Assembly (NCBI RefSeq): GCF_017982655.1
Contig: NZ_JABXYX010000049.1
Location: 1 to 53,467 of the forward strand
Reading direction: 5' to 3'
Origin: Brasilonema sp. CT11
GTDB taxonomy: Bacteria > Cyanobacteriota > Cyanobacteriia > Cyanobacteriales > Nostocaceae
DNA length: 53,467 nt
The position numbers and the translations under genes are program-made. The first letter of the stretch is position 1, and each line of letters begins with the position of its first letter. Shown here piece after piece: positions 1 to 53,467 of the stretch. The notes under the pieces were generated by a model that searched no databases, was not told the DNA's origin, and saw only the letters and a list, made by a program, of their open reading frames with translations.

Positions 1-99
1 GTCGCTATTCGAGCCAAGATTGAAGGACTGCAACGAGCTATAGATACTTTACTGCAAGGGTCAGCCGATTTGATAGACGAAGCTGAAAAATATAAATAA
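1..99 (+). CDS. 3' end of an unidentified protein (partial)
   Basis: The reading frame is open from the first base of the window to a TAA at 97-99 and encodes 32 residues ending in DEAEKYK. The visible tail is rich in Glu, Lys, Leu and Ala and could form an amphipathic helix or coiled coil. The rest of the gene lies outside the window, so no function can be given. The stop codon falls inside the start of the first tandem palindrome unit (from 91), so the terminus may have been changed by that insertion. Confidence 0.4.
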   Translation, partial: VAIRAKIEGLQRAIDTLLQGSADLIDEAEKYK

Positions 100-246
100 G
101 ACTAATCATTCATTCATTAAGTTCGCGGATATTATTCGCGAACTCACTTTTTTGTCCAAAGTCCAAAATATAAATAAGACTAATCATTCATTCATTAAGT
201 TCGCGAATAATATCCGCGAACTCACTTTTTTGTCCAAAGTCCAAAA
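91..246 (+). repeat. Two tandem 78-bp units carrying the palindromic element
   Basis: Units 91-168 and 169-246 are near-identical and both begin TATAAATAAGACTAATC. Each ends with the right arm of the palindromic element (CGCGAACTCACTTTTTTG followed by TCCAAAGTCCAAAA). The central core of unit 1 (CGCGGATATTATTCGCG) is the exact reverse complement of the core of unit 2 (CGCGAATAATATCCGCG). The unit length is 26 codons, and both copies are open in the frame that continues into the downstream TnpB remnant. The left arm is incomplete compared with the full copy at 42421-42489. Confidence 0.85.
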
Positions 247-1105
247 GTTAATGGGCAAGTGGGATATTCAAATCTACCCTGTTAAGTCCATCAAACGCGT
301 TCGGATTGTACGTCGTGCTGACGGTTTCTATGTGCAATTTTGTGTTGATGTTGAGTGTAAAGAAGATGTTCAATCCACAGGTCAAGAAATTGGCTTGGAT
401 TTTGGCTTAGAACACTTCTATACCGACTCAAATGGATATCATCAACCCAATCCTCGTTTCTTACGTAAAGCCGAGAAACAAATAAAACACGTTCAACGGA
501 GAATATACAAAAAGCAAAAAGGAAAGAACGGGAGAAAGAAGGCTCGCAAACGATACGCACGCAAGCACCTAAAGATAAGTAGACAACGTACCGAACACGC
601 TAAATTGAAAGCGCGTCACGTCATGCGGTCTAATGACTTATGCGTCTATGAAAACTTGCAGGTTAAAAACATGGTGCGTAATCACCATCTGGCAAAAAGC
701 ATTAATGACGCTGGGTGGAGACAGTTTCGGAGTTATCTAGAATACTTTGCCAATAAGTATGGGAAAGTGGCACTAGCTGTGGAGCCACACTACACCTCAC
801 AGCAGTGCCCAGATTGCGGCGCGATGGTTCAAAAGTCCCTATCAACTAGGACACACACCTGTAAATGTGGTTGTGTTCTGCAACGTGACTATGCTGCTGC
901 AATCAACATACTTCGTAAAGGCAAGGAAAAAATTGATGCTGAGCGCAGTCGAAGTATTGCTACCTCTGGGCAAGGGGGAAGCAAGGTTTCTAAACGGAAA
1001 CCAAGAAACGCTAGGGGAGTTGGAAGCTCTACTCATGTTGGTGCAAACCTGCATGAGCAACTTCCGACGTTGAGCCTAGAATCCCACGGCTTTTTGTCCA
1101 AATGA
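152..1105 (+). pseudogene. tnpB: TnpB (IS200/IS605 family OrfB), 5'-truncated
   Basis: This is an RNA-guided nuclease-type TnpB of the IS605/IS1341 group. Recognisable are RuvC-I (GLDFGLEHF), RuvC-II (VYENLQV), the zinc ribbon (CPDCG and CKCG) and RuvC-III (QRDYAAAINI), so the three acidic residues and four Cys appear intact. Homology to TnpB begins near the segment IKRVRIVRRADG. The roughly 150 N-terminal residues expected in this family are missing and are replaced by residues encoded by the palindromic element. The only start candidates are a TTG at 152 and internal codons, and the frame is open upstream only to a stop at 74-76. It is probably a decaying remnant that may no longer be expressed. 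No TnpA was found. Confidence 0.85.
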
Positions 1106-1145
1106 GCACGCAGTGCGATATTCGGGCAGCCGTGGGAGTGTCAAA
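1081..1145 (+). mobile_element. Right end hairpin of the IS605-type element
   Basis: CCCACGGC at 1083-1090 pairs with GCCGTGGG at about 1127-1134, and the block ends in GAGTGTCAA. Such a subterminal hairpin just after tnpB is the normal right end of IS200/IS605 elements and the usual 3' end of the omega (guide) RNA. The left end is not recognisable, which agrees with the 5' truncation of tnpB. Confidence 0.55.
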
Positions 1146-1221
1146 ACCTTAACTTGTGACAAATGGGTACTGTGGCGAGGCTGGTTAAAATTGCATGACC
1201 TATGTGAGGGTTGGCAGCTTG

Positions 1222-2859
1222 CTAGAGGGACTCAACGGGAAAAGTCAGATATTTAACTTGGCCGTAATCTAACTTAATGATTCGATCAGCTTGAGCAAAA
1301 TATTGGTCATCGTGGCTAATCACGAGGACTGTTTTGCCTCGGTTTTTCAGATCTGGCAACAGTTGAGTGTAAAAAATCTTTTTAAATATTGGGTCTTGAT
1401 CTGAAGCCCACTCATCAAATACGTAGATTGTCCGGTTTTCTAAATAGGCTGTTAGTAAAGCAAGGCGTTTGCGTTGCCCTTGAGAGAGGGCAGTGGTCGA
1501 AAGAGCATTTTCCTTCACCGTAACTTTGTGGTCTAGCTGGAGTTGAACCAGATAGTCTTGAGTCTGGCTCAAGAGGTGGGAGTTGTCTAAACCTAGGAGG
1601 CGCTCAAACAAATAAAAATCAGAGAAGACGACCGAGAACTGCTGACGATACCACTCCCGGTTAGCATCTGTGATGGGCTGCTCATCAAATTGAATCTCTC
1701 CTGTTTCAGGCACGTATAGTCCCGTGAGTAACTTCACCAGTGTAGACTTGCCACTGCCATTGCCTCCCACCACAAACACGAGTTCTCCTTGATTGAGGGT
1801 TAGATTAATCGGTCCCAATATAAAGTGCTTATCTTCTTTTTCTCTTCGATAGGTATGGGTTACTCCCGCTAGCTTGAGCGACTTCCACTCAGGCTGAGAA
1901 TCCAGCGAAAGAACTAACTCTGGCTCTATTGTCTGAGCAACCAATGACAGGTTCAAAGATTCAATTTTTTCCAAGGCAACGCTGGCTTGGCTTAAAGTGG
2001 GTAAGCTATTTAGTAGAGTTCGTAACGGTGTAATCATGAAAATGATGGTGAGGGTATAGCCAGATAGAATGGGGAATGGAATATCAAACAGTGGGGACAA
2101 AACAAAGACCAGTAAACCGATGGGAATAAAGAATAACAAAAACCCAGAACCACTAGCGACCGAAAACAAGTCATTTGCCCGAACCCGATAACTTTGAAAA
2201 ATTGCGGTGCTTACCTGGAGATCATCTACCAAAAACGCTTGCCGTCGTCGCTGATGGAGCTTGAGTTCCTTAATACCCTCAGTTGTTGTTCGGAAATGCT
2301 GAAACAGTTTGTCCCGCTCTTCGCGAGCAAGTTTAAGAAAATATCTGCCTCTAGCTAACAGAAAATTTTGGCTAAAGATGCCCAAAACCGTAAAAACGAG
2401 TATCAGCCAGAATAGAGTGAGGGAGAGCCAACTCAGATAGAAAAAGCAACTCACAAGTATGGCAACACTAACGCAAAGATTGGAAACTACAAAGGAGGCA
2501 GTGGAAATAGCTTCTACATCCTCAGTCAGAGCAGCAAGCAGCCGAGGAGTACCAATTTGTTCTAAGTGATGCAGCGGACAGGCTAGAATACGACGAGTTA
2601 GGCGCAGTTGCATGTTGAAGACAACCTGTTCTGCTAACCGACCAATCAACGCCTGAGAAGCCGATGTTGAAACCAGTAGTAAGCAGCAAAGCCCTACAAA
2701 ACCCCAAGCAAAAGTGCTTTTGGGCAACTGGGTTACCCTCAACATTAGGTTGATCATGGCGATGAGTCCTGCACTACTAGCTCCACTAAGTAGTCCAGTA
2801 AAGGTTACAAGGATGACTCCCACCCAGGAAGTGTTCAGGAGCAGACGAATCAGTTTCAT
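1222..2859 (-). CDS. Cyclic-peptide-type ABC exporter (permease-ATPase fusion)
   Basis: This is a half-transporter of the PvdE/SyrD-like cyclic peptide export family. The N-terminal half (about residues 1-310) has six hydrophobic segments. The C-terminal half is an ABC ATPase with Walker A GGNGSGKST, signature LSQGQ, Walker B IYVFDEWASDQDP (the DEWASDQDP form is typical of this family) and switch His in VISHDD. It probably exports the lipopeptide made by the upstream operon genes. The ATG at 2859 was chosen because GGAG lies 9 bases upstream; an in-frame ATG at 2889 would add ten residues but has a poorly spaced Shine-Dalgarno sequence. It is the last gene of the operon. Confidence 0.9.
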   Translation of the reverse strand: MKLIRLLLNTSWVGVILVTFTGLLSGASSAGLIAMINLMLRVTQLPKSTFAWGFVGLCCLLLVSTSASQALIGRLAEQVVFNMQLRLTRRILACPLHHLEQIGTPRLLAALTEDVEAISTASFVVSNLCVSVAILVSCFFYLSWLSLTLFWLILVFTVLGIFSQNFLLARGRYFLKLAREERDKLFQHFRTTTEGIKELKLHQRRRQAFLVDDLQVSTAIFQSYRVRANDLFSVASGSGFLLFFIPIGLLVFVLSPLFDIPFPILSGYTLTIIFMITPLRTLLNSLPTLSQASVALEKIESLNLSLVAQTIEPELVLSLDSQPEWKSLKLAGVTHTYRREKEDKHFILGPINLTLNQGELVFVVGGNGSGKSTLVKLLTGLYVPETGEIQFDEQPITDANREWYRQQFSVVFSDFYLFERLLGLDNSHLLSQTQDYLVQLQLDHKVTVKENALSTTALSQGQRKRLALLTAYLENRTIYVFDEWASDQDPIFKKIFYTQLLPDLKNRGKTVLVISHDDQYFAQADRIIKLDYGQVKYLTFPVESL

Positions 2860-2907
2860 TACAAGGAACTCCAACTCCAGTAGGTACATCCTTTACTGTT
2901 TAGGCAC

Positions 2908-3243
2908 TTACCAATAATAAAACGCCCAGCCGTCGCCCAGCCCAAAGAACTGGGCATCAATATTAATAACCGTGTTACAGAGTCGTTCACGAATATAGTT
3001 GAGCATTTTATTTTTTTGATTTCCCTTAAAGTTCTTCTGACGAAAACTGCGGTAGAAAACAGAAATTTTGGGGCGGTTGGCGTCAATATTTACGTGGATC
3101 ACTCTTGCCCTTAAAAGCCAGTAAAAAGGTAAATTTGAGACTTTAGCTTCAAAAAAAATATTCAATTTAATTGCTTTTTTAAATAAGCAATCTATTTTAA
3201 CTTGAAGGTGTTGTAGAATGGGGCGAGTGAAATTTATTGCCAA
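2908..3243 (-). CDS. Small hypothetical ORF between racemase and exporter
   Basis: An open frame of 111 codons fills the gap between the racemase gene and the exporter gene on the same strand. It starts with TTG (3243) without a clear Shine-Dalgarno sequence. The product is basic and rich in Phe, Ile and Asn and ends in GLGDGWAFYYW. No domain was recognised. It could be a real small gene of the operon, a decayed remnant, or chance. A shorter start at an internal Met (near 3003) is also possible. Confidence 0.3.
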   Translation of the reverse strand: MAINFTRPILQHLQVKIDCLFKKAIKLNIFFEAKVSNLPFYWLLRARVIHVNIDANRPKISVFYRSFRQKNFKGNQKNKMLNYIRERLCNTVINIDAQFFGLGDGWAFYYW

Positions 3244-3276
3244 ACTTTTTAGAGTTGCTGCATAAACAGATTCGAC

Positions 3277-4005
3277 TCAACAGAATCTTTTGTCCTCCAA
3301 AAGTTTTTGTAACACAACTGTTCTCACACTTTCCTTTTGAGCAATAACAGTCAAAGGATCTAAAAAGAGATTATTTCTTGAATGACTCTGTGATAGAAAG
3401 TATTTATTTATTAGATGCATTTCTGTGCAACCTGCTATCAAACAATCTGTTTTGTACTTTTTTATCAGTTTCTCTAAGAAGATAAGAGCAGACTGAGGAG
3501 AGTAAGTATGGTTCTTTATTCGATAAATCATGTTGTGAATAGTATCTTGGTCTTTGTCATCGAGAAGGACAATGCGTTTTTTCGCAAGCTCCCACAGACT
3601 GTTATTTTGGAATATTTTTAACTTTCGCGTTCCATTCGTACACAATAATAAATGGTTTTCTTGTCGTTCTAATACCTCGTTCAGGATAACATCTATAAGC
3701 GATATTAGGCGCTCTCTCAGCTGCCTTGGAAGCTGGGGTAAGAGGTAATGCGATGTTATGCAACAGATAACTATTTTAGAAACCTGCAGATCACATAATT
3801 GGTACAAGACATGAGTTAAGTGCTCAAGTAGTAAACTATACTCTCCTCTTAGTAAGACCTCACTTCTATCAGGAAAAGTTGGGTCGGAATAAAGAATCAC
3901 TTTAGGTGCTTGTTGTTCTCTGTTTCCCAGAAGATTATGTTCATAGATTGTCTTGAGAAATTCTGCTGATGCTAAGGGACCCATTCCACCCACAATGCCT
4001 AACAT
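3277..4005 (-). CDS. Aspartate/glutamate racemase family protein
   Basis: A 242-residue protein of the Asp/Glu/hydantoin racemase family, which interconverts L- and D-acidic amino acids by a two-cysteine mechanism without cofactor. The start is GIVGGMGPLAS, the first catalytic Cys lies in ICCITSHY and the second in AGCTEMHL. The start ATG has GGAGAG just upstream. It lies 37 bp after the NRPS gene in the same orientation, like McyF in microcystin clusters. No epimerase domain was seen in either NRPS, so it probably supplies a D-acidic residue as a free building block. The exact substrate cannot be told from sequence alone. Confidence 0.85.
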   Translation of the reverse strand: MLGIVGGMGPLASAEFLKTIYEHNLLGNREQQAPKVILYSDPTFPDRSEVLLRGEYSLLLEHLTHVLYQLCDLQVSKIVICCITSHYLLPQLPRQLRERLISLIDVILNEVLERQENHLLLCTNGTRKLKIFQNNSLWELAKKRIVLLDDKDQDTIHNMIYRIKNHTYSPQSALIFLEKLIKKYKTDCLIAGCTEMHLINKYFLSQSHSRNNLFLDPLTVIAQKESVRTVVLQKLLEDKRFC

Positions 4006-4042
4006 ATCTCTCCAAATAATTTCGACTTCTAAAATTGTGCAA

Positions 4043-7000
4043 TCAATGTTTACTTTCTGATTTAAAAATCTTCTGCCTTACAGTATCAGGAAGTGTTAGC
4101 TCCTCTTGAGAAGAGATTTGAACTCGGTGCCGTTCCCGAGAAATTTTTGTGATTTTGGGTGTGTCAATTTCAGCACCTCTAGTCACCTTCATTTTCTCAA
4201 TAGCCACGGTTAATTCAGCAGGAGTTGGTGCTTCAAACAAAGTCCGTAGAGGCAGATTTACTTTGAGTGCCTCCTGTATGCGAGAAACAACTTGAGTAGC
4301 GAGTAGAGAATGCCCTCCAAGTTCAAAAAAGTTATCATCAACACCTAAGTGTTGGAGTTTAAGAACTTCTGCAAAGATATTGACAATCACTTCCTCAGTT
4401 GGGGTACGAGGTGGAACGTTGCTAGCACTCTTACCTACTTGCACAGATGGGGCAGGTAAAGCACGACGGTTCACTTTACCATTAGGAGTCAGAGGCAAAG
4501 CGTCTAACACAACAAAAATTGACGGCACCAGATACTCCGGCAACTGCTGTTTGAGAAAGTAGCGTAGGTCACCTTCTGCAAATGTCTGATTTAGTTTGGC
4601 AACTACATAGGCAACTAAGCGTTTATCCCCTAGAGTCTGTTCTATTGCAATCACCACACTTTCTGCCACCGCCGGGTGCTGATTTAATACCGTCTCAATC
4701 TCCCCAGGTTGAACACGTATTCCTCTAATCTTAATTTGGTCGTCCAACCGACCCAAAACTTCAACAGATCCATCCGGACGGTAGCGCCCCTTATCGCCAG
4801 TGTAGTAAAATAAATCCTGCTGGTCATTGCTCAAAGGATTGGGCACAAAGCGTTGCTGCTGTTCTTGCACAGCATTAATATAGCCTAAAGTGCGGAAGGG
4901 GGTGCGTATAATAATTTCCCCGATTTCACCAATTCCACACAATTGGTTAGTTAGGTTTAATACCAGCGCTTGCGTCTGGGGAAGCGCCCACCCTGCTGGC
5001 ATCACCCCAGATGGAATTTCACTAGGCACTCTGTAAAAGCATTTGACCATTGTAGTCTCTGTTGCCCCGTAGAGATTTACCACCTGTCCTGCTTCTGGAA
5101 AAGTTTGTCGCCATTGACGAACCAGCGTCCCAGTTAAAAGTTCTCCGGAGAAGAAAATCCAGCGCAACGAACGTAAATGAATTTCCTCAGGTACTTGTGT
5201 TAGCCAAGACTGTGCCAGTGCCGGGACTGTATGTACGACAGTGATTTGCTCAGTCTCCAACCAGTTCAAAACCCCATCGATCCCGAAGTCATTGTCTTGG
5301 TTTGGCAAACATAATGTCGCCCCACTTGTTAAAGGCAAAAACACATCTCTGAGGACAGCATCAAAAGTGAGACTGGTTAATTGGGCAACCCGGTCATTTG
5401 TACCAATCTCAAAAGTTTGGCGTTGCCAGTCAAGAAAATGAGAAATACCTTTGTGAGTCCCCAACACCCCTTTCGGTGTCCCTGTACTACCCGAGGTGAA
5501 GAAGATGTAAGCGCGATCGCCTGGAGTCAGGGTTGGTAAGGAAGTTATTCTAGAGGTGCCAGGGATTGGAGCAATTGCTGTTGCAGTCTCAGAATCAACA
5601 TGAATAATCTCTAACGAGTTTTCTGTCACCGAAGCTTGTTTTGACTGAGTGCCTACAACCAGGAGATACTTGGCTTGAGCCTGCTCGAGCATCAGTTGCT
5701 GGCGAGCAGTTGGTAGGTTGGAGTCCACCAGAAGCAACACAGCACCGCTTAAAAATACCCCCAGCATACTAGCAATAAGTCCGAAACTTCTCGAACCGCA
5801 CAAGGCGACTACATCTTTTGGTTGCACACCGCAACTTAAGAGAACCTCTGCAATAGTATGAGCGCTTTCGGACAATTCCTGATAACTCCACGTCCGACCG
5901 TTCTGGCGGATAGCTGTTTGCTGGGGTGCCTGCTGTGCCCAGTTAGCAAACAGAGCTGTTACTGGTTCGTAATCAGGTTCATCAAGAGGAGCACTTGGCT
6001 CAGGTAATAAGGAGCGCGACTGTGGCGTCACTAAAAAATAGGATTGAATCGAACGCTCAGGTTCTGCCACAATTTGTTGCAGTAAATGCTCAAACTGTTC
6101 TAGAAATGCAGTCATGCGTTCGGAAGAGAACAGGTTCTGCCGATACACCAGCTTGATGTTGAGTGACTCTGCTGCTTCTTGAACGAATACTGTCAAAAAG
6201 AATTTTGACTCCGGCTGTGTTAACTCCAACGGCTCAAAAGTCAAGCCAGGAATTTCCAGTGCGACCTCCGGCGTATTGATCATATTAAACATCACATCAA
6301 ACACCGGATGCCGACTCAATGAGCGTTCTGGTCGCAGTTCTTCTACCAACTTTTCAAAAGGAATGTCTTGATGGCTATAAGCTGCAAGAGTGATTTCGCG
6401 TACTTTTGTCAACAATTGCCGGAAGCTAGGATTTCCACCAAGGTAGGTGCGAAGGGGTAGAGTGTTCAGAAAAAAGCCAATTAGCTCTTCAGTTCCAAGG
6501 TGATTACGACCCGCAATCGGTGAACCGACAATGATATCTTCCTGTCCACTGTGGCGGGACAGTAATACTTTGAATGCTGCCAACAAGGTCATAAACACAG
6601 TGACTCCCTCTTGGCGGCTCAAAGTTTTCAATGCTGTGGTCAGAGAATTGGGCAAACGTAGAACTTGCTGTGCTCCTTGATAATTCTGAGTTGGTGAATG
6701 GGGGTAATCAATAGGTAGCTGGAGCACAGGTAAATTGCCACCAAGTTGCTGCTTCCAATAGTTCAGTTGCGTTTCTAACATTTCTCCCTGAAGCCATTGT
6801 CGCTGCCAGCAAGCGAAATCAGTATACTGGATTGGTAGGGCGGGCAACACACAAGGCTGTTGATGCAAGCTTACTTCATACAGAGCAACCAGTTCTCGAA
6901 TAAAAATGCTGATTGACCAAGCATCAAAAACTATGTGGTGCAATGTTACCAATAGCACGTGAGTTTGCTGTGCCAGTTGCAAGAGTTTAAAGCGTATCAC

Positions 7001-10000
7001 TGGACCGTTAGCAAGGTCAAAGGGTTGCTGGGCTTCTTCAGTTGCCAACTGCTGCACGCGATCTGCTTGCTCGTCTGGAGAAAGCGATTGCAAATCAAAA
7101 ACGGGAATGGTAACGACTTTAGTTGGGGCGATCGCCTGCACTGGAGTCCCGTTGACTATGGGAAAAGTGGTACGTAGAACCGAGTGGCGTTGTATAATTT
7201 CAGTCAAGGCAAGTTCTAGAGCTTCTGCATTTAGCTGTCCAGTCATTTGCAGCGCTGCGGGCATATTGTAAGCTGCACTCTCACTTTGCAACCCATCCAA
7301 AAACCACAGCCGTTCTTGCGCCCAAGATAAGGGCAAGTGTTCACTATCCCTTGCGACTGGTTTAATCTCAGGAATGACCAATCTTGAGTCAGTCATCAGT
7401 AGTGCCGCGATCACTCGCTCTAGTTCTGCAACAGTAGGCGATTCAAACAAAGTCCGCAGGGGGAGTTCTACTTGGAAAGTTTCCCGTAACCGAGAGACAA
7501 CTTGAGTAGCGAGTAGCGAGTGTCCTCCCAGTTCAAAGAAATTGCTGTAAACACCCACCTGTTCCAGCTTCAGAATCGCGGCAAAGATATCAGCAATTAT
7601 TTCTTCTGTCGGCGTGCGGGGCGGTATATATTCCTTTGAATTGCTAAGATCTAAGTCCAGCGTAGGTAGGGCACGGCGGTCAACCTTCTGATTGGGTGTT
7701 AGAGGCAGGGATTCTAGGAGAACAAATGCTGATGGGATCGCGTACTCTGGTAACTTTTGTTGTAGAAACTGCCGCAACTGCTCGGCTGTGACTGTATCTC
7801 CTTGTTTTGGAACCACATAGGCGACAAGTCGCTTTTCATTGGCTGCGTTTCCTTGCACTGTGACCACCGCTTGGCTCAGTTGTGGGTGTTTGTTTAACAC
7901 TGCCTCCACTTCACCCAATTCTATACGGAAGCCGCGAACCTTAACCTGGTCGTCTACCCGCCCAAGAAATTCAATGTTGCCATCCGGCAGATAACGTGCT
8001 ATGTCACCTGTTTGGTAGAGTTGCCCTTTACCAAAGGGATTAGAAACAAACTTCTGTGCTGTTAAATTCGGACGATTGAGATAACCCCGCGCCAGATTTG
8101 CCCCTCCAATGAATAAGAACCCTGGAACGCCAATGGGAACAGGTTGCCAATGCTGGTCTAGAATGTAAATCTGCGTGTTCGCTATGGGTTTACCAATTGG
8201 AGGATAAACGGGCCAAGTATCTGGTGAGGAGTTGAATGTAAAGGAAGTCACTACGTGAGTCTCTGAGGGACCGTAATGATTATGCAACTGGCAGTGGTTT
8301 AGCTGCTTGAACAAATCAATGATGGGCTGGGTAATTTGCAACTGCTCACCTGTCGTCACCACCTCGGTTAGATGACGGAACAAATGAGCTTGTTGCCCAT
8401 AGACTTGGGCTATTTGCTGCCAAAGGGCTACTGGCAAAATGACTTTCTGTACCGGTTTCTCAGCTAAGAAATGAACGAGTTTTTCCACATCCAACCGTAG
8501 GGCTTCTGAAATCATGTATAATGTACTGCCAGAACACCAGGCAGCAAACATTTCGTGGAAGCTGGCGTCGAAGCTCAGGGAGGCAAATTGCAGAACTCCA
8601 ACCCCGTGCTCCATAGTTTCCAAGTGCCAGTGAATCAAGTTGCCCAGAGCTTGGTGAGATAGTGTGATGCCCTTGGGTTGCCCAGTCGAGCCGGAGGTGT
8701 AGATGACGTAGAGAAGATTGCTTAGCCCGACGGGGCTTTTTGGATTGGTGGAGGGCTGTTGCGCGATAATTTCTGATTGTTGATCTAGACAGACAACATC
8801 AGCAACTGACTCCGGAAAGAGCGATCGCAACTTTTGTTGAGTCAGTAGCACTTTTGAGCGGGTATCCTCCAGCATGAAAGCTAAGCGTTGTTGAGGATAA
8901 GCCGGATCGAGTGGCACATAGGCTCCACCAGCTTTGAGGATTGCTAAGACGGAGATCGCCATCTCTAGGGAGCGTTCAACCGAAAGACCGACGAACACTT
9001 CAGGTTCCACCCCCAAAGATTGCAGATAATGGGCTAACTGATTGGCTCGCTCATTCAACTGCTGGTATGTCAACTGCTCATTGCCAAACTCCACGGCAAC
9101 TGCACTAGGAGTCAGCTCGACCTGCTCCTCAAACAACTGATGGATGCATTTATCCTGCGAGTAGTCGGCTGCTGTCTGATTCCACTCTACCAACAACTGA
9201 TGCCGCTCATCTTCTGTTAGCAACGGTAATTGACTAACAGGCAGTTCTGGATTAGTGACAATCCCTTTTAACAGCGTTTGGAAATGCCCTACCATGCGAG
9301 CGATCATTTCTTTGTTGAATAGGTCGGTGTTATACTTAATTACCCCAATAATGGATGAGCTAGCCTCAGCCATCTCTAAGGACAAATCAAACTGACCTTC
9401 TTGATGGGATATGTCAAAAGGTGCTAGCTCAAGTCCTCCACAATCTACTAAGGTTTTCGTTTCCCTGAAAGGTAGTTTTTGTCCTTCTTGAGATCTCTGT
9501 ACGAGTAAATTAAAGGAAACCTGAAAGATTGGCGATCGACTTGGATCGCGCTGTGGTTGCAACTGCTCCACAAGCAACGCAAAGGGATAGTCTTGATGTG
9601 CCAGTGCTTCCAAAACAGTTTGACGGACTTGGGCAAGGAAGACTTTAAAGCTGGGATTTCCTGAAAGATTTGCCCGTATGACGACTGGGTTAACAAAGTA
9701 GCCCACGATGGAGGCAAACTCAGGCTTAGTTCTTCCCAATGTTGGAGAACCGACCAGAATATCTTCCTGAGCAGTATAACGATACAGCAGTACCTGAAAG
9801 GCGGCTAGGAGCATCATGTAGAGGGTTGCTCCCTCAGACTGAGCCAATTTTTTTAGTCGTTCAGTAAGCTTTTCTGATAATTGAAAAGGGTGAGAAGCCC
9901 CATTATAAGTCTGTATTGGCGGCCTCAGTTTGTCTGTGGGCAAATTTAGGATAGGCAAGTCACCAGAGAGTTTTTGCTGCCAGTAAGACCAAAGCTGTTC

Positions 10001-10732
10001 TCCTTTTGCCACTGCCAACATTTCTTGCTGCCAACGAACGTAATCGCAGTAAGAGTGCTTAAGAGGAGCTAGAGATGGCTGAACACCATTCTTAAGTGCT
10101 GGATATAGCCTTCGCAACTCTTCTAGCAGTATTCCAACAGACCAACCATCAAACACAATATGGTGTATGGTTAGCAACAGAATATGCTCTTGCTTAGAAC
10201 GAGTAAATAATCTCACTCTTATGATAGGTTCGCGCTTGAGGTCGAAGGGATGTCGGTGTTCCCTAAGAACCTTTTGATTAAGGTCTTCTTCGCACCAGGT
10301 GGAAGCATCTATCTGCTGGAAATCTACTTTCTGATTCTGATGAACTTGCGTCATCGGCTCTTTGCTACGCTTGGGAAACGTGCTACGCAAGACGGAGTGG
10401 CGCTGGATTAGGATCTCGAATGCCTTGTGCAAAATCGTAACATCTACTTGAGAATAGATACGGGCGGTAACGGCAAGGTTGTAAGCTACGCTATCTGGTG
10501 CTAATTGCCACAAAAACCAAAGTGCTTTTTGACCGTAGGAGAGGGGATAGACACTAAAAATGTCTGGGCGATCGCGCAGCAGCTGTAAGATTTCAGTTTT
10601 GTGTTGCTTTAGTTGGTTTAATACAGAGGATGTTGCTTCTTCCTTAGGCGCATCGTAGCAAAGCCGTTCGCCGTCACTCCAAAGTTGCCAGCCTTCTATT
10701 ATAATATCTTGTAAAAACTCTACTGTATTCAT
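4043..10732 (-). CDS. Two-module NRPS (docking-C-A-PCP-C-A-PCP)
   Basis: Domain order by motif: TubC-type N-terminal docking domain (about 1-55), C (HHIVFDGWS), A (YTSGSTGQPKG), PCP (FFELGGHSLL), C (HHIVFDAWS), A (FTSGSTGTPKG), PCP (FFELGGHSLL), and a short tail without thioesterase. By eye against PheA the first A-domain code reads D-A-H-I-V-T-H-V-V-K; I do not assign it, although its last four positions resemble proline codes. The second reads D-A-R-H-F-S-L-M-V-K, which shares H, F, S and L with serine codes. The start ATG overlaps the stop of the upstream PKS gene (ATGA), so the two are translationally coupled. This fits a role in accepting the polyketide-extended acyl chain. Confidence 0.93.
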   Translation of the reverse strand: MNTVEFLQDIIIEGWQLWSDGERLCYDAPKEEATSSVLNQLKQHKTEILQLLRDRPDIFSVYPLSYGQKALWFLWQLAPDSVAYNLAVTARIYSQVDVTILHKAFEILIQRHSVLRSTFPKRSKEPMTQVHQNQKVDFQQIDASTWCEEDLNQKVLREHRHPFDLKREPIIRVRLFTRSKQEHILLLTIHHIVFDGWSVGILLEELRRLYPALKNGVQPSLAPLKHSYCDYVRWQQEMLAVAKGEQLWSYWQQKLSGDLPILNLPTDKLRPPIQTYNGASHPFQLSEKLTERLKKLAQSEGATLYMMLLAAFQVLLYRYTAQEDILVGSPTLGRTKPEFASIVGYFVNPVVIRANLSGNPSFKVFLAQVRQTVLEALAHQDYPFALLVEQLQPQRDPSRSPIFQVSFNLLVQRSQEGQKLPFRETKTLVDCGGLELAPFDISHQEGQFDLSLEMAEASSSIIGVIKYNTDLFNKEMIARMVGHFQTLLKGIVTNPELPVSQLPLLTEDERHQLLVEWNQTAADYSQDKCIHQLFEEQVELTPSAVAVEFGNEQLTYQQLNERANQLAHYLQSLGVEPEVFVGLSVERSLEMAISVLAILKAGGAYVPLDPAYPQQRLAFMLEDTRSKVLLTQQKLRSLFPESVADVVCLDQQSEIIAQQPSTNPKSPVGLSNLLYVIYTSGSTGQPKGITLSHQALGNLIHWHLETMEHGVGVLQFASLSFDASFHEMFAAWCSGSTLYMISEALRLDVEKLVHFLAEKPVQKVILPVALWQQIAQVYGQQAHLFRHLTEVVTTGEQLQITQPIIDLFKQLNHCQLHNHYGPSETHVVTSFTFNSSPDTWPVYPPIGKPIANTQIYILDQHWQPVPIGVPGFLFIGGANLARGYLNRPNLTAQKFVSNPFGKGQLYQTGDIARYLPDGNIEFLGRVDDQVKVRGFRIELGEVEAVLNKHPQLSQAVVTVQGNAANEKRLVAYVVPKQGDTVTAEQLRQFLQQKLPEYAIPSAFVLLESLPLTPNQKVDRRALPTLDLDLSNSKEYIPPRTPTEEIIADIFAAILKLEQVGVYSNFFELGGHSLLATQVVSRLRETFQVELPLRTLFESPTVAELERVIAALLMTDSRLVIPEIKPVARDSEHLPLSWAQERLWFLDGLQSESAAYNMPAALQMTGQLNAEALELALTEIIQRHSVLRTTFPIVNGTPVQAIAPTKVVTIPVFDLQSLSPDEQADRVQQLATEEAQQPFDLANGPVIRFKLLQLAQQTHVLLVTLHHIVFDAWSISIFIRELVALYEVSLHQQPCVLPALPIQYTDFACWQRQWLQGEMLETQLNYWKQQLGGNLPVLQLPIDYPHSPTQNYQGAQQVLRLPNSLTTALKTLSRQEGVTVFMTLLAAFKVLLSRHSGQEDIIVGSPIAGRNHLGTEELIGFFLNTLPLRTYLGGNPSFRQLLTKVREITLAAYSHQDIPFEKLVEELRPERSLSRHPVFDVMFNMINTPEVALEIPGLTFEPLELTQPESKFFLTVFVQEAAESLNIKLVYRQNLFSSERMTAFLEQFEHLLQQIVAEPERSIQSYFLVTPQSRSLLPEPSAPLDEPDYEPVTALFANWAQQAPQQTAIRQNGRTWSYQELSESAHTIAEVLLSCGVQPKDVVALCGSRSFGLIASMLGVFLSGAVLLLVDSNLPTARQQLMLEQAQAKYLLVVGTQSKQASVTENSLEIIHVDSETATAIAPIPGTSRITSLPTLTPGDRAYIFFTSGSTGTPKGVLGTHKGISHFLDWQRQTFEIGTNDRVAQLTSLTFDAVLRDVFLPLTSGATLCLPNQDNDFGIDGVLNWLETEQITVVHTVPALAQSWLTQVPEEIHLRSLRWIFFSGELLTGTLVRQWRQTFPEAGQVVNLYGATETTMVKCFYRVPSEIPSGVMPAGWALPQTQALVLNLTNQLCGIGEIGEIIIRTPFRTLGYINAVQEQQQRFVPNPLSNDQQDLFYYTGDKGRYRPDGSVEVLGRLDDQIKIRGIRVQPGEIETVLNQHPAVAESVVIAIEQTLGDKRLVAYVVAKLNQTFAEGDLRYFLKQQLPEYLVPSIFVVLDALPLTPNGKVNRRALPAPSVQVGKSASNVPPRTPTEEVIVNIFAEVLKLQHLGVDDNFFELGGHSLLATQVVSRIQEALKVNLPLRTLFEAPTPAELTVAIEKMKVTRGAEIDTPKITKISRERHRVQISSQEELTLPDTVRQKIFKSESKH

Positions 10733-13700
10733 AATTCTCCTCTTACCCGCTCATGTTCTTTTATGTCTATTTGGTGGAATTGCCCGTTTTTTTCTAGCTC
10801 AGCTCCTTGAAACCTATCAGTTTGAGTTAGTTCCTCGCTTATCTCAGTGGCTAGAGCGGTGATACTGACTCCTTCTATAAATTTGATAATAGAAATATCC
10901 ACTCCTAGCTCAGTTTTAACTCGATTTCGCAATTCCACAGCCATAAGAGAGTCAAGCCCCAAATTGTTCAGAGACTGCTGTACGTCTATTTGGGATGAAT
11001 CTAGCCCTAGCACCTTAGCAACTGCACTTTGAATGTAGGCAATTAAAAGATTCTGGCGTTTGATATCTGCTGCTGCTTTTAATCGTTGCACCAGATCTGA
11101 GCTTTGTACTAAATGCTGCTCAAGCTCTTTCTGGGACTGCACCTCAATACTTTCTAGTAATCGTCGCTGTCCCTGTACTTCATACAGTTCCTTAAAAATA
11201 GTCCAATCAACATCAGCTACCGTAGTTTGAACACACTGTGCCTCAAGCAAACAACCTAATGCCGCAACCGCTGAGTCTGGTTGTAATGCCGCTATCCCCA
11301 TTTGAGCCAATAAATTTTGCGCTTCCAGTGAAATCATGCCACCTGCCCACGGTCCCCAGTTTACACTCATTGTAGGGATTCTCAAAGAGTGGCGATAATG
11401 AGCAAACACATCGAGAAAAGCATTGGCTGCAGCATAATGCGCTTGCCCTTTGGAACCCCATATACAAGCAGCTGAGGAGAAGACAACAAAAAAGTCTAGT
11501 TCCATTTCCTGAGTGAGTTGATGCAGCAGCCATGTTCCTACCACTTTGGGGCGTAGTACAGACTCTAGTGTTTTCAGTTTGATGTCTTTGATAGCTTCGT
11601 ATCCAGGTACGCCCGCTGCATGTACCACCCCCCTTAGTGGCAGTCCAGAAGCTTGCACCTTTGCCATCAATTGCATCATTTCATGTGGCTGGGACACATC
11701 GGCTTGTACCACCAGCACCTCCACCCCCGCGTGCTCCATGTCTGCAATGGTCGCTTCAGCTTTTGCGGATGGTTGTCGGCGTCCGGTTAATACCAAATGC
11801 CGTACCCCCTGTGACACTAACCACTGCGCCACTGCCAGTCCCAAGGCACCCAAACCACCAGTAATTAGGTAAGTAGCATCAGGTAATATATTTCTTTTTT
11901 TAGTTGTAGGTAGCATTCTCCTGGCACGCTTCAAGCGGGCAACATACCGCTGTGCTTGACGAAAGACTACCTGGTCTTCTCCATCGGGATTTTGTATTGT
12001 ATTAAACAACTGTCCAGCCGCTTCTTCCAATGACGATTGCTGTTCTATATCTACAAGTGTTGTTGGAAAGTTGAGATACTCCATAGAAACCACCTTTCCC
12101 AATCCCCACAGCGGTGCCTGAGTTATCGCCAGCGCTTTCGACTCTTCACCAACTGGCTGGGCGTTCCTTGTGACAAACCACAGGGGCAACAAAGTTACCT
12201 CTGTCTGAGCCAAAGCCTGAATTAAATTCAAGGCGTTCTTCACACTTAATATCTGGTCTTTTTCCAGCGAAGCAATGGTTGTTTCTTCTGTGGGCGTTGC
12301 GTCTAAACTCCACAAATGCACTACACCCCGACAAGGCGGTTGTTCCTGTCGCTGTATGGTTTGAATTAACTGACGCATATCTTCTGGACAATTTGGATTG
12401 ATCCAGAATCGTCCATTCTCTAAAAATTTATACGCATTACCAGGAGTAACCGTAAAGCAAGTTTCTCCCCATTTCTCTAAAAGTTCCGCAAGTCTGTGGC
12501 CAATGCCAAGGCTATCTGCGAATATGAGCCAGCTACCAGACTCTCGATCAGGTGAAGACTCTGATTTTAGCAAGGGCTTAAGTTGCCATTGCAATTCATA
12601 CAACCAATTTGCATACTTATCTTGAATCTTGATTTGATGGCTCAGGTGTTCAGCACGCTGCATCTGTAAACCGGAAACTTCGACTAATAATTTTCCGTTT
12701 GGATCGAGTATGCGAACATCCCCCTCAATTACATCCTTAGATGTGTCTACAGAATGTTGCAAAACTGCATGACTCCAAATCTGATTGCTTATTATATCGT
12801 GTACTTGAAAACTTCTAAGTCCCACAGGTAAATACAGAGACGGTTCATCGGTCGAAAGCATTTCATCTAATAAAGTTGCCCCTAGAACTTGATGACAAGC
12901 TTCAAGGAGATTTGGATGAATTTTGATATGATTATTAATAAGCGTTTCTGTGGGACGAAAATTCACCTGTGCTAGTGCTTCTCTTTTACCAAGCCACAGG
13001 TGCTCTATACCCTGAAAAGTTCTTCCTAGCTGAAATCCATGTTCATGCAACAGACTATAGAATTCTGTGGCACTTTTGCGATCCGTGCATCGCGAGCGGA
13101 TTTCTTGGAGTGTTCCTTGTGTTGAAGGCAGAAGTTGCTTCTTTGACACAGCTTCTTCTGTAGTGATAGTCAATGAGATACCATTAGCAGTATTAGTTTT
13201 GACGGCCAGGCGTTTTTTTTCAGGCACCCCATTACCATAGCATTCTCGAAGCTGATTAAGATCAGGCAAATGTCCTAGAATTAGATCTTTACTCGGACCG
13301 AAGTCAAGTAGACAGGCTACTTCATCTACTCCTATGCTGTCGAGCTGGTTAAGCAAATCAAGACAGGTTTCTGGTGTTCCAATCAGTCCTCTGGAAGAGG
13401 CAAATCTTTCAAACAAGAAGTTAACGAAGTCATCAAGGTCTTTTTCAGGCAGCGTAGCTATATCTATCTTAGAACCCCTACTCTGAGCTAAAGCTTTAAG
13501 TAGACCAATATTGGACTTGAGATATTCGCAGTAAGGTACACGAACTTCCTCGCGAACCGTATTAAAGTCCTGACCTACAAAAGTGTGTAACATGATCGAT
13601 ACCATCCCCGTGTCGGGATTGTGTCCGTGCTTTGCTCGTGCCTGACGATAAAGGGTAATCTTTTCGGCTAACTCTTCTATGTCTTGATCGAGTAGGTGAG

Positions 13701-14274
13701 TCAAAACATTAGCTCCAATTTCTCCTGCCTTAGCAAAGGTTTGAGGGTTACCAGCAGCAGTAACCCAGATCGGAAGCTCTTGTTGAATCGGCGTTGGGTA
13801 GATTCTGATCTCGACTTGATTTTCGTTTCCGCTGGTCACTTGAATAGACTCACCCCGCCAGAGTTTTCGGAGAGTCTCAATACCGATAAATAATTCCTTA
13901 TGACGGTCTTTGTACTTCTTAGGAAAGAAGGCAAAGTCATCGGGATTCCAACCTGAAGCAAAAGATATCCCGACTCGACCTGTAGACAAATTATCGACAA
14001 CAGCCCACTCTTCAGCAACCCGAATAGGATTATGAATTGGCAAGACAACACTTCCTGCTTGTAACCGGATTTGCTGGGTTTCTCTTGCCAGTGCTGCATT
14101 CAATACCGCAGGATTCGGATAAAGACCGCCGAATTTTGTAAAGTGCCGTTCTGGTGTCCAAACACTGGAAAAACCATGGCGATCAGCAAACCGGGCACTT
14201 TCAATTACTAAGCTATATTTATCTCCGACTAGAGCGTCTTCACTACTGGCAAAGAACATCAGACCGAACTTCAT
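10729..14274 (-). CDS. Luciferase-like monooxygenase / DH C-half / KR / ACP PKS protein
   Basis: Residues about 1-345 form an FMN-dependent luciferase-like (LLM) monooxygenase of the kind embedded in NRPS/PKS systems (KFGLMFFASS at the start, SFASGWNPDDF). About 375-560 is the C-terminal half of a PKS dehydratase (GRTFQGIEHLW), where the expected catalytic Asp reads Glu (HPNLLEACHQ). About 800-985 is a ketoreductase (GGLGALG; Ser in FSSAACIW; Tyr in HYAAANAF). About 1065-1135 is an ACP (LGLDSLMA). The matching N-terminal DH half is at the end of the previous gene, 48 bp upstream. AGGAGA precedes the ATG by 8 bases. Likely roles are keto-reduction of the extended chain and hydroxylation of the acyl chain. 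Confidence 0.9.
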   Translation of the reverse strand: MKFGLMFFASSEDALVGDKYSLVIESARFADRHGFSSVWTPERHFTKFGGLYPNPAVLNAALARETQQIRLQAGSVVLPIHNPIRVAEEWAVVDNLSTGRVGISFASGWNPDDFAFFPKKYKDRHKELFIGIETLRKLWRGESIQVTSGNENQVEIRIYPTPIQQELPIWVTAAGNPQTFAKAGEIGANVLTHLLDQDIEELAEKITLYRQARAKHGHNPDTGMVSIMLHTFVGQDFNTVREEVRVPYCEYLKSNIGLLKALAQSRGSKIDIATLPEKDLDDFVNFLFERFASSRGLIGTPETCLDLLNQLDSIGVDEVACLLDFGPSKDLILGHLPDLNQLRECYGNGVPEKKRLAVKTNTANGISLTITTEEAVSKKQLLPSTQGTLQEIRSRCTDRKSATEFYSLLHEHGFQLGRTFQGIEHLWLGKREALAQVNFRPTETLINNHIKIHPNLLEACHQVLGATLLDEMLSTDEPSLYLPVGLRSFQVHDIISNQIWSHAVLQHSVDTSKDVIEGDVRILDPNGKLLVEVSGLQMQRAEHLSHQIKIQDKYANWLYELQWQLKPLLKSESSPDRESGSWLIFADSLGIGHRLAELLEKWGETCFTVTPGNAYKFLENGRFWINPNCPEDMRQLIQTIQRQEQPPCRGVVHLWSLDATPTEETTIASLEKDQILSVKNALNLIQALAQTEVTLLPLWFVTRNAQPVGEESKALAITQAPLWGLGKVVSMEYLNFPTTLVDIEQQSSLEEAAGQLFNTIQNPDGEDQVVFRQAQRYVARLKRARRMLPTTKKRNILPDATYLITGGLGALGLAVAQWLVSQGVRHLVLTGRRQPSAKAEATIADMEHAGVEVLVVQADVSQPHEMMQLMAKVQASGLPLRGVVHAAGVPGYEAIKDIKLKTLESVLRPKVVGTWLLHQLTQEMELDFFVVFSSAACIWGSKGQAHYAAANAFLDVFAHYRHSLRIPTMSVNWGPWAGGMISLEAQNLLAQMGIAALQPDSAVAALGCLLEAQCVQTTVADVDWTIFKELYEVQGQRRLLESIEVQSQKELEQHLVQSSDLVQRLKAAADIKRQNLLIAYIQSAVAKVLGLDSSQIDVQQSLNNLGLDSLMAVELRNRVKTELGVDISIIKFIEGVSITALATEISEELTQTDRFQGAELEKNGQFHQIDIKEHERVRGEL

Positions 14275-14322
14275 GCTTTAGTTCTCCTAAATGAATACCT
14301 GGCTTAATTTACATATGCTTGC

Positions 14323-17300
14323 TTAAAAGTGAACCCGTGCAGTGGCATACAAAGTCCATGCTTGGGAAGACGATTTTTGACCTATCCGACAGCTATATAC
14401 ATGAAAAGACATTGAAGCATCAGAATTACAAGCAAGGATAACTTGAATCTTTTGATCTCTTTTTTCTGATAAGAAGAGAACGTGATGCAATTTCAAATTA
14501 GTTAGATGACTACATTTGACCTCCAACGCTTCCTCTACAGCAGTCAAAGCGATTTCTATGTAAGCGGTGTGAGGCATGACGATGGTTTCCCAAACCCGAT
14601 GATCTTTTAGGTACAAAAGATACTGCTCATCAATCTCAGTTTCCCAGATATAAGTATTTGGAAAAGGAGCCAAGTCTTTTAAGCGATAACCTAAAAGGGG
14701 ATGCTTCTTTGTCTGATTTTGCAGCTGACAACTTTTTTGTTTGTTTGCGGTTGTATTGCTAGTTTCTATCCAATATTGTTGCCTTTGAAATGAGTAGGTA
14801 GGTAATACTAGCTTGCGTCTTGGATAATCTCGATCAAACCCAGACCAGTTGACCTCTATTCCCTGCACGTACATCTGCCCCAAACTCTGTAGCAACTGTA
14901 GCCAATCTTCTTGCTTTGGTCGCAGACTGGGCAAGCATAGCTGTGTATTCTGCGATAGACATTGCTGTGCCATTCCTAGCAGAACTGGTTTTGATCCAAT
15001 TTCTACCAAGACCTCGCATCCATGCAAGTTCAAGGTCTGGATGCTTTCAGCAAATTGAACCGGCTGTCGTAAGTGACGAACCCAATATTGGGCGGTACTC
15101 ATGTCATCATTGACGAGTTGTCCGGTAACGTTGGAAATTAAGGGGAGACAAGGTTTGGTATAAGTCACTTCCGAAGCAACAGCCGCAAACTCGTCTAGTA
15201 TGGGTTCCATCAGTGGCGAGTGAAATGCATGGGAAACTTGCAGAGATTTTGTTTTAATGCCTTTCGCTTGCACAGAAGCACTTACTGCCTCAACGGCATC
15301 CTGTTTTCCAGAAATCACAATGTTTTCAGGTCCATTGATAGCGGCGATCACCACATCCTGAGCATAGGGTTGAATTGCTGAATTTACCTGTGCTTCATCA
15401 GTAAATACTGTCATCATTTTCCCATTTTTAGGTAGAGCCTGCATTAGGCTAGCACGTTTGGCAATTAGCTTTAGACCATCTTCCAAACTAAACACACCAG
15501 CTACAGTTGCGGCGATATATTCCCCCACACTATGACCCATAACCACGGCAGGTTCGATACCCCAGGATTTCCATAACTGGAAAAGCGCATATTCCAAAGC
15601 GAACAAAGCAGGTTGAGTGTAAGCAGTTTCATGAACTAGAGAACTCAGCTTTGATTCAGGATATATAATCTCAAGCAAAGGTCGATCTAGATAAGAACGT
15701 AAAATTTGATCGCAGTGATCCAAAGCTTGCCGAAAGGTCGGTTGGGTTTCGTAGAGTTGGCGTCCCATACCGATATACTGAGAACCTTGACCTGTAAATA
15801 AAAATACTATTTTGTTTTTTTCTTTACTTATTTTTTTATCGTTGAACAGAGCATTAGTCTCAATTCCGGCAGCAAAAGCACTTAACTGTTCACGGAGTTG
15901 TACAGTAGATTCAGACACAACTGCTAAACGGTAGTCAAAATGCGATCGCCCAGTATTAGCAGTAAAGCAGATATCTGCAAGTGACGAAGTTGGGTTTGCT
16001 TCCAAAAATGCCGCATAACGTTGCGCCAGTTCTAAAAGCGCCTTCTCACTTTTCGCTGACAGCGTCAAAAGATTTAGAGGACGTTCAATTGTTTCTTCCT
16101 TTTGAATTTTGACTTTTGCCTTTTGACTTTCTTTTGGTGCCTCTTCCACTACAACATGAGCATTGGTACCACCGAAGCCAAATGAACTCACCCCCGCAAA
16201 ACGAGACTTCGATCCACCAAGCCAAGGCTGTCGCTCCGTAGGAATGTAAAATGAGTTACCATTCAAACAGATATGCGGATTTAACTGTTTGAGGTGCAGT
16301 TGGGGTGGAATCTCTCCGTGTTGCAGAGAAAGTACGACTTTAATGAGGCTGGCGATACCTGCTGCAGCTTCTAAATGACCGATATTGGCTTTGACTGAAC
16401 CAAGGGCACACGGCTGCGGGTCGTCAGATCGGTCTGGTAGCAAGACTGCTTTCAGGGACTCCACCTCAATGGGGTCTCCCAGGGCAGTGCCTGTACCGTG
16501 AGTTTCTATATAGCTTAACTCAGCGGGTGTCACACCAGCGTTTGAGAGCGCCTGTCGAATGACCGCCTGTTGAGAAAGTCCGTTAGGCGCTGTTAGCCCA
16601 TTACTGCGACCATCTTGGTTAATTGCCGAACCTCTAATAATTGCCAGAATATTGTCTCCATCGTTTTGAGCATCACAAAGACGTTTAAGGAGCACCAAAC
16701 CACAGCCCTCAGAACGCACATAACCATCGGCTGAAGTATCGAAAGTTTTACAACGACCATCAGCAGCCATCATTCGTGCCTGGGAAAAGGTGATGGTCAA
16801 CTCTGGAGATAAAATTAAATTCACCCCACCAGCTAGAGCTTGGTTGCACTCCCGATTTTGCAAACTTTGGCAAGCTAAGTGTACAGCAACTAAGGATGAG
16901 GAGCAAGCGGTATCTACTGCTAAACTCGGTCCCCGCAAATCAAGCACATAAGATAGGCGGTTAGCGGCAATGCTCAGAGCATTACCAGTACCAGTATACG
17001 CATCAATACAAACAGATTGCTCACACTGATATCGAGAGTAATCATTGTTACTAATGCCAAGAAAGACTCCAGTTTGACTGCCAGCTAATTTACTTGGTGC
17101 TTGCCCAGCGTTTTCCAATGTTTCCCAAGCTACTTCTAATAACAGTCGTTGTTGAGGGTCTATCCGTTCCGTCTCTCGCGGAGCAATCCCGAAGAAGTGG
17201 GTGTCAAAGTGGTCTACTTTCTCTATAAAACCGCCCCAACGAGTACTCATTTTCCCTGGTGTAGCTGGTTCTGAGTTATACAAGGCGTTGAGATTCCAAC

Positions 17301-19596
17301 GCGAATCTGGTACCTCAGTGATAGCATCCACTCCGTTCTGTAGCAACTGCCAGAAAGCTTTTGGATCATTAGCACCGGGGAGACGACAGCCTAGACCAAT
17401 AATGGCGATCCCACTGCTAGAAGCATTAGCGTCTTTTGTTTCCGTCCTGGAAATAGGGAATGAGGACAGATTTTGTGTTTCTGGTGAGGAAACAGCAGTT
17501 TTCTGTGCTAAATGCTGGGCTAAAAGTTCGATACTAGGATAATCGTACAGTAGGGTAGGAGAAACCTTATGTCCAAGCCATTCCTGAGTTTCACCAGCTA
17601 GGCTAACTGCAACCATCGAACTTAAACCATACTGGGCTAAGGGTTGCTGAATATCTATTTCCTCTGGCACAACTTGCAGTTGCTCGGCAACCTTTGAAAT
17701 TAACCAAGCTTGGATCGCTTCTTGGCTGTAAGATTTCTCTTGACTCAATGCTTGCTCAGTTGCTTGTAGTTTGCTTGTTTGCAGTTGTTGCCACAGCGCA
17801 TTGACTTCCGTTTCCAAATCCCGGAATTTTGTTTGGTTTTGAGGATTCACACACCAAGAAGCTATCTCATCCAAATTTCCAGCTAAAAACCCAGCCCGAC
17901 AAGCATTGCGTTGAACTTTACCACTAGAAGTTTTGGGGATACTAGCAGTCCTGAGCAGCAACACTCCATAAACTTCTAAATCGTGTTCTTGTGCGACTGC
18001 TTGACGAATTTCCCCAATCACTTCATTGGCGTTTAACTTTCGTAAGGAACTCCGTTCTACTTCTTGAACAATCACCAGTTTTTCTTGATCGTTGAGAGTT
18101 ACTGAAAACGCTGCTCCACAGTTAGGACGCAGTGCTGGGTGGCACTTTTCAATTGTCAGTTCAATATCTTGAGGATAATGATTGCGACCTCGAATGATAA
18201 TCAAATCCTTGAGCCGTCCGGTGATGAACAATTCACCATCCTTCAAGAATCCCAAATCGCCCGTACGTAGAAATGGACCTTCGCCTGTATCTGCTATGTA
18301 AGCCTGGAAAGTTTGTTTCGTTTGTTCCGGTTGATTCCAATACCCAGAAGCGACACTCGAACCTGAAATCCAAATCTCTCCCACTTGCGTAGCTGGACAT
18401 TGAGTTAAGGATTCAGGGTCAACGATCACAATTTTCTCATCTAACCATGCTTGTCCACAGCCAACTATTTTCCTCGCTCCCGCATAATCACTCTTAGCTT
18501 CAACCACCCGGTTTTTCTCAAGAGCTGTTTCTTCAACTGAGTAGACAACGGATGGATTTGTTTTTAAACCTCCAGAAACAAATAAAGTTGTCTCAGCCAT
18601 TCCGTAGCAAGGGTAAAATGCACGCTCTGCAAAGCCACAATCAGCGAAAGTACGAGCAAACTGCTCTATTGTTGACCAACGAACTGGCTCGGCTCCATTA
18701 AAAGCAACTTCCCAACTACTTAGATCTAGATTTGCTCGTTGTTCAGGACTAATCTTTTGAACACACAAATCATAAGCAAAATTCGGTCCACCACTGGTAG
18801 TGGCTTTATAACGGGAAATCGCCATCAGCCAGCGCACAGGCTTCATCAGGAAAGCTTCTGGGGGCATGAGAATGCTTGGTTTACCCAAGTATAGGGGTTG
18901 CAGAACATTCCCAATCAGTCCCATGTCATGGAATAATGGTAACCAACCAACAACAATAGTTTCTAAGGAATGACCGAATGCCTGCTGTATCATTTGCTCA
19001 TTGTGTAGCAGGTTTCCATGACTCACCATTACTCCTTTCGGCGTTCCTGTAGAGCCGGAAGTATACTGGAGAAATGCCAGTGTGTCGTTGTTTAGTATGG
19101 GAATTTGCCAATCTTCTAATAAGTTATTGGCAATGTTGTCGGTAGTTATCCAATGCAAGGATGCTAGTTCTGGTTCTTCTACTAAATTGTGTCTAATATT
19201 GATTAAAACAGATGTCGTTGTCAGGGCAAAAGTTGCTTGTGCGTCAGTCACAATAGCTTGTAACCGTGTCATGCGCTGATTATGCCGGGGTGGATAAACA
19301 GGAACAGCTACAACTCCTGCATACAAGCAACCGAAAAAGGCAGAAATAAATTCTAGACCTGGTGAGTAGACCAGTAATGCTCGTTCACCCATTGCTTTGC
19401 GCTTTTGAAGTTGAGCGGCGATGCTGCGCGAGCGTTGGTCTAACTCTTGATAGGTTAAGCTGTTTTCTTCAGTTTCTCCGTCTTGTAAGAAAATGTAAGC
19501 TGTTGAATCAGGCTGACATTCTGCTCGCTGCCGCAAAATATCTACAAAAGTGATAGTTTGAGGAGGAGATTGCACGGGATAATTCAAATATTTCAT
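14323..19596 (-). CDS. FAAL-ACP-KS-AT-(DH N-half) lipid-initiating PKS
   Basis: Residues about 1-585 are a fatty acyl-AMP ligase (YTSGSTGTPKGVMVSHGN; FLRTGDLG), which activates a free fatty acid and loads it on the following ACP (about 640-715, YGLSSMVAV). KS (about 745-1165) has Cys in DTACSSS and the His residues in ETHGTGT and NIGHLEA. AT (about 1270-1570) has GHSVGE and HAFHS, the malonyl-type motif. The last ~115 residues are the N-terminal half of a dehydratase with catalytic His in KDHRVWETIVMP, where the usual Gly of HxxxGxxxxP is Glu. The protein then stops in mid-domain. GAGG lies 8 bases before the ATG. It sets the lipid tail and adds one malonyl unit. Confidence 0.93.
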   Translation of the reverse strand: MKYLNYPVQSPPQTITFVDILRQRAECQPDSTAYIFLQDGETEENSLTYQELDQRSRSIAAQLQKRKAMGERALLVYSPGLEFISAFFGCLYAGVVAVPVYPPRHNQRMTRLQAIVTDAQATFALTTTSVLINIRHNLVEEPELASLHWITTDNIANNLLEDWQIPILNNDTLAFLQYTSGSTGTPKGVMVSHGNLLHNEQMIQQAFGHSLETIVVGWLPLFHDMGLIGNVLQPLYLGKPSILMPPEAFLMKPVRWLMAISRYKATTSGGPNFAYDLCVQKISPEQRANLDLSSWEVAFNGAEPVRWSTIEQFARTFADCGFAERAFYPCYGMAETTLFVSGGLKTNPSVVYSVEETALEKNRVVEAKSDYAGARKIVGCGQAWLDEKIVIVDPESLTQCPATQVGEIWISGSSVASGYWNQPEQTKQTFQAYIADTGEGPFLRTGDLGFLKDGELFITGRLKDLIIIRGRNHYPQDIELTIEKCHPALRPNCGAAFSVTLNDQEKLVIVQEVERSSLRKLNANEVIGEIRQAVAQEHDLEVYGVLLLRTASIPKTSSGKVQRNACRAGFLAGNLDEIASWCVNPQNQTKFRDLETEVNALWQQLQTSKLQATEQALSQEKSYSQEAIQAWLISKVAEQLQVVPEEIDIQQPLAQYGLSSMVAVSLAGETQEWLGHKVSPTLLYDYPSIELLAQHLAQKTAVSSPETQNLSSFPISRTETKDANASSSGIAIIGLGCRLPGANDPKAFWQLLQNGVDAITEVPDSRWNLNALYNSEPATPGKMSTRWGGFIEKVDHFDTHFFGIAPRETERIDPQQRLLLEVAWETLENAGQAPSKLAGSQTGVFLGISNNDYSRYQCEQSVCIDAYTGTGNALSIAANRLSYVLDLRGPSLAVDTACSSSLVAVHLACQSLQNRECNQALAGGVNLILSPELTITFSQARMMAADGRCKTFDTSADGYVRSEGCGLVLLKRLCDAQNDGDNILAIIRGSAINQDGRSNGLTAPNGLSQQAVIRQALSNAGVTPAELSYIETHGTGTALGDPIEVESLKAVLLPDRSDDPQPCALGSVKANIGHLEAAAGIASLIKVVLSLQHGEIPPQLHLKQLNPHICLNGNSFYIPTERQPWLGGSKSRFAGVSSFGFGGTNAHVVVEEAPKESQKAKVKIQKEETIERPLNLLTLSAKSEKALLELAQRYAAFLEANPTSSLADICFTANTGRSHFDYRLAVVSESTVQLREQLSAFAAGIETNALFNDKKISKEKNKIVFLFTGQGSQYIGMGRQLYETQPTFRQALDHCDQILRSYLDRPLLEIIYPESKLSSLVHETAYTQPALFALEYALFQLWKSWGIEPAVVMGHSVGEYIAATVAGVFSLEDGLKLIAKRASLMQALPKNGKMMTVFTDEAQVNSAIQPYAQDVVIAAINGPENIVISGKQDAVEAVSASVQAKGIKTKSLQVSHAFHSPLMEPILDEFAAVASEVTYTKPCLPLISNVTGQLVNDDMSTAQYWVRHLRQPVQFAESIQTLNLHGCEVLVEIGSKPVLLGMAQQCLSQNTQLCLPSLRPKQEDWLQLLQSLGQMYVQGIEVNWSGFDRDYPRRKLVLPTYSFQRQQYWIETSNTTANKQKSCQLQNQTKKHPLLGYRLKDLAPFPNTYIWETEIDEQYLLYLKDHRVWETIVMPHTAYIEIALTAVEEALEVKCSHLTNLKLHHVLFLSEKRDQKIQVILACNSDASMSFHVYSCRIGQKSSSQAWTLYATARVHF

Positions 19597-19677
19597 ACCA
19601 TAGTCCTCAACACTTCAATCGTCAGTCCCAATTAGCTCAGGTGTATACTGCTATGTGGTGTACGCAGTTCGTTGTAG

Positions 19678-20334
19678 CTATTTAATTCTAACAAGGCGCT
19701 TAACCTCCAGCTTAGATCTCCGAAATAAATAATTCACCATATCCTTGAATGTCAGTCGCTTCCTTACACCAAGCTGTCCTCTTTTGTCAAACTGCCATTC
19801 GGCGTTGAGTCCGTTTTGCTCTACGTAAAATAGGAATAACTGGACTTGGCGATTTCCGTCAAATGATTCTCTCCAGTGCTCTACTTCACAACCTCGATAC
19901 AATACAGCATCACCAGGATTAAGGTATATTTCTGAGACACCTTTTGGTCCGTTCAGATAAATAGGCCAGCTAGTACTACCATCCGAACCCAGTGTTAAAG
20001 TTACAGCAACTTCACATGCAGGTCTATCTTTGTGCTTACTTAGGATGTCGCCCTTTTTATAAATCCGAGCGTATGCATAAGTCGGATACAGTTTTGTACC
20101 TGTGGCTAACTCCACTTTGGGACGCACCTCTTCGAGGAGTGTTTCCAGGAACACATCGTACCTAATAATAGGTGTCTTCAGAACTTGCAATCCACCCATT
20201 TCAACCTTACCGACTTTTTCCATCATCAATGCGTAATTGTATGCAACCCTTAATAAAGGATCGGCTACGAATGATTTTGCAATCAAGTACTTGTCTTCTT
20301 TGAAAGTTGCTGATGATTCTATAACTTGAGTCAT
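19678..20334 (-). CDS. 2-oxoglutarate/Fe(II) oxygenase (prolyl-hydroxylase-like fold)
   Basis: A protein of about 218 residues with the 2-His-1-carboxylate pattern: HxD in SKHKDRPACE and a distal His in EVEHWRESF, followed by R in GNRQVQLF, which could hold 2-oxoglutarate. NPGDAVLYRG before the distal His is typical of the double-stranded beta-helix fold. ATG at 20334 is preceded by AAGGA; an in-frame TTG at 20349 would add five residues. It lies between the two large synthetase genes, so it probably hydroxylates an amino acid or carrier-bound residue of the lipopeptide. The substrate is unknown. Confidence 0.8.
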   Translation of the reverse strand: MTQVIESSATFKEDKYLIAKSFVADPLLRVAYNYALMMEKVGKVEMGGLQVLKTPIIRYDVFLETLLEEVRPKVELATGTKLYPTYAYARIYKKGDILSKHKDRPACEVAVTLTLGSDGSTSWPIYLNGPKGVSEIYLNPGDAVLYRGCEVEHWRESFDGNRQVQLFLFYVEQNGLNAEWQFDKRGQLGVRKRLTFKDMVNYLFRRSKLEVKRLVRIK

Positions 20335-20383
20335 TTCCTTATCCTTCAATTTTCAAGTCTGTTCTTTTTTTATCAAATTCTTG

Positions 20384-23300
20384 TCATTCCTCTGCCTGTG
20401 ACTGATCAAGACAAATTTGCAGTTTTTCAGCAAGTACTTTGACATGAGGTTGTTGGACTATCGTTCGATGATTACCCGGAACCCAATGTAGCTCTACCTT
20501 ATCGACTAGTGCTTCCCAACCTAGAGTTGGATTGCCAGAATTGGCAGAGTTTCCTTCACTAGCTTGGAGAAGAGTTATTGTTCCTGGATAATAAAGTTGA
20601 GGAATATAATTTACTGCAGCGCAAGCATGGAATTTCCTTACCTTCAGGAGACGACCTAGCTGTTCCACTCCGAAACCAGGAGGAAGCTGTAGGTTATGCT
20701 GCTTTGCTTGATCTATCGTATAAGCAAGCTGCTCATCAACCTCCATTTCTAGCAAGTTAGCTTCTACTTGTTGCAATTGTTCTTCTGGGAGGGAGAGATG
20801 GTTTCTAAATAAAGGTACTAAAAGAGCCGCTTCATCTGGTGTGAATCCGTCAGAATTTGCAGAAAAATCAAAGATATCTATCATTGCCAGTAAGGATGTT
20901 CGCTGACCTTGGACTCGAAGTTGTTGTGCCATCTCGAAGGCGATCGCTCCACCCAAACACCAGCCTGCCAACAGATAAGGACCATTCGGTTGAACTGTCT
21001 GTATGGCTTTGATGTAATGTGTTGCCATTTCTTCGACTTGCGAGTGTGGTTCCTGTCCGCTCTCAAAGCCATTGGCTTCCAGTCCGTAGAGCGGTCGCTT
21101 TGTACTGAGATACTGAGCTAACTTCAAGTAATTAAAAACACTGCCACCACCAGGATGGATAAAGAACAGAGGAGGCTTCGACCCTTTCGGCTGAATCGTG
21201 ACCAAGGCAGACCAAGGATGCATATCACTTTGTTGGCGAAGAAGCACTGCTTGCTGTTCGACCGTCGCTCCTTGAAAAAGAGTTGTCAAGGGTAAGATCT
21301 GCCCGAACTTCTGCTGAATCCGAGCCATTAAAGAAATTGCTAAAAGGGAATGACCACCAAGATCAAAGAAATTATTAACGACGCCAACTGGATTAACGTT
21401 GAGTACTTCTGACCAGATTTGTGTCAGTTCCAGTTCAAGTCTATCGCGAGGAGGGACAAAACGATCATGCTGGCTCAGACTTTGCTCTGGCTCAGGCAAA
21501 GCACGACGATTAATTTTGCCGTTAGGAGTCAGAGGCATTTCTTTGAGGATGACAAAGTTTGTTGGCACCATGTAGTTAGGAAGTTGTTTTTGAAGAAAAT
21601 CACGCAGTTCAACGCTGGTCGGGGTTTGATTCCAATCGGGCACAATATATGCAATTAAGCGTTTATCACCTGCGCTCATTTCTCGATCTATGACTACAAC
21701 CTCTCTAACAGCAGGATGTTTGGTCAATACTGCTTCAATTTCTCCTAGTTCTATGCGGAAGCCTCGAATTTTTACTTGATTGTCAATACGACCGAGAAAC
21801 TTGACATTGCCATCGCTCTTGTAGCAAGCTAAATCTCCGGTCTTGTATAAGAGTGTTTCTGACTTATCACTAAAGGGATTAGGGATAAATTTTTCGGCAT
21901 TTAACTCGTTGGCGTTGAGGTAGCCACGAGCAAGACCAGCACCACCGATATGAAGTTCGCCTGGAACCCCGATAGGAGTGGGTTGGAGATGATTATCTAA
22001 TATATAAAATTGGGTATTTGCAATGGGACGACCAATATATTCCACATCTGTGTCACAAGCTTCTTTTGCTTGCGTTTTTATTTTATAAACAGATGACCAA
22101 ATGGTCGTTTCTGTAGGACCATATAAATTCCATACAGAGGCACCTTTGCTGAGCAACTGAGTAGCTAGTTCTTGTGGTAAAGCTTCACCACCTACTAAAA
22201 TGCTAAGGTGTGGATGACCTTTCCAACCAGAAGCTAAAAGTAGTCGCCAGGTCACAGGAGTTGCTTGCATGACTGTCGCACCTTTTCCCCCTACCGCCTT
22301 AGCTAACTTCTGGGCTAACTGTATTCCATCTGAAGCTACTTCACCAGGGTTCAAGACAACTTGTGCTCCTACTGTTAGTGGTAAGTAGAGTTCTAAAGCT
22401 GCAATATCAAAAGATAAAGTGGTTACTGCTAGAAGTACGTCTTGGTCTGTCAGCCCGAGTTGCTGTTGCATAGCAGTCAAAAAGTTGACTACAGATTGAT
22501 GTGATATTTGCACACCCTTAGGCTTGCCAGTTGAGCCAGAGGTATAAATAACGTAAACTAGATGCTCCGGCTGAGCGCTACCAATAAGATTTTTCTCGTT
22601 TTCCTGAGAAATGATTTCCCAATTTTTATTAATATCGATTAAACGTGCTTGATGTTTAGTTACCTCTACTTTTGTATCGCCACTAGTCAACAAAACAGGT
22701 AGACCAGAATTAGATAGCATAAATGCTAGGCGTTCTTGAGGATACTTTGGATCTAACGGTACATAAGCTGCACCAGCCTTAAGAATTCCTAGTAGACCCA
22801 CCACCATTTCTAGAGAGGGATGTATGCAGATACCTACAAGAGTTTCAGGTTTGACTCCCTGAGATTGTAAGTAATGCGCTAGTTGATTTGCTTGTGAGTT
22901 GAGTTCTGCATAGGTTAGGTGTTGGTTTTCAAACACAACAGCAATGTTCTCTGGTGTACGCTCTGCTTGCTCCTCAAACAAGTGATGAACGCATTTGTTA
23001 ACTGGGTAGTCGGCTTGGGTGTTATTCCATTCTACCAACATCTGGTATTGCTCTTGTTCTGTCAGCAGGGATAGCTGACTCACTGAACGATCAGAATTTG
23101 CAACAATCGATTTCAGTAAGGTCTGAAAATGCCCCTTCATCCGTTGAATTGTATCTGCCTCAAACAAATCGCTGTTGTACTCCCAAGTCCCCACCAGTCC
23201 AGAAGCTGTCTCACTCATCGACAAGGTCAAATCGAACTTAGCTACTGTGCGCTGTTGTTTTAGTGGCGTTAGAGTTAACCCAGGCAACTCTAGCGTTTTC

Positions 23301-26300
23301 TGTGGGGCATTGTGCAGCACAAACATGACCTGGAACAAGGGATGGTGACCTAAACTCCGTTCTGGTTGCAATACTTCTACCAACTGCTCAAAAGGTAAGT
23401 CTTGATGAGCATAAGCATCTAGAGTCATCTGCCGCACATGCTGCAGCAACTCTCGGAAGGTCGGATTATTCTGCAGATCAATGCGCAGCACCAAGGTATT
23501 AATAAAAATGCCAATCAGCGACTCTATCTCCTGACGGTTGCGGTTGGCAATGGGAGAGCCAAGAACTATATCTTCCTGACAACTGTAGCGTGACAATAAC
23601 AGGGCAAAAGCTGCTAGCAGTGTCATAAATAAAGTTGTCCCTGACTGCTGACTCAAGTCCTTGATTTGTTGAGTCAAATCAGCATTGAGTTCAAAAGTCT
23701 CGGTGCTACCTCGAAAGGTTTGCACAGGAGGACGTTGTCGGTCTGTGGGCAAATCCAGCAGTGTCGGTATTCCTGCCAATTGCTGCTTCCAGTAGTTGAG
23801 TTGATTTTCCAGAATTTCTCGTTTTAGCCACTGACGCTGCCAAACGGCAAAGTCAGCATATTGGATGGGTAGGTCAAGTAAAGGAGAGGGGACTTTTGAT
23901 GAAAATGCTTGGTAGAGAGTAGACAATTCTTGAATAAAGATGCTGAACGACCAATCATCGGAGATGATATGGTGCATGATCACCAGTAGCACATAATTAT
24001 CTTCTCCAAGCTGCAGTGCAAGAACCCTCAGCAGCGAATCAGTTGCTAGATCAAAAGATCGCTTGGTCTGCGACAAACCCAAGCGTTTCACTTCAGCGGT
24101 TTGTTCTACACTAGCAAGCAAGCGCAAGTCCACCACAGGAATTGCTATTGCTGAGGAGGGAGCAATGACCTGAACCGGAACTCCATTGACCAATGGAAAG
24201 GTAGTGCGTAAGATTTCATGGCGTCGGACAAGTTCGCTTAAGGCTTGTTCCAAAGCTGCGACATCTAACCGTCCAGAGATCTGAACCGCTACAGGCATAT
24301 TGTAGGTGGCGCTGGAACCTTCTAGTTGGTCTAAAAACCACAGCCTTTCTTGCGCCCAAGATAGCGGTAAGAATTCAGTAGCTCTGGATACTGGTTCAAT
24401 TCGAGGAATGACTAATCCAGAAGCAGTCTGACGCAGTGCTAAGATCGCTTGATCGAGTTCGGCAACGGTAGGTGCTTCAAATAGAGTACGCAACGGAATC
24501 TCGACTTGAAAGATTTCCCGTAAACGAGAGACAACTTGAGTAGCGAGTAAAGAATGCCCTCCAAGTTCAAAAAAATTATCATCAACACCCAAATGCTGAA
24601 GTTTAAGAACTTCTGCAAAGATATTGACAATGACTTCCTCAGTAGGAGTACGAGGAAGAACACAAGTAGCATTCTTAGCGACTTGCACAGATGGGGCAGG
24701 CAAAGCACGACGGTTCACTTTACCATTAGCAGTCAGAGGCAGAGCATCTAACACAACAAAAATAGACGGCACCAGATATTGGGGCAACTGCTTTTTGAGG
24801 AAGTAGCGTAACTCACTTTCTGCAAATGTCTGATTTGGTTTGGCAACCACATAGGCAACTAAGCACTTGTCCCCAGAAGTCTGTTCAACAGCAACCACTA
24901 CACTTTCTGCCACAGCCGGGTGCTGATTCAAAACCGTCGAAATCTCCCCAGGAGCAACGCGTATACCTCTAATCTTAATCTGGTCATCCAAACGCCCTAA
25001 AACTTCTAAAGCTCCATCAGGATAGTAGCGTCCTTTGTCACCAGTATAGTAGAGTAAATCCTGCGGGTCATTGCTCAAGGGATTGGGCACAAAACGTTGC
25101 TGCTGTTCTTGCACAGCATTGATATATCCTAAAGTCCGGAAGGGAGTACGTATGACTATTTCCCCGATTTCGCCAATTCCACACAACTGGTGAGTTGAGT
25201 TTAAGACCAGCGCTTGCGTATCAGGAAGTGCCCACCCTGCAGGCATCACACCAGCTGGAATCTCCTTTGGCACTTGGTAAAAGCATTTGACCATCGTGGT
25301 CTCTGTTGCTCCGTAGAGATTCACCATCTGCCCAGCTTCTGGAAAAGTCTGTCGCCATTGATGAACTAAAGTTTGAGTTAACGGTTCTCCAGAGAAGAAA
25401 ATCCAGCGTAATTTTCTTAAATAAATTCCCTGATTTGCGTGTGTTAACCAAGACTTTACCAGTGCCGGAACTGTATGTACGACAGTGATTTGCTCAGTCT
25501 CCAACCAGTTCAAAACCTCATCGATCCCGAAGTCATCGTCTTGGTTCGGCAAACATAATGTTGCCCCACTCGTTAAAGGTAGAAACACATCTCTGAGGAC
25601 GGCATCAAAAGTCAAGCTGGTTAATTGAGCAACTCGCTCATCTGGTCCAATCTCAAAAGTTTGGCGTTCCCAGTCAAGAAAATGAGAAATGCCTTTATGA
25701 GTTCCTAAAACCCCTTTTGGTGTGCCTGTGCTACCAGAGGTGAAGAAGATGTAAGCCAGATCATTTGCACTCAAGGTTGGCAGGCAAGAAGTCATTCCAG
25801 AGCTGCTTTGCAAAGTGCTCATCACTCTGGCAGAAACTGCATCAACGTCAATGATTTCTAACGAGCTTTGTGTCAGATGTGCTCGTTTTGACTGAGTGCC
25901 CACCACATTTAGGAGATACTTGGCTTGAGCCTCCTCAAGCATCAGTTGTTGGCGCGGTTGTGGAAGTTTCAAATCAAGCATGAGCAACACAGCGCCGCTT
26001 TTGAACACGCCAAGCATACTAGCAATCAGTCCAAAGCTCTTCGGACCGCACAAGGCTACCACATCACCGGGTTGCACACCACAACTCAACAAAACCTGAG
26101 CAATGGCATCGGTAGTTTGGGCCAATTCTTGGTAAGTCCATGTTTGACCGTTCTGGCGAATCGCTGTTTGCTCTGGCGCTTGCTGTGCCCAAGCACTAAA
26201 CAGACTCGGTACTGGTTTATACTCAGGTTCTGCAACTAGAGCACTCGGGTTGGGCAACAAGGACTGCGACTGTGGTGTCACTAGAGAATAGGACTGTATG

Positions 26301-29300
26301 CAGCGATCAGGTTCAGTCACGATTTGTTGCAGTAAATACTCAAACTGCTCCAGAAAAATCCTCATCCGTTCTGCTGAGAACAGGTTGTGCCGATACACTA
26401 AACTGATGTTGAGTGAGTCTGCCTGCTGTTGGACGACAATTGTGATCAAGAATTTGGACTGTGACTGTGTGAGTACGAGTGGCTCAAAAGTCAAGCCGGG
26501 TAGTTCTAGTGCGACTTCCGGTGTATTAATCATGTTAAACATCACATCAAACACCGGATGCCGATTCAATGAGCGTTCTGGTCGCAATTGTTCTACCAAC
26601 TTCTCAAAGGGAATGTCTTGGTTATTATAAGCTGCCAGAGTGATTTCACGCACTTTGATCAATAACTGCTCAAAGCTGGGATTTCCGCATAAATCCGTAC
26701 GTAAGGGTAGAGTGTTGATAAAAAAGCCGATCAGATTTTCACATCCCAAGTAATTACGACCTGCAATTGGAACACCAACAATCAAATCTTCTTGACCTGT
26801 GTGGCGCGATAGTAGCACTTTGAATGCTGCCAACAAGGTCATAAATACAGTGACTCCTTTTTGGCGGCTCAAAGTTTTTAAACAAGCAGTCAGTTCCTTA
26901 GATAAAACTATCCTTTGCTGTTCTCCTTTATGATTGTCAGTTGTATGATTGCCAGTTGGTAGATCGTACTTATCTGTGGGTAACTGTAGGATTGGTAAAG
27001 TTCCGCCAAGTTGCTGTTTCCAATAACTCAGTTGCTTTTCTAACACTTGTGCTTGCAGCCACTGTCGCTGCCAGTAAGCAAAATCAGCATACTGGATTGA
27101 TGGTACAGATAATGGCGATGGCTGTTGATGTATGTAGGCTTGATACAAAGCAACTAGTTCTCGAACAAAAATGTCGCTTGACCAAGCATCGAAAATGATA
27201 TGATGCAAAGTTACCAGCAGCACGTGGGATTGCTCTTTTAGCTGCAACAGTTGAAAGCGTATCAGCGGACCGCCAGCTAGGTCAAAGGTTTGTTGAGCTT
27301 GTTGAGTTGCTAGCTGCTGCACGCAAGCTGTTTGCTCGTCTGCACTCAGGAAACGCAAGTCTACCACAGGAATCCTCACTGCTGTGGGTGAGGTGATTTT
27401 CTGCACTGGAGTCCCATTGAGTGTTGGAAAAGTTGTGCGCAGAATCGAGTGGCGTTGGATAATTTCACTGAAGGCATATTCTAGAGCTACTATATTCAAT
27501 CCTCCAGATATTTGGAGCGCTGTTGGCATGTTGTAGCTGGCATTGCCACCTTCTAGTTGGTCTAAAAACCACAGCCGTTCTTGTCCCCATGACAGAGGTA
27601 AGGCTTGAGTATCTTTTGGTATCGGTTTAATCGCAGCAACCACTGAATCTGAAGTTGTCTGACGTAATGCCCAGATGGCTTGGTCAAGTTCTGCTACGGT
27701 AGGAGATTCAAACAAAGTACGCAACGGCACCTCAATTTGCAAGCTTTCTCGCAATCTTGAGACGACTTGAGTCGCCAGCAGCGAATGTCCTCCTAATTCA
27801 AAGAAGTTGTTTTGGATTCCCACCTGTTCTAACTTGAGAACTGAGGCGAAGATATTGGCTATTATTTCTTCTGTCGGCGTCCGGGGTGCGATCAAGCTAT
27901 CATCTAAAGCTATCTCAGCATTTGGTGCTGGCAAAGCACGGCGATCAAGTTTGCCGTTTGGGGTTAAAGGTAGAGCTTCTAAGAATACAAATGCCCCAGG
28001 TACCATGTATTCCGGCAACTTCTTCTTCAAAAAGCCCCGCAGTATACTGGTAGTAGGTCGTTCCTGCTGAGGAACTACATAAGCCACCAAACGCTTATTC
28101 CCAGGATGGTCTTCCCAGGCTATAACCACTGTCTCCCGCACTTGTGGACATTGAGTCAAAACTGATTCTATTTCTTCCAGTTCAATACGGAAGCCACGAA
28201 TTTTCACTTGGTGATCAATGCGACCGAGAAACTGAATGCTCCCATCTGGGAAATAGCGTGCTAGATCCCCAGTTTTATATAGGCGTGCGTCTTTTTCACA
28301 ATTAATGGGGTTAGGGATAAATTTCTCTTGTGTCAACTCTGGAAGATTAAGGTAGCCTCTCGCAAGACCAGCACCACCAATGTACAGTTCGCCCGGAACG
28401 CCAATGGGAACGGGTTGGAAGTATTTATCTAGCAGGTACACCTGGACATTACAAATGGGGTATCCAATTGATACTTCTTGCTGATCAAAATTTGCTGATG
28501 TCGAACCTGATAATTTGCAGAGTGTCGCGACTACAGTCGCTTCGGTCGGACCGTATGTGTTAACCAGTTTGGGCATAGTACCTACATACTTTTGCCACAT
28601 TTCTACTGCTTCCGGGAGCGCTCGTTCTCCCCCAATAATAACCAGCCGCAATGACTCTGGTAGCATTAAATTGGCGCTTGCTGACTCAAAGATGACTTGG
28701 TGCCAATATGCTGTTGGCAGATCCAATACTGTCAGGTTTAATTCCTTGCACTTTTCCAGGAACTCAGGTACCACACTCAACATTTCGTTGCTACGTAGCA
28801 CCAACATTCCACCGCACGTCAGGCAAGGATAGATTTCTTCTGCTGCGGTATCAAAACTGATAGATGCAAACTGTAGTACGCGATCGCTCGCAGAGAGTTC
28901 ATATTCAGCCTGAGCTGTCTTTGTAAAATTCACTAAAGACTGATGCTGAATCATCACTCCTTTAGGTTTGCCAGTAGAACCCGAAGTGTAAATTACATAA
29001 GCCAAGTTTTTAGGTTTAACTTTACTAGCAGGATTATCTTGACTGTGATGAGAGATTATCCTCCAGTTTGGATCTAAGCAGACTACTTGCGTTTGGTGCT
29101 CTGGCAATCGAGTGACCAACTTTTCGGTCGTCAACAGCACTGACACTTGAGAATCATTTAATATATGAGACAATCTCTCTTGAGGATATGCAGGGTCGAG
29201 CGGTACATAAGCCCCACCAGCCTTGAGGATACTCAACAGCCCCACCACCATTTCTAAGGAGCGTTCAACACACAGACCGACCAGCACTTCTGGTTCCACT

Positions 29301-32300
29301 CCAAGTGCTTGCAAATGATGCGCCAGTTGATTGGCACGGCAATTCAACTCCCGGTAGCTCAGTTGCTGGTCTTCAAACACCACAGCAACTGCATTTGGAG
29401 TGCGCTCGACCTGCTCCTCAAATAGCTGATGGATGCATTTATCCTGTGGATAGTTGGCTTGAGTCTGATTCCATTGCACTAACAACTGATGTCGCTGTGC
29501 TTCTGTCAGCAATGGTAATTGACCGATTAGCTGTTCTGGATTGCTAACAATACCTTCTAACAGCGTTTGAAAATGCCCCATCATTCGACGAATGGTGTCC
29601 GGTTCAAACAAGTCGGTGTTGTACTCCCAACTTCCAACAAGTCCCGACTCTATCTCTTGCATTGACAAGGTTAAATCAAACTTCGCCGTCACACTCGACA
29701 TAGACAAGGAAGTGAGCGTAAGACCTGGCAATTCCAATTTTCTCATTGGCGTATTCTGCCAGACAAACATCACTTGGAATAAAGGACTATGGCTGAGATT
29801 ACGTTCCGGCTGCAAGGCTTCGACCACTTGCTCAAATGGCACATCTTGGTGTGCATAAGCATCCAGGGCTACCTGTCGCACTTGGGATAATAACTTAGAA
29901 AAACTAGGATTGCCTTGAATCTGAGTACGCAGCACCAAGGTGTTTACGAAAAAGCCAATGAGAGATTCTATCTCTTGGCGGTTGCGGTTAGCGATGGGAG
30001 TGCCGATGAGAATGTCATCTTGACCTGACAAACGGGAAAGTAAAATGACAAACGCCGTTTGTAGGGTCATAAATAGAGTTGCACCTGATTGCTGACTCAA
30101 GTGTTTGAGCTGTTTGGTCAACTCAGCACTGAGTTCAAAAGTTTCGGTGCTACCCCTAAAGCCTTGCACGGGAGGGCGGTGTCGGTCAGTAGGTAACTCT
30201 AGCAGTGCTGGTGCTCCTGCCAAGTGTTGCTTCCAGTAATTGAGTTCAGACTCAAGCACTTCTCCACTCAGGCACTGCCGCTGCCATTGAGCGAAGTCAG
30301 CGTACTGAATGGGTAGTTCAGGCAAAGTACAGGAGGCTCCTGATACAAAGGTTTGATATAAAGTAGATAACTCTTGGATGAACACCCCAATTGACCAAGC
30401 ATCGCAAATGATGTGATGCATGGTTACCAGCAGCAAGTGAGAGTTTTCTCCAAGCTGTAGTATGGTGACGCGCAGTAAAGGACCAGTCGCTAAATCAAAA
30501 GGACGTTGAGCCTCCTGCATGACCAAATGTTTGACTTGTGTAGTTTGCTCCACACTAGGCAGCGCTTGTAAGTCTATTAGGGGAATGGTGATTGCTCTGG
30601 GAAGGGCGATCGCCTGAACTGGAGTGCCATTGACTGTCCCAAAAGTGGTACGTAAAACCTCGTGGCGTTGGACGAGTTCGCTTAAGGCTTGTTCTAAGGC
30701 AACCACATTTAACTGTCCAGTAATTTGAACTGCTGCAGGTACGTTGTAAGTTGGGCTAGAACCTTCCAACTGATTCAAAAACCACAGCCGTTCTTGCGCC
30801 CACGATAGAGGTAAAGCTTCAGTATCCCTCGGTCTCGGTTCCATCGGAGGAACTACCAAGCTTCTTGTGGTGAGCAGCATTGCTGAGATTGCTTGGTCAA
30901 GTTCAGCAACAGTAAGAGCTTCAAACAAAGTCCGCAGGGGTATCTCAACTTGGAAAATCTGCCGCAAGCGAGAAACAACTTGAGTTGCTAGTAAGGAATG
31001 TCCCCCGAGTTCAAAGAAGTTATTGTGAACTCCCACCTGTTGTAGACCTAAAACCGAAGCAAAGATGTTAGCAATAATTTCTTCAGTGGGGGTGCGAGGT
31101 GCTACCAAGCCCTCGTCCTGAGCCAGTTCTCCCTTTGGTGCGCTCAGAGCTTGGCGATTAACCTTACCATTGGGGCTTAGAGGCAGAGCGTCTAGCACTA
31201 CAAAAGCCGACGGCACCATATACTCAGGTAGTTTCTCTTTCAAAAAGCAGCGGATTTCACTGTTTGAAGGAGCTGAGTGCTCATCAGCAACTAGATAAGC
31301 CACTAGATGCTTGTTGCCAAGTACATCTTCATGTGCTATAATAACAGCCTCGCGTACCTTTGGATATTCGCCAAGCACGGTCTCAATCTCCCCAAGTTCG
31401 ATGCGGAAGCCTCGAATCTTCACCTGATCGTCAATCCGCCCAAGGTACTCCAGAGTACTGTCTGACCGATAGCGAGCTAAGTCACCGGTTTTGTAAAGAC
31501 GCTGTCCTGGTTCATCATTAAAGGGGTTCGGGATAAATTTAGCAGTGCTCAGGTCTGGCTGGTTCAGATAGCCTCGGGCAAGCCCGACTCCGCCAATATG
31601 CAGTTCACCTGCGACGCCAATAGGCACTGGCTGCCCGTGTTGATCCAACACGTAGAGCTGGGTATTGACAATTGGCTGACCAATGGGAATTGATCCTGAA
31701 TGATGCTGTCCTGTTGGCACCTGATAAATGCAGCAGCCAACTACAGTTTCTGTTGGTCCGTATTCATTGAATAGTATTGTATTGGGGGCAAAATTTTGCC
31801 AAAAAGCAATGTTGTTTGCAGTGAGGTTTTCACCACCGATGACCAAGGCTCGTGTTCGACCTGCTGCTTCATAGGGTGATAACTGCTGAGCGAATAACTC
31901 CAAATGCGCTGGTGTAATTTTAATCAGACTGAGATTAGATTTTTGACGTAGGGTATTACAAAGGGCATCTATACCTTGGTTTTCAGGTAGCAGTTCTACC
32001 GAACACCCTACTAGTAAGGGTGAAAATAAACTTGTAATTGTTAGGTCAAAGGCAAGGGAAGAGTGAACCAGTGTCCCCGACCCCTGCTCAACTGTATACG
32101 CCTGCACACACCAGTTGAGGTAGTTGACTAGACCTCTATGAGGAATTAATGTTCCTTTAGGTTTGCCAGTAGAGCCGGAGGTGTAGATGACATATGCTAA
32201 GTTAAGAGCTGTTGTCTGACTGACTGGGTTTTCTATCCGCTCCTGAGCTATCGTCTGCCAATCAGTATCTAAGTAAATGACTTTGGTTTGATCTGTTGGT

Positions 32301-34042
32301 ATGTCTTGTGCTAAACGCTGCTGCGTCAGCAGTAATGGCATCTGAGTATCTTCTAGGATAAAAACTTTACGTTTTCCTGGATAGGTCGGGTCGATTGGTA
32401 CATAGGCTCCACCCGCTTTGAGAATACCAAGAAGTCCGATGACCATTTCTAAGGAGCGTTCTACACAAAGTCCTACTAGTATTTCTGGTTCTACACTCAA
32501 CTTTTGCAGGTAATGAGCTAACTGATTCGCACGGGTGTTTAGCTCCCGATAGGTTAACACAGAGTCTTCAAACACCACGGCAACTGCATTTGGAGTGCGC
32601 TCGACCTGCTCCTCGAACAGCTGATGGATGCATTTATCCTGTGGATAGTTGGCTGCTGTTTGATTCCACTCTACCAACAACTGATGCCGCTCAGCTTCTG
32701 TCAGCAACGGTAATTGACCCACTGGCTGTTCTGGATTGCTAACAATCCCTTCTAACAGCGTTTGAAAATGCCCCATCATTCGGCGAATGGTGTCCGCTTC
32801 AAACAAGTCGGTGTTGTACTCCCAACTTCCAACAAGTCCCGACTCTATCTCTTGCATTGACAAGGTTAAATCAAACTTGGCGATGATGCGCTTTTGTTCT
32901 AGTGGCTTCAAGGTCAACCCAGGCAGTTCTAAAGTGCCTATCACCGCATTCTGCAACACAAACATGACTTGGAACAGAGGATGGTGACTCAGAGAACGTT
33001 CCGGTTGCAAAACTTCCACCAGCTGCTCAAAGGGTAAGTCTTGGTGGGCATAAGCATTCAGAGTCATCTGCCGCACCTGCTGCAACAACTCCCGGAAGGT
33101 GGGGTTGCCACCTAAGTGGGTGCGCAGGACTAAGGTGTTCACGAAAAACCCAATCAGCGGCTCTATTTCCTGACGATTGCGGTTGGCAATGGGGGAGCCA
33201 ACAACTATGTTCTCCTGCTGACTGTAACGCGACAGCAGGAGAGCAAATGCCGCTTGTAAGGTCATAAATAGAGTTGCACCTGAGTGCTGACTCAAGTGTT
33301 TGAGCTGTTGGGTCAACTCAGCACTGAGTTCAAAAGTCTCGCTGCTACCTCGGAAGGCTTGTACAGGAGGACGGGGGCGATCAGTCGGTAACTCTAGCAG
33401 TGCTGGTGCTCCTGCCAGTTGTTGTTTCCAGTAGTCGAGTTGGGACTCCAGCACTTCTCCACTCAGCCATTGCCGTTGCCATTCAGCGAAGTCAGCATAC
33501 TGGATAGGCAAGTCTGGTAGAGGAGAGGGTTCTCCTTGGCAGAACGCTTTGTAGAGCGCTGACAACTCTTGAATGAAAATCCCTACCGACCAAACATCTG
33601 CAATTATGTGGTGTACTGTTATTTGTAACACATGGGAGTGTTTTGCCAGCTTTAATAAACTAACTCGCACTAAAGAGTCTGTGGAGAGGTCAAAGGGTTT
33701 TCTAGCTTCCTCACTTATTTGGCGTTGTATCCTAGCAAACTGTTCCTCTGGAGCCATCTTGTCTAGTTCAATTATGGGTAAAGTCAAGGCGGCTGTAGAA
33801 GCAATTACTTGAAATGGTACTCCATCGATAACTTTAAAGGTAGTTCGCAAAACTTCATGACGTTGCTGTATCTCCTGTATTGCCCTTGTTAAAGCAGTAA
33901 TATTCAGTTGCCCATCTAGCTGCAAAGCACTAAAGATATTGTAAGAAGCATTGCCAGGGTCTAACTGGTCAAGAAACCAAAGCCGTTCTTGAGCAAAAGA
34001 TACAGGAAAGATAAAGACTTCTTCTGATGTGGGAGTAAGCAT
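20384..34042 (-). CDS. Four-module NRPS with terminal thioesterase
   Basis: A 4552-residue synthetase arranged (C-A-PCP)x4-TE. C-domain motifs are HHIIADVW, HHIICDAW, HHIIFDAW and HHIISDDW. A-domain codes read by eye: A1 D-L-T-K-V-G-E-V-G-K (Asn-type), A2 D-T-E-D-I-G-T-V-V-K (acidic pocket, basic residue such as Lys), A3 D-A-R-H-F-S-L-M-V-K (identical to A2 of the other NRPS, Ser-like), A4 D-I-L-Q-L-G-L-I-W-K (Gly-type). PCPs carry GGHSLL. The thioesterase (about 4300-4540) has GWCLGG, so its nucleophile is Cys (codon TGT), and a catalytic His in GNHRTIV. No epimerase or methyltransferase was seen. There is no clear docking domain at the N-terminus. The Shine-Dalgarno sequence is weak. Confidence 0.93.
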   Translation of the reverse strand: MLTPTSEEVFIFPVSFAQERLWFLDQLDPGNASYNIFSALQLDGQLNITALTRAIQEIQQRHEVLRTTFKVIDGVPFQVIASTAALTLPIIELDKMAPEEQFARIQRQISEEARKPFDLSTDSLVRVSLLKLAKHSHVLQITVHHIIADVWSVGIFIQELSALYKAFCQGEPSPLPDLPIQYADFAEWQRQWLSGEVLESQLDYWKQQLAGAPALLELPTDRPRPPVQAFRGSSETFELSAELTQQLKHLSQHSGATLFMTLQAAFALLLSRYSQQENIVVGSPIANRNRQEIEPLIGFFVNTLVLRTHLGGNPTFRELLQQVRQMTLNAYAHQDLPFEQLVEVLQPERSLSHHPLFQVMFVLQNAVIGTLELPGLTLKPLEQKRIIAKFDLTLSMQEIESGLVGSWEYNTDLFEADTIRRMMGHFQTLLEGIVSNPEQPVGQLPLLTEAERHQLLVEWNQTAANYPQDKCIHQLFEEQVERTPNAVAVVFEDSVLTYRELNTRANQLAHYLQKLSVEPEILVGLCVERSLEMVIGLLGILKAGGAYVPIDPTYPGKRKVFILEDTQMPLLLTQQRLAQDIPTDQTKVIYLDTDWQTIAQERIENPVSQTTALNLAYVIYTSGSTGKPKGTLIPHRGLVNYLNWCVQAYTVEQGSGTLVHSSLAFDLTITSLFSPLLVGCSVELLPENQGIDALCNTLRQKSNLSLIKITPAHLELFAQQLSPYEAAGRTRALVIGGENLTANNIAFWQNFAPNTILFNEYGPTETVVGCCIYQVPTGQHHSGSIPIGQPIVNTQLYVLDQHGQPVPIGVAGELHIGGVGLARGYLNQPDLSTAKFIPNPFNDEPGQRLYKTGDLARYRSDSTLEYLGRIDDQVKIRGFRIELGEIETVLGEYPKVREAVIIAHEDVLGNKHLVAYLVADEHSAPSNSEIRCFLKEKLPEYMVPSAFVVLDALPLSPNGKVNRQALSAPKGELAQDEGLVAPRTPTEEIIANIFASVLGLQQVGVHNNFFELGGHSLLATQVVSRLRQIFQVEIPLRTLFEALTVAELDQAISAMLLTTRSLVVPPMEPRPRDTEALPLSWAQERLWFLNQLEGSSPTYNVPAAVQITGQLNVVALEQALSELVQRHEVLRTTFGTVNGTPVQAIALPRAITIPLIDLQALPSVEQTTQVKHLVMQEAQRPFDLATGPLLRVTILQLGENSHLLLVTMHHIICDAWSIGVFIQELSTLYQTFVSGASCTLPELPIQYADFAQWQRQCLSGEVLESELNYWKQHLAGAPALLELPTDRHRPPVQGFRGSTETFELSAELTKQLKHLSQQSGATLFMTLQTAFVILLSRLSGQDDILIGTPIANRNRQEIESLIGFFVNTLVLRTQIQGNPSFSKLLSQVRQVALDAYAHQDVPFEQVVEALQPERNLSHSPLFQVMFVWQNTPMRKLELPGLTLTSLSMSSVTAKFDLTLSMQEIESGLVGSWEYNTDLFEPDTIRRMMGHFQTLLEGIVSNPEQLIGQLPLLTEAQRHQLLVQWNQTQANYPQDKCIHQLFEEQVERTPNAVAVVFEDQQLSYRELNCRANQLAHHLQALGVEPEVLVGLCVERSLEMVVGLLSILKAGGAYVPLDPAYPQERLSHILNDSQVSVLLTTEKLVTRLPEHQTQVVCLDPNWRIISHHSQDNPASKVKPKNLAYVIYTSGSTGKPKGVMIQHQSLVNFTKTAQAEYELSASDRVLQFASISFDTAAEEIYPCLTCGGMLVLRSNEMLSVVPEFLEKCKELNLTVLDLPTAYWHQVIFESASANLMLPESLRLVIIGGERALPEAVEMWQKYVGTMPKLVNTYGPTEATVVATLCKLSGSTSANFDQQEVSIGYPICNVQVYLLDKYFQPVPIGVPGELYIGGAGLARGYLNLPELTQEKFIPNPINCEKDARLYKTGDLARYFPDGSIQFLGRIDHQVKIRGFRIELEEIESVLTQCPQVRETVVIAWEDHPGNKRLVAYVVPQQERPTTSILRGFLKKKLPEYMVPGAFVFLEALPLTPNGKLDRRALPAPNAEIALDDSLIAPRTPTEEIIANIFASVLKLEQVGIQNNFFELGGHSLLATQVVSRLRESLQIEVPLRTLFESPTVAELDQAIWALRQTTSDSVVAAIKPIPKDTQALPLSWGQERLWFLDQLEGGNASYNMPTALQISGGLNIVALEYAFSEIIQRHSILRTTFPTLNGTPVQKITSPTAVRIPVVDLRFLSADEQTACVQQLATQQAQQTFDLAGGPLIRFQLLQLKEQSHVLLVTLHHIIFDAWSSDIFVRELVALYQAYIHQQPSPLSVPSIQYADFAYWQRQWLQAQVLEKQLSYWKQQLGGTLPILQLPTDKYDLPTGNHTTDNHKGEQQRIVLSKELTACLKTLSRQKGVTVFMTLLAAFKVLLSRHTGQEDLIVGVPIAGRNYLGCENLIGFFINTLPLRTDLCGNPSFEQLLIKVREITLAAYNNQDIPFEKLVEQLRPERSLNRHPVFDVMFNMINTPEVALELPGLTFEPLVLTQSQSKFLITIVVQQQADSLNISLVYRHNLFSAERMRIFLEQFEYLLQQIVTEPDRCIQSYSLVTPQSQSLLPNPSALVAEPEYKPVPSLFSAWAQQAPEQTAIRQNGQTWTYQELAQTTDAIAQVLLSCGVQPGDVVALCGPKSFGLIASMLGVFKSGAVLLMLDLKLPQPRQQLMLEEAQAKYLLNVVGTQSKRAHLTQSSLEIIDVDAVSARVMSTLQSSSGMTSCLPTLSANDLAYIFFTSGSTGTPKGVLGTHKGISHFLDWERQTFEIGPDERVAQLTSLTFDAVLRDVFLPLTSGATLCLPNQDDDFGIDEVLNWLETEQITVVHTVPALVKSWLTHANQGIYLRKLRWIFFSGEPLTQTLVHQWRQTFPEAGQMVNLYGATETTMVKCFYQVPKEIPAGVMPAGWALPDTQALVLNSTHQLCGIGEIGEIVIRTPFRTLGYINAVQEQQQRFVPNPLSNDPQDLLYYTGDKGRYYPDGALEVLGRLDDQIKIRGIRVAPGEISTVLNQHPAVAESVVVAVEQTSGDKCLVAYVVAKPNQTFAESELRYFLKKQLPQYLVPSIFVVLDALPLTANGKVNRRALPAPSVQVAKNATCVLPRTPTEEVIVNIFAEVLKLQHLGVDDNFFELGGHSLLATQVVSRLREIFQVEIPLRTLFEAPTVAELDQAILALRQTASGLVIPRIEPVSRATEFLPLSWAQERLWFLDQLEGSSATYNMPVAVQISGRLDVAALEQALSELVRRHEILRTTFPLVNGVPVQVIAPSSAIAIPVVDLRLLASVEQTAEVKRLGLSQTKRSFDLATDSLLRVLALQLGEDNYVLLVIMHHIISDDWSFSIFIQELSTLYQAFSSKVPSPLLDLPIQYADFAVWQRQWLKREILENQLNYWKQQLAGIPTLLDLPTDRQRPPVQTFRGSTETFELNADLTQQIKDLSQQSGTTLFMTLLAAFALLLSRYSCQEDIVLGSPIANRNRQEIESLIGIFINTLVLRIDLQNNPTFRELLQHVRQMTLDAYAHQDLPFEQLVEVLQPERSLGHHPLFQVMFVLHNAPQKTLELPGLTLTPLKQQRTVAKFDLTLSMSETASGLVGTWEYNSDLFEADTIQRMKGHFQTLLKSIVANSDRSVSQLSLLTEQEQYQMLVEWNNTQADYPVNKCVHHLFEEQAERTPENIAVVFENQHLTYAELNSQANQLAHYLQSQGVKPETLVGICIHPSLEMVVGLLGILKAGAAYVPLDPKYPQERLAFMLSNSGLPVLLTSGDTKVEVTKHQARLIDINKNWEIISQENEKNLIGSAQPEHLVYVIYTSGSTGKPKGVQISHQSVVNFLTAMQQQLGLTDQDVLLAVTTLSFDIAALELYLPLTVGAQVVLNPGEVASDGIQLAQKLAKAVGGKGATVMQATPVTWRLLLASGWKGHPHLSILVGGEALPQELATQLLSKGASVWNLYGPTETTIWSSVYKIKTQAKEACDTDVEYIGRPIANTQFYILDNHLQPTPIGVPGELHIGGAGLARGYLNANELNAEKFIPNPFSDKSETLLYKTGDLACYKSDGNVKFLGRIDNQVKIRGFRIELGEIEAVLTKHPAVREVVVIDREMSAGDKRLIAYIVPDWNQTPTSVELRDFLQKQLPNYMVPTNFVILKEMPLTPNGKINRRALPEPEQSLSQHDRFVPPRDRLELELTQIWSEVLNVNPVGVVNNFFDLGGHSLLAISLMARIQQKFGQILPLTTLFQGATVEQQAVLLRQQSDMHPWSALVTIQPKGSKPPLFFIHPGGGSVFNYLKLAQYLSTKRPLYGLEANGFESGQEPHSQVEEMATHYIKAIQTVQPNGPYLLAGWCLGGAIAFEMAQQLRVQGQRTSLLAMIDIFDFSANSDGFTPDEAALLVPLFRNHLSLPEEQLQQVEANLLEMEVDEQLAYTIDQAKQHNLQLPPGFGVEQLGRLLKVRKFHACAAVNYIPQLYYPGTITLLQASEGNSANSGNPTLGWEALVDKVELHWVPGNHRTIVQQPHVKVLAEKLQICLDQSQAEE

Positions 34043-34093
34043 ATCGTCACTACTTCTTGAAAAATCTAGAAATTTTGGAGGATTCGAGTCTCA

Positions 34094-34939
34094 CTAGGAG
34101 CAGGCTATGATCATTTGACCATTGGTTTGCTGTAGAAGGACATCATCTCTTGCAGGTTGCAATGGAACGTAATCTTGGCAGACCAAGAATTCTGGTCGAG
34201 GCTTACCCTTGGAAATTGGAATATTTTTGATGCTGTTGTAAGTAATAATAATGATTCTGCGATCATAAGGAGAAATGTTAGGAACCGAGGCATGAGCTAC
34301 ATTGCCATGAAAGAATAAAACAGAGCCTCTAGGACCAACTGGGGCTACCATGCCTCCCTTTTCCACCATCTGAGCAACATTTGTCTGGTTTAGACAGTAC
34401 TTGAGATTGGCACTAACATTAGCTTGCCAATCTGCATCTTTGTCGCCGCTATTCGGTATCTGTGCCTCAACATCAACCATTCCCTCTTTATGTGAGCCTG
34501 GGATTAGATACAGCGGACCATTAAAGTGATTAACTTCATCTAAGAAAATACTGATATTGACCACTTCGGGCGTTGGCATACCATCTTCTTTATACCAAAA
34601 GACGTAATCCTGATGCCACGGCCAAGCATCACCTGTAAAAGCAGCCTTCATATTGATTTTGAACTGGTAAAGATAGACCAATTCTTTAAGAATCTGCTGA
34701 ACTGGTTCCAAAAGGCGGGGATGTTGAATTAATCTTTTAAAGATTTCGCTGTGAGTGTGACAACCATGAAGAGCGCGTACCGTTTTGTTGTCGTTTTCTA
34801 CCATCCTCCCCGGATCACCCTCCGGTAACCGTGAAAGTTCCCTCTGCAGAATGCTGACTTCCTTCTCTGAGAAATAGCCAGGGAAGAATAAAAATCCATC
34901 TTCCTCGTACTGTTGGATCTGCTTTTTAGATAGTTTCAT
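34094..34939 (-). CDS. PhyH/EctD-like 2OG-Fe(II) dioxygenase
   Basis: A 281-residue phytanoyl-CoA dioxygenase family protein close in motif content to ectoine hydroxylase-type amino acid hydroxylases: WPWHQDYVFW with the HxD pair and GMP shortly after, NGPLYLIPGSHK, and a distal His in HGNVAHAS followed by R in YDRRIIII. AGGAG lies 8 bases before the ATG. It is the first gene of the lipopeptide operon, 51 bp before the NRPS whose first A domain reads as Asn. A role in hydroxylating an amino acid building block (for example Asn) is an inference. Confidence 0.85.
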   Translation of the reverse strand: MKLSKKQIQQYEEDGFLFFPGYFSEKEVSILQRELSRLPEGDPGRMVENDNKTVRALHGCHTHSEIFKRLIQHPRLLEPVQQILKELVYLYQFKINMKAAFTGDAWPWHQDYVFWYKEDGMPTPEVVNISIFLDEVNHFNGPLYLIPGSHKEGMVDVEAQIPNSGDKDADWQANVSANLKYCLNQTNVAQMVEKGGMVAPVGPRGSVLFFHGNVAHASVPNISPYDRRIIIITYNSIKNIPISKGKPRPEFLVCQDYVPLQPARDDVLLQQTNGQMIIACS

Positions 34940-35023
34940 AGAGTTTGCTCCTAATAAAAATTGCCGCTATATTTATCCCTAGTTGTTTCTCCCTTACTTT
35001 GCTGACCATAAAAATAAACTTAA
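34940..35023 (-). promoter_or_regulatory. Leader of the lipopeptide operon
   Basis: This AT-rich stretch directly precedes the first operon gene and must hold the ribosome-binding site (AGGAG). It is cut short on its upstream side by the MITE starting at 35024, so the operon promoter lies either in these 84 bp, in the MITE, or beyond it. No convincing -10/-35 pair was identified. Confidence 0.3.
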
Positions 35024-35325
35024 GAGGATGTCTGAAAAGTATACGAGATGTATATTTTGTCATTCTGTAGACGCTTCTGCGGTTTTCCATAGGGTGTGCA
35101 ACGAAGTGGAGTGTATCTCCTACTGAGATGCTGCGCGAATGCGTAACGTCTCCTGTTCGCGCAGCGTGCCTGAAGGGCTTAGGTGACTCAGAATCTCAAT
35201 TTTTTGTTGTGAGCAGAGATGCTGAGCGCCAAGGGCGCACGCTACGCGAACACTGCGCTGATGCTGCGTATGCCTTAGGCACGCTGAGCGAACAGCATGA
35301 CATTTTTGACTTCTTAGACATCCTC
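35024..35325. mobile_element. MITE-like element, 302 bp, TIR GAGGATGTCT
   Basis: The ends are inverted repeats: GAGGATGTCTGAAAAGT at the left, and GAGGATGTCTAAGAAGT read from the right. Both are flanked by TAA (35021-35023 and 35326-35328), consistent with a 3-bp target duplication. There is no transposase inside. The interior is rich in hairpins, such as GCTGCGCGAA near 35129 pairing with TTCGCGCAGC near 35155. It is probably a non-autonomous derivative of a cyanobacterial IS and sits 85 bp upstream of the first operon gene. Confidence 0.7.
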
Positions 35326-35438
35326 TAAGCTCGACTTTCTGCCTCTTCTTCAATCACCAAAACTTTTGTCATTATTTCTCCCGATATTTAGTCATAATGA
35401 TTTGACAGTTGTGTGGGTTCACAAACTATTGCCATAAG

Positions 35439-35519
35439 AGCCATTAGAAACTTGCAGCTTAGCAAGTCTCTAATGGCTACAGTGTGATTTGAGCAATGGC
35501 TGCAGTGTGATTTGAGCTT
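35439..35519. repeat. Stem-loop followed by a 23-bp tandem duplication
   Basis: AGCCATTAGAAACTTGC (35439-35455) pairs with GCAAGTCTCTAATGGCT (35462-35478) around a 6-base loop. The 3' side runs into two tandem copies of TGGCTRCAGTGTGATTTGAGC. No T-tract follows the stem, so a terminator role is uncertain. The rest of 35330-35920 shows no supported gene. Confidence 0.55.
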
Positions 35520-35919
35520 GAGCAGTCCAAAATGTTGTATTCATTGGTCATCAAAGTCACTTCTACTTACTTCTCGGTTTCAGCGCGGAGTTTTATGCAA
35601 ACACCGCTAATTATTTACAAAACTTTATAAAATGACTAGAGTTTATACGTCCATAGAACTTACCCATTGACAAAAACAGATTATGTAAGATTGGCAAAAC
35701 GGAAGTTAAGCCTACTTACATCTTGCACCAAGAAAAACTGATGGTTTTTAGTCACTCAGTATTAAACCATAAATCCTTATTTAGCGAGAAAAGCCAAGAA
35801 AAATTCTGTAGCTTTATTGCACCTCTTATTATATTGTACGGTTTTCTACGTAGAGGTGCAAGATATGAGCCTCTGACCAGCGCGACTACGCACTGGCAAC
35901 ATATGGAAGAAACACTTGG

Positions 35920-36156
35920 TGTCGAGTAACAGATTATTTGTCGTCTTAACACATTAATGTCGCCCGAGTTTTTTACAATAGACTTGACCTTAATCTATTT
36001 GGATGACCGATAGCTTCGGTCAAGATAATTTTTGGAGTTGAAGATTAATCCTCACAGAACTGTCGTTTACGTCAAAGCTTCTCTGAAAAAGCTTCTAGAC
36101 ATTTCTGATCTAATGATATTAATGTGTTAAGACGACAAATAATTTGTTACCCGACA
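35920..36156. mobile_element. Miniature element with Tn7/TniA-like ends (237 bp)
   Basis: The element starts TGTCG and ends CGACA. Its ends match as inverted repeats over about 38 bp with two mismatches (35921-35958 and 36118-36155). Each end holds two repeated boxes of the type TAACARATTATTTGTCG and TTAACACATTAATGTCG. From memory, such boxes resemble the TnsB-binding ends of cyanobacterial Tn7-like and CRISPR-associated transposons. There is no transposase or cargo inside and no matching 5-bp duplication (CTTGG versus TTATT). It is best read as a non-autonomous MITE that a related transposase could mobilise. Confidence 0.65.
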
Positions 36157-36242
36157 TTATTCTAAGATAAACCTTACAAAACCTCGCGCCATGAGCGTTT
36201 GGGTTAGAGTATCTGTACAAAACAAGTCAATTGTATTTAATT

Positions 36243-36269
36243 ACTTTTGTACAAAAGTGCAATTGCACT
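36243..36269. promoter_or_regulatory. Adjacent perfect palindromes upstream of parA
   Basis: ACTTTTGTACAAAAGT (36243-36258, 16 bp, perfect) is immediately followed by, and overlaps, AGTGCAATTGCACT (36256-36269, 14 bp, perfect). They lie 65-90 bp before the parA start. Such paired palindromes are a likely operator for autoregulation of the partition operon by its ribbon-helix-helix partner, or part of the partition site. Confidence 0.6.
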
Positions 36270-36333
36270 AAAGCAATGTTTTACAATAGTATATTATTAC
36301 TTTTATACTTATGTAAATTTGTGCGCCCTTACA

Positions 36334-37191
36334 ATGCAACAATCTCAAACTCCCACAATTGTCACCTTGGGACTAGCAGGCGGACAGGGCAAGAGTACCG
36401 TCGCACTTATGCTCGGTCGATACCTGGGGCGGTTGGGAATTCCGGTACTGTTCATTGATGCCGACCCCCAATCATCGCTTACTAGTTTTTTAGGGGTCAA
36501 GGTACAGCCAAATACCCCCACATTGCTGGAAGTCATCACCCAATCCGAAGAAAAAACACCCCTAATTAATGCCATCGCCCCTGTACCGGATGTCCAACTA
36601 GACAACCGCACTATCAGTAACACCAACTTGTTTTTAATACCATCAGACGACGGCTTGGAGAATGCTAACTATAAACTGGCATCCAGCGGCATTAGTTTAT
36701 TTATCCTGAGAAACCGTTTGCAACCCATTGCCAACAATTTTGGGGTAATTATTGTAGATCCACCACCAGAGCGATCGCATCTGGCACAAACTTCCCTCGG
36801 TGCTGGTGACAAGTGGATAATTCCCGCTGAAGCCAACGTTAAAGGAGTGCAGTCGTTGGTACGAACACTCGAACTGGTAAAGGAATTTCAACCAGCTTTA
36901 CCCTATGGTTCACTCTTGGGAGTAGTTCCCTTCCGTGCCAAGTGGACAGGTGTCAACCCAACTAAAGCCACCAAAACCAGTATCTCAGCAATGGGCGAAA
37001 TCGTGGGACTTGACTTGATGTTACCCCACTTTCTCGAATCCGATGTATATAAAAATGCCATCAACCAACGGGTATCTCCCACAGACTTAGGACAGCCTTC
37101 CTTGGAATATCCTCTTGTTGTATTGGCTCAAAAGGTAAGACCAACACTGCCAGAACAGTACGCAAAACTTATTCCCACAGAAACAGTGTAA
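36334..37191 (+). CDS. parA: ParA-family partition ATPase
   Basis: A 285-residue Walker-type ATPase with a P-loop LAGGQGKST near the N-terminus. The first position of the usual KGGxGKST is Ala, so the signature lysine of the deviant Walker A is absent. Other motifs are FIDADPQSS and IIVDPPPE. ParA drives segregation of low-copy plasmids together with a centromere-binding partner. The ATG at 36334 fits the family start; the frame is open upstream to a TTG at 36247, but that would run through the operator palindromes. It is followed 22 bp later by a small DNA-binding protein gene, as in a type Ib partition operon. Confidence 0.88.
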   Translation: MQQSQTPTIVTLGLAGGQGKSTVALMLGRYLGRLGIPVLFIDADPQSSLTSFLGVKVQPNTPTLLEVITQSEEKTPLINAIAPVPDVQLDNRTISNTNLFLIPSDDGLENANYKLASSGISLFILRNRLQPIANNFGVIIVDPPPERSHLAQTSLGAGDKWIIPAEANVKGVQSLVRTLELVKEFQPALPYGSLLGVVPFRAKWTGVNPTKATKTSISAMGEIVGLDLMLPHFLESDVYKNAINQRVSPTDLGQPSLEYPLVVLAQKVRPTLPEQYAKLIPTETV

Positions 37192-37213
37192 TTTATAGTA
37201 CCAGGAGTTACTC

Positions 37214-37645
37214 ATGAGCCTTTTAGACGAAATTCGCAGCCGTGCTAATCAACCGACTGTTCCCCCACGCCAGGATGTATTGCAGCAACCGACTACTACT
37301 GACACTTTAACAGAACTGAGTGCAACTGATGCGGTGCAGCAACCAACCGAAGTATCGGAACTCAAACGCTTGGAAGATTTACTCGCCAGTTACCCAGAAA
37401 TTGCTCCTAGAGTTCCCGTAAGGTTGGAGGTTCCCATTAAAGACGAACTCGACGAACTGTGTCACCGCGATAAAGTAACAATAGAAACGTTAGTCGAAGC
37501 TTTCTACGTAACTTGTAAAGATAAAGAATCGGTGATGCGGCTTGTTATCAAGGAAGCCAAAAAGCGCCTCAAGAGTCGTAAAGAAGTGGGGAATATTCGC
37601 TCCAGTCTCACCAAACTCAATAATTTAACCAAAAATAAAAAGTAG
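37214..37645 (+). CDS. Small centromere-binding-type partner of ParA (RHH-like)
   Basis: A 143-residue protein with a low-complexity Thr/Gln-rich N-terminus and a basic C-terminal half. The central segment (RVPVRLEVPIKDELDELC, then helices) looks like a ribbon-helix-helix or similar small DNA-binding fold. GGAG precedes the ATG. Position directly after parA suggests the ParB/ParG role: binding the partition site and the operator. Fold assignment is by pattern only. Confidence 0.65.
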   Translation: MSLLDEIRSRANQPTVPPRQDVLQQPTTTDTLTELSATDAVQQPTEVSELKRLEDLLASYPEIAPRVPVRLEVPIKDELDELCHRDKVTIETLVEAFYVTCKDKESVMRLVIKEAKKRLKSRKEVGNIRSSLTKLNNLTKNKK

Positions 37646-37649
37646 TAAC

Positions 37650-37684
37650 GCGCGTTTGCGCCCGTAACAACTAGGCGCAAGCGC
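37650..37684. terminator. GC-rich stem-loop after the partition operon
   Basis: GCGCGTTTGCGCC pairs with GGCGCAAGCGC around an 11-base loop, 5 bases after the stop of the small partner gene. No T-tract follows on the plus strand. It may be a transcription attenuator or a protein-binding site rather than a classical intrinsic terminator. Confidence 0.4.
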
Positions 37685-37736
37685 TCCCATCGTCATATAA
37701 GTCCAGACAAACTCAAGTTTCAAGAGGAGAAAAACA

Positions 37737-38147
37737 ATGAATATTTCGCAGACTGTCTTAGAAAATTCAAGAGTAGAAATCACCAAAGCTATCTTGGTCG
37801 ATTTACAAAAACTCTCCTCTTACTCTGGAGAACCAATAGCAGCGATTTATGCAGATAACCTATTGCGTACTATGCGCTCGTTGCGCGATAAATACATTCA
37901 TGACCCCTATACAGAAGTGGTAATGGCGCTGCATGATGCACTTGCATATTCTAACCGCTGGATTGATTATAATGCCAGTCAGTACCAAGGAGCTTATGAT
38001 TTACTTGCATCCCTAGTGAATCAAGAAACAATCACCAATTTGTCAGTCGAGGACTCTCTTTTAACTTTAGAATACTTAGGCTTTGATACTCTACCATTCG
38101 GGGTCAAACTTGACGATAGTCAGGATAGGGATTCAGACGAAGAATAA
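37737..38147 (+). CDS. Hypothetical protein, first gene of a two-gene unit
   Basis: A 136-residue, acidic, mainly helical protein ending in an Asp/Glu-rich tail. A strong ribosome-binding site (GAGGAG) precedes the ATG. No domain is recognised. It is followed after 6 bases by a larger gene whose N-terminus resembles a PIN-type fold. The small acidic first gene followed by a tightly coupled second gene is the layout of many toxin-antitoxin pairs, so an antitoxin-like role is possible but unproven. Confidence 0.6.
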   Translation: MNISQTVLENSRVEITKAILVDLQKLSSYSGEPIAAIYADNLLRTMRSLRDKYIHDPYTEVVMALHDALAYSNRWIDYNASQYQGAYDLLASLVNQETITNLSVEDSLLTLEYLGFDTLPFGVKLDDSQDRDSDEE

Positions 38148-38153
38148 CACAAG

Positions 38154-39023
38154 ATGGAGGACAAACCTATCCAAGAACGCTTTTTAGACACCTCAGTTAC
38201 GCGGTCTCTACTACTTAGTACGCAAACCTACAAACAATACTTTGAATCGCAATTTACTGACCAACAGCTTTACATCTCTAACTATATTCAAATGGAGATA
38301 AAGCGAAGTTATCTGATTAATCTTATTTCTTTCTACTTTGTGCTGCGCCTAGAAACTATAAACAATATTGGAGATGCCATAGCTTTGTGGAGCAATAGAT
38401 TTAAGACTAGCGAACTCAAAGCAATTTTACAGCTGATTCCCCAACTTTTTAGCACACACCAACTCAATTTTAGCAGTCCCCAAGATAAAGAAAAAGCCCT
38501 CTCTATCTTAGCAATTTATATCAAACGCTTTGAACTGATTTTAAGAAGAAAGTTTAACAATACCAATATTGATTCTACTGTTTGCGCCCGCGCTCTTGTA
38601 CCGCTTAACGTTGATTTAAAAAATCCTGCTGATGGATTAAAGCAGTTTGCTGATGAATTTGGTGATGTAAAAACTTGCCGCAGCCAATGTCAAATCGACC
38701 AGTTTCTTTTAGTACAATACCGTGACGAAATTTCGCGACTAGTTCAAATTGCCTCCCAACTACCGAAAAATTCAAACACGAGGGGATTTATCAATATTGC
38801 CAATAACCTCAAAGAAATATTAGCTGTTGGAGCATCTGCTTGTGATTGCAAACGTTGTGAAAAGATTGGAGATGCTGTGATTGCTTTAGATGCACCCCGC
38901 AACATGCGACTGGAACATACTGATAATTCCTTTGATTATTTATGTCCGACCATTAACCAACCTCATTACAAACACCCTTCAGAAAATCAGATAGTTACTA
39001 ATACATCAACTGATGGCAGATAG
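38154..39023 (+). CDS. Hypothetical protein with possible PIN-like N-terminus
   Basis: A 289-residue protein starting 6 bases after the preceding stop. The N-terminus RFLDTSVTRSLLL has the hydrophobic-Asp-Thr-Ser start typical of PIN-type ribonucleases. Near the C-terminus CKRCEKIGDAVIALDAP supplies two Cys and acidic residues, and LEHTDNSFDYLCP looks like a conserved block. A further C-x3-C pair (CRSQC) lies in the middle. A nuclease role is inference; I do not recognise a named family with certainty. Confidence 0.6.
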   Translation: MEDKPIQERFLDTSVTRSLLLSTQTYKQYFESQFTDQQLYISNYIQMEIKRSYLINLISFYFVLRLETINNIGDAIALWSNRFKTSELKAILQLIPQLFSTHQLNFSSPQDKEKALSILAIYIKRFELILRRKFNNTNIDSTVCARALVPLNVDLKNPADGLKQFADEFGDVKTCRSQCQIDQFLLVQYRDEISRLVQIASQLPKNSNTRGFINIANNLKEILAVGASACDCKRCEKIGDAVIALDAPRNMRLEHTDNSFDYLCPTINQPHYKHPSENQIVTNTSTDGR

Positions 39024-39054
39024 ATTTAACCGCTAGCAGGCGGGTTCATACCGT

Positions 39055-40011
39055 TCAGCCATCATAAGGAACGTGCAGCAGCTGCACTGCAGCTCGCTTG
39101 GCAACTTCAGGACGCAAGTCGTATTTTTGGGTAGTCGCTGGCGAAGCATGACCAGCCAGACGACTCACAGTCAAAACATCAGCACCAACTTCTAACAAAT
39201 TACTGATAAACGTGCGCCGAAAATCGTGAGGAGAAAAAGCAGCCACACCTGCACTCAAAGCACGCTTTCGCAGAATCACCATCACCGCCTGGTCAGTCAA
39301 ACGCCTAATTTCAACATGACCCCCCCGTCGCACAGGACAAATCAAAGCACCCCTCAAATCACCTCTTACCTTCAACCAAGCATCAAGTGCAGATATTGCA
39401 CCCGTGGGTAAATACACCGTCCGCGACTTTCCCCCTTTACCCTTGCGGACAAGCATTGAACCATCTTCAGAGTTATAGTCCTCCAAATCTAAAGCCACCG
39501 CCTCAGAACGACGCAACCCAGAACCGCTTAAAACAGCAATGAGTGCTGCATCTCGTACTCCTATCAAATCTTGGTCATTCTTGCAATCCTTCAACAGCGC
39601 CGCAATTTCACTTATTTTCAACAACCGTCCTCTTAAAAGTGAATCACCTCGCACATTGGAAACATCCGCTGCATGGGCATAATCATCCGCACTCATCAAC
39701 CCCAACCGAAAAGCTTCCCGTAACACACGCCGCAAAGCACAAAGCATCCGGTTAGCAGTAGCGGGTGAATACCGTTCCATCAACACAGCTCGAATTGCCG
39801 CCGTATGCTGATAGCGCAATTTCGACCAATCCACCGACATTGCATCGCATTGATCATCCGTGAGCAATCGGGCGATCGCATTCAACGCCTTCTGCATAGT
39901 ACGCCGAGAACCAGAAGTTAGAGACGACAAATAGACCGCCGCTGGGTGGAGAGTCAGCGGCGTTGGAGTGGCGAGAACCAAATCTAATTGCCGTGTTAAT
40001 TGCTCTGTCAT
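39055..40011 (-). CDS. Tyrosine site-specific integrase (XerC/D-like)
   Basis: A 318-residue tyrosine recombinase. The N-terminal SAM-like domain is at about 20-110. The catalytic domain carries Arg in SGLRRSEAV, Lys in RKGKGGKSR, HxxR in SPHDFRRTF, His in LAGHASPATT and the nucleophile Tyr in TQKYDLR. All expected catalytic residues are present. It is on the minus strand, convergent with the preceding two-gene unit. A role in plasmid dimer resolution or cassette integration is likely. Confidence 0.9.
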   Translation of the reverse strand: MTEQLTRQLDLVLATPTPLTLHPAAVYLSSLTSGSRRTMQKALNAIARLLTDDQCDAMSVDWSKLRYQHTAAIRAVLMERYSPATANRMLCALRRVLREAFRLGLMSADDYAHAADVSNVRGDSLLRGRLLKISEIAALLKDCKNDQDLIGVRDAALIAVLSGSGLRRSEAVALDLEDYNSEDGSMLVRKGKGGKSRTVYLPTGAISALDAWLKVRGDLRGALICPVRRGGHVEIRRLTDQAVMVILRKRALSAGVAAFSPHDFRRTFISNLLEVGADVLTVSRLAGHASPATTQKYDLRPEVAKRAAVQLLHVPYDG

Positions 40012-40130
40012 TAAAGTAGAGCGTTACAATAGTTTAATTTGGTAAAGAAGAGTTTCCATAACTTATCATCACATGAATATGGGAATATTGCTCACACCGC
40101 AACGCCATTTAACGATAGGTGAGTTATATT

Positions 40131-41078
40131 ATGTTTAATTTAACGGACTTGATATTAGACGAAACTATTATTGAAATAGTAGACCCTCACGGTTGCGGTA
40201 GAGAAGTGCCGCTTCGTCAAGCACTCTTACTGGCACAAGCACAAGCATTGGCTTCTGATAAAACACTCAAGTACTCACGCAACCGTATCCCTTTTAAATT
40301 TATTCTATTGCCCGAATTGCCGCAAACTGCAGATTTCTTACGGCTAGCCCAAGCTATCAGAGATATTGCCTCGTTTGATGTCGCGCCAGAAAATCAAAAC
40401 CAAGGGATTTGGATGCGATGCGTTCAGTTTTATTGGCAGGCTAAATCTATCTTGCTGCCAAACAAGATATTTAAACTAATTCCAGATCAAACTCTAGTTG
40501 ATGGTTACCTCAGCCAAATCATAGCGCCGCAGGCGTTGGCAAATCTGCTTTTAGAAACTGATGCAGACAAAGCTTTCTATGATCTGCTGTCCGCGGGAGA
40601 ATCTGAAATTATTTCTTGGGCAAAAGCCAAAGGCATTGACTATCCCTTCAATAGTTTTCAAGAACTCTTTATTTATATCCTCAAAGACAGATTTCTTCGC
40701 TCTGTGCAAGAAGAAGCATTCAATTTAGCCCCCTCGTGGTCAAATAAAAGAGCGCAAAAGGAACACTACTGCCGATGGCTAAAATTCCTGAGCGATATAT
40801 ATAGTGGTGAAGCAATCGAAAAAGAATATTGCCAGGTACTCATGGATATGGGGTGGTCAGGCTACCCACTACTAGCACTACGGTCTAAAAAAACACAGAA
40901 ACCTTGGAAACAACTTTGGAAATCCTACTTAAAAACTCACAGAGCAGCAGTCAAGCTAATTGACTCTAACCTCTACTGGAAAAATAGTATTCCTCACCAA
41001 ACCAAGCAGACAAACCAAAGACTTCCAATTCAAGGGGTTGTGACCGATGAAGGTTATTTTGACTGGGTTTGGCGTTAG
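40131..41078 (+). CDS. Hypothetical protein, 315 residues
   Basis: The ATG at 40131 has AGGTGAG 7 bases upstream; an in-frame GTG at 40119 is less likely. The protein is soluble, rich in Leu, Gln and aromatic residues, and has a basic Trp/Lys-rich C-terminus (PWKQLWKSYLKTH). No family was recognised. It is divergent from the integrase gene and is followed by a hairpin-rich MITE. Confidence 0.6.
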   Translation: MFNLTDLILDETIIEIVDPHGCGREVPLRQALLLAQAQALASDKTLKYSRNRIPFKFILLPELPQTADFLRLAQAIRDIASFDVAPENQNQGIWMRCVQFYWQAKSILLPNKIFKLIPDQTLVDGYLSQIIAPQALANLLLETDADKAFYDLLSAGESEIISWAKAKGIDYPFNSFQELFIYILKDRFLRSVQEEAFNLAPSWSNKRAQKEHYCRWLKFLSDIYSGEAIEKEYCQVLMDMGWSGYPLLALRSKKTQKPWKQLWKSYLKTHRAAVKLIDSNLYWKNSIPHQTKQTNQRLPIQGVVTDEGYFDWVWR

Positions 41079-41175
41079 GGTGATCCATAAAAATAAATGC
41101 CTTTCTCCGTATTTAGGATTACTCGTTTGTTTTAGTTCACTGTCTTAAAAGAAAGAGAAAGAGCAAATTTGCTTG

Positions 41176-41469
41176 GGGAGATCCAAAAAATAACGCAACC
41201 GCCAAAGTGGTTTCACTGTCGAAAGTCTGCCGGATGGAGTACTCCACCCGACGATCTTTCTGGCGCAGTAGGTTATTCGTTGTAATAAGGCACTTAAGCG
41301 TAAATAACGCAACCACCGTCAAACTAGATCTCTCGTCGTAGTCGCGAAGCTCTGTGGGGGAAGCTTCCCCCACAAGACTTTGGGCGAAGTCTGCCTCTTG
41401 AAGCTTCAAGAGGCGAGCTGAGCGCAATATTCAGACATACGGCGGTTGCGTTATTTTTTTGGATCTCCC
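41176..41469. mobile_element. MITE with TIR GGGAGATCC, hairpin-rich
   Basis: Terminal inverted repeats of about 28 bp: GGGAGATCCAAAAAATAACG at 41176 onward, and the complementary copy ending at 41469. There is no transposase inside. The interior holds two perfect 22-bp palindromes centred on HindIII sites, 41353-41374 (arm TGTGGGGGAAG) and 41393-41414 (arm GCCTCTTGAAG), plus a stem AGACTT/AAGTCT between them. Confidence 0.7.
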
Positions 41470-41503
41470 TAAGGCGGGACATTTTATTACGCTTAAGTGC
41501 CTT
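41287..41503. repeat. Second inverted repeat pair overlapping the MITE
   Basis: AAGGCACTTAAGCGTAA (41287-41303, inside the first MITE) and its exact reverse complement TTACGCTTAAGTGCCTT (41487-41503, outside it) form a second pair of possible transposon ends. The interleaving suggests successive insertions and partial deletions rather than one simple element. Confidence 0.5.
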
Positions 41504-41558
41504 GTCTCGTTGCTTAACATTTCTTAACTCAATTCGACAAAAAATCCATTTTAGTTTT

Positions 41559-41595
41559 CACTCTGGTATTTATTAAATATCAGAGTGATTTTTTC
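41559..41595 (+). terminator. Rho-independent-type terminator
   Basis: CACTCTGGTATTTA pairs with the following TTAAATATCAGAGTG and is directly followed by ATTTTTTCT. On the minus strand no T-tract follows, so it should act on plus-strand transcripts arriving from the unknown gene ending at 41078. Confidence 0.6.
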
Positions 41596-41693
41596 TGCAC
41601 TATGTACATTCTCTTTAAAAGCAGCAGAGCTTGGATGAGACTTGGATGATTTATATCCATAAAATCCAAACTTTCTTGTTAAGAACTCCTCTG

Positions 41694-41729
41694 TTTGTGC
41701 ATACCCAGCAGGGAGTGGATATGCACAAA
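41694..41729. promoter_or_regulatory. Inverted repeat upstream of the serine recombinase
   Basis: TTTGTGCATA (41694-41703) and TATGCACAAA (41720-41729) are perfect 10-bp arms with a 16-base spacer, 55 bp before the recombinase start. It could be an operator or a recombination (res/att) site for the adjacent recombinase. Confidence 0.5.
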
Positions 41730-41784
41730 TAATTGGTAATATTATTAGAGAAATTGATGTAAATATCGAGGTGTTTACTGAAAA

Positions 41785-42969
41785 ATGAAAAGAATTGTAG
41801 GCTATGCCAGGGTGTCTTCTCGGGAGCAGGCTGAGGACTCGAATGCACTAGAACAACAGGTAGCTCGATTAAAAGCAGCCGGAGCTACTGAAATATTTCA
41901 AGATATTCAATCTGGCAGTAATGATGACAGACCTGCCTTAAAACAACTGATGAAGTTAGTCCAAGAAGAAAAAATTGATGAAGTTATCATCACCCGAATA
42001 GATAGAAAAGCTAGGTCGTTACCCAAACTGCGAGAATGTATAGATATTTATCGAAATTCTGGTGTAAATCTCCGAATTTTGGATCAGCAAATTGACTTGA
42101 GTACATCTCAAGGCAAGTTGATGGTAAATGTCTTGGGTTCGCTCGCAGAATGGGAAACGGACCTTTTATCAGAGCGAGTTAAACATGGTAAACAACATCG
42201 TAGGAAGAAACAAGCAGCTAATGAATCCTATCCCTGGGGTTACCAAATAGTTAATGATAAATATCAACTAGATACTCGTCCATTTCTTTGTCTGATATCA
42301 TCTCGACCAGACAATTATCTCGACTTGTATAATGAATCAGATTTGACAAAACTTCCTGGTCAGACTATCAAAGAGATAGCCAAAAATTGTCTTGACATAT
42401 TTTTTAAGCATCGAGGAGTTTTGGACTTTGGACAAAAAAGTAAGTTCGCGAATAATATCCGCGAACTCACTTTTTTGTCCAAAGTCCAATCAATTATGGC
42501 ATGGCAAGAAAGAAATGATAATTGTCCCGGATGGGTTTACCTTTTAGAGGCTGAAGGTTTTCATGGTGTTGTACCAGGTGTTTGTCTGAGACGCTGCAAG
42601 ATTGGTCTAACCCGCAGTGTAGAAAATCGTATAGACACTTTACACTCAAGCCAGCCGCCCTGTAATTACAAGGTAGTTAGAGCAATTTATGTTGCTGATA
42701 TGGCTTCTGTGGAAGATGCCTTGCACAAGCAGTTCAAGCATAGAAACGTCAAGCTGAAAAAGTCCCGCGAATGGCACGACCTCTACCCACATCAGTACGC
42801 TATGGTTCTATGGATGTTCAATCATTACGATTCTAAGCGGAATCATTCCATCCCTCCTAGAGTCATCGCTGGTGCCATAGTGGCGCTGTTGGGTATGGGC
42901 TTGCTAATAGGCTATGGGATACGAGAAAGCGCTACACCGCAAGTACAGCCAAGGGTTGAGCAGAAATAA
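41785..42969 (+). CDS. Serine recombinase fused to T5orf172/GIY-YIG-like domain and a TM tail
   Basis: Residues about 1-140 are a resolvase/invertase catalytic domain: nucleophile Ser in YARVSSREQAE, plus DRKARS and an SLAEWE motif. Residues 213-235 are encoded exactly by a 69-bp palindromic element, in frame and without stop codons. Residues about 245-345 look like the T5orf172/MUG113 branch of the GIY-YIG superfamily (GWVYLLEAEG, CKIGLTRSVENRI, KSREWHDL). A hydrophobic segment near 365-385 (AGAIVALLGMGLLIGYG) could be a membrane anchor. The recombinase part lacks the usual large C-terminal DNA-binding region, so it may be a fused remnant. GAGG lies 13 bases before the ATG. Confidence 0.85.
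   Translation: MKRIVGYARVSSREQAEDSNALEQQVARLKAAGATEIFQDIQSGSNDDRPALKQLMKLVQEEKIDEVIITRIDRKARSLPKLRECIDIYRNSGVNLRILDQQIDLSTSQGKLMVNVLGSLAEWETDLLSERVKHGKQHRRKKQAANESYPWGYQIVNDKYQLDTRPFLCLISSRPDNYLDLYNESDLTKLPGQTIKEIAKNCLDIFFKHRGVLDFGQKSKFANNIRELTFLSKVQSIMAWQERNDNCPGWVYLLEAEGFHGVVPGVCLRRCKIGLTRSVENRIDTLHSSQPPCNYKVVRAIYVADMASVEDALHKQFKHRNVKLKKSREWHDLYPHQYAMVLWMFNHYDSKRNHSIPPRVIAGAIVALLGMGLLIGYGIRESATPQVQPRVEQK
42421..42489. repeat. Complete 69-bp palindromic element inside a CDS
   Basis: It starts TTGGACTTTGGAC and ends GTCCAAAGTCCAA; outside the central core only one arm position is mismatched. The length is 23 codons, it begins exactly on a codon boundary of the recombinase gene and contains no stop in that frame. 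Right-arm copies of the same element occur at 91-246, and a left-arm copy at 53342-53386. Confidence 0.9.
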
Positions 42970-43015
42970 ATACAAAATAGTTGAAAATCTTTCATAACCG
43001 TTATTGACGAATAAA

Positions 43016-43042
43016 AACTAGTTATTTAATATAGAACTAGTT
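43016..43042. promoter_or_regulatory. Paired AACTAGTT boxes upstream of the protelomerase-like gene
   Basis: Two copies of the palindrome AACTAGTT (43016-43023 and 43035-43042), 19 bp apart, lie just before the gene; its strong Shine-Dalgarno sequence (GGAGGTGAGGAG) follows. The same box and close variants recur in the iteron-like region at 50.9-51.3 kb. This suggests a shared binding protein, possibly the adjacent gene product. Confidence 0.5.
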
Positions 43043-43061
43043 AAAAACAGGAGGTGAGGAG

Positions 43062-45122
43062 ATGAGCAAAGCATTACAGGAAAAGATAAATGAGTTGTTT
43101 GACGCAACTAAGGACTTACGCAATCTAGAGGAAATTAAGGTTCAGTGCGATCGCTTCAATGAATGGGTGAATACTAGCACCAATTACAGCCATGCCACAC
43201 TAGGGACTAAGTTGAGCGCCTATGGGTTTTATAAAAAGTTCAAGTCCATATCGCTAGAACAAGATAAGAATGCTGTGTCCATCGCCAAGCACAATGCAGA
43301 TGGCACGGTTAAGGGTTATGAGCTAAAGCACTACGCGACTGTTCTATGTGGCTTAGACAAAGAGCAGTGGAATGAGCGAAACCAAACAACAAGGGTTATC
43401 GACCGTTTGGAGAATAGCACCGAAATTGACCCAGACAGATATCTGGAAACCACAGGCAAACTATTAACCAGTGAAGACCCCCATGAGTTGGCTGTTGGCT
43501 TGATTGCTGCCACAGGTCGCCGTCCTCATGAGATTATTGCCCGTGCCAAGTTCACAGCAATTGCAGACAAGCCCTACCACGTCATGTTCACTGGACAGGG
43601 TAAAAAACGTGGTGAAACACCAGTATTTGAGATAGCGACGCTTTACCCTGCTGATTGCGTTATCAAATCTCTGGCTAGATTGCGGAAGGAACCAAGCACA
43701 ATCGCGCTGCTCAAAGAAGTTAAGGCTCAATTTTCAAAAAGTGAAACCAGGCAGAACGTAGAAATCGACAATCGGCGCGGACAGTCCCTACGTCGGGTAG
43801 TACGTGCTTTTTATGGCGATAAAGGTGATAACACTCCTGTGCTCGCATTCCGACATGGTGAGAGCCAACATAACAACAAAGCATTGCGAGCTGCTTATGC
43901 AGTACTGGCGACTGAGCGAGACTGCAAAGGTGGCTATGGCGCTAAGATTCTTCATGCATCCAGAATCCTTGGTCATTTCACGCCAGAAAAACAAGACGAT
44001 AGAGTACTAGGAAAATTAAGTACATCAGTAGGATACAGCGATTACTTTGTTACAAAGCCAGTGAGGTTTGCCGAAGTGGAAAATGAAAAAGTTGGTAACG
44101 TCAAAGCTTATGCATCAGATTTAGAAAAAATTAAGGAATTGCAAGAAGCTTGGAAACTGCCAACCCAAAGGGACGTAATGAGGCGATTGCTCATGGAAGC
44201 CCAGTACGTGCAAGCACTTGAGCGAGAGTTGGTAGAAGTTCGTGAGAAAACTGCCGAATTGCAGAAAAATTTGGCAATCTCAAAAAACGAGATGGATCAG
44301 TTGCGGTTGGAAAATCAAAAACTTAGGCAGGAGAAAGAAAAGATGTCACAGTTACACCAACAGTTGAAGGAGGAAAAAGAAGTTATGGATCAGCAATCAC
44401 AGGTTACGGATGTAGAGAATAACGGCGACAGTCGTATCGACAATCTGGAAATACAAATGGCTCAGATGATGGCAATGATGCAGCAGATAATTTCTTCTGG
44501 CAGTGCGGTAAAAGCAACGGTTGAGGAATCGCTAGCACCAGTCGCAGCACGTAAACAACCAACGCCTAAGCAAGAAATTGACTGGGAATCGATACCCAAT
44601 GACCAGCTAAAGGGGATGAAAGCAAATGGTGCTGTAGAAGAAAAAATTTATCGGGCGTTCCGTGCGATCGCACAATACAACGATTCAGCACCAAGCAATG
44701 ACGACCGCTGGTACATTGGGTCAACTACACTCAGTCAGGTTTCAGGCTGCAACCGGGGAACAATTGCGGATTGGATAAAAACTCACGAATTGACGGTGAA
44801 CGACCATAACAATAAATATGGACTGGGACAATACCACAACAAGCGCCACAAGAGAATTGAGATTACGGATTTAATTGGGTTGTGGGAAAAAGACGATTTT
44901 TCATCTAAAGTTCTTCCTGTTGATAACAAGTCTAAGAAAATTACCAGTCTTCCGGTATCGGCAACAACTCTAGATATTATCGATTACTTGGGTAGTCATC
45001 CTAATGAAAGTGTTCAAATTAAAAGTGATGGCAAAAAATTAACTTACGAGCGAGTCAATGATGAGAGAGGGCATATGAAAGCAGCTCGTATTGTTGAGAC
45101 AGGAGAAGAAATTTCAGCGTAG
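43062..45122 (+). CDS. Protelomerase-like (telomere resolvase) tyrosine recombinase
   Basis: A 686-residue protein whose central part (about 120-335) matches the catalytic layout of ResT/TelK-type hairpin telomere resolvases: Arg in AATGRRPHEI, Lys in GQGKKRG, second Arg in NKALRAAYA, His in RILGHF and a Tyr candidate in SVGYSDYF. These enzymes cut and rejoin palindromic sites to make closed hairpin DNA ends. Residues about 365-460 form a long coiled coil, and about 550-625 look like a DNA-binding helical domain (TLSQVSGCNRGTIADW). It is larger than phage protelomerases because of this C-terminal extension. Activity and target site are unknown; a copy-control or partition role is an alternative. 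Confidence 0.75.
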   Translation: MSKALQEKINELFDATKDLRNLEEIKVQCDRFNEWVNTSTNYSHATLGTKLSAYGFYKKFKSISLEQDKNAVSIAKHNADGTVKGYELKHYATVLCGLDKEQWNERNQTTRVIDRLENSTEIDPDRYLETTGKLLTSEDPHELAVGLIAATGRRPHEIIARAKFTAIADKPYHVMFTGQGKKRGETPVFEIATLYPADCVIKSLARLRKEPSTIALLKEVKAQFSKSETRQNVEIDNRRGQSLRRVVRAFYGDKGDNTPVLAFRHGESQHNNKALRAAYAVLATERDCKGGYGAKILHASRILGHFTPEKQDDRVLGKLSTSVGYSDYFVTKPVRFAEVENEKVGNVKAYASDLEKIKELQEAWKLPTQRDVMRRLLMEAQYVQALERELVEVREKTAELQKNLAISKNEMDQLRLENQKLRQEKEKMSQLHQQLKEEKEVMDQQSQVTDVENNGDSRIDNLEIQMAQMMAMMQQIISSGSAVKATVEESLAPVAARKQPTPKQEIDWESIPNDQLKGMKANGAVEEKIYRAFRAIAQYNDSAPSNDDRWYIGSTTLSQVSGCNRGTIADWIKTHELTVNDHNNKYGLGQYHNKRHKRIEITDLIGLWEKDDFSSKVLPVDNKSKKITSLPVSATTLDIIDYLGSHPNESVQIKSDGKKLTYERVNDERGHMKAARIVETGEEISA

Positions 45123-45141
45123 TCATGCGATCGCCATCTAT

Positions 45142-45178
45142 CCCCATAATCCGATATGGTTGTGGGGTTTTTAATTTT
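45142..45178 (+). terminator. Rho-independent-type terminator
   Basis: CCCCATAA pairs with TTGTGGGG (one wobble pair) around a 10-base loop and is followed by TTTTTAATTTT, 20 bases after the stop of the protelomerase-like gene. Confidence 0.65.
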
Positions 45179-45384
45179 GGCAAAATACAGTAATAATACT
45201 TATAAAACTTTGTAAACTGTACTACTCATTAATAGAGAAAAATATGTCATTTTTATACTTAGTTACATATACGTAGGGTTGTAAGTACTGTGTAGTGTGA
45301 TGAGTTTATGCAAGCCCTACCAGAAAACCGTGTCATCAATTTTACACTTGTACAACAACAAAATATTATGGAAAACTAAGTTTG

Positions 45385-45867
45385 ATGAATAAATCTCCAC
45401 AAAAGCTTGGATTGAGTTTGAAACCCTTTGTAAAAAAAGTATTTTCTGTTGTTGTGGTTTTCATTGTTTCGTGGTCAGTAGTCTATCCTCTTTCAGCATG
45501 GGGATCTATAGTACCAATTACAGTAGAAGTCGATGCACTCAAAAATAGTTCAAAAGGATGGGATGTTGGATTTGGATATCCCGATATTGCAATTTGCATC
45601 GAGAGTGGATATGGTAGTCAATGTCTGCCAGAAGGTAGTGAAATCATCTATGTCAAAACTGCACAATGTGAAAATTCTTTGACATGCAAGTTTAGCGCTA
45701 AAATTCCTAATGATGAATTTAAGATTGCGGTAATAGATGTTGATCTAATACTTAACGATGTCATTAGCTCCGGTTTTTGCGAACAAGGAAAACTTTGCGA
45801 CCTTGGAAAAGCTAGAGTAAATATTGGTAAACCTGAATATAAATCATTAAAAGAACGCTGGGAATAA
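45385..45867 (+). CDS. Exported or membrane-anchored hypothetical protein
   Basis: 160 residues with a basic N-terminus and a hydrophobic segment (about 19-42, VFSVVVVFIVSWSVVYPLSA) that looks like a signal peptide or anchor. The mature part contains six Cys spaced in pairs, consistent with disulfides outside the cytoplasm. No family recognised. The ATG at 45385 follows a TTG at 45382 in the same frame, and no strong Shine-Dalgarno sequence is visible. Confidence 0.6.
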   Translation: MNKSPQKLGLSLKPFVKKVFSVVVVFIVSWSVVYPLSAWGSIVPITVEVDALKNSSKGWDVGFGYPDIAICIESGYGSQCLPEGSEIIYVKTAQCENSLTCKFSAKIPNDEFKIAVIDVDLILNDVISSGFCEQGKLCDLGKARVNIGKPEYKSLKERWE

Positions 45868-45916
45868 AAATGACTAGCTAAGTTTTCGCGATCACTCTCG
45901 CCCTCATTTTCTCTGC

Positions 45917-45934
45917 TAATGCAATATTGCATTA
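45917..45934. repeat. Perfect 18-bp palindrome TAATGCAATATTGCATTA
   Basis: It lies 50 bp after the exported hypothetical gene. It may be an operator or a short terminator stem; no T-tract is adjacent. Nothing else is supported in 45868-46101. Confidence 0.4.
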
Positions 45935-46101
45935 AGTTGTAAAAGAAGAAAAGCCTCTTCTAACGATCACCTGTGGCGACTATCCCCTAACAAGAGGGTA
46001 TGAATGGCTGAAACCCTAGTTCTCTGGTTTACGCTTATTTTCTAAACGAGTGGACATTCATCTAATAAACATTTTTCAGTAAATTTAAGTTTAATAACGT
46101 A

Positions 46102-46440
46102 ATGAGTCAACCTTCTAGTCAAAGAAATCGAAACTTAGGAACAAGTGAAGAGATTTTCAAGTATTTCAAAGTACGTCTTGTGGTTTTTTCTTGTCTTGTT
46201 ATAGATTGTTTTTTTACATCTATATGGGTTGTATCAGTTTGGACTACAGATAAGTTTATTATCACTCCTTTAGCTCTTAAAAATATAGATAAATTAACTT
46301 TAGATATTTTTCAGTGGGTATCGGCAGGGTCTACTTTATTAATTTTACTTTTTTATATAATTCAAGATTTATGGATTATTTCTATAAGGATTTATTACGA
46401 TACATTAAGACAAACTCGTAAAATAAAAAGAGGTATCTAA
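46102..46440 (+). CDS. Small membrane protein (two TM segments)
   Basis: 112 residues with two hydrophobic stretches (about 27-48 and 74-98) and a basic C-terminal tail (RQTRKIKRGI). Its stop codon shares one base with the start of the next gene, so the two are co-translated. AT-rich composition, including rare-looking Ile/Phe-rich content, suggests acquisition from elsewhere. Function unknown. Confidence 0.55.
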   Translation: MSQPSSQRNRNLGTSEEIFKYFKVRLVVFSCLVIDCFFTSIWVVSVWTTDKFIITPLALKNIDKLTLDIFQWVSAGSTLLILLFYIIQDLWIISIRIYYDTLRQTRKIKRGI

Positions 46441-46718
46441 TGTTTTATCTAAAATTTAGAATGAAAGTAAGTTATTTTAAATTGCCTTTAGAGCATTCAC
46501 CTATAAAAGCAATAAAAATATATTTTAAAAGACTGTTACTCATTCTATCAATTTATTTTCTCTATCTTGTTATTTTAATGTTGGTAACGAAAGAGTTTGC
46601 TTTCTTCTCATCAAGTTTTAGTTCAGAGTTTGTAGTTTTAATAGCTTTAATTAGTAGTCTAATCTCTAATTATAACCATTCAAGATCTAAAAATTCAAAT
46701 AAAAAAATGGATGAGTAA
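46440..46718 (+). CDS. Small membrane protein, coupled to the previous gene
   Basis: 92 residues starting on the last base of the preceding stop codon. Two hydrophobic segments (about 31-50 and 62-76) and a charged C-terminus (SKNSNKKMDE). The tight overlap with the previous small membrane protein suggests they act together, for example as a two-subunit membrane system, but no family is recognised. Confidence 0.55.
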   Translation: MFYLKFRMKVSYFKLPLEHSPIKAIKIYFKRLLLILSIYFLYLVILMLVTKEFAFFSSSFSSEFVVLIALISSLISNYNHSRSKNSNKKMDE

Positions 46719-46795
46719 GTACTAAACAGGTTTCTCATCTACACCATAAAAAGGGATTTTTCATATCCGTTAAATACGAAAATAAAATAATACTT

Positions 46796-46849
46796 AGACC
46801 CCCGCACGCTCTAAATGGGGAGATTATTCTATAGAGCGTGGGGGTGTCT
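46796..46849 (+). terminator. Strong stem-loop after the membrane protein pair
   Basis: AGACCCCCGCACGCTCTA and TAGAGCGTGGGGGTGTCT are nearly perfect 18-base arms around an 18-base loop. There is no long T-tract, so it could also be a processing or protein-binding site. It follows the two membrane protein genes. Confidence 0.5.
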
Positions 46850-46944
46850 CACTTTGAATTTCTAATACTCACTCTCTGAACGCAACAGTACCAGCCTCTA
46901 TCTGCAACTAGAAAACTTCAAAGTAAATACATGGATAATGATTC

Positions 46945-47263
46945 GCATTAAGCACCTTCGCTAGCCCCTACTAAAACCAATCTAGATAATATTTTTAATC
47001 CCCGCTTCCTTTTGTGGTTGTGGGGATTTGCCTTGCTTAGGCGATCGCCCTTCCTCTATCCCCTTGTACCTTTATCTATTTGTAGGGTTTTGTTTGGCGT
47101 TGGAACCGTGGTTCTATCTGGTGCATAAGTCGGGTTAATTAGCAACTAATTAAGGTGGGTAGGCAAAAATATGCCCATGACGCGTACCCCGCTATTCTTG
47201 GGCGGGGTTTCCTCCTCTAACCACTTGCCCTTCCACCAATGCCGATGGATGGGCTTATTTTTT
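46945..47263 (+). repeat. Repeat blocks 1 and 2 with terminators, no gene between
   Basis: Block 1 (46945-47032) is the reverse complement of 53022-53107 and contains a stem AATCCCC/GGGGATT. Block 2 (about 47083-47231) is the reverse complement of about 52256-52420 and also matches 49390-49505. It holds the perfect palindrome TTAATTAGCAACTAATTAA and a stem CCCCGC/GCGGGG. A terminator-like stem GCCC-TCCA/TGGA-GGGC with TTATTTTTT follows at 47227-47263. Here only about 50 bp separate the two blocks, whereas the other copy has a gene between them. Confidence 0.7.
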
Positions 47264-47390
47264 GTTGTGGGTGGTATTGGACGTTTTACGGGTACAGGTG
47301 TCTTGTAGGCGATTTTTAGAGCTTTTAGAACATTGAAAGTAAAAAGAAAGTAGAAATACTCATTTTAGAGATTTTTCGAGATTATTGAGA

Positions 47391-47684
47391 ATACCCGACC
47401 CATTAATGAGAAGAGCCGACCCAAACCCGACCCAATACCCGACCCAAAAACCCTTATAAATCAAGCATCCCGCACCACCCGACCCAATTTTCCCAAAAAC
47501 GGAACGATGAAAAAAAAAGAAAGCGAGTCGCCTTCGACTCACTAGGAAAAAATAAAAAAAGAGATAGAAATCACGCTTATTGGGTCGGGTGGGTCGGAAC
47601 CCAGTCATAGCAAGACCTCTTGGGTCGGCAACTGGGTCCAAACTGGGTCGGGTACTGTCCAAACTGGGTCGGGTACGACCAAAT
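47391..47684. repeat. Symmetric array of ACCCGACCCA / TGGGTCGGGT boxes
   Basis: Five boxes of the form CCGACCCA lie at about 47392, 47413, 47424, 47436 and 47475. Five boxes of the opposite orientation (GGGTCGG) lie at about 47581, 47590, 47620, 47643 and 47664. Between them is a stem GAGTCG/CGACTC (47525-47540) and A-rich DNA. The whole could fold as one long imperfect hairpin or serve as an array of protein-binding sites (iteron or centromere type). No supported gene lies in 46719-47956. Confidence 0.7.
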
Positions 47685-47956
47685 AAGTTACTCCAAGCTG
47701 TCGTGCGAGGGCAAGTGCTTAAGAGCTAATTTGATTCCAGAAATTCGGCGCGGGTCAGAACGAAGAATTAGGAAAATTTGGAATTCGATGCTAGCACGCT
47801 AGCGCAAAAAGCTTAGTGTAGTATAAGCCGTACATGTAGTTAGTCTTTGGAAAAATGTCAGTTAATTTACATTAATAAAAGTCGTCGCACGACTGAAAAG
47901 AGGGGCGTCCTCCAGCATAGGTAAAAACTGTTGGACACCTCTTACTAATATTTTTT

Positions 47957-48133
47957 TTACTTTTTTTGCTTTGTCTGTTTTGTCTTTGTGTTCTCGTTGG
48001 ATGTCTGTTGCATGGCATTTATTGCTGGCGGTGCAACAGAGGCAGCTAGTGGTATGTACTGACTATCGGTAGCAGCCAAGGTAATAGTAAAACCAGCTAG
48101 TCCAGCCAGAACTATATTTTTAAAGTTTTTCAT
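47957..48133 (-). CDS. Small exported protein, Lys/Thr-rich tail
   Basis: 58 residues starting MKNFKNIVLAGLAGFTITLA, a good signal peptide, followed by a Pro/Ala segment and a C-terminus rich in Lys, Thr and Gln. ATG 48133 was chosen because GAGG lies 6 bases upstream; an in-frame ATG at 48145 would add four residues. No family recognised. Like the Gln-rich protein at 52.5 kb it is a short secreted, low-complexity protein on the minus strand. Confidence 0.5.
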   Translation of the reverse strand: MKNFKNIVLAGLAGFTITLAATDSQYIPLAASVAPPAINAMQQTSNENTKTKQTKQKK

Positions 48134-48270
48134 TTTCAACCTCATTTACGTTGTCATAGTTACTTTGTCAACCTCCCAAACCGAGGTCTAAAGTAGCTGT
48201 AACGGTCAATGTGGTTGTGACGGCGGTCGCCTAGTTTCGGGCGCGGGTGCTATTAGGCGCGATGGGCAAA

Positions 48271-48304
48271 GCCCCTTCATGTGGCGATCGCCACATGAAG
48301 GGGC
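48271..48304. repeat. Perfect 34-bp palindrome centred on HIP1
   Basis: The arm GCCCCTTCATGTGGCGA is repeated exactly in inverse orientation, with the HIP1 octamer GCGATCGC at the centre. A half-copy (TTCATGTGGCGAT) recurs near 52942. The rest of 48146-48657 contains a GCGATAAGCC-type compound hairpin at about 48413-48460 and no supported gene. Confidence 0.8.
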
Positions 48305-48657
48305 ATCACGTTCACCAAGTCGTTACGCAAAAGCCAAGTAGTTATGATGGGATATAACACCTCTCCTCCGGCACTTGCTCCGCTATTTTTCCTCATTGCC
48401 GCGCCACAAATGCGATAAGCCGGAGGCTTGACGCTAGCCCCGATAGCGGAAGCGTGCCGTTAGGCATAGGGAGCGCTACGCAAACGCAAACACGTATCAC
48501 AAACCACATTCACGACACTGTGCTACGTTTGTTGCGCAAAGGCTCTTTTAAATCTGTATTTTTGGATTCATTTCGCGACTTTCCGCAAAAATGTCATGAT
48601 ATTCTAACTTTAGCAAAGCACTCATTTCATGAAATCGCAAAGGTTATTGGGTAGTTT

Positions 48658-49215
48658 ATGCTTGACTATAAGAAAGCTCGGTTGAAATGGAAAAGTTACT
48701 GGTTTAAAACACTTGGCAGATGGCGTTCCTGTCCTTTAACCTGCTCGGTTGATCGCCCGCATCATCGGCACGTTTTCTGGAGCTGGTTTGGTAGTTTTTT
48801 TGCGATCACCGTAACCTCTTACCTTACCGTGAAAATGAACTCTCCGTTGCTGATGGCCCCGTTTGGTGCAACAAGCGTCTTGATCTTTGGTGTCCCTGAT
48901 AGTCCATTGGCTCAACCGCGTAATGTCATCGGTGGCAATCTTTTAGCGGCTCTCGTAAGTCTGATAATTCTGCATTTTCTTGGTTCTTCTCCCTTGTCAA
49001 TGGGATTGGCTGTTTCGACTGCGATCGCGGTCATGCAACTTACCGGAACGGTACATCCTCCATCGGGAGCCGTTGCATTAGTAGTCATGATGACTCAACC
49101 CAATTGGCAATTCCTGCTGACACCTGCCTTAGAAGGCTCGATGATTTTAGTACTGTGCGCTGTGATTTTCAATAACTTAGCTGAAGAAAGAACGTATCCA
49201 AAACATTGGCTGTAG
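48658..49215 (+). CDS. HPP family membrane protein (NrtS-like nitrite transporter candidate)
   Basis: 185 residues with about four hydrophobic segments and the name-giving motif TVHPPSGAVAL. HPP proteins are known in cyanobacteria as low-affinity nitrite transporters (NrtS), so a nitrite uptake role in the plasma membrane is the best guess. The N-terminus is basic (KKARLKWKSYW) and the protein has the usual family length. It stands alone, with no nitrate or nitrite genes nearby. The ATG directly follows a TAG, and no strong Shine-Dalgarno sequence is seen. Confidence 0.85.
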   Translation: MLDYKKARLKWKSYWFKTLGRWRSCPLTCSVDRPHHRHVFWSWFGSFFAITVTSYLTVKMNSPLLMAPFGATSVLIFGVPDSPLAQPRNVIGGNLLAALVSLIILHFLGSSPLSMGLAVSTAIAVMQLTGTVHPPSGAVALVVMMTQPNWQFLLTPALEGSMILVLCAVIFNNLAEERTYPKHWL

Positions 49216-49703
49216 TCTTATCTTTTGTTCCATTACGTCATATCATAACTAGATTTAGCTGTCGTAACTGGTCGCTGACACTCCTCCTTCATACGATGCG
49301 GAAGCTGCCGCTTCCGGGCGATCGCTACTTAAAGATATTTTGTATTTCCACATACCTTCAAAAATCCGTATAGCACTTCAATTTAATAGTGGGGTAGGCG
49401 TCATTGGTGTATTTTTACTTACCCACCTTAATTCGTTGCTAATTCACCTGACTTATGCACCAGGTGAAACCACAGTTCCAATGCCAAGCAAATCCCGCTG
49501 CTTGTTTACTTATTGAGCGCAGACGCCCGGGCGTCTGCGCTCCGCGCGATCGCACAAATTAAAAATCCTAATGCGATATTTGGAAAAATTAGAGATTCAA
49601 AATTACCTGCCATTGTTCTCTACTTCTTCTCGATTGGACTCTAAATTGAAAGACATCAAGAGCAAAAGTTACGTCCAATCCACAAATATAAGCAGAACAT
49701 TTT
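49216..49703. other. Intergenic repeat cluster upstream of the graspetide precursor
   Basis: It contains a copy of the 51.5-kb repeat type (about 49317-49386, GCGATCGCTACTT start), a copy of block 2 (49390-49505), and a perfect 28-bp palindrome at 49515-49542 (arm GAGCGCAGACGCCC). The last 140 bp before the precursor gene are AT-rich and probably carry its promoter; no convincing -10/-35 pair was identified. Confidence 0.6.
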
Positions 49704-49892
49704 ATGTCTGAAAACAAACCAAAAGAACTAAATTCACAAGTCATACCGTTTTTTACACGATTTTTAGAAAAGCAAAACTCTGAAGAGTTATCCGAGCAAG
49801 AATTAAAAGCGATTAACGGTGGAGCTTCTACAAGAACACTCAAATACCCTTCTGACAGTGATGAGCTTCATACTAACAACCCAAGTTATTAA
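49704..49892 (+). CDS. Microviridin-type graspetide precursor peptide
   Basis: 62 residues. The leader contains PFFTRFLE, matching the PFFxRFL helix that recruits microviridin ATP-grasp ligases, and then LSEQELKAINGG, a double-glycine cleavage motif. The core has TLKYPSDSDE: Thr, Lys, Ser, Asp, Asp and Glu occupy the six positions that form two ester and one amide ring in microviridins (TxKYPSDxxx). A tail of eight residues (LHTNNPSY) follows. Microviridins are tricyclic protease inhibitors. No ATP-grasp ligase, acetyltransferase or transporter is present in the window; the next gene encodes a C39-like peptidase 11 bp downstream. Confidence 0.88.
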   Translation: MSENKPKELNSQVIPFFTRFLEKQNSEELSEQELKAINGGASTRTLKYPSDSDELHTNNPSY

Positions 49893-49903
49893 GCATCTGA
49901 AAT

Positions 49904-50656
49904 TTGAGAATCCGCGCTTCTGAAAAATATCAAATCATTCAATCGGCATTCAAAAGGAGAAAAGTTATACAAAAAAAGGTGAACTTTCTACCAGCACGTG
50001 ATGGTTATCACTTTGCTAATGAATTTGTAAATCAAGTGGTCGCTGTTTCATTCATTAAGTTTCAAACCAAAGGATTATGTGGTGGAATGGTTATGACTGC
50101 TCTTGATTATTGGCGATCTAAAGTTCCAATTCCTACCTATACTAGTTCTGACTTTGGGGCGCAAAGAGTACCTGGAGGAAAATTGTATGAATACATCTTG
50201 GAACGTCAGATACACAGTTTGACAACTAAGGCAATGGCTACTCGTTGGATTGTCGCACCTTGGAATAATTTTCCTGAAAGATTTCATGACTGGGCAACTA
50301 AGGATGAGTTTGAGGTCATCAAACAGCAAATTAACATGGGTAGACCCGCAATGTTGGGACTATGGTCTATGAAATCTGGTGATGTTCTAGGAGGACATCA
50401 AGTGCTTTGCTACGGCTATGATACAAATCCAAGTCCGAGGTTGTTTATTTACGATCCCAACCATCCTAATCAAGAAGTTGTGCTGATTCCAGACTCTCCT
50501 GCAAAAGGATGCATTTTAGAAATTGGTGGGATACCCATTATCAGAAAAGACGGTACGAATGAAGCATATCGTGGCTACTTTTTCACTGATGTTTATAACT
50601 GGGATGAAAACCCACCTTACCAACCTAAATATAAACAATTGGCAATGATCATCTAG
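49904..50656 (+). CDS. C39-like/papain-like cysteine peptidase, partner of the precursor
   Basis: About 250 residues with the order of a papain-like peptidase: Cys in TKGLCGGMVMTALDYW, His in GGHQVLCYGYD and an Asp/Asn in FIYDPNHPNQ. There are no membrane segments and no ABC transporter domain. The start is uncertain: a TTG at 49904 gives the longest form, and a GTG near 49979 or a non-standard codon after AGGAGA near 49951 are alternatives. An in-frame stop lies at 49898-49900. It follows the graspetide precursor by 11 bp and ends at a strong terminator, so the two form a closed unit. A leader-cleaving role at the GG site is inferred. Confidence 0.75.
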   Translation: MRIRASEKYQIIQSAFKRRKVIQKKVNFLPARDGYHFANEFVNQVVAVSFIKFQTKGLCGGMVMTALDYWRSKVPIPTYTSSDFGAQRVPGGKLYEYILERQIHSLTTKAMATRWIVAPWNNFPERFHDWATKDEFEVIKQQINMGRPAMLGLWSMKSGDVLGGHQVLCYGYDTNPSPRLFIYDPNHPNQEVVLIPDSPAKGCILEIGGIPIIRKDGTNEAYRGYFFTDVYNWDENPPYQPKYKQLAMII

Positions 50657-50667
50657 GTAGTGGAAAA

Positions 50668-50706
50668 GGGAAGAGGTGAGCGTTGCTCGCCTCTTCCCCC
50701 TTGTCT
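50668..50706 (+). terminator. Rho-independent-type terminator of the graspetide unit
   Basis: GGGAAGAGGTGAGC (50668-50681) pairs with GCTCGCCTCTTCCC (50685-50698) around a 3-base loop, with one wobble pair, and is followed by a short T-containing run. It lies 12 bases after the peptidase stop. Confidence 0.75.
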
Positions 50707-50927
50707 AATGATCATTGTATGGCTGACGCCACGCTCCGCTATCGCAGTGTAAACGCCCAACCGACCGTCAGGCGTCGCCATCGGAACTAATAAGAATAAG
50801 TTTGGCGATCAGCCTGCAATTTTTTCTTATCCACTCTTAATATCCGCTGAAACCTTTCTTTTTCAATGCTAAAATACTTATTTTAATATAATGAGAAGTT
50901 TTTAACTGGTAATCATTTTACCGGACA

Positions 50928-51320
50928 AACTAGTTATAATAATATCTCGTTATCTCGTGATGCATACATTAACTTGTTATGAATTATCGTAACTAGTCTT
51001 ATTATCTCGTGATGTCTGCATTAACTCGTTATGATATTTAGATAACTACTTATTGCTGAAATGAGTCATCCCGTTACTATCTTTGTACAACTTTTTATAT
51101 CTAGTTATGATAAAATCGTTATCTTTCCTATCTAGTTATGATAACGTGATGAGTTCTTGATATCTGGTTACATCTTTTCGTAACTAGTTGTCTTTCCTTG
51201 ACGAGCTATTTGTTAGTAGCAGCACGCGCGTACCCATAACGATCCCATAACGATAGCGCTGACAGTGCATGTAGCAATCTCGTCTAACTCATCCGGTTAG
51301 CATTTTTGCATAACTAGTTG
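50928..51320. repeat. Iteron-like region with AACTAGTT and TATCTCGTGATG repeats
   Basis: AACTAGTT or close forms (TAACTAGTC, ATCTAGTTATGATAA, TAACTCGTTATGATA) recur at about 50928, 50990, 51019, 51100, 51131, 51181 and 51311. A longer direct repeat, TATCTCGTGATG followed by CATTAACT and GTTATGA, occurs at about 50950 and 51003. AT-rich DNA with such direct repeats and no coding potential is typical of plasmid origins or partition sites. The AACTAGTT box also precedes the protelomerase-like gene. Confidence 0.6.
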
Positions 51321-51430
51321 ATAGCATCTTAACGACTCGCTACTGCCAACAGAAAATCAAAGGTTCATTATGCGCCTTTGATTTCAAAACCAACTAATAT
51401 GTTTCGGCATGTGACACTATACTACGTTTT

Positions 51431-51800
51431 TGATTTAAAGGCGATAAGCCGAAGGCTTGACGCTTCGCGTATCGCTACTGAATCGGTATTTTGTATTTCA
51501 GCGCACCCCGAAAAATCCGTATCACTTTTCGATTTAAAGGCGATAAGCCGAAGGCTTGACGCTTCGCGTATCGCTACTTAAACATGAATTTGTATTTCAG
51601 ATTACTTTCAAAAACCCCGTATTGCATTTCAATAAAAGGCGATCGCTACCGAAGCGTAAATTTGTATCTCAGATTACTCCGAAAAATCCGTATTGCTTTT
51701 TGATTTAAAGGCGATAAGCCGAAGGCTTGACGCTTCGCGTATCGCTACTTAAACACGAATTTGTATTCCCGCGCACCCCGAAAAATCCGTATCGTATTTC
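51431..51800. repeat. Four ~100-bp direct repeats with compound hairpins
   Basis: Units start at about 51431, 51530, 51631 (short form, with HIP1) and 51701. The shared parts are GATTTAAAGGCGATAAGCC, GAAGGCTTGACGCTTCGCG, TATCGCTACT and CCGAAAAATCCGTAT. Within each unit GCGATA pairs with TATCGC, and AAGCC pairs with GGCTT. Related copies lie at 49317-49386, and the hairpin part alone near 48413 and 52950. No gene is supported in 50707-52541. Confidence 0.75.
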
Positions 51801-51887
51801 ATCAACGACATTTACTACAATTTCAGATTTTTCCATAAGCATTTTAACTCAATACTACGTATTCGTATATTTCGTACTCGTGCGTAT

Positions 51888-52224
51888 GCAGGCTTAGTAA
51901 TATATAAGATTATTAGTCTTTGTTTGCATACCGGATCTAGATCGTTCCAGATTTCCCGTATCTATTTAGAGGGGAGCGAGCCAAAACAGCAAGTGAAAAA
52001 GCACCGCTCTACAATCGCCTCTAGGGGTTGTGAAAATATCTCTTAGTACGATTCATCATTATCATGGTATGCAGGCTTTCTTGAGCCTTACAGTGCTTGC
52101 ATATTACTACAAAAACTACAAATGTAGTATAAAAGAGGGGGTCTGCATACCAAATTAAACCAAATCAGCTTGATACTTGTAGGCTGCATACCAAGCCAAA
52201 ACTAATCAGCTTGATACTTGTAGG
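51888..52224. repeat. GTATGCAG motif cluster and 41-bp tandem repeat
   Basis: CTGCATACC or its complement GGTATGCAG, or close forms, occurs near 51891, 51923, 52064, 52143 and 52184. Two perfect-length tandem units of 41 bp (52143-52183 and 52184-52224) share CAGCTTGATACTTGTAGG. The region is AT-rich and non-coding. It may be a second set of protein-binding sites next to the iteron-like region. Confidence 0.6.
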
Positions 52225-52231
52225 TTGGCTA

Positions 52232-52272
52232 CCAAAAAAAAACAAGCCCTTCCAAGATGGTCTTGGAAGGGC
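52232..52272 (-). terminator. Rho-independent terminator for the minus strand
   Basis: On the minus strand a perfect 12-bp stem (GCCCTTCCAAGA with its complement, 52246-52272, loop of 3) is followed by TTGTTTTTTTTT. It lies about 270 bp after the Gln-rich protein gene and at the end of repeat block 2. Confidence 0.8.
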
Positions 52273-52420
52273 AAATCGTTAGAGGAGGAAACCCCGCCCA
52301 AGAATAGCGGGGTACGCGTCATTTGGTGTATTTTTTACTTACCTACCTTAATTAGTTGCTAATTAATCTGACTTATGCATTAGGCGAAACCACAGTTCCA
52401 ATGGCAAGCAAATCCCGCTG
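52256..52420 (-). repeat. Repeat block 2, minus-strand copy
   Basis: Reverse complement of about 47083-47231 and same orientation as 49390-49505. It contains the palindrome TTAATTAGTTGCTAATTAA and the stem CCCCGC/GCGGGG. Here it forms the 3' flank of the Gln-rich protein gene. Confidence 0.7.
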
Positions 52421-52541
52421 CTTCTTTATTGAGCGATCGCCAAGGGCGTCTGCGCTTCGCGCAATCGCACATCGCACTCAAACTCTTTTACAACATTGAA
52501 TTATTTCAATGAAAATTTCTTTACAGCAATTAGTTTTACAT

Positions 52542-52886
52542 TTACTTCGGACTTGGTTGGCGATATTGCTGTCGTAATTGATATTGCTGTAGTTGATATT
52601 CCTGTAGTTGTTGCAGCTGTAGTTGCTGTTGCTGTCGTTGTAGTTGATATTGCTGTAGTTGCTGTTGCTGTTGCTGTAGTTGCTGTTGCTGTAGTTGCTG
52701 TTGTTGTAGCTGTAGCTGATATTGCTGTTGTTGATATTGTTGTTGCTGATATTGCTGTTGCTGTGGTAATTGATATTGCTGTGCTATTTTGCGCTGATTT
52801 CCACATGATGGAGAAACATTAACAGCAACAGTCGTCGTCACGGTTGTTACAGCCAAAAGAGCAGCCAAAAAATGTTGATTCAACAT
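52542..52886 (-). CDS. Gln-rich exported protein
   Basis: 114 residues: a signal-peptide-like N-terminus (FLAALLAVTTVTTTVAV), a short linker with one Cys, then about 75 residues composed almost only of Gln with regularly spaced Tyr and Leu (QQYQQQQYQ-type units). GAGGAG lies 10 bases before the ATG, which supports this strand over the hydrophobic frame on the plus strand. Such Gln/Tyr-rich tracts are prone to aggregation or amyloid-like assembly, but no function is known. The codons form a short-period DNA repeat (CAGCAACAG-type), so length may vary between strains. Confidence 0.65.
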   Translation of the reverse strand: MLNQHFLAALLAVTTVTTTVAVNVSPSCGNQRKIAQQYQLPQQQQYQQQQYQQQQYQLQLQQQQLQQQQLQQQQQQLQQYQLQRQQQQLQLQQLQEYQLQQYQLRQQYRQPSPK

Positions 52887-52949
52887 CTAAGTTTTTCTCC
52901 TCTAAATTTATAATAACAACAATGGCTACACACAAAGAGCTTTCATGTG

Positions 52950-53012
52950 GCGATAAGCCCGCTTGCTTGACGCGCTTGCCGCCGAGCGGCACGCGCAAGG
53001 GACGCCTATCGC
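52950..53012. repeat. Compound hairpin of the GCGATAAGCC family
   Basis: GCGATA (52950-52955) pairs with TATCGC (53007-53012), enclosing a stem GCGCTTGCC/GGCACGCGC. It follows a partial copy of the 34-bp HIP1-centred palindrome and lies upstream of the Gln-rich protein gene. Confidence 0.6.
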
Positions 53013-53021
53013 GCAACAAAA

Positions 53022-53107
53022 CAAATCCCCACAACCACACAGGGAAGCGGGGACTAAAAATATTATCTAGATTGGTTTTTAGTAGGGGCTAGCGAAGGTG
53101 CTTAATG
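53022..53107 (-). repeat. Repeat block 1, minus-strand copy, with terminator stem
   Basis: Reverse complement of 46945-47032. Read on the minus strand it includes the last codons of the PEP-CTERM-like ORF, a stem TCCCCGC/GCGGGGA-type hairpin, and then TTTGTTTTGTT, so it can terminate that ORF's transcript. Confidence 0.65.
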
Positions 53108-53356
53108 CTTATGACGCAATAAGCGATCGCCCTTTCTTGTCTTAATTAAAAAACTAACGATTATTAGAAAAACAAACCCTAGCAAAAAAGATGGTTCAGG
53201 AACTGATTTAAACGCTAAATCTGAACCAGGGGGAGGAGGAGAACTAACGAGGGGTGGAAGGATAGACGGTTCACTCACTACCAAACGAGTAACAGGAGGG
53301 GATGAACAATGAACTTCATTTACAACGCAAGCCATAAAGTATTGGACTTTGGACAA
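53102..53356 (-). pseudogene. PEP-CTERM-type C-terminal fragment behind a palindromic element
   Basis: 84 residues. The C-terminus VPEPSFLLGFVFLIIVSFL followed by IKTRKGDRLLRHKH is a PEP-CTERM sorting signal: the PEP motif, one hydrophobic helix and a basic tail, as recognised by exosortase. The N-terminus (LSKVQ) is encoded by the palindromic element, and no signal peptide is present. The upstream frame is open only for about 80 bases. It is therefore probably the remaining end of a secreted protein gene whose 5' part was lost at the element. Confidence 0.6.
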
Positions 53357-53386
53357 AAAAATGTGTTCGCGAATAAGGTACGCGAA
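53342..53386. repeat. Partial palindromic element (left arm and core)
   Basis: TTGGACTTTGGACAAAAAAA is followed by a diverged core TTCGCG...CGCGAA; the second outer arm is missing. Read on the minus strand it encodes REHIFLSKVQ, the same frame as in the other copies (RELTFLSKVQ). Confidence 0.75.
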
Positions 53387-53467
53387 TAATAAAAGAATAT
53401 AAACTTTTCTACCTCAGCCTTGCTCGTATGCTGAGTCAAACAACTGTATAACCAGAAAAATTACGCA

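Follow-up and report, generated by a model that had tools for sequence, protein, structure and literature searches.

A microviridin-type precursor gene and a gene for a predicted papain-like cysteine peptidase lie side by side in the window, the whole 53,467-nucleotide contig that we analysed. The best single reading, to which we give a probability of roughly 0.42, is that ligases encoded elsewhere in the genome would modify the precursor in trans and that the neighbouring peptidase would then cut off its leader at a double glycine. Modification in trans is likely; for cleavage by the neighbouring peptidase the evidence consists of adjacency, the fold and a single parallel locus, and we hold it no more firmly than the reading as a whole. 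The interesting part is the peptidase partner, not the lone precursor. Microviridins are ring-forming, protease-inhibiting peptides, and leader removal is a poorly defined step in the making of graspetides. If the neighbour is indeed a small soluble peptidase that cleaves behind GG, it would make a convenient tool and account for the maturation of a lone precursor that has no transporter peptidase of its own.

The two-gene unit

Profile matches identify the first open reading frame (ORF) as a genuine microviridin-family precursor (Pfam PF12559, E 3.1e-15, 56.6 bits, cut-off 21; NCBIfam NF033738, 42.5 bits, cut-off 26). It has both the TxKYPSDxxE core pattern and a PFFARFL-type helix, and thus bears out what a sequence-only reading had proposed from the core TLKYPSDSDE and the helix PFFTRFLE. 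The role of the PFFARFL helix is to recruit and activate ATP-grasp ligases (PMC8939145, PMC13039773; excerpts). The double glycine noted earlier is also present, and the leader reads I at -4, L at -7 and L at -12 relative to the predicted cut, the hydrophobic positions recognized by C39 peptidases (PMC10885120, excerpt). The leader resembles double-glycine leaders of relatives, for example MSENKPEELNSQAVPFFARFLEGQ...GG. The nearest precursor, at 34 of 57 identical residues (14 rows compared, two of them from the same locus), lies on contig C17 of a related genome, G002. The ribosome-binding site of the precursor gene is weak.

Among the traits of class II microviridins, a double glycine ahead of the core is present and multiple cores are absent: the precursor has one core, and up to five are possible in class II (PMC13039773, excerpt). 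The class II precursor on the Nostoc sp. UHCC 0870 plasmid NZ_CP091915.1 (54.5% identity over 55 aa) has a similar leader, a double glycine and the same core pattern; however, that type has several cores and a C39 transporter. By contrast with class II, the single-core precursor in the window adjoins no ligase, C39 transporter or HlyD gene, and a predicted soluble papain-like peptidase stands there instead.

The peptidase ORF is intact and counts 250 aa from its TTG, at which no ribosome-binding site is visible. An AGGAG lies 7 nt upstream of an in-frame ATA and 19 nt, a poorer fit, upstream of a GTG, and homology to the peptidases of relatives begins approximately in this region. One of these two codons is thus probably the true start. 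Because the AGGAG fits them and not the TTG, the intergenic distance is probably 74 or 86 nt, and the 11 bp reported earlier, which depended on the TTG, probably does not hold. The ATA (49967-49969), at ideal spacing from the AGGAG, could be an unusual start codon, a mutation or a sequencing error. The "strong terminator" at the end of the unit was half right: the hairpin is indeed strong (-29.7 kcal/mol for a 67-nt stretch, z -5.5, equalled by 0 of 200 shuffles), but it has no run of T and is not among the sites of a terminator scan. From 49146 to 49704, in front of the precursor gene, the same scan lists no + strand site that resembles a sigma-70 promoter.

Features of the two-gene unit, in coordinates of the window
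Feature	Position	Strand	Basis
Microviridin-type precursor gene, 62 aa, single core	49704..49892	+	PF12559, NF033738
Leader helix PFFTRFLE, residues 15-22; predicted ligase recruiter/activator	49746..49769	+	Sequence reading; role of PFFARFL in the literature
Double glycine Gly39-Gly40; predicted cut after Gly40	49818..49823	+	Sequence reading; rule in PMC10885120 (excerpt)
Core TLKYPSDSDE, residues 45-54, every ring-forming position kept	49836..49865	+	Pattern matches cores of relatives' precursors
Predicted papain-like cysteine peptidase ORF, listed from TTG; likely start ATA 49967 or GTG 49979	49904..50656	+	
AGGAG, ribosome-binding site of the peptidase gene	49955..49959	+	Sequence reading
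Predicted catalytic Cys (GLCGGM)	50078..50080	+	Invariant in 10/10 aligned rows
Predicted catalytic His (HQV)	50396..50398	+	Invariant in 10/10 aligned rows
DPN of YDPN; the Asp is predicted to be catalytic and the Asn follows two residues later	50453..50461	+	Asp and Asn invariant in 10/10 aligned rows
14-bp hairpin closing the unit, without T-run	50668..50698	+	Folding energy against shuffles

The peptidase ORF had no family match above the curated cut-offs of Pfam and NCBIfam. It scored below them with PF13529 (E 0.05, 14.6 bits, cut-off 24) and NF045837 (E 0.004, 17.1 bits, cut-off 45), did not match PF03412 at E up to 1, and reached 0.6% against nine C39 domains in hhalign. Membership in C39 by sequence was rejected on the PF13529, PF03412 and hhalign results. 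No M1 family match and no HExxH motif were found. The clan CA trait of Cys, His and Asp/Asn conserved in this order is present, and the predicted catalytic Cys and His, whose conservation the sequence-only reading had proposed to check, are invariant in an alignment that leaves out L024, L109 and L110, in which the search for the Cys motif gave no match. A low-confidence structure model is papain-like, as compared by re-alignment of Foldseek's own top chains. Among solved structures, one sequence search returned none up to E 1 and another returned 27, the best at E 0.24. The protein reads as a soluble, cysteine-peptidase-like one, and the model suggests that the C39 half of the earlier "papain/C39-like" label applies at the level of fold only.

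Ligases and lone precursors in the genome and its relatives

No MvdD-type ligase was found on the contig in a search of the genome, which gave five matches, all on contigs C78, C211 and C131. The absence of an ATP-grasp ligase noted earlier therefore holds for the contig and fails for the genome, and the idea of a genome without ligases was rejected. MvdD scored 563 bits on C78 and 544.7 bits on C211 (cut-off 475), and the C78 copy forms an intact pair with MvdC (533.1 bits, cut-off 425), adjoined by an ABC transporter. On C211, MvdC is broken into pieces (G000:C211:79937-80266) beside the intact MvdD. One of the two precursors on C78 has an in-frame stop (L015, 12300-12437). Because the genome encodes MvdC and MvdD elsewhere, modification in trans is possible, and a lone precursor is not strange. 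A clustered ligase is typical of microviridin precursors without being required for membership in their family.

Similar separations occur in relatives. In 217 genomes searched, 21 of 106 precursors (those at 38.9 bits or more among the matches listed) were more than 10 kb from any MvdD above the cut-off or on another contig, a set that includes some contig ends and broken genes. Within neighbourhoods of approximately 8 kb on each side where the contig allows, 12 of the 20 distant precursors other than that of the window had no MvdC or MvdD nearby and 8 had one or a piece; with the window included, 13 of 21 had no ligase nearby. We therefore rejected the notion that a lone precursor is in itself unusual. 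A C39 transporter and HlyD surround two of the 12, those of genomes G003 and G002; the G003 genome is a single contig, on which MvdD and the precursor are 612 kb apart. Both stretches (L086, G003:C1, 5361-10161; L091, G002:C17, 5538-10094) carry multi-core precursors and no ligases. Since split precursor units also occur in G002 and G003, a split with ligases acting in trans, as suggested earlier, is plausible and not unusual. It follows from the split units of relatives that mining by ligase clusters only misses precursors. Two pairs of lone double-glycine precursors (L087/L101 and L098/L103), in G096/G097 and G136/G152, have the same neighbours in different genomes. Short remnants of C39 transporters (42 and 35 aa) lie beside the stand-alone precursors of G136 and G152 (L098, L103).

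The peptidase family and a parallel locus

By sequence searches, the peptidase family is rare. A search with the single sequence detected a member in 3 of 217 genomes in the taxonomic family; profile searches yielded at least 6 of 388 genomes at the level of the order (2 weak), at least 5 of 386 at that of the phylum (4 weak) and at least 5 of 343 at that of the class (2 weak). Each profile count includes the genome under study, the samples partly share genomes, G002 and G060 are absent from them, and, with the best 7 or 8 candidates per genome scored, members may be missed. The weak matches in G435, G495, G547, G536 and G741 were set aside on inspection as other proteins, an inspection that leaves out G563, G1005 and G1011.

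We inspected 18 loci, namely the window and 17 others (L111 and L112 hold an identical protein). None of the 17 has a microviridin precursor beside the peptidase, so conservation of the pair in relatives was not found, the outcome that the sequence-only reading had named as counting against it. A pattern search for GG leaders in ORFs of 35-130 aa within 2.5-3 kb gave accepted peptides only in the window and in G002. Two matches in L037 were set aside because they lie on the strand opposite a 1526-aa ORF, as was one in L119, where the GG is at the extreme end of a 112-aa ORF. Several members elsewhere are, in our reading, fused to other domains or carry signal-like N-termini, without signs of RiPPs. 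The pair was likewise not found on plasmids (four distant peptidase relatives, two precursor relatives), in a collection of genome contigs (two relatives, neither with an adjoining precursor) or in viral contigs (four relatives), and a search of the own genome for a second copy matched only the unit itself.

The locus in G002 runs from a GG peptide (74 aa) through a peptidase (547 aa) and a 245-aa gene to an ATP-grasp maturase, and therefore supports a role of the peptidase in peptide maturation. The peptidase gene has a good ribosome-binding site and overlaps the 245-aa gene by 4 bases; the ATP-grasp gene overlaps too and matches TIGR04187 at E 9.2e-42 and 143.3 bits, below the cut-off of 350. 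The run of overlapping genes occupies 8587-12568 of L020 (G002:C91:23000-42000). Its GG peptide ends in FPPGPY/YPPGPY repeats and not in a microviridin core, and a relative of this peptide in G018 has neither peptidase nor ligase nearby. No such arrangement was seen at the 16 other peptidase-family loci. A clade of the window and G002 peptidases was neither shown nor rejected (AU p 0.263, 11-row tree), so that one or two recruitments are both possible. By gene content, the G002 locus resembles branch 8 of the ATP-grasp branch 7/8 loci, in that it combines an ATP-grasp with a peptidase and a shorter partner gene; Makarova et al. describe branch 8 as a truncated ATP-grasp with a peptidase (PMC8939145, excerpt). 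The window differs from branch 7/8 loci in having no ATP-grasp.

There was reason to call the leader-removing protease not well defined, as the earlier remark did, yet the literature does describe C39 transporter peptidases that serve GG precursors and, for class I microviridins, the M1 metalloprotease NosP, presented in 2026 as the first specific protease confirmed for microviridins (PMC13039773, excerpt). Like the window peptidase in its proposed role, NosP is a microviridin leader peptidase encoded apart from the ligases; however, it is a zinc protease tied to a LEEQ/LAEQ motif (PMC13039773, excerpt), whereas the enzyme of the window is predicted to be a Cys peptidase and its gene adjoins that of a GG precursor. 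PoyH, of the C1A type, is a papain-like RiPP leader peptidase without a transporter domain, but it acts on polytheonamide, another RiPP class, and is likened to the window peptidase by description only (PMC10885120, excerpt). We found no description of the precursor-peptidase pair among titles of the microviridin and graspetide literature, with most subscription papers outside the scope.

Maturation and genomic setting

Under the preferred reading, the two genes would be a graspetide unit split off from its ligases, and the plasmid-like contig would be the source of the precursor. Its PFFTRFLE helix would bind MvdD and MvdC from elsewhere, supplied by the C78 pair and the second MvdD on C211, and these enzymes would form two ester bonds and one amide bond in TLKYPSDSDE. 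The adjacent peptidase, presumably cytosolic, would cut after Gly39-Gly40, and a transporter encoded elsewhere would export the tricyclic product, a putative serine-protease inhibitor.

A C39 peptidase from elsewhere, for example a peptidase-transporter, might instead cut the trans-modified precursor, leaving the neighbour with an unrelated job and the adjacency to chance. The leader bears the C39 signature, and the genome has at least nine strong C39 domains (of 14 matches) with invariant Cys/His/Asp, including one that lies 16 kb away from the microviridin cluster on C211. Other GG precursors adjoin C39 transporters (L086, L091, L094, L021), and 16 of the 18 peptidase-family loci have no accepted RiPP neighbour. 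We nevertheless consider this explanation rather unlikely: chance adjacency is improbable for any one gene (an estimated ~4 precursors in ~7,500 genes), and a second family member sits inside the graspetide-type run of G002. The unit could also be a relic in decay, descended from a multi-core precursor copied to a plasmid and since deprived of its cluster, of its ribosome-binding site and of the start codon of its partner. The single core (two or more in the double-glycine precursors compared), the weak ribosome-binding site and an ATA in place of the expected ATG would fit such decay, as would the transporter remnants of G136 and G152 and, in the own genome, the broken C211 MvdC and the interrupted C78 precursor. 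Yet both reading frames are intact and all ring-forming and catalytic positions are kept, which makes a relic improbable. Proteases beside graspetides may serve resistance as well as maturation (PMC13097080, excerpt). Given that microviridins inhibit proteases, the peptidase might be a self-protection factor, a regulator or a target linked to the inhibitor; this we regard as very improbable, as the microviridin targets named are serine proteases (PMC13039773, excerpt) and the enzyme here is a predicted Cys peptidase.

If the neighbouring peptidase does cut the leader, a broader and more tentative proposal would be that an undescribed family of soluble papain-like peptidases is dedicated to removing the double-glycine leaders of graspetides, without coupling to transport, and was recruited in two cyanobacteria of one family: next to the one-core, ligase-less microviridin precursor of the window and in the ATP-grasp run of G002.

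The contig carries a ParA-like gene, an integrase and a resolvase, and by sequence the replicon is plasmid-like, as might be expected if the precursor were a mobile accessory gene relying on borrowed ligases. Trichormus plasmids (35.8-kb) matched at 84% DNA identity, but the match covers just 1.3 kb, 7% of the query. A telomere resolvase of the ResT/TelK type is encoded at 43062-45122 (PF16684, E 3.8e-29), so the plasmid is perhaps linear. Sites like TAACTAGTTA number 10 against 2.0 expected at 43015-43043 and 50927-51320, two just upstream of the telomere resolvase gene, the other eight immediately downstream of the two-gene unit; they may form an iteron or telomere-related array. Very long ORFs (2229, 1181, 1757 and 4552 aa) occupy 4043-34042 of the - strand; a racemase and an ABC transporter are close by, and the region looks like a large biosynthetic cluster.
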